From positions 1 to 20,434 of IMG/VR virus record IMGVR_UViG_3300021083_000093: DNA of 20,434 nt. One strand, given 5' to 3'. The stretch comes from a virus. Below are positions 1 to 20,434 of this stretch, one piece after another. Position 1 is the first letter of the stretch. Each line of letters opens with the position of its first letter. Position numbers and translations under genes: made by a program. Below the pieces are notes generated by a model, which saw only the letters and a program-made list of their open reading frames with translations, had not been told where the DNA came from and searched no databases.

Positions 1-303
1 GCCACCGGCCGCGAAGAGGGGAGTCTGGACCAGTTCGACGGCGGCAACACCCGCGACTGGGACAACAAGCTCTCCGTCGAGGTCGTCAGCCCGCACGCTG
101 CGCTGCGCTCGATCGAGATCGTCTCCGCACCCATCGCACCCACGATCTTTATCGCGGGCGACTCCACTGTTACAGACCGCGACGGGGGTGGCGATGTTAG
201 TTGGGGTCAGATTCTACCGCGCTTTCTCAAGCCCGGCGACGTCTTCGAGATCGAGATCGAGAAAATTGGCGTGCTGCGCAATCCCGTGGTCGCCGAAGCG
301 TAG
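1..303 (+). CDS. Chimeric open frame: SGNH/rhamnogalacturonan acetylesterase-like fragment joined to the C-terminus of an FAH-family protein (5' partial)
   Basis: The frame is open from base 1 to a TAG at 301-303 (100 codons) and has no start inside the window. Codons 1-76 read like the end of an N-terminal beta-domain (DWDNKLSVEVVSP) followed by block I of GDSL/SGNH esterases (PTIFIAGDSTVTD, then SWGQILPRF). This pattern is typical of rhamnogalacturonan acetylesterases, which deacetylate pectin. In that family an F-x-KPG stretch is normally followed by the rest of the hydrolase core. Here the reading changes to KPGDVFEIEIEKIGVLRNPV and stops, which is the characteristic C-terminal end of fumarylacetoacetate-hydrolase/2-keto-4-pentenoate-hydratase proteins. 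The later SGNH blocks with the catalytic Asp/His are absent, so an active esterase is not expected. The family calls come from motif recognition. The chimeric reading is an inference. Confidence 0.7.
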   Translation, partial: ATGREEGSLDQFDGGNTRDWDNKLSVEVVSPHAALRSIEIVSAPIAPTIFIAGDSTVTDRDGGGDVSWGQILPRFLKPGDVFEIEIEKIGVLRNPVVAEA

Positions 304-343
304 CGAACGGCCAATCGCGGCCCAACACAATCTGGAGGAAACA

Positions 344-475
344 GTGGCCAATCTGATTCAGCAAATGGGCCATGTGGTCATTTCGTCGCCCGATCCGCTC
401 GGCGCGATGGCGAGCGAGATTGCGGCGAGGATGTCCCCGACATCGGCGAGTAGTGCCGTGACGTCGATCGAGTAG
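344..475 (+). pseudogene. 5' remnant of a VOC/glyoxalase-fold gene running into phage sequence
   Basis: A clear ribosome-binding site (GGAGGAA, 334-340) precedes a GTG at 344, 40 bases after the stop of the FAH-like tail. The first residues, MANLIQQMGHVVISSPDP, look like the start of a vicinal-oxygen-chelate (glyoxalase/extradiol dioxygenase) protein, where the GHVV strand supplies the first metal-side histidine. An FAH-family gene followed by a VOC gene is a common pairing in aromatic-catabolism operons. After about residue 17 the sequence stops resembling the family. It is the antisense of the phage adaptor gene on the other strand and ends at TAG 473-475 after 43 codons. I read this as a truncated gene start. 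The family is moderately certain, since only about 17 residues are left. Confidence 0.5.
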
Positions 476-579
476 TCGAGATCGCATCCCGGCTGGGCTG
501 GGGGGAAGATGCCGTCAAGGCGCTTCCATAGCGGCCTGCTGACCGGCAGCACGATGGTGCGGGCCATTGAAGCGGTCAT
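358..579 (-). pseudogene. Truncated phage fibre-tail adaptor-like gene at the left end of the tail module
   Basis: The ATG at 579 overlaps the TGA of the upstream fibre-assembly-like gene (TGATG), so the gene belongs to the same operon. The 73-residue product has a short N-terminus rich in P and W, then CDLDYSIDVTALLADVGDIL. This resembles the first part of small phage adaptor proteins, which begin with a D-Y-x-x-D-x-(S/T) strand and a GD-I turn and continue for about 60 more residues as a beta-sandwich. Here the frame stops at 358-360, and the last 10-20 residues (from about base 400 down) are antisense to the VOC-like gene start. The normal C-terminal half is therefore missing. The family call is tentative. 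The truncation follows from the neighbouring chromosomal genes. Confidence 0.5.
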
Positions 580-1154
580 CAGATCGCCGCCACCTGTTCC
601 GGCCATGTCGGTGTGCCGCCGCCTTGCAGAACCGCAGCCTGGACGCTGAGGGCGTAGACGAGATCCCGCGATGCCCGGTACAGCGCCACGATCTGCGGTC
701 CGGCGAGCGAGTGGGCATCGCCGGCGAGATCAGCGACCGGCAATGTGCCGCCGCCACCCGGCAGCCCGAGACCCGCCGCGAAGTCGCGCGCCAGGATGCC
801 GACTTGCTCCACCACGGGGGGAGCAAGGGAGTAGACGGCGGAGGCGGCGGGACAGGACCGGCAGGTGATGGTGATGCCGGCCATGGCGCGGCTGGCGAAC
901 GCCGCGGCGGCCTGCTGGATGGGCGTGGGGCCTGATGGCAGCGGAGCCGGAACCGTCTCGCGCGCCACCAGGGCGCCGTCCTGGACGGCCCAGCCGCCGG
1001 GTTTCGCCATGTGGCTGTCCCATTGCTCCGGCGTGACCTCGATCAGGTCGGCCGGCTGCGGCAGGTCGGGATAGCTCAGCGCATCGGTATCGTACCAGCC
1101 CGTCACGGGTGCCGGTTGCGCGGCGGCATGGTCGAAGCGTGCATAGAGGGACAT
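579..1154 (-). CDS. Tail fibre assembly-like protein with a DUF4376-type C-terminal region
   Basis: The product has 191 residues. Its N-terminal half (about 1-68) has the layout of phage tail-fibre assembly chaperones and fibre-associated proteins: a GWYDTDALSYPDLP stretch, then EVTPEQWDSH and a WAVQDGALV strand. The C-terminal half (about 92-191) starts with GITITCRSC and continues as a mainly helical region with IVALYRASRDLVYALSV, reminiscent of the DUF4376 domain found in such proteins. It lies directly downstream of a fibre gene (3 bases after its stop), which is the expected place for a fibre-folding chaperone. The start was chosen because it follows the preceding stop directly. The ribosome site is weak (AGGGTGG a few bases upstream). 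The role is inferred from layout and position. No catalytic motif is visible. Confidence 0.55.
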   Translation of the reverse strand: MSLYARFDHAAAQPAPVTGWYDTDALSYPDLPQPADLIEVTPEQWDSHMAKPGGWAVQDGALVARETVPAPLPSGPTPIQQAAAAFASRAMAGITITCRSCPAASAVYSLAPPVVEQVGILARDFAAGLGLPGGGGTLPVADLAGDAHSLAGPQIVALYRASRDLVYALSVQAAVLQGGGTPTWPEQVAAI

Positions 1155-1157
1155 CCT

Positions 1158-1730
1158 CTACCACCCTATCGCGAGGAAGGATTGCGTGATCGATCCGCCC
1201 GTCCATCCGCTGCCGGTCCACGATTCGGCCCATCCCTGATAGCCGCTGACCGTTGGATTCGACGCGCCGTGCACCGTCGGGGTGCCTGATCCCCACGAAC
1301 CCGCCGCCGCCTCTTCGCAGACGAGTACCTGAAAGCAGCCGTGCGGGAACGTGACCGGGAACGTCACGCTGCTCGGTGCGCCGATATTATTGCAGCCCCA
1401 CTGGATGATCAGACCCGACGGCAGGTACTGCACGCCGGACACGCCAACACTCGCCGGGCCGGTCGTGACACCGAACTGCCCGAGGTTCACGGCTTGGCTG
1501 GACTGCGTCGCCGCCGCGACGGCGAACTGATAGTTCGCGTTGCCAGTCAGCGCCGCCTTGTTGGCATAGAGCCATGCCGTGCGGTTCGCGAGGGCCTGCG
1601 CTGCCGCGTTGTCGACACCGATGCCGCCGTGCGAGGCGCCCGTCGCCTGCCCTTCGACGAGGTCGGTCTGCAGGATGCCGGGGACCGAGTTGGGCGTGTA
1701 GCTGGCGCTGTCGATTAGGGTGCCGCTCAT
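1158..1730 (-). CDS. Tail fibre protein with gp53-like C-terminal receptor-binding domain
   Basis: The product has 190 residues. The start at 1730 is preferred over an upstream ATG at 1784 because GAGG lies 8 bases before it and the upstream gene ends at 1741. Residues 1-65 hold the short fibre N-terminus with the ANRTAWLYANKAAL pattern, as in many small phage fibres (N-R-T-x-W-L). Residues 100-190 form a typical C-terminal tip: LIIQWGCN, then VTFPVTFPHGCFQVLV, and a final SFLAIGW. This is the arrangement of the phage tail-fibre gp53-like C-terminal domain (hydrophobic strands ending in A-I-G). The predicted role is host-receptor recognition at the end of the tail. It lies between a fibre-proximal protein and a fibre-assembly-like gene. 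The fibre identity is fairly sure and the receptor is unknown. Confidence 0.72.
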   Translation of the reverse strand: MSGTLIDSASYTPNSVPGILQTDLVEGQATGASHGGIGVDNAAAQALANRTAWLYANKAALTGNANYQFAVAAATQSSQAVNLGQFGVTTGPASVGVSGVQYLPSGLIIQWGCNNIGAPSSVTFPVTFPHGCFQVLVCEEAAAGSWGSGTPTVHGASNPTVSGYQGWAESWTGSGWTGGSITQSFLAIGW

Positions 1731-1740
1731 CGGGTCTGCC

Positions 1741-2385
1741 TCAGTACGTGATCGTGTAGCTGCCCGCGTACGTGGCGGTGCCATTGAAGGTGAATGCCGG
1801 GGTCAGGGCATGGGTCCAAATCGGCACCGGCGCCGTGTGGAGCGCGACACAGGTCCAGACCGTGCCGGTGCCGTCCGTCACGGTACCGCCGACGGTCGTT
1901 GGCCAGGTCGGATGCGCGGATCCGGTGGTGCCGGCTGTCGTGCAGCACTGCACGTTGCCGTTGCTGTCCTTGATGATGGTGCCGACCGCCACGGCAGTGC
2001 TCGCCGACCACGCCGCCGTCACGACCCCGATGGAGATCGGGGTTCCGGTCGCGCCGGTATTCCCGAACAGGCCAAGTTCATTGACCGTTATGCCGGGTAC
2101 CGCGCCGTAGTCGGTCGGCGTGATGGCGTAGCTGAACGTCACCGATCCGGCCGAAGGATAGGTGTGACCGGTGACAGCGTTGTAGTACTGCGCCGATCCG
2201 CTCAGCGCGGTGTCGCCCACGGCCGGTGTCGTGGTGCCGGATCCGAAGCCCATCAGGCTGACCGGCTGGCCGGTGACATCGCCGCCGGTGAGATGGGCCG
2301 CAGCAACCAGCGCCGCGTTCACGATGAGGTTGTGGCGGGCACAGATCAGCTTTCCATTCCGGTAGAGACGGAAGGACCCACGCAT
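1741..2385 (-). CDS. Fibre/tail-collar-type protein with inserted W-x-C carbohydrate-binding-like module
   Basis: The product has 214 residues. Residues 1-122 look like a phage tail protein of the fibre/collar class: RNGKLICARHNLIVNAALVAAA, MGFGSGTTTPAVGDTAL, a YPSAGSVTFSYAI strand and VNELGLFG. A module at about 124-180 follows (WSAS...AGTTGSAHPTWPTTVG...DGTGTVWTC), a small cysteine- and tryptophan-rich unit that recurs in phage proteins and recalls small carbohydrate-binding modules. The end (THALTPAFTFNGTATYAGSY) looks like a strand that completes the first domain, so the module is probably inserted. AGGAG lies 9 bases before the ATG. The gene sits between gpI and the terminal fibre, which fits a protein linking the baseplate to the fibre. 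The exact role is uncertain. Confidence 0.55.
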   Translation of the reverse strand: MRGSFRLYRNGKLICARHNLIVNAALVAAAHLTGGDVTGQPVSLMGFGSGTTTPAVGDTALSGSAQYYNAVTGHTYPSAGSVTFSYAITPTDYGAVPGITVNELGLFGNTGATGTPISIGVVTAAWSASTAVAVGTIIKDSNGNVQCCTTAGTTGSAHPTWPTTVGGTVTDGTGTVWTCVALHTAPVPIWTHALTPAFTFNGTATYAGSYTITY

Positions 2386-2405
2386 CTGTTCTTGCTCCTG
2401 TCGGG

Positions 2406-3131
2406 CTATGCGGTCGGCGTGCCGTTGATGGTGAAGCCGGAGTCCACGATCGCGGGCTGCGTGCCGCCGTGGGTCAGTCCGGTGTGGTAGAAGTGCGCGT
2501 TGTGGTACGGCGTCGTCTTCTTGACGTCGGTGATGGCCTGGATCGGCGCCGTGAAGGTGTCGGTGATCGGGATCGGACTATCGACGCCCGGGGCGCTGAA
2601 GGAATCCGCCAGCACGATCGCAGGATCGGAAAATGTATCAGTGAACTGCAGGGCATCGAGCCAGCAGCGTTCCGGCTTGAAGAACTTGATGGCACCGATC
2701 GCCTGCGCCTGGACGGAGGCCGGGATCGCTGCACCGCCACGCGGCATCACGACACGGAACACGGCCCAGCCCTCGTTGTCCGGCCAGGTGGAGCCTCCCC
2801 AACTGTCCTGGCCTTCGAGGATCTCGGCGCCGGAGAACCCCAGGCTCGCCATGATCGTGGTGATGGCGGCGGGTGTCCCCATCTTGGCATGCAGGCCGAT
2901 CGCCTGCTGGATCAGCGTCCGCTGATCGCTGGTGCTGGCCAGCAGCGCCCACCACGGCGACGTCATATCGAACTGCCAGGCCAAGAACGGCAGGACCGCG
3001 GCCGGCACATTCTTGATCACGTAGACCAGGATCTGCGTCAGATCGATGCCGGCAAGCCGTGCCCCGATCTGAAGATGCGCCTGGGTCCGGACATCGTTGA
3101 TGCTGCTCGGCGGGGTCAGGGTGCCGCTCAT
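2406..3131 (-). CDS. I: Baseplate/tail protein I (P2 gpI family)
   Basis: The product has 241 residues from the ATG at 3131. An upstream in-frame ATG (3209) would lie inside gpJ and is not needed. Residues 10-165 match the P2 gpI organisation: LPFLAWQFDM...WWALL near the N-terminus, RTLIQQAIGLHAKMGTPAAI, a beta-region with AEILEG...WAVFRVVMP, and a helical end with IGAIKFFKPERCWLDAL. In P2, gpI acts with gpJ at the baseplate edge and precedes the fibre genes, the same order as here. P2 gpI is about 176 residues. The extra 75 residues at the C-terminus carry three short TDTF/ADSF-type units (164-194) and may attach the neighbouring fibre proteins (inference). Confidence 0.82.
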   Translation of the reverse strand: MSGTLTPPSSINDVRTQAHLQIGARLAGIDLTQILVYVIKNVPAAVLPFLAWQFDMTSPWWALLASTSDQRTLIQQAIGLHAKMGTPAAITTIMASLGFSGAEILEGQDSWGGSTWPDNEGWAVFRVVMPRGGAAIPASVQAQAIGAIKFFKPERCWLDALQFTDTFSDPAIVLADSFSAPGVDSPIPITDTFTAPIQAITDVKKTTPYHNAHFYHTGLTHGGTQPAIVDSGFTINGTPTA

Positions 3132-3145
3132 CTCGCGTGCCGCGC

Positions 3146-4627
3146 CTAGCCGTACTGCTTTTTGGTGCCGGTGACGAAGGTCAGGTTGATGGCGGTGCAG
3201 TTGCACCACTCGCCGTCGGCGAGCACGATCCTGCCGTCAGATCCGACGGTCGTTCCGCCCAACAGGCCGCCCGGGCCGACGGTATAGCTGACCACCCCGG
3301 AGACCGGAGAGACCGCCGTCAAGACGGTCCCGGCCGGAAGGTTCTGGGCTGCCCCGTTGGTCTGGGCGGTTATGGTAATCGTGGCGGTTTCCGATTCCTG
3401 GAATGAGATACTTCCCGTGCTGGAGCCGCCGGAGCTTAGATTATACAGATTTCCGCTGGCATCCTTCAGAACGGTGCTGAGCGGAAGGGATGTCATGATC
3501 GCCGCGACGACGATGAGACTTCCCGTTGCGGTGGTATGGGTCACAATGTTGATCGGGGCCACCTCATAGACGCCCGGGACCGACAGCGCAGTGCTCCATT
3601 CCGAGGGGACGAGATCGTTCGAGATCGAGCTGGCGAGATCAAGGGCAAGCTGTACCGCGGCAGCCTGAGCGCTTGCCTGCGCAGTGGAGGACGCATCGGC
3701 GAACAGCGTCACGGTGGCGGTGACGGTATAGTCGATCTCCGTCACGGCGTACGCCGCCACGGTGTCGCAGAGCGGCCTGACGGTGGTGGGTGCGCATGCC
3801 GCCAGCACTTCGGCCAGCACGGCCGGGGATGCGATCGCGATGCTGTTCGGAGCAGCGGCGGGCTGCTGGAGAACCGGGCCGGTCAGGACATAGATCGCGA
3901 TCTGCCCGGGCGCCGGCGTTATCACGTTGGCGTCGATGATCGTTGAATCTGCCGACGCCGCGAAGAACCGGTAGGCGCCCTCGGGGCCGGCCGAACTGTA
4001 CTTGTTCGGGGACTGCTGGATCCTGGCCCGGTAGTGATCGTCGGTTTCCGGATCGGACCCGTCCGATGTTGTTGTCGTGTTGGTGATGCCCGCCAGCAGG
4101 CTGTTGCCGCCGATGATGACGCTGACCTGGCCGGGCAGATAGCCGTTCGCGGTTGATCCAGCAGTCTGGGCCGAAGCCGCGACGGTCAGGACGGTGGTCC
4201 CGGCCGGGAACGTGAGAGCCGCCGAGGTCAGGAAGACCTGCGCGCCGTCGGTCGTTCCGACCTGGCTGTTGGCCGGCAGCGTGTAGGGAACCGTCAGGGC
4301 GTTCGCCAGCGTGGCCTGGAGCGTCGTGGTGGACGGCTGGGCCGCGAGCCGTGGCGTGTCGGTGAGCTGGCCGATATAGTCCAGCACCGGGTAGGACGCG
4401 AAGGCCAAGAGGTTCTGCTGGCCCGTGTATTGGATGGCGTTCCGGACCAGTGTCTCCCGGTAGGCATAGAGGTTGATCAGCAGGCGTTCGACCTGGGCCG
4501 GGTAGAGGGTCTTGCCGCTGGCCTGCTCGAACGTCGCGATCATGTCGTTCAGGATCGCGAGCGGATCGAGACCGTCAGAATCGGTCAGGAACGACGGGGC
4601 CGGCAGCGTGGTGATCGAGGCGCTCAT
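3146..4627 (-). CDS. J: Baseplate wedge protein J (Baseplate_J family), enlarged
   Basis: The product has 493 residues, against about 300 for P2 gpJ. Residues 20-95 form the helical N-terminus (ERLLINLYAYRETLVRNAIQY, then FASYPVLDYIGQL). Residues 100-190 are the beta-domain with LPANSQVGTTDGAQVFLT and AGSTANGYLPGQV, and PETDDHYRARI follows near 193-203. Residues 210-367 form the C-terminal core, ending around the VPGVYEVAPINIV strand. A segment at 368-465 (STVLKDASGNLYNL...AQTNGAAQNLPAGTVL) repeats the pattern of the first beta-domain before the final strands (GRIVLADGEWCNC). The protein should form the baseplate wedge with gpW and gpI. GGAGAC lies about 8 bases before the ATG. Confidence 0.88.
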   Translation of the reverse strand: MSASITTLPAPSFLTDSDGLDPLAILNDMIATFEQASGKTLYPAQVERLLINLYAYRETLVRNAIQYTGQQNLLAFASYPVLDYIGQLTDTPRLAAQPSTTTLQATLANALTVPYTLPANSQVGTTDGAQVFLTSAALTFPAGTTVLTVAASAQTAGSTANGYLPGQVSVIIGGNSLLAGITNTTTTSDGSDPETDDHYRARIQQSPNKYSSAGPEGAYRFFAASADSTIIDANVITPAPGQIAIYVLTGPVLQQPAAAPNSIAIASPAVLAEVLAACAPTTVRPLCDTVAAYAVTEIDYTVTATVTLFADASSTAQASAQAAAVQLALDLASSISNDLVPSEWSTALSVPGVYEVAPINIVTHTTATGSLIVVAAIMTSLPLSTVLKDASGNLYNLSSGGSSTGSISFQESETATITITAQTNGAAQNLPAGTVLTAVSPVSGVVSYTVGPGGLLGGTTVGSDGRIVLADGEWCNCTAINLTFVTGTKKQYG

Positions 4628-4645
4628 GCGGGAGTCTCCGCGCGG

Positions 4646-4882
4646 TCAGTGCGCAGGCGCATCGGCGGGCGGGGCTGCGTCAGCCTTCTTCGCTGTGGCC
4701 TTGAGCGTATCGTTCTCGGCCCGGAGCGCAAAGATTTCCGTGCGAAGTTCGACCGTCTCCTGGGTCAACTGCATGACCGTAGCGGCCAGCGCTTGCATCT
4801 GCGGAGAGGGGGGCTGTGGGACGGTTTGCGCCGCCGCGATGACGGGAACGAACAGGATGGACGCGATGATGAAACTACGCAT
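4646..4882 (-). CDS. Small exported coiled-coil protein of unknown function
   Basis: The product has 78 residues. Residues 1-18 form a compact Sec signal peptide (MRSFIIASILFVPVIAAAQT: Arg at position 3, hydrophobic core, A-A-A before Q). A Pro-rich linker follows. Residues 28-63 have heptad-like spacing (MQALAATVMQLTQETVELRT, then IFALRAENDTLKA) and probably form a trimeric or dimeric coiled coil. The tail is Ala/Pro/Asp-rich. TGAGGAG precedes the ATG, overlapping the stop of the 700-residue exported protein, so the two are probably translated together. No family is recognised. It could multimerise with its exported neighbour in the periplasm. A spanin-like role is possible, but there is neither a transmembrane anchor nor a lipobox to support it. 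Confidence 0.55.
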   Translation of the reverse strand: MRSFIIASILFVPVIAAAQTVPQPPSPQMQALAATVMQLTQETVELRTEIFALRAENDTLKATAKKADAAPPADAPAH

Positions 4883-4891
4883 GGTGGCTCC

Positions 4892-6994
4892 TCAACAGTG
4901 CGTAACAATGCCTTTGACAGAAGCAAAGCTGGATGTGGGTGTGCCGGAACAGGACACGCCCGCGCTGGTACCGGAGGTGAACGACGCAGAAGTTAGTCCG
5001 TTGGGGAAATTGACCACTCCCGTCCCCAGAGCGGTAATGCTGAGGTTCGCGTTCGTTGCGGGGGACGCACCGGCACCAACGACGGTTATGCCCGGGGCTG
5101 CGCCTGCACTCCCCACTATTTCGACGCGGGAGTTGTAGTTAGCGACAGTTGGACCGACCATGAAGCTGGGGCCAGCATATTCCGATGTCGTGAAGGAACT
5201 CTCGTCCCACAGGATGCCGTTCGACACGGTGAGTTCGGTATCCGTGTTGGATGTCGGGTAGTGGTCGTCCGTTATGAACGCATAGGTCGCCAGTTGCGTG
5301 GAGGCCGAAACCGCATTCTGCAGATTGAACCAAATGCCTTTGTAGTAGCCAGGTAGCGCGGTGCTTCCCTCATTCGTTATCTCGACGGCGGCAATGGCCT
5401 TGCTTACGTTGGGCCCGATCGTGGACACCTCGATCGAGGCGTCGCCGGGGATGATCCCGCTATGCAAGTTCGTGACGGCCACGACGGCCCCGTGTGCCGC
5501 CCCGCTGGTCTGTCCCGCGATGGTCTGCGCCTGGAACACCCCTCCGAATGATTGGGCGCCGTTGACGCCGTTGACGCCCAGGCCGGCGACGCCGTACCCG
5601 TCTCCGCCGGCATTCGTCACCGTCGTGGCCCCGTAGACGCAGATCCCGCCGGATGCCTGCGGCAGTGTCATTACGCAGCCGTAGCCGGCGACGCCATTCG
5701 GGTAGGTCGTGCTGTTCGGCGAATAGCTGCCCTGTAGGCTGTTTACGAACAGCGTGGCCCCCGCAGAGCCGTTGCCTATCCAATCGGTCAGTATATCGCC
5801 ACCGTAGCGGGTTCCGCCTGTATAGGTTCCGCTATTCGTCTCTGCCGTTGACGTCATCGCCAGGGCCTGCACAGACGTCAGGCCAGCCGAGACGGTGACC
5901 GTTCCGAGGAACGCAGCGTTGCCGCCCGCCTCGAACGTGCTGCCGGCGACGAACGGGCTGGCGGCATAGATGGCCGCCGTTCCCTTGGCGGTCAGGTTCA
6001 GCTCGACGTTTGTGTCCGCCCCGATCGCCGCGACTTGCGTGGGCGCTCCGGTAACACTTGGCACCAGCGCCACGCCATTGACCGCGTTGGCGATCGCCTG
6101 GATGCTGGCATCAAGGCCACCGGCCTGGTTCACGAACGAGACGCCACCGTCCTGGAACTGCATGCTGATGGAATTCGCGGCTGTCGCCACGGTACTGGTG
6201 ATGTTGGGTCCGGCCACGTCAGAGGCGTCATGCCACTGGATGATGTGGCCCTTGGCGAGCCGCATCGCATACCCAAAGCCGCTGTAGTTGGTGAGCGCGT
6301 TGGCGCCGACAATGATTCCGGTCTGGAAGCGCGCCCCGTTGTCCTTGATGCCAATCGCCTCAGTGGCATCGGTGACGCCGGCATGCGAGCCGCCGGAGGC
6401 CAGCCAGAGGGCGATCGTCGAACCATAGACCTCCGGTGAGCCCGGAGACGTGGCCGTGGCCTGCGGGCCGAAATTCACGGCATCGATCTCGCGCCCGAAC
6501 GCGAGCCCGGAGGAGCCCGACAGTGTCTGCGCCTCATCGTATCCCGCGTAGACCGAGAGGTGGCGGCCGCTTGCGGCGAACACGTCGTCATTGAACGCGA
6601 AACCAGCAGTGCCAATCGTAGTCTCCAGCGAGCCGTAGCTGTTGCTGAGCTGCGAGGCCCGGGAGGCTGTCGTCAGGGCGATCTGCCCGTTGGGCGACAG
6701 AACGGCGGCATTCGCGCCGGTCACGGGCCAGGCGAGCTGATAGGCCGACCCGCTGGTCAGCCAGTCCGCGGCATAGAGGTGCGTCGTGCCGCTCACCCCG
6801 AGCCCCGTGAACGCGCCGGCCGCGTTGTAGTCCTGCTTGGACGCCCACGCATGGTCCCACTGCGAGATGGACCATATCGCCCCTTGTGCCGGGGACTGTC
6901 CGATGCCGAAGCCGTTTGTGGGAGCCGGTATTGACTGTGCTGCTGCCGGCAGCGGGCCGATCAGAATCGCGAAAATCGCGAGAAGTTTGCGCAC
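4892..6994 (-). CDS. Large exported beta-rich fibre-like protein (signal peptide, about 700 aa)
   Basis: The GTG at 6994, two bases after the gpW stop and ten bases after AGGAG, gives MRKLLAIFAILIGPLPAAAQ as the N-terminus. This is a textbook signal peptide with an A-A-A/Q cleavage site. A longer frame extends back to 7378 but overlaps gpW and has no signal. The mature part resembles phage fibre and structural proteins: WLASGGSHAGVTDATEAIGI, G-A-D-T-N-V-E-L-N-L...KGTAAIY, a second similar unit near the end (ASPATNANLSITALGTGVVN), and a C-terminus of the GVSCSGTPT...GIVTHC type. It is nearly free of charged residues and rich in G/S/T/A. It sits between gpW and gpJ, where P2 has no gene. A fibre or decoration role is likely from composition. 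Export by Sec is the odd part. Confidence 0.6.
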   Translation of the reverse strand: MRKLLAIFAILIGPLPAAAQSIPAPTNGFGIGQSPAQGAIWSISQWDHAWASKQDYNAAGAFTGLGVSGTTHLYAADWLTSGSAYQLAWPVTGANAAVLSPNGQIALTTASRASQLSNSYGSLETTIGTAGFAFNDDVFAASGRHLSVYAGYDEAQTLSGSSGLAFGREIDAVNFGPQATATSPGSPEVYGSTIALWLASGGSHAGVTDATEAIGIKDNGARFQTGIIVGANALTNYSGFGYAMRLAKGHIIQWHDASDVAGPNITSTVATAANSISMQFQDGGVSFVNQAGGLDASIQAIANAVNGVALVPSVTGAPTQVAAIGADTNVELNLTAKGTAAIYAASPFVAGSTFEAGGNAAFLGTVTVSAGLTSVQALAMTSTAETNSGTYTGGTRYGGDILTDWIGNGSAGATLFVNSLQGSYSPNSTTYPNGVAGYGCVMTLPQASGGICVYGATTVTNAGGDGYGVAGLGVNGVNGAQSFGGVFQAQTIAGQTSGAAHGAVVAVTNLHSGIIPGDASIEVSTIGPNVSKAIAAVEITNEGSTALPGYYKGIWFNLQNAVSASTQLATYAFITDDHYPTSNTDTELTVSNGILWDESSFTTSEYAGPSFMVGPTVANYNSRVEIVGSAGAAPGITVVGAGASPATNANLSITALGTGVVNFPNGLTSASFTSGTSAGVSCSGTPTSSFASVKGIVTHC

Positions 6995-6996
6995 GG

Positions 6997-7506
6997 TCAG
7001 AATGCTCCTGTCCCAAAGGCGCTTGCCCCGAACACGAATCCCGAGGCTCGACTGGGCGCCGCTGTTGCCGCGGCGCCGACCGTCACCGTCGTGCTCTGCA
7101 CGGTGTTGCCGATCACGATCTGCGGTGCCGTCCCGGCCAGCTTCAGGACCCAGCTCACCGTGACATCGAGGGCACCCGGACTTGCTGCACTGACGGTGCT
7201 GGTCACAGACTTCACCGTGATCCGGGGTTCCCAGGTCGCCAGCGCGTTCGTCACCGTCCCGGCGATCGCCGACTGCGCGGCCTGGATTGGCTGGTCGAGG
7301 TACTGGGTGATGTCGCAGCCGAACGTCGGTCGGAACGGGTCCTCGCCGGGGATGGTGGTGAGGATGATGGCGATGCACTGGTTGACGTCATCGAGCGCCT
7401 GGACGATCGAGCCGATCCCGGAGCCGGTCCCGCCGCCAGCCGTGGCGTCGAGTTCCAGCGACCAGTCGGCCGAGGTCACGTCGGCCAGGGTGGCGGTACC
7501 GGACAT
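6997..7506 (-). CDS. W: Baseplate wedge protein W (T4 gp25-like family)
   Basis: The product has 169 residues. I chose the ATG at 7506 because AGGGG lies 6 bases before it. A GTG at 7509 is the alternative. Residues 28-60 (IGSIVQALDDVNQCIAIILTTIPGEDPFRPTFGCDITQYLDQP) carry the conserved gp25/gpW core. It holds a helix, the L-T-x-x-G-E-x-P-F-R-P-x-F-G-C signature, and then a helix near NALATWEPRI and the strands TVKSVT...LDVTVSWVL. It joins gpJ and gpI in the wedge that triggers sheath contraction. The C-terminus (about 125-169) is a low-complexity extension beyond the usual length. It lies directly downstream of gpV, as in P2. Confidence 0.88.
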   Translation of the reverse strand: MSGTATLADVTSADWSLELDATAGGGTGSGIGSIVQALDDVNQCIAIILTTIPGEDPFRPTFGCDITQYLDQPIQAAQSAIAGTVTNALATWEPRITVKSVTSTVSAASPGALDVTVSWVLKLAGTAPQIVIGNTVQSTTVTVGAAATAAPSRASGFVFGASAFGTGAF

Positions 7507-7509
7507 CAC

Positions 7510-8127
7510 TTACCCCTGCGGACCAGAAGTCGTCGCTCCGCCACTCTGAACATCGCCGTGCACGTGCTGGGTGGCGCTGATCCCGATGGCCACCATGTCG
7601 CTGTCGCTGACGATCTGGCCGTGGACCTTGATGGTGCCGTCGCCGTTCAGCTTGATGTAGGAGCCGGCCCTGTCCTGCAGCAGCACGGTGCCATCGCTGG
7701 CCAGTGCAATTTCATTGCCGAGCGGGGTATTGATCGTGGCGCTTCCGCTGGTACCAAGCTGGACCGTGAGGGTGTGGGCCGCGGTGTCGTAGACGATGCT
7801 GGTGCCGTCGCTGTAGTCGGTCCTGTCCTGGGTATTGGTCGCGGCCTCGACTGGTGCGTCGACGCTCGACCACAGCTCGCCGTCGATGCTGCCGTTCTCG
7901 TCGTGCTCGTCGAGCGAGCACTTCACCTGCGCGCCGATCTCCGGTATGTGCCAGTGCTTCGTGCCCTGGGTGCCACGGGTCAGGACCTGGAGCCACCCGC
8001 TCTCGATGTTGTCGCGATCCGGGAACCGGACGCGCACGAATCCTTTGTACTGGGCCGTCCCGAGCGCGCTCACGATGCCGCTTCGGAACGTGACGTTCCG
8101 CGATTGTGCCCAGTATTTATCTGCCAT
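7510..8127 (-). CDS. V: Baseplate spike protein V (membrane-piercing tip)
   Basis: The product has 205 residues, close to P2 gpV (211). Residues 10-95 form the OB-fold part: IVSALGTAQYKGFVRVRFPD, WLQVLTRGTQGTKHWHIPEIG, and DEHDENGSIDGELWS. A beta-helical stalk follows with repeated strands (TLTVQLGTSGSATINTPLGN, then GTVLLQDRAGSYIKLNGDGT). The end has HVHGDVQSGG, with the H-x-H pair at 188-190. In P2 this motif binds an iron ion at the spike apex. The trimer is expected to puncture the outer membrane when the sheath contracts. It starts 3 bases after the gpD stop. The call is secure. Confidence 0.92.
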   Translation of the reverse strand: MADKYWAQSRNVTFRSGIVSALGTAQYKGFVRVRFPDRDNIESGWLQVLTRGTQGTKHWHIPEIGAQVKCSLDEHDENGSIDGELWSSVDAPVEAATNTQDRTDYSDGTSIVYDTAAHTLTVQLGTSGSATINTPLGNEIALASDGTVLLQDRAGSYIKLNGDGTIKVHGQIVSDSDMVAIGISATQHVHGDVQSGGATTSGPQG

Positions 8128-8130
8128 CGC

Positions 8131-9216
8131 TCAGGTCCCCGGCGTTACGCCCGGCGAAGATGCGGCCTCGGTAATGTCCGCCCCGACGGTCTGGGCCGCC
8201 GTGCCGGTCACCACGATATGCAGCGACAGCGCCGTGACCCACCCCTGGGTGGCGAGCCGGTGTTTGGCTCGCTCAATCATGTAAGTGCTGCTGTCGTACG
8301 TACCGAAGCCCGAGACGTTCACTGTCATGCCGGCCCGATAAGTCATGGTTCCAGGCAACGAGATCTCGCCCGTGACCTTGCTCGCGTTGTGCTCGTGCAA
8401 GTAGGCTTGCGCGCGCAGTTGCGCCTGCTGGCCGTTCTCGACCCGCTCCACCGTCTTGAGGGTGTCGGCCGTTGGCACGTTGGTGGCGGTCGCGTGGCCG
8501 GTCACCAGCGCCTTGGTCGCGGGATCGAAATAGCTGACCTGCGCGGCCTTGTAGGTCTGCCGGCCGAGCGTCTGGTTCTTGAAGTCGAAGTTGATCACTC
8601 CCGTGCGGGAAATCGTCCCGACCGGCGCCACCGCTTCCAGTGCCGGGTGGCTGTAGAAGACCAGCTTGTTGTCCCGCACATTGAACTCGTAGTTGTGCGT
8701 GCTGGCGAGACGATGCAGGAAGGCAAGATCGGGTTCCAGCGCCTGGGTGACGCGCCCGTAGGGGACATTCGGATCGACGGCATCGCCAACCACCGTGAAG
8801 CCGTGCCGGGCCGCCACCGTGCCGGCGATCTGCAACAGGGTCTGGCCCTCATAGGCGGCACTATTCGGGGTGCGGAGCGCCTGCGTGAGGCCGGCCTGGA
8901 TAGCTTTGATGTGGAACTGGTCGGGCGGCCCCTTGAGGCCAAACTCATCGATCTGGAACGTCCCGACAGACTTCAGGGCGCTGCCGGCGTAACCGAGCGA
9001 GAGGTCGATCGTATCCGTGATGGTGGGCGGATTGGCCTGCATCTGCTGCAGGGCATCGGTCAGCACGATCTCGATCGAGTTGGCCTGCTTGCCGACGGCC
9101 TCCTCGTAGGTGATCTCGCTCAGGAAGGTGGCGAGCCGGCGCGTGATGTCGGTTCCGTTGTACAGCACGCGCCAGTCCGGCACCGGCAGCGCGAGGGATA
9201 TCCCGGCGCCGCTCAT
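8131..9216 (-). CDS. D: Baseplate hub protein D (phage late control D family)
   Basis: The product has 361 residues (P2 gpD is 387). It starts with PVPDWRVLYNGTDITRRLATFLSEITY, the characteristic opening of gpD, then DTIDLSLGYAGSALKSVGTF. Residues 120-200 hold the hub core with LLQIAGTVAARHGFTV, RVTQALEPDLAFLHRLASTH and YEFNVRDNKLVFY. The C-terminal part has AQAYLHEHNASKVTGEISL and the GMTVNVSGFGTYDSSTYMIE strand set. It forms the trimeric hub that binds the spike gpV and the tube (T4 gp27-like). It lies between the gpU/gpX block and gpV. The call is secure. Confidence 0.92.
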   Translation of the reverse strand: MSGAGISLALPVPDWRVLYNGTDITRRLATFLSEITYEEAVGKQANSIEIVLTDALQQMQANPPTITDTIDLSLGYAGSALKSVGTFQIDEFGLKGPPDQFHIKAIQAGLTQALRTPNSAAYEGQTLLQIAGTVAARHGFTVVGDAVDPNVPYGRVTQALEPDLAFLHRLASTHNYEFNVRDNKLVFYSHPALEAVAPVGTISRTGVINFDFKNQTLGRQTYKAAQVSYFDPATKALVTGHATATNVPTADTLKTVERVENGQQAQLRAQAYLHEHNASKVTGEISLPGTMTYRAGMTVNVSGFGTYDSSTYMIERAKHRLATQGWVTALSLHIVVTGTAAQTVGADITEAASSPGVTPGT

Positions 9217-9220
9217 GCGA

Positions 9221-9760
9221 TCAGCCGCCGCTCTGCGCGATGCAGACGTACTGCAGCTTGTTGCCGTTTGCGGACGTCTGGGTCGTCGAGATGGCGGTCG
9301 CCGAGGTCACGTAGCTCTGCGAGGCCAGCGGAGTAGCGATCCAGCTCACCACGCAGTACGGGGCCGCGTTGTAGGGCTGGGCGAAGGTGATGACGCAGCC
9401 GGTCGCGGAAGTTCCCATGGTCACGATCCCGGCGGTGTCGGTGCCGGCGATCGAGGGCGAGGTGCCACAGCTCGACAGGGTCGGGGCCGCGCTCTGGGCC
9501 GAGACCAGGTGGGCCGGGGCGGAGGTCGTGGTGCCGAACGCCTGGCCGGCGAGCGCGGCGGGGCTGGTGACGCCGTTGTTACCGGCAAGCCCGATGCCCA
9601 CCGTGTTGGCGGTGGTCGGCGGGGTCTGGTAGATGACGGCGCGCAGCTGCCCGGTCGCGGGCGACTGTGCCTGCGTCGCCACGGCACCGCCGAGGCAGCC
9701 AATCAGGACCGCGGCGGCGGCGAGTTTCAGCACTGCGGGGAAGCGGAAGCGGAAGCGCAT
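9221..9760 (-). CDS. Exported protein or lipoprotein of unknown function inside the tail operon
   Basis: The start at 9760 is set by AGGAGA six bases upstream and by a clear signal sequence. A longer in-frame extension to 9997 overlaps gpX and is not protein-like. The 179-residue product begins with an unusual R-F-R-F-R-F n-region, followed by a hydrophobic stretch (VLKLAAAAVLIGC). The LIGC at 19-22 fits a lipobox, and an A-T-Q-A site at 28-31 is an alternative for signal peptidase I. The mature part is Ser/Thr/Ala-rich. Its C-terminal 75 residues (TAGIVTMGTSATGC, NAAPYCVVSW, LQYVCIAQ) have paired cysteines in beta-strands, a pattern I have seen in phage-associated exported proteins. It lies between gpX and gpD, where P2 and Mu have no such gene. 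The function is unknown. Confidence 0.6.
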   Translation of the reverse strand: MRFRFRFPAVLKLAAAAVLIGCLGGAVATQAQSPATGQLRAVIYQTPPTTANTVGIGLAGNNGVTSPAALAGQAFGTTTSAPAHLVSAQSAAPTLSSCGTSPSIAGTDTAGIVTMGTSATGCVITFAQPYNAAPYCVVSWIATPLASQSYVTSATAISTTQTSANGNKLQYVCIAQSGG

Positions 9761-9828
9761 CGTGGTCTCCTGGATCTGAGGGGAGGGGGAAGGCGTTTCT
9801 GAAGCTGAGGCGTCGGCGGGCGCGGGGC

Positions 9829-10113
9829 CTAGCCCCAAGGCGTCGTGCTGGCCGGCGCCGCTGGCGGCGGCAGAATTCCGCCCTGGATCACGGTGCCCTG
9901 CGGGATCTGGCAGACGATCGGGACGGCCGGGTTGGCCATCACCAGGACGTTGATCTGCGTCGGATCGCCGTAGAGCTTCCACGCCACGGTGTCCCATCGC
10001 TCATTCAGGCCGGTCGTGTAGACGGCGTTCGGGGCCGCGGGCGCCGGCGTGCCGGATGCTGGCAGCAGCCCGTAGGCGAGGGCGAACTCGGCCGCCGTCA
10101 TGGGTGTGGTCAT
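9829..10113 (-). CDS. X: Tail protein X (LysM-like)
   Basis: The product has 94 residues. The ATG at 10113 overlaps the gpU stop (ATGA), which fixes the start. A longer frame to 10305 lies inside gpU. Residues 31-80 match the gpX/LysM pattern: YTTGLNERWDTVAWKLYGDP, then INVLVMANPA and a Pro/Gly-rich strand with IPQGTVIQGG. P2 gpX is 67 residues. The extra N-terminal 30 are Ala/Pro-rich. It is thought to act in tail assembly or to contact peptidoglycan at the baseplate. The gpU-gpX-gpD order is that of many P2-like phages. Confidence 0.85.
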   Translation of the reverse strand: MTTPMTAAEFALAYGLLPASGTPAPAAPNAVYTTGLNERWDTVAWKLYGDPTQINVLVMANPAVPIVCQIPQGTVIQGGILPPPAAPASTTPWG

Positions 10114-10643
10114 GCCGACCTCGTGGCTGTGGACAGTGGCGCGTCCGCGAAGTCTCCGGCCACCGGGGCCGACGCGGGCGCTGGCGCCTGGAGCGGGGTT
10201 GCACCAGGGCCGGCCGTCGTGGTTCCGAGTGCGTTGGCGTTGGTCTGGACGGTGGGAGCCGAGGCCGGCAGCGTACCGGCCCATTGCAGCAGCGACAGTT
10301 CGCATCGCGCCGCGATCAGGGTGCCGTCATCGGCCCGCCAGACGTCCCGCTGCCGCAGGTTGGTGATCACGTAGTTGCCCTTGTTCTCGACCCCGATCAC
10401 CATGGGCGCGGGCTGATGCAGGGTCCGCTGCTGCTGCAGGTCGGCGATCGCGGACGTGGGATCGCACCACATCTGGTGCAGATAGATGCCAAGCTCGATC
10501 CTGGTCAGGTCATCGAAAATCCACTGCAGAACGGGCGGGCCCTTGATGACGTCGATCTTGGCATAGTGAGACTCGTCCTCAAACGACAGCTTGTCCGGGC
10601 CGCCCAGAACTGTGAACCCGATACCGCCGAATGCGCCGAACAT
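10110..10643 (-). CDS. U: Tail protein U (P2 gpU family)
   Basis: The product has 177 residues. The first 120 residues follow P2 gpU: MFGAFGGIGFTVLGGPDKLS, the SFEDESHYAKIDVIKGPPVLQ region with a K-P-x-L-Q-like block, then LTRIELGIYLHQMWCDPTSA and PMVIGVENKGNYVITNLRQR. The last 55 residues are a low-complexity Ala/Thr/Pro tail not seen in P2 (159 residues). gpU is a tail completion/terminator protein acting after the tape measure sets the length. AGGGGAA lies 7 bases before the ATG, and there are only 18 bases to the tape measure stop. The family call is secure. Confidence 0.88.
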   Translation of the reverse strand: MFGAFGGIGFTVLGGPDKLSFEDESHYAKIDVIKGPPVLQWIFDDLTRIELGIYLHQMWCDPTSAIADLQQQRTLHQPAPMVIGVENKGNYVITNLRQRDVWRADDGTLIAARCELSLLQWAGTLPASAPTVQTNANALGTTTAGPGATPLQAPAPASAPVAGDFADAPLSTATRSA

Positions 10644-10661
10644 CTGCCGGTTCCCCTGCGA

Positions 10662-12770
10662 TCAGTAGGCGGGGCTGAAGCGGCTGTCGCCGAAGTTCAG
10701 CCGCGCATCTTCGTCGGCCGAAGTCGGATTGAGTCTCTGCATCAGGCTCCGGTGCACGTCGGCCACAGCCGCCGCAGCAGCCTGCGGGGCCGTCGCGCCG
10801 GTCACGGTCTGGTTGATCGTGATGTTCGCCGGCGCGCTGACCGAGTTGTTCACCGTGGCAGATACCGGCGCCGGCGAGGCCGCCGGAGTGCCGCCGGCCC
10901 AGGTGGGCAGCACGGACCGCGCCGCGCCGGTGACGGCCCCGACAGCCGAGGACGCGGCCCCGCTCACCGCGCTCTTGACGCTCTTGGCGGCTTCCGAGAT
11001 GGCCTTGACCTTGTTGTCCATCCACTCGGCCGCTTGCCGGACATCTTCGATGACGGGTCTGATCTTGTCCCACGCGGCCTGGAAGACCCCGACCACGGCG
11101 TCCCACATGGTCTTGAAGAAGTCCGAAACGGGTTGCCATGCCCCGACGATCGCCGTCGCGGCTTCAGCGAAGTAGCGCTTGATATCCTGCCAGTGGTCGT
11201 AGACCAGGACCGCGGCATCGACGAGCCAACCGAACGGCCCCGCGATGGCGGCCACGATCGCCATATGGTTCCTGATCCAGTCCACGGCCTCGGAGAAGTA
11301 CCGCTTGATGTCCTCCCAGTGGTTGTAGATCGCGATCGCGGCCTCGCTGATGCCGCCGGTCATGATCGCGAGCGCGGTCCTGATCCCCTCGATGTGCTCC
11401 CGGCACCAGGCCACGCCTTCCGCGAACCATTGCTTGATCTTGTCCCAATGTTCGTAGATCTCGAAAGCCGCAACCGCGATGGCCGTTACCAGCAACCCGA
11501 TCGGGTTCGCGGTCATCGCGACTTTGACGGCCATCATGCCCGCCTTCACCGCCACGAGGGACGAGTGGACGATGTAGAAGGCGCCCCCGAGCGCGATGGC
11601 GCCCGATGCGAGACCCGCGATCGCGGATGCGAACTCGGTGATGTGAGGGTGCTCCTCCGCGAACTGCCGCACTGCCCCGAGCACGTCGGTCAGGCCGTGG
11701 GCGAAGTCGGCGATCGGAGCCAGCAGCGGCGTCCCGAACGCGACCGCCAGGTCCGTCACGGCGTTATGGAGGTTGGCGAGCTGTGCCGCGAGGGTTTCCT
11801 GTTGCTTCGCTGCTTCGGCGGCAGTCGAGCCCGCAGCGTTCGCCAGGTCCTGCGTGCCCTTGGTGATGTCCCCGACATGATCGACCATCAGGGCCAGGAG
11901 CCTGCCGGACGGCCCGAGCTTCTTTTCAAACGCCTCCAGGGCGGCCGGGCCGCGATCGTGCAGATGCTCAATCGTCGTGGTCAGATCGATCGTGCCGTCG
12001 CGGAAGTGATAGAGCGCGAACCCCGCCTCGCGGATTGCCGGGACGCCGTCCTTGCCGGCCTTGAGCATCGCCTCCGCGAGCGTGCCGAAACTCACGCCGG
12101 CGTTGCGCGCGGCACCGGACTTGCTCAACGTCTCGACCGCCGCCAGCGACTGATCGATGTTGAGGCCGAGTTGCTTCGCGGTACCGGCGGTGTTGGCGAG
12201 CTCGCGCGCCATCTGCTGGGCGCCCCCGACGTTGGGCATCGCCTTCACCATCGCGGTGATCTTGTCGGCGACGTCCTGCATCCGTTCGGCGACTGGCTTG
12301 GCCTGGTCGCCCATGGTCTCCATGGCGGGGCCAAGGATCTTGGAAGCTCCCTCGGCCGAGGTGCCGATCACGTTGGCGAACTGCGCCGTCGTGGCCATGG
12401 TCTCTTTCGCGGCGTCGAGCGAGCCCGTGTACTTGGACATCGCGGTCTGGGCGGCCGTGATGTCCTCGGCGCTGCGGGCATAGGTGGTGGAAAGGCTATC
12501 TGCCTGTTCCTGCGCCTCCTTGAGCTGGTCGGCCGTCGCGCCGGTCGCCTGTGCGAGCCGCACCTGCGCCTGCTGCATTTCCTCGGCTGGCCCGATGACG
12601 TGCTCCAGCACCTCGTAGCCGACGAACGCCGCCGCGGCCGCCTTGCCGATCCTGCCGACCGATTCCTTGAATCCCTCGGCATGCTCCTTGATCTCGTTCA
12701 GTGGCCCACTGAACTTGTCCCGGAGTTCGACGAGGAACTGCAGGACGCCGGCATTGCTTTCGTCAGCCAT
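10662..12770 (-). CDS. T: Tail tape measure protein
   Basis: The product has 702 residues and is predominantly helical. Residues 1-60 carry a typical start (VELRDKFSGPLNEIKEHAEG). Residues 60-350 hold the conserved TMP core with AQATGATADQLKEAQEQADS, ANVIGTSAEGASKILGPAM, and LAEAMLKAGKDGVPAIREAG. A hydrophobic helical stretch (378-436) is followed by three tandem units of the type Y-x-H-W-x-x-I-K-x-(W/Y)-F at about 439, 482 and 524. The C-terminus has a low-complexity strand (ANITINQTVTGATAPQAAA). The tape measure sets tail length and threads through the tube. The start codon overlaps the GpE-type frame, and the gene is followed directly by gpU. Confidence 0.93.
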   Translation of the reverse strand: MADESNAGVLQFLVELRDKFSGPLNEIKEHAEGFKESVGRIGKAAAAAFVGYEVLEHVIGPAEEMQQAQVRLAQATGATADQLKEAQEQADSLSTTYARSAEDITAAQTAMSKYTGSLDAAKETMATTAQFANVIGTSAEGASKILGPAMETMGDQAKPVAERMQDVADKITAMVKAMPNVGGAQQMARELANTAGTAKQLGLNIDQSLAAVETLSKSGAARNAGVSFGTLAEAMLKAGKDGVPAIREAGFALYHFRDGTIDLTTTIEHLHDRGPAALEAFEKKLGPSGRLLALMVDHVGDITKGTQDLANAAGSTAAEAAKQQETLAAQLANLHNAVTDLAVAFGTPLLAPIADFAHGLTDVLGAVRQFAEEHPHITEFASAIAGLASGAIALGGAFYIVHSSLVAVKAGMMAVKVAMTANPIGLLVTAIAVAAFEIYEHWDKIKQWFAEGVAWCREHIEGIRTALAIMTGGISEAAIAIYNHWEDIKRYFSEAVDWIRNHMAIVAAIAGPFGWLVDAAVLVYDHWQDIKRYFAEAATAIVGAWQPVSDFFKTMWDAVVGVFQAAWDKIRPVIEDVRQAAEWMDNKVKAISEAAKSVKSAVSGAASSAVGAVTGAARSVLPTWAGGTPAASPAPVSATVNNSVSAPANITINQTVTGATAPQAAAAAVADVHRSLMQRLNPTSADEDARLNFGDSRFSPAY

Positions 12771-12876
12771 GGGGGGTGCCTGGTTTGGCTTCGCAGTCCC
12801 GCAGTGCCTCGGCCCAGAAGAAGATGTCGCCGATCGTCATGCGGCTCAACTCACTGGGCTGGATGTTGGCCCGCAC
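12763..12876 (-). CDS. GpE-type small tail protein (P2 E' equivalent), overlapping the E stop and the T start
   Basis: A GTG at 12876 shares its first base with the E stop (TAGTG) and opens a 37-residue frame ending in TGA at 12763-12765, inside the first codons of the tape measure. The product reads VRANIQPSELSRMTIGDIFF then WAEALRDCEAK. This fits the GpE/E' family, which has a short Pro-x-E-L-x-x-M start and a D-x-x-x-W-A-E-x-A helix. GGGAG lies 4 bases before the GTG. The same frame is open upstream to 12933 in the -1 frame relative to E, so it could instead be reached by ribosomal frameshifting from E. In P2 that makes the E+E' chaperone. Both routes fit the sequence. The family is clear from motif and position. 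Confidence 0.72.
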   Translation of the reverse strand: MRANIQPSELSRMTIGDIFFWAEALRDCEAKPGTPHG

Positions 12877-13202
12877 TAGACTCCCGAGGAGGGCGCGGCT
12901 TGGGGCTCGGGAGCCTCCATGGGGGAGTCGTCTTCATTCAGCTTCTGGAACACCTTGCTGATCCGGGTGATGACTCCAAGCGGCAGGCGCCGGAATGTGT
13001 CGTAGGTCATCTGGACGCCGTCGATCGCGACGCAGCGGGCCGTCAGCGCATAGTACTGCTCAACCGATGAGGCATCGGCAGGGGCGGACTTGAGGGCCTG
13101 GATGCTGTCGTCACCGGTGGCTTGGCGGATCACCGCGACACGGCCGCGCGATAGCGGCACCCTTGTGGTCGGGACCGTGGGATCGGGGACTTCAACCATC
13201 AT
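12876..13202 (-). CDS. E: Tail assembly chaperone E (P2 gpE/Mu gp41-like)
   Basis: The product has 108 residues. AAGGA lies 9 bases before the first of two adjacent ATGs (13202, 13199). The arrangement is that of the phage tail assembly protein family between tube and tape measure. It has a proline-rich start and a strand with PLSRGRVAVIRQATGDDSIQ. A helical segment follows (YYALTARCVAIDG), then TYDTFRRLPLGVITRISKVF and an acidic, proline-rich tail. The final helix-forming block with L-P-x-x-x-I matches the gp41/E layout (T-x-x-x-F-x-x-L). It should keep the tape measure soluble until the tube polymerises around it. The overlap with a GpE-type frame supports the assignment. Confidence 0.82.
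   Translation of the reverse strand: MMVEVPDPTVPTTRVPLSRGRVAVIRQATGDDSIQALKSAPADASSVEQYYALTARCVAIDGVQMTYDTFRRLPLGVITRISKVFQKLNEDDSPMEAPEPQAAPSSGV
12918..12927 (-). promoter_or_regulatory. Candidate -1 ribosomal frameshift site in gene E
   Basis: The minus strand reads CTCCCCCATG at this point. The -1 frame relative to E has a TGA at 12936-12934 and is then open through the whole GpE-type frame, so a shift must occur between there and the E stop (12878-12876). A proline tRNA on CCC could re-pair with CCC one base back, giving a fusion of about 146 residues. It is not a perfect X-XXY-YYZ heptamer, and TCGGGA near the stop is an alternative. The assignment is tentative. Confidence 0.35.
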
Positions 13203-13226
13203 GGCGGAGTTTCCTTGTGTTGCTGA

Positions 13227-13751
13227 TCAGGCGCCGAGGTTCGCGCGATACTGTGCGAGCTGATCGACGCCATTGACGACGTATTGATTCGAGAGCGAGT
13301 CGAAGAGCAGGATCTGCTGGCCGGCGAGCGAGTAGTCGATGTGGTAGACCGACGCGACGCTGCTGTACTCGGCGTTGGCCTGCGCCTTGAGGTCGATCGG
13401 CCCGGGGTCCTTGAAGATCACGGTCATGTTGCCGGAGACCGGCAGATCCTGGATCAGCCCCGTTGACGCGATGACCTGTGCGTCGGCCATGAACGTGAGG
13501 GCCGTCATGCCATTGGTGTTGTTGATGTTGGTCAGGACATCGGCATCGAATGACGTCCACTTCAGGGTCGTCTCGAGCTTCTCGAACCCGACCGGCACCT
13601 CGATCTGGCCGGCCATGCCGAGCGACTTGTAATCGACCATGACACGCTTTGGCTGTGGGATCTTGAACTCCGCCATTCGGCCGAGCAGGTCTGTACCGTT
13701 CAGCAGCACGTTGCAGTTCCACAGCGTGGTCACAGAAATGAGCTGCGCCAC
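13227..13751 (-). CDS. FII: Major tail tube protein (FII family)
   Basis: The product has 174 residues, near P2 FII (172). It begins with VTTLWNCNVLLNGTDLLGRM and EFKIPQPKRV, and continues with the conserved AGQIEVPVGFEKLETTLKWT segment. Then comes a region with ALTFMADAQVI and VIFKDPGPIDLKAQANAEYS. The C-terminal IDYSLAGQQILLFDSLSNQY and NGVDQLAQYRANLGA are typical of the family. It stacks as hexameric rings to form the inner tube driven through the envelope. It lies directly downstream of the sheath, as in P2 and Mu. The call is secure. Confidence 0.94.
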   Translation of the reverse strand: MAQLISVTTLWNCNVLLNGTDLLGRMAEFKIPQPKRVMVDYKSLGMAGQIEVPVGFEKLETTLKWTSFDADVLTNINNTNGMTALTFMADAQVIASTGLIQDLPVSGNMTVIFKDPGPIDLKAQANAEYSSVASVYHIDYSLAGQQILLFDSLSNQYVVNGVDQLAQYRANLGA

Positions 13752-13807
13752 CGTACTCTCCTATGTCTGGGTTGCGTGGCGCCGGGGTGCCACCGTTCCT
13801 TGGCGCG

Positions 13808-16129
13808 TTACGTGGAGGACTGCGAGGACGTCAGGCTGTTCAGCAGCGAGGTGTCGACCGTGAAGTTGTAGGTGATGTCCTCGGCGGGGGGCGGCGGCAT
13901 CAGGTTGATCGCGAAGACGATGATGCCGGCCGCGAGCTGGGTCGCGGGGTTATCGCCCGAGTTGAACGAGATCTTGGAGCCCGGCAGCAGGCCGCCCTGC
14001 CGGATGACGTCGCGCAGATAGGCGTTCACCGAGCCCAGCACCGAGTTGATCAAGCCGCTGGTGATCGGCAGATCGACGAACTGCAGGCTGGCCTGCTGGA
14101 TCGATACCTCGATGACGTCGAGCACCATCCGGACGGCCAGGAATGTCCTGGCGTCGGTGTAGGTCGGGTATGCGGACGACCGGTTGCCCCAGGTCCGCAA
14201 GCCGGTCGCGAAGGCGTTGAAGACTGTGATGATCCCGGCCGCGTTCAGGTTGTTGGTGTCGCTGTCCTGATCGGTCGCGGACATGTAGATCGGCACGTCG
14301 GGGCCGGTCGGATCGGTCAGCACGGTGTTGCTGGGCGAGTACCAGAACCCATTGTTGACGATCCTGGACGACCAGGCCCCAGCCACGAGGGCGGAATACG
14401 GGGCCTCGGCCGTGGCGTCGACCACGGGATTCACGACCACGCCCGCGGCGTTGATCATCGTGGCGGTCGGATCGATACCCAGATCCTCGAATTTCTCGCA
14501 CGGGAAGCAGTGGCCGACCCGATAATCCGTGATCCCGAAGGCTGTGGTCGTGTCCGAACGACTTGCCAGCGCTGTCGCGACACTGACATTGGGCGCGGAA
14601 TCATCGAGCGAGATCCCGCGCAGCGTGTTGGCAATCACCTCCAGGGCGGACGCTACGGGCCGATCCTGCGAGCCGGCGTTGCCGGCATAACCGGGCGCGA
14701 TCAGGATCCGCGGCGTGAAGCCGAACTTGCTCATTGCGAGCTGCCACGCCTGCATGCCCGTGTATTGGCCGCCCGTCACGGCCCCGATCAGGTCGGAGTC
14801 TTGGACTTGCGAGGGATCGCAGTACGCGTACGAAACCGAGAGGGCCAGGCTCGGCGCGATGGCACCGCCGGACTCGGCATAGATCAGGCCGTTGACGTAA
14901 TCGACCGTATAGTCGGTGTTCTCGACGTAGGTCGGCGATCCGCCGGCCGCCTTCACCACGACGGTGCTGGGGGGGCCGGCCCAGGTCATGTTGAAGGTAG
15001 CGCCCGTCCCCGCGCCGCTGCTGCTGGCCTGCGCAACCGGATTGGCTGGCACTGCCGTGTAGGAGCCGGCGGTCGACACGGTAGCGGCCAGGATGCCGAA
15101 TACGGCGGCGTTGAAGGTAGCGCCCGTCCCCGCGCCGCTGCTGCTGGCCTGCGTGAAGGTGGCGCTGTTGGCCGTGTATTTGCCCGGATTGACGACCGAG
15201 AAGGTGTTGACGCCCATGACCAGCGACAGTGCGGCGCCGGTCAGGCCCGCACCGGTCACCGGCTCGTCGGTCAACGTGGTCGGGTTGACCGTATAGGCGC
15301 CGGCCACCGAGATGGACCCGACCGCCGTGATGGCGCCACCGGAAACGGTCACGCTGGCCTGGAACTTCGTGCCGGAGCCGGTCGTGCCCGTGACGGTCTG
15401 GGTGCCGTTGGTGCCACCGGTGCCGCCCGCCGCTATGGTGGCGGACACGACCTGAGTGGTATCGACCGTGACCTGGCCCGCGACCGTCGAGGTCCCGCCC
15501 GCGAGCACGATCCCGGCGCCCGGCGCATAGCTGTGGGTGGCGGCGCCGCCCGGGGCGTTGAGGCCGAGCGAGACGATCTGCGTGGACGCTACCGTCAGGA
15601 CCGTCGCCGGGATCATGGAGGTGCTGGGGGTCCCGCCCGCGAGCGTCACGGTGTCGCCGTGGGCATAGCTGTGGTTCGTCTGGCCACCCGGTGTCGCGAC
15701 GACATCGACGGCCGCGGTGCTGAGCGGCGTGTTGGGCAGTCCGGGGCCGATCAGGCCCATGTGGCCGACGCTGACGTACTGGGTCCCGCTGGCCGGCATC
15801 GCGAGCGTCTGACCACTGACCTGGGTGTTGTGGATCAGCGGATTGAAGACGTTGACGGCGATGACCTGACCAACGCCCTTGGCGCCGGCCTGGTCGAGGA
15901 TGTGCTGCAGCGCGTACGGGATCGAGTAGCCCTCGATCATCGGCCCCAACATGCTCTGGGCCGACTTGCTGTTGACCAGGAAGGGCTGGTTGGGGGCGGG
16001 CGGGGTGCCGGACTGGACGTCCCAGCTTGGCGCCGACCCGACCAGGCCGATGACCGCAGCCTTGACGGACTGGATCGACACGCCACCGGCCAGCGTCTCG
16101 GTGATCGTGATGCCATGGAAAAAGCTCAT
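13808..16129 (-). CDS. FI: Tail sheath protein (FI/gpL family) with large repetitive insert
   Basis: The product has 773 residues. P2 FI has about 396 and Mu gpL about 495. Residues 1-137 carry the sheath opening (FFHGITITETLAGGVSIQSV, SVKAAVIGLVGSAP) and HILDQAGAKGVGQVIAVNVF. Residues 391-773 carry NTDYTVDYVNGLIYA, FTPRILIAPGYAGNAGS and PVASALEVIANTLRG. The segment then runs through NNGFWYSPSNTVLTDPTG, VFNAFATGLRTWGNRSSAYP and VNAYLRDVIRQGGLLPGSKI, the conserved C-terminal sheath core. Between them sits an extra region (about 138-390) made of two kinds of Gly/Thr/Ala-rich beta-repeat. The sheath contracts to drive the tube. The insert probably projects from its surface. GGAGG lies 5 bases before the ATG. 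Confidence 0.93.
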   Translation of the reverse strand: MSFFHGITITETLAGGVSIQSVKAAVIGLVGSAPSWDVQSGTPPAPNQPFLVNSKSAQSMLGPMIEGYSIPYALQHILDQAGAKGVGQVIAVNVFNPLIHNTQVSGQTLAMPASGTQYVSVGHMGLIGPGLPNTPLSTAAVDVVATPGGQTNHSYAHGDTVTLAGGTPSTSMIPATVLTVASTQIVSLGLNAPGGAATHSYAPGAGIVLAGGTSTVAGQVTVDTTQVVSATIAAGGTGGTNGTQTVTGTTGSGTKFQASVTVSGGAITAVGSISVAGAYTVNPTTLTDEPVTGAGLTGAALSLVMGVNTFSVVNPGKYTANSATFTQASSSGAGTGATFNAAVFGILAATVSTAGSYTAVPANPVAQASSSGAGTGATFNMTWAGPPSTVVVKAAGGSPTYVENTDYTVDYVNGLIYAESGGAIAPSLALSVSYAYCDPSQVQDSDLIGAVTGGQYTGMQAWQLAMSKFGFTPRILIAPGYAGNAGSQDRPVASALEVIANTLRGISLDDSAPNVSVATALASRSDTTTAFGITDYRVGHCFPCEKFEDLGIDPTATMINAAGVVVNPVVDATAEAPYSALVAGAWSSRIVNNGFWYSPSNTVLTDPTGPDVPIYMSATDQDSDTNNLNAAGIITVFNAFATGLRTWGNRSSAYPTYTDARTFLAVRMVLDVIEVSIQQASLQFVDLPITSGLINSVLGSVNAYLRDVIRQGGLLPGSKISFNSGDNPATQLAAGIIVFAINLMPPPPAEDITYNFTVDTSLLNSLTSSQSST
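14990..15033. repeat. 44-bp exact direct repeat, copy 1 (sheath insert)
   Basis: This stretch is identical to 15110-15153. The spacing of 120 bp is a multiple of three, so on the minus strand both copies encode the same QASSSGAGTGATFN segment, once in each of two neighbouring 40-residue units of the sheath insert. Identity at DNA level, while the surrounding bases differ, suggests recent duplication or gene conversion. Confidence 0.95.
15110..15153. repeat. 44-bp exact direct repeat, copy 2 (sheath insert)
   Basis: This is the second copy of the repeat at 14990-15033. The flanking bases differ on both sides, so the identity is limited to 44 bases. Recombination between the copies would remove or add exactly 40 residues in frame. 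Confidence 0.95.
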
Positions 16130-16174
16130 CGGAGCCTCCGATTTCTGTCTGCCGCAGCTACGCGGATTGCCCGA

Positions 16175-16194
16175 CGCCGCGGCAAAGCGCGGCG
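16175..16194. other. Small intergenic stem-loop between the gp37-like gene and the sheath (gene direction: before the sheath stop-proximal side)
   Basis: The 90-base gap between the sheath start and the stop of the upstream gp37-like gene holds a 7-bp perfect stem (CGCCGCG/CGCGGCG) with a 6-base loop. No T-run follows on either strand, so it is not a standard terminator. It lies in the leader of the highly expressed sheath gene and may affect mRNA processing or stability. No separate gene for a Mu gp38-like protein fits in this gap. Confidence 0.4.
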
Positions 16195-16219
16195 CTCATC
16201 GGTCGAGGGGTGGCGTTGA

Positions 16220-17068
16220 TCAGGGAGCCGTGACGGTATCGAGGACTGGCGCCGTGGTGATCTGCACCGTCATGTCCGGCGCCAGGATGCCGGACGGCAC
16301 GATGCTGAAAGTCCCGACCACGGCGGCAAAATTGTAATCGCGATCCAGGCGCGCCGGCACGCCTCCTGGAGCCGCCTCGGTGGCCGGAGCCATCACCGAG
16401 ACCACGATGGTGTTCGGCGGAAGTGTCAGCGTGCCATCTTGCGCGATCGTCATGGTTGCCGTGACCGCGCCGGCGAATGTCGAGACCAGATCGGTGATCT
16501 GCTTCAGGTTCGCCAGCAGCATCTCGGGTGCCTGCTGGGGCCGCAGCGTCACGACGTTGAGCGTCATCCGGTAGTCCCAGACCTTACCTTCGGGATCCTG
16601 CTGGGTGTAGCGCTCGTCGGTGAAGTAGGCGTTCCGGCATCCCGTCGGTCGGAAGCCGGTCAGCGCCGCCTCGACGGCATCATTCAGCGCGAAGACGGAT
16701 CCTGGTCCAAGCAACGCCCATGCAGTCGTGCGCGCCAAGATGTGGATCTCGAACTCGATGGTGCGTTCCTGCAGCATCGCGGTGGAGTTGATGGGCTGGC
16801 CTAGGCGCGTGCTCGAATACGCCACCAGCAGGAACGCGATCGACTTGCTGGCCCACCACTTGTCGAGATCGTAGTTGGGAAACTCGTAGACGCCGATCGA
16901 GGCGAGGTTTGCCTTTGCCAGGAAGCTGCGAAGCTGCCCGGCGATCTGATCCTGGATCGCCCCGACGTCCATCGGCGAGGGCGGCGTGTATCGGCGTCCG
17001 AACCAAGCAACAGGGTCGATCTCGACCGGGAGGCTACCGTAGGTCGGCACGTTGTCAGACATCGACAT
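16220..17068 (-). CDS. Mu gp37-like tail protein with beta-domain extension
   Basis: The ATG at 17068 overlaps the upstream stop (TAATG). A second ATG at 17062 is better spaced from GAGG (8 bases) and may be the real start. The product has 282 residues. Residues 30-175 match the Gp37/DUF1834 layout of Mu-type phages, with IQDQIAGQLRSFLAKANLAS, a YEFPNYDLDKWW stretch, ERTIEFEIHILARTTAW and then TGFRPTGCRNAYFTDERYTQ. The last of these is followed by WDYRMTLNVVT. Residues 200-282 form an additional beta-domain (LDRDYNFAAVVGTFSIVPSG) resembling one in the sheath. In Mu, gp37 precedes the sheath gene, as here. Its role in the tail is not well defined. Confidence 0.7.
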   Translation of the reverse strand: MSMSDNVPTYGSLPVEIDPVAWFGRRYTPPSPMDVGAIQDQIAGQLRSFLAKANLASIGVYEFPNYDLDKWWASKSIAFLLVAYSSTRLGQPINSTAMLQERTIEFEIHILARTTAWALLGPGSVFALNDAVEAALTGFRPTGCRNAYFTDERYTQQDPEGKVWDYRMTLNVVTLRPQQAPEMLLANLKQITDLVSTFAGAVTATMTIAQDGTLTLPPNTIVVSVMAPATEAAPGGVPARLDRDYNFAAVVGTFSIVPSGILAPDMTVQITTAPVLDTVTAP

Positions 17069-17535
17069 TACCTCGAATGCGGCAGCACCATCTCGATGCC
17101 GAGGATCTGCTCGCTCCACCGGTTCTGCATGGTGGCCGGGGTCGTGACTTGCCTGCCGTTGATCCATGCCTCTTGTACGAGATCATCGAGTGTGTTTTGC
17201 GCCGTTCGGCCGCACGCGATCTGGACGGCATGCTCGACCGCGTCGGCAAGGTTGTTCAGGTCCGCGACGGCAGAATCATCCTCGATCTGGCCATGCAGGG
17301 TCTGGATGATGCCTTGCGCCCTCAAGGTCACCTTGGCGGGCGCGAAACGCTGGCCGCGGTCATACTCCTCGCCAAGCTCGACGAAGAAGAAGGCCGGGTA
17401 CTGCTCGGCCGGCAGTTTCCCGAGATTGATCATGCGGCGGCCCGCGTAGCCGAATGACCCGGCCGGGGCCAGCAGCATGGTGCGGAGCTGCTCAAAGAAC
17501 GCGCTGTAGATGGCCTCGCGGCCCAGGGACGACAT
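17068..17535 (-). CDS. Tail terminator/head-tail completion-like protein
   Basis: The product has 155 residues. It begins GREAIYSAFFEQLRTMLLAP, then NLGKLPAEQYPAFFFVELGE, a strand with KVTLRAQGII, a helical region NNLADAVEHAVQIACGR, and an ending with ILGIEMVLPHSR. This helix-strand-strand-helix plan, with a Q-x-P-A-x-F/Y motif and a central alpha segment, is shared by lambda gpU-type tail terminators and their siphophage and Mu-like relatives. It sits between a neck protein and the gp37-like gene, the usual position for a tail completion factor. No catalytic residues are expected. The family is inferred from layout and position. Confidence 0.55.
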   Translation of the reverse strand: MSSLGREAIYSAFFEQLRTMLLAPAGSFGYAGRRMINLGKLPAEQYPAFFFVELGEEYDRGQRFAPAKVTLRAQGIIQTLHGQIEDDSAVADLNNLADAVEHAVQIACGRTAQNTLDDLVQEAWINGRQVTTPATMQNRWSEQILGIEMVLPHSR

Positions 17536-17553
17536 CTGACCTGCCTATTCTGG

Positions 17554-17596
17554 GGTGCCGGGCGCCGCCTTGGCGGGACGGCTCGTGCCCGGCACC
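17554..17596. other. Intergenic stem-loop downstream of the neck gene
   Basis: The 126-base gap between the neck gene and the next gene holds a perfect 10-bp inverted repeat (GGTGCCGGGC/GCCCGGCACC). It encloses an inner CCGCC-TT-GGCGG hairpin, so the whole can fold as a branched or extended stem. No T-run follows on the coding strand. It may be a weak attenuator or an mRNA-processing site. The rest of the gap (17536-17661) shows no gene. Confidence 0.45.
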
Positions 17597-17661
17597 TTTC
17601 GTCCGGACTCTGGTCTGGGCTGCCAACCCGTGCCGCTCCGGCTTGTCTCGGTAGTGACGCG

Positions 17662-18246
17662 TCAGAGCTTTTCGATGGCGGCGCCGAGCGCGCGCGCCAG
17701 CGCGTTCTGGACCTCGGTTTTCTTGTCCCGGATGCCGGGTGCGAAATATGGCCGGGCCGGCATCGTGACGCTGCGCTTGAGCGCAAACAACGGAGTCGCC
17801 TCCGCGTCACCGGGCTGCTTGCCCATGATGGCGCCACCGGCGAAGAACGTCTTCCAGCCTTGGCTCTCAGCCTGCCGCGGGCCGAATCGCGCCACGCCGG
17901 CTTGCGTCTTAACGGCATCGAGCGGGATGGCGAGGAACTGCCCGTGGACCGGCTTGATCTCGCCGCCGTACTCGTGGATGCGGGCATAAGGAAGCCCCTG
18001 GCCCGCCAGAACGCGGCCCGTCACGCTGGCGGCCCCGCGTTCCACCTTGCCCGGCACGATGCTGCGGCTCAGTGCGCCAGTGCGGCGCTCCAGGCCGGAC
18101 TTCGGCAGCGTCACCGACTTGATGTGTCCCACCAGCATGATGGTGACGAGCGATATCTCGCGCGCCGCGGCATTCATGACCGCCGGCGTGATAAGGTTGA
18201 TCTTCGCCGCGATGGTGTTCTCGGTGACGGTGATGTCGAGCGGCAT
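17662..18246 (-). CDS. HK97 gp10/Mu gpG-like neck (head closure) protein
   Basis: The product has 194 residues. It has an N-terminal helical region, then KSGLERRTGALSRSIVPG, followed by the hallmark LPYARIHEYGGEIKPVHGQF stretch with a second strand LAIPLDA. A later MPARPYFAPGI block and a C-terminal helix complete the HK97 gp10/Mu gpG-like pattern (Y-A-x-I-x-E-x-G-G, then R-P-F/Y-x-x-P). These proteins sit at the head-tail interface. The region between (about 115-150) holds an extra GPRQAESQGW...GKQPGD loop. It starts 1 base after the head-tail connector stop. Confidence 0.82.
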   Translation of the reverse strand: MPLDITVTENTIAAKINLITPAVMNAAAREISLVTIMLVGHIKSVTLPKSGLERRTGALSRSIVPGKVERGAASVTGRVLAGQGLPYARIHEYGGEIKPVHGQFLAIPLDAVKTQAGVARFGPRQAESQGWKTFFAGGAIMGKQPGDAEATPLFALKRSVTMPARPYFAPGIRDKKTEVQNALARALGAAIEKL

Positions 18247-18247
18247 C

Positions 18248-19108
18248 TCACCACCGTCCTGCGCCGGCGGCGCCCGGCATCACGACGTCGGCGATCGGCA
18301 CCACGGCGCGATGCAGATCCAGCGCTTCCTTGGTGCGGGGGTGCATGTTCTTGAGCATAAAGCTCACCCGCTGCGGCCCTTCACCGACCGAGGTATCGCC
18401 CATGCGGGTCCGCATCGTGGCGGCGTAGCTGGTCAGTTCCAGGCAAGCCACGACGATGTCATCGGGCAGCGGCTCGGCGCCAGCCGGCGGCGCCACATAG
18501 GCCGCGGTGCAGCGCCAGGTGATCAGCCCGTCCACGACGGCGGCGCCGATCGTGGTCGGCCATGCCGGAGCGGTTGCCCCGGTGGCACCCTCGCCGCTGG
18601 CCGTGTAGACGCAGCCGTTCCCGGGCAGAATTTGCGCCCCTGGGGCGGTCGGCTTCTCGGCCGTCCATTCCGGCAGGCCAGCCAGCGCAACCTGCCCGGG
18701 CGTCAGATACCCGGCCGCGTAGGACAGCGCGACGTTCTTGATCCCAGGGGCGAAGCGGCCACCGCCACCGCCGGGAACGCCGCCGGGCCGGAGGTAGATG
18801 AACTGCTCGTCGTTGATGTACCCGGGCCCCGTGGGTCCCTGCGCCGGCGTGACGGTGTGGCCGTTGATCGTGACTGCCGCGACGGAGATGATCGGCCAGT
18901 TCTTGGTGCGCATCGACTCCAGGCCGTTGCCGTGCCGCAGCTCGGTGTAGCTCTCGGCGACGAGGTGGCGGCTCAGGTACTGCTCGATCCCGCGCGACAC
19001 GCTGGTCAGGATGCGGGCCAGCACGACGTCGCCGCGCGTCGTCTCCGCGAGCGGCACCATGTAGGCTTTCAGGCTCGCCAGGTCGGCGAGGTCTCGGGTA
19101 GTGGCCAT
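18248..19108 (-). CDS. Head-tail connector (gp6-like) with inserted module
   Basis: The product has 286 residues, against roughly 100-200 for typical relatives. Residues 7-60 carry the gp6-like start (LADLASLKAYMVPLAETTRG and ILTSVSRGIEQYLSRHLVAE), followed by the RHGNGLESMRTKNWPIISVA segment. Residues 120-140 contain IKNVALSYAAGYLTPG. At about 148-202 an extra module (WTAEKP...APAWPTTIGAAVVDG, then ITWRC) interrupts the fold. The gp6 core resumes with LPDDIVVACLELTSYAATMR and the C-terminal helix. This protein makes the connector ring under the portal and the neck. The gene is 12 bases downstream of the small unknown gene. Confidence 0.83.
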   Translation of the reverse strand: MATTRDLADLASLKAYMVPLAETTRGDVVLARILTSVSRGIEQYLSRHLVAESYTELRHGNGLESMRTKNWPIISVAAVTINGHTVTPAQGPTGPGYINDEQFIYLRPGGVPGGGGGRFAPGIKNVALSYAAGYLTPGQVALAGLPEWTAEKPTAPGAQILPGNGCVYTASGEGATGATAPAWPTTIGAAVVDGLITWRCTAAYVAPPAGAEPLPDDIVVACLELTSYAATMRTRMGDTSVGEGPQRVSFMLKNMHPRTKEALDLHRAVVPIADVVMPGAAGAGRW

Positions 19109-19120
19109 GGTGGCTGCGCC

Positions 19121-19405
19121 CTATGACCGGCGAGCTTGCTTCCCGCCGCGTTTGTCGGCGCCGGACTCCGGAGTCGCGGCGTCATTTGCGCCCGGAGCTT
19201 CGTCGGGCGGCTCGTGCTCGACCCGCCAGCCGTGGGCCAGGGCGTGCTCCAGCATCCGCTGGTCCACCATCACGGCTCCGTACTTGTCGGGCTTGCCCAC
19301 CGCGAAGGACATGCTGGCGCCTGGCGCCGGCGGAGCAACACGGATCTGCATTTTGTGGGGAATTCCCTTGTTGGATAGCCAAAGGCGCCTGATGAAGCGA
19401 AGCAT
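19121..19405 (-). CDS. Small protein of unknown function between capsid and connector genes
   Basis: The frame runs from the ATG at 19405 (AAGG five bases upstream) to the stop at 19121. It is 94 residues, and an internal ATG at 19351 would give 76. It is a real gene by position, because it fills the gap between capsid and connector without overlapping either. The frame extends further upstream into the capsid gene, but that part is not protein-like. The sequence is MLRFIRRLWL, then MQIRVAPPAPGASMSFAVGK and MLEHALAHGWRVEHEPPD, with a basic C-terminus (KRGGKQARRS). No family is recognised. A head decoration or stabilising role is conceivable from location alone. Confidence 0.6.
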   Translation of the reverse strand: MLRFIRRLWLSNKGIPHKMQIRVAPPAPGASMSFAVGKPDKYGAVMVDQRMLEHALAHGWRVEHEPPDEAPGANDAATPESGADKRGGKQARRS

Positions 19406-19427
19406 CTCCGCCTTCAGTGGTGTTGGG

Positions 19428-19460
19428 TCGGCGGCCCCGGCATCGTTCCGGGGCCGCCGA
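19428..19460. terminator. Strong stem-loop just downstream of the major capsid gene
   Basis: A 13-bp perfect inverted repeat (TCGGCGGCCCCGG/CCGGGGCCGCCGA) with a 7-base loop starts 13 bases after the capsid stop. It is very GC-rich and has no T-run after it, so it is probably not a full Rho-independent terminator. A hairpin at this place commonly protects or partially terminates the abundant capsid transcript, letting reduced transcription reach the neck and tail genes. The stem is directly visible. The function is inferred. Confidence 0.6.
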
Positions 19461-19473
19461 TGTTGCGGAGAGG

Positions 19474-20434
19474 TCAGCCGTTGCCGACGTTGGTCAGGAG
19501 GCCCATGGCGAACGGCACGTAAACGGCAAGAACTTCTTGCGAGTAGCAGCCGTAATACTGCTCGCGCGAAACCTTCGGCCAGATTTCGCTGTAGTAATCC
19601 TGCCGGGTCTGCACGACAGCGCACTCCGGCACGGCGTTCGACACGTACCATGGCGGCAGATGCTCGGCCCAGCCGAGGAGTGTCCCGGCCGCCAGGTTGG
19701 GATGGATCTTGATCGGAATCTTGACGCCGCCGTCCGGGGTGTAGGGGTTGAAGTAGTAGCTGACGACACCGCCGGCCGTGACCTTGTATTCGGCACCACC
19801 CTCGGCATCGACTTCCTGGTTGTAGCGCAGCAGTGGGGCCGAGGCGCCGTTCAGCGTCTTCGCCGTGATGTTCTTTTGTTCCTGGCTATTGACGTAGATC
19901 ACGGTGGCGCTGAGGCGAGAGTTGTCCCACATCGCCTTGTTCATGGTGTCGATCTCGTTGACACCGCCGGCGCCCGAGCTGGTCAGGAAAGTGCCGGTGC
20001 CGGCCGTACCGGTCGGGAGCGTGTTGACGTAGGCGCCGCTGGACGGGTTGAACGCCCAGGTCAGCAAGCCGTCGAAGGCGTAGCTCTGGTTCGTGCTGCA
20101 GTCCGCGGTGATGGCGGCGGCGGGCTGCAGGCCGGAGGTCAGCGGCGCCGAGAACACGACGCTGTTGATCGTGGTGATGGCCTGCAGGGTCTCCTGACCG
20201 GCCACGCCGACGAACCAGGCATAGGCGACGGCACCCGTGACCGGCGTCTCGGCGCCGGTCAGCGCCTGGCCCAGGGTGATGGGCTGCGTCGTGTTCGGCG
20301 ACTTGTTCGAGGAGCCGCCGTTCAGGACATAGGTGCGGGCATCGTTGCCGGTGATCGTCAGCGCCTGCGCGATGCCGCCGCTGAGCGAGGAGTTCAGGTA
20401 GCCTTCCTGGGTCAGCGCGACCACGATGACGCTG
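19474..20434 (-). CDS. Major capsid protein, C-terminal part (5' end outside window)
   Basis: The frame is open to the right edge of the window. A GTG at 20424 is the first in-window start codon, but the residues before it (SVI) read on smoothly, so the gene very likely begins outside. The visible part has two regions. About 1-110 is a beta-rich stretch (LTITGNDARTYVLNGG, GAVAYAWFVGVAGQETLQAI) that looks like an Ig-like insertion. About 140-316 resembles the C-terminal half of HK97-fold phage capsids (NKAMWDNSRLSATVIYVNSQ, PIKIHPNLAAGTLLGWAEHL, and VSREQYYGCYSQEVLAVYVP). The family is inferred from these patterns and from its place before the connector gene. A structural homologue could tell it from other coat types. 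Confidence 0.68.
   Translation of the reverse strand, partial: SVIVVALTQEGYLNSSLSGGIAQALTITGNDARTYVLNGGSSNKSPNTTQPITLGQALTGAETPVTGAVAYAWFVGVAGQETLQAITTINSVVFSAPLTSGLQPAAAITADCSTNQSYAFDGLLTWAFNPSSGAYVNTLPTGTAGTGTFLTSSGAGGVNEIDTMNKAMWDNSRLSATVIYVNSQEQKNITAKTLNGASAPLLRYNQEVDAEGGAEYKVTAGGVVSYYFNPYTPDGGVKIPIKIHPNLAAGTLLGWAEHLPPWYVSNAVPECAVVQTRQDYYSEIWPKVSREQYYGCYSQEVLAVYVPFAMGLLTNVGNG

Follow-up and report, generated by a model that had tools for sequence, protein, structure and literature searches.

Why would a tailed phage carry genes for exported proteins inside its tail operon, when the assembly of tailed phages is taught as wholly cytoplasmic? The question is raised by the window, i.e., the whole stretch of 20,434 nucleotides of DNA from a soil phage analyzed here (IMG/VR record IMGVR_UViG_3300021083_000093), in which an initial annotation proposed signal sequences for three genes at 4646-4882, 4892-6994, and 9221-9760, referred to below as SP1, SP2, and SP3. 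The reading preferred here, with a probability of roughly 55%, is that the window encodes tail-fibre-type proteins exported through the Sec pathway along with a co-exported companion, and that the fibre bearing a conserved N-terminal module docks on virions at or after lysis.

Locus and Operon Context

The structural operon in the window is of the P2/Mu-like myovirus type and lies on a single strand (minus) with leftward transcription, in the order sheath (13808-16129), tube (13227-13751), tape measure (10662-12770), U, X, SP3, D, V, W/gp25 (6997-7509), SP2, SP1, J (3146-4627), I, fibre genes, and a tfa-like gene. Pfam and PHROGs searches confirmed the neighbours, namely Phage_tube for the tube, PhageMin_Tail for the tape measure, GpU, GPW_gp25 for the baseplate wedge protein W (1.7e-18, with phrog_43 at 3.8e-23), Baseplate_J for J, and Tail_P2_I, and returned weak matches to Phage_tail_X, GPD, and base_V; for SP1, SP2, and SP3, Pfam and PHROGs gave nothing convincing. 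X (ending at 9829) and SP3 (9760) are separated by 68 nt, SP3 (9221) and D (starting at 9216) by 4 nt, W (ending at 6997) and SP2 (6994) by 2 nt, SP2 (4892) and SP1 (4882) by 9 nt, and SP1 (4646) and J (starting at 4627) by 18 nt; with gaps of 2-68 nt, the operon-like placement of the three genes between core tail and baseplate genes, as first proposed, is borne out. Since the phage also possesses ordinary signal-less fibre genes (1158-2385) and the tfa-like gene, SP2 need not be its receptor-binding protein.

Four other metagenome contigs hold near-identical copies of the window phage, as does a 62-kb contig that was binned with an Acetobacteraceae MAG from bog, and because of this binning the host probably belongs to the Acetobacteraceae. 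The 62-kb contig was also considered as a prophage; this was dropped, as the contig looks like a nearly whole phage contig.

Export Signals and the SP3 Protein

The three open reading frames are present on the minus strand at the above coordinates, and each start is preceded at 6-10 nt by a Shine-Dalgarno-like AGGAG/GAGGAG. Signals were scored with a rule-based Sec/signal peptidase I scorer, which looks for a positive n-region, an uncharged h-region, and an A-x-A-like site at a threshold score of 3; on a region of E. coli K-12, it found seven of nine exported proteins and called one of 22 others, and codon-shuffled N-termini pass at a background rate of 1.4%. Three of the 23 window proteins are picked by the scorer, and these are exactly SP1, SP2, and SP3, all in the tail operon, so the signal sequences first proposed there, at the chosen starts, hold up.

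SP3 (9221-9760, minus strand) is a predicted-exported protein of 179 aa with a signal score of 4.34, whose signal peptide spans residues of about 1-28 (9677-9760) and includes a lipobox-like LIGC at residues 19-22; given this LIGC, processing by either signal peptidase I or II would be possible. Its C-terminal domain (residues 90-179, 9224-9493) contains four conserved cysteines (98, 122, 136, and 173) and occurs in about 30 viral contigs representing several phage types. The last 90 residues are modeled by AlphaFold2 with a pLDDT of about 83-97, and the best structural matches of the domain include H-type lectins, R-pyocin fibre feet, AP22 gp53, and the LKA1/Sf6 tailspikes, but with Z ≤ 6.0 and Foldseek E 0.04-0.5; the end of SP3 may thus be lectin/fibre-tip-like. 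Within 385 genomes of one bacterial class, the SP3-domain profile matched the window's own phage alone. In the SP3-type domains of three loci (L048, L050, and L052), the second conserved cysteine is changed to Trp and an extra cysteine lies just before the first, which suggests a re-paired disulfide.

Among the SP3-domain relatives with a complete 5' end, 25 of 29 have a signal (score ≥ 3); two of the others (L040 and L044) fall slightly under the threshold, and two (L038 and L051) are without a signal. The signals and linkers of these relatives differ in sequence while the domain stays, and because the relatives keep a signal despite unrelated letters, the signals are not due to chance. Such varied signal letters in front of a retained domain are, as far as sequence can tell, the pattern expected of selection for export and not of common descent of the letters, and the predicted Sec-type export of the SP1, SP2, and SP3 products is well supported. 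Some of the SP3-domain contigs are podovirus-like, and in these the SP3-type gene comes, by eye, directly after an N4-gp56-type capsid-like gene. Signal-bearing genes tend to cluster side by side in SP3-domain loci; seven loci (L030, L031, L033, L034, L036, L045, and L049) show an adjacent signal-bearing pair, consisting of an SP3-type protein and then a second family in which the sequence behind the signal starts with VNI(S/T)G or a comparable string.

SP2 and Its Small Companion

SP2 (4892-6994, minus strand), a predicted-exported protein of 700 aa with a GTG start, can be divided into a signal peptide (residues 1-19, 6938-6994) that the scorer would have cut between PAAA and QSI, a mature N-terminal module QSIPAPTNGFGIGQSPAQGAIWSISQWDHAWASKQD (6827-6937) that is proposed as a docking module, and a middle domain (residues 67-400, 5795-6796) that is common to signal-less tail spikes and fibres. 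For instance, residues 94-371 matched (E 6e-7) a Stappia phage SI01 protein that is annotated as a tail spike and is without a signal, and the middle domain recurs in signal-less Acetobacteraceae prophage fibres (L262-L266, E 1e-14 to 1e-101). The fibre of L262 sits between a wedge-like gene and J, which is the slot of SP2 in the window. By its predicted domain content, SP2 is a tail-fibre/spike-type protein; its AlphaFold2 model was unusable (pLDDT 37). Another myovirus-like contig carries a signal-bearing fibre (L162:3490-5025) between gp25-like and J-like genes, the same slot as that of SP2/SP1. L007, whose relative of SP2 is without the docking module, carries two more large signal-bearing fibre genes (9587-11929 and 11960-14266), of which the first shares parts with the Alteromonas phage XX1924 tail fibre and the Erwinia phage AH03 tailspike.

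SP1 (4646-4882, minus strand) is a predicted-exported companion of 78 aa with a signal score of 4.52, a signal peptide at residues 1-18 (4829-4882; predicted by the scorer to be cut between IAAA and QTV), and a coiled-coil-like segment. Small signal-bearing genes also lie behind the fibres of L007, L015, L037, L041, and L057/L163, the last of which gave a weak SP1 relative (E 0.004 in a small database), and homology among these companions is weak or only presumed; small genes behind signal-less fibres (L262 and L270) are without a signal. The signal status of fibre and companion is concordant throughout, six pairs being positive for both and two negative for both. SP1 may be regarded as a small companion that is co-exported with the fibre.

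Mature N-Terminal Module and Neighbouring Tag

The module has the consensus Q[ST][VIM]PNGxIxxGx[VI]W[ST]xxQWxxAWxSKxD and is found in SP2 and about 14 other fibres of differing tail types and tips. About a dozen of these fibres were gathered by a DNA scan for W[ST]xxQWxxAW together with a profile search, and two more came from Acetobacteraceae genomes. In most of the roughly 15 fibres, the module begins directly at the predicted cleavage site; the only signal-less module fibre, in L132, has its start Met where the mature N-terminus would begin. Beyond the module the fibres are unrelated: the L145 fibre ends in Peptidase_S74 (6.6e-11), the L060 fibre has an SP3-type domain, and the L081 and L103 fibres have pectate-lyase-like and C1q-like tips, respectively, both below the curated cut-off. 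A shared module with an unrelated remainder is the sequence pattern of a fibre attachment end with exchangeable tips. A search of 50,697 phage records and 72,556 plasmids for the module gave no real match, just chance ones in Staphylococcus. Another N-terminal type, QCNGQFGAGQICGNPTG, with its own cysteine pair, was observed directly behind the signal in L028 (3669-5270), with no match among phage records.

A virion protein of the module phages, usually the one encoded next to the fibre, carries a terminal tag with the motif FxFGx[SGT]xF; in the window, this FG tag is FVFGASAFGTGAF at the C-terminus of W/gp25 (7000-7038, minus strand), the proposed docking site. Of 13 distinct module phages, 12 have the tag, and the contig of the thirteenth stops inside the fibre gene; none of the 189 loci without the module has it, in a count that covers all non-redundant loci fetched (1.73 Mb). 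The association has a Fisher p of 3e-21, which includes some near-duplicates and should be read as "very small". The regular expression was built after some of the loci had been seen; four of them (L058, L080, L081, and L132) had not previously been looked at for the tag. The carriers comprise the gp25 wedge (the window and L081), an SU10-like adaptor (L103, L058, and L167), a T7 gp11-like tail tube (L165), a neck terminator (L145), DUF2612 (L153), a hub-like protein (L025), and other proteins of no named family (L057, L080, and L132). Where the tag is C-terminal, its gene directly precedes that of the fibre, and where it is N-terminal, its gene directly follows, with the exception of L145; the tag of L132 lies inside the upstream gene at some distance from its end. 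Owing to this position beside the fibre gene, a single contiguous cassette could carry both tag and module.

Among 53 distinct adaptor relatives, the tag is present in two only, both being seeds of that set, and it is absent from two other adaptor relatives that have a signal-bearing but module-less neighbour; this comparison indicates that the tag is not part of the adaptor family and goes with the module rather than with the signal. The tag query found none among the 50,697 phage records. Three loci with divergent modules (L172, L250, and L251) showed no FG tag within the stretch read, which counts against the docking reading, as does the absence of the module from SP3 and from the SP2 relative in L007.

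Cysteine Pairing

The number of cysteines is even in 12 of 15 exported fibres, and the gaps between cysteines have a median of 16 aa within a pair versus 109 between pairs (permutation p ≤ 5e-5). The cysteine content amounts to 1.09% in the exported fibres versus 0.25% in signal-less ones, the latter being a small set (n = 9) with a cysteine-rich member, L270. The predicted pairing, which concerns the mature part of the SP2-type fibres, fits folding in an oxidizing periplasm.

Proposed Mechanism and Alternative Explanations

The signals, the shared fibre domains, the module, the tag, the co-occurrence of module and tag, and the cysteine pairing are the sequence-level support for the following course of events. 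SP2 would be made late alongside the baseplate genes, cross the inner membrane, and be cut by signal peptidase, after which it would fold and form disulfides in the periplasm, perhaps with its co-exported partner SP1. The mature N-terminus (QSIP...IWSISQWDHAWASKQD) would then serve as the docking module: as the envelope breaks at lysis, SP2 would meet the newly assembled particles and dock on the aromatic-glycine tag FVFGASAFGTGAF that ends W (gp25), so that the virion would gain an additional receptor-binding fibre. SP3 would be a second exported fibre-tip-like protein, one without the docking module. Because tailed virions assemble in the cytoplasm, docking would have to be late, and the dilution of the partners upon lysis counts against it. 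A broader proposition is held tentatively, at close to even odds but short of them, namely that in several tailed-phage morphologies receptor-binding fibres pass through the host Sec system and acquire disulfides in the periplasm, and that the virion is completed outside the cytoplasm by a portable pair, i.e., the WTxxQW module and an FG tag grafted onto a neighbouring neck, adaptor, or baseplate protein.

The main rival, which is considered unlikely though with real claims to attention, is that the exported receptor-binders never join the particle; acting at the periplasmic or the outer face, they would bind the receptor used by their own phage or cleave it, thereby closing infected or lysogenic cells to further phage and keeping released particles from being caught on debris, much like lambda Lom, T5 Llp, or T4 Spackle. 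Signals, paired cysteines, and receptor-binding-type domains would all suit such exclusion, as would SP3, with its possible lipobox and no module, to which exclusion could apply as well. However, exclusion leaves unexplained both the co-occurrence of the module with a tag on virion proteins and the signal-less fibre of the same domain in the same slot between W and J, and the Pfam and PHROGs scans of SP1-SP3 showed no match to a known exclusion family. It is doubtful that the hydrophobic N-terminus serves instead as an N-terminal element of a fibre assembled normally in the cytoplasm: signal-less relatives in the same operon slot imply that cytoplasmic assembly of this domain works, but the segment varies freely in sequence yet keeps its n-, h-, and c-regions with A-x-A sites, the cysteines are paired, and the start of the conserved module coincides in most fibres with the predicted cut, and in the signal-less L132 with the initiating Met. 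Lysis or release functions inside the tail operon, with SP1 being spanin-like, are scarcely credible, for although SP1 is small, predicted to be exported, and coiled-coil-like, and P2-type phages keep lysis genes among their tail genes, SP1 contains no cysteine and hence no lipobox (an o-spanin feature), and a candidate endolysin (59330-59917) and a candidate lipoprotein gene (58321-58893) were seen by eye elsewhere on the 62-kb contig.

Relation to Known Systems

T5 Llp and phi80-type Cor are exported, membrane-associated phage proteins encoded beside tail or receptor-binding genes; they differ from SP1-SP3 in that no fibre domain and no docking module are described for them. Lambda Lom, a signal-bearing protein encoded between the tail spike and tail fibre genes (PMC12309495), is likewise exported from beside tail genes and thereby gives exclusion a precedent, but it is membrane-associated, has no fibre domain, and has no docking module described. 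T4 Spackle (PMC7677548) shares with the present proteins a phage origin, a cleaved signal for the periplasm, and a disulfide, but it is the product of an early gene, a helical lysozyme inhibitor of 75 aa, with no sequence match to SP1-SP3 found. With Lom and Spackle at hand, the statement that no described system resembles this locus was too strong.

Known tail spikes and fibres (the Stappia SI01 tail spike, S74-type fibres, and gp53-like/R-pyocin tips) resemble the exported proteins in the middle domain, the S74 chaperone in L145, a possible lectin-like tip fold, and the position in the tail operon; they differ in the Sec signal, the paired cysteines, the QSxPNG...WTxxQW module at the mature N-terminus, and the FG tag on a neighbouring virion protein of the exported fibres. 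An export signal in front of a phage-fibre or tailspike fold is also seen in the Bdellovibrio MAT fibres, which have a conserved beta-rich domain of about 130 aa directly after the signal (PMC10769870) and are likened by description, and in Pantoea WceF (PMC7949094); these are host-encoded and serve the bacterium, whereas SP2 and SP3 are phage-encoded inside tail operons. Exported proteins beside tail genes, and exported phage-like fibres in bacteria (PMC10769870, PMC7949094), are thus already known. The open-licence literature yielded no described Sec-exported tail fibre of a tailed phage, and neither it nor the 50,697 phage records yielded one with a docking pair; a cultured example likewise failed to turn up. 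The initial view that export from inside a tail operon is unusual was right; two literature leads, gp063 of Caulobacter phage Circe and gp38 of E. coli phage SD286, proved unrelated. By their predicted signals, exported fibre-type proteins are widespread, occurring in many unrelated uncultured phages across tail types. Among the functions initially offered, the coating of released particles comes nearest to the evidence, because the conserved module at the mature N-terminus of the exported fibre goes together with a terminal tag on a virion protein encoded next to it; a function in release is highly improbable, and the fibre/spike-type receptor-binding identity, as opposed to that of unrelated envelope proteins, was missed, as was the spread across tail types.

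If export and attachment to the particle at lysis do occur, virion assembly would proceed partly outside the cytoplasm, and disulfides would be available to the fibres. Moreover, a virion could acquire the fibres of a different phage that shares its cell or lysate, and moving one fibre-plus-tag cassette could exchange host range. If the fibres are not on the virion, they would be receptor-binders that phages export, a large class so far unrecognized. Together, module and tag provide a sequence-based means of naming phage fibres whose present annotation is hypothetical.

Just beyond the left end of the window, a near-identical contig carries a fourth signal-bearing fibre-like gene (L252:2060-2998, G001:C85) that begins MKRLALILAALWPTLALAQAPTAGP..., in a region where the assembly has ambiguous bases; because this gene belongs to the same phage, the number of three exported genes is a minimum.
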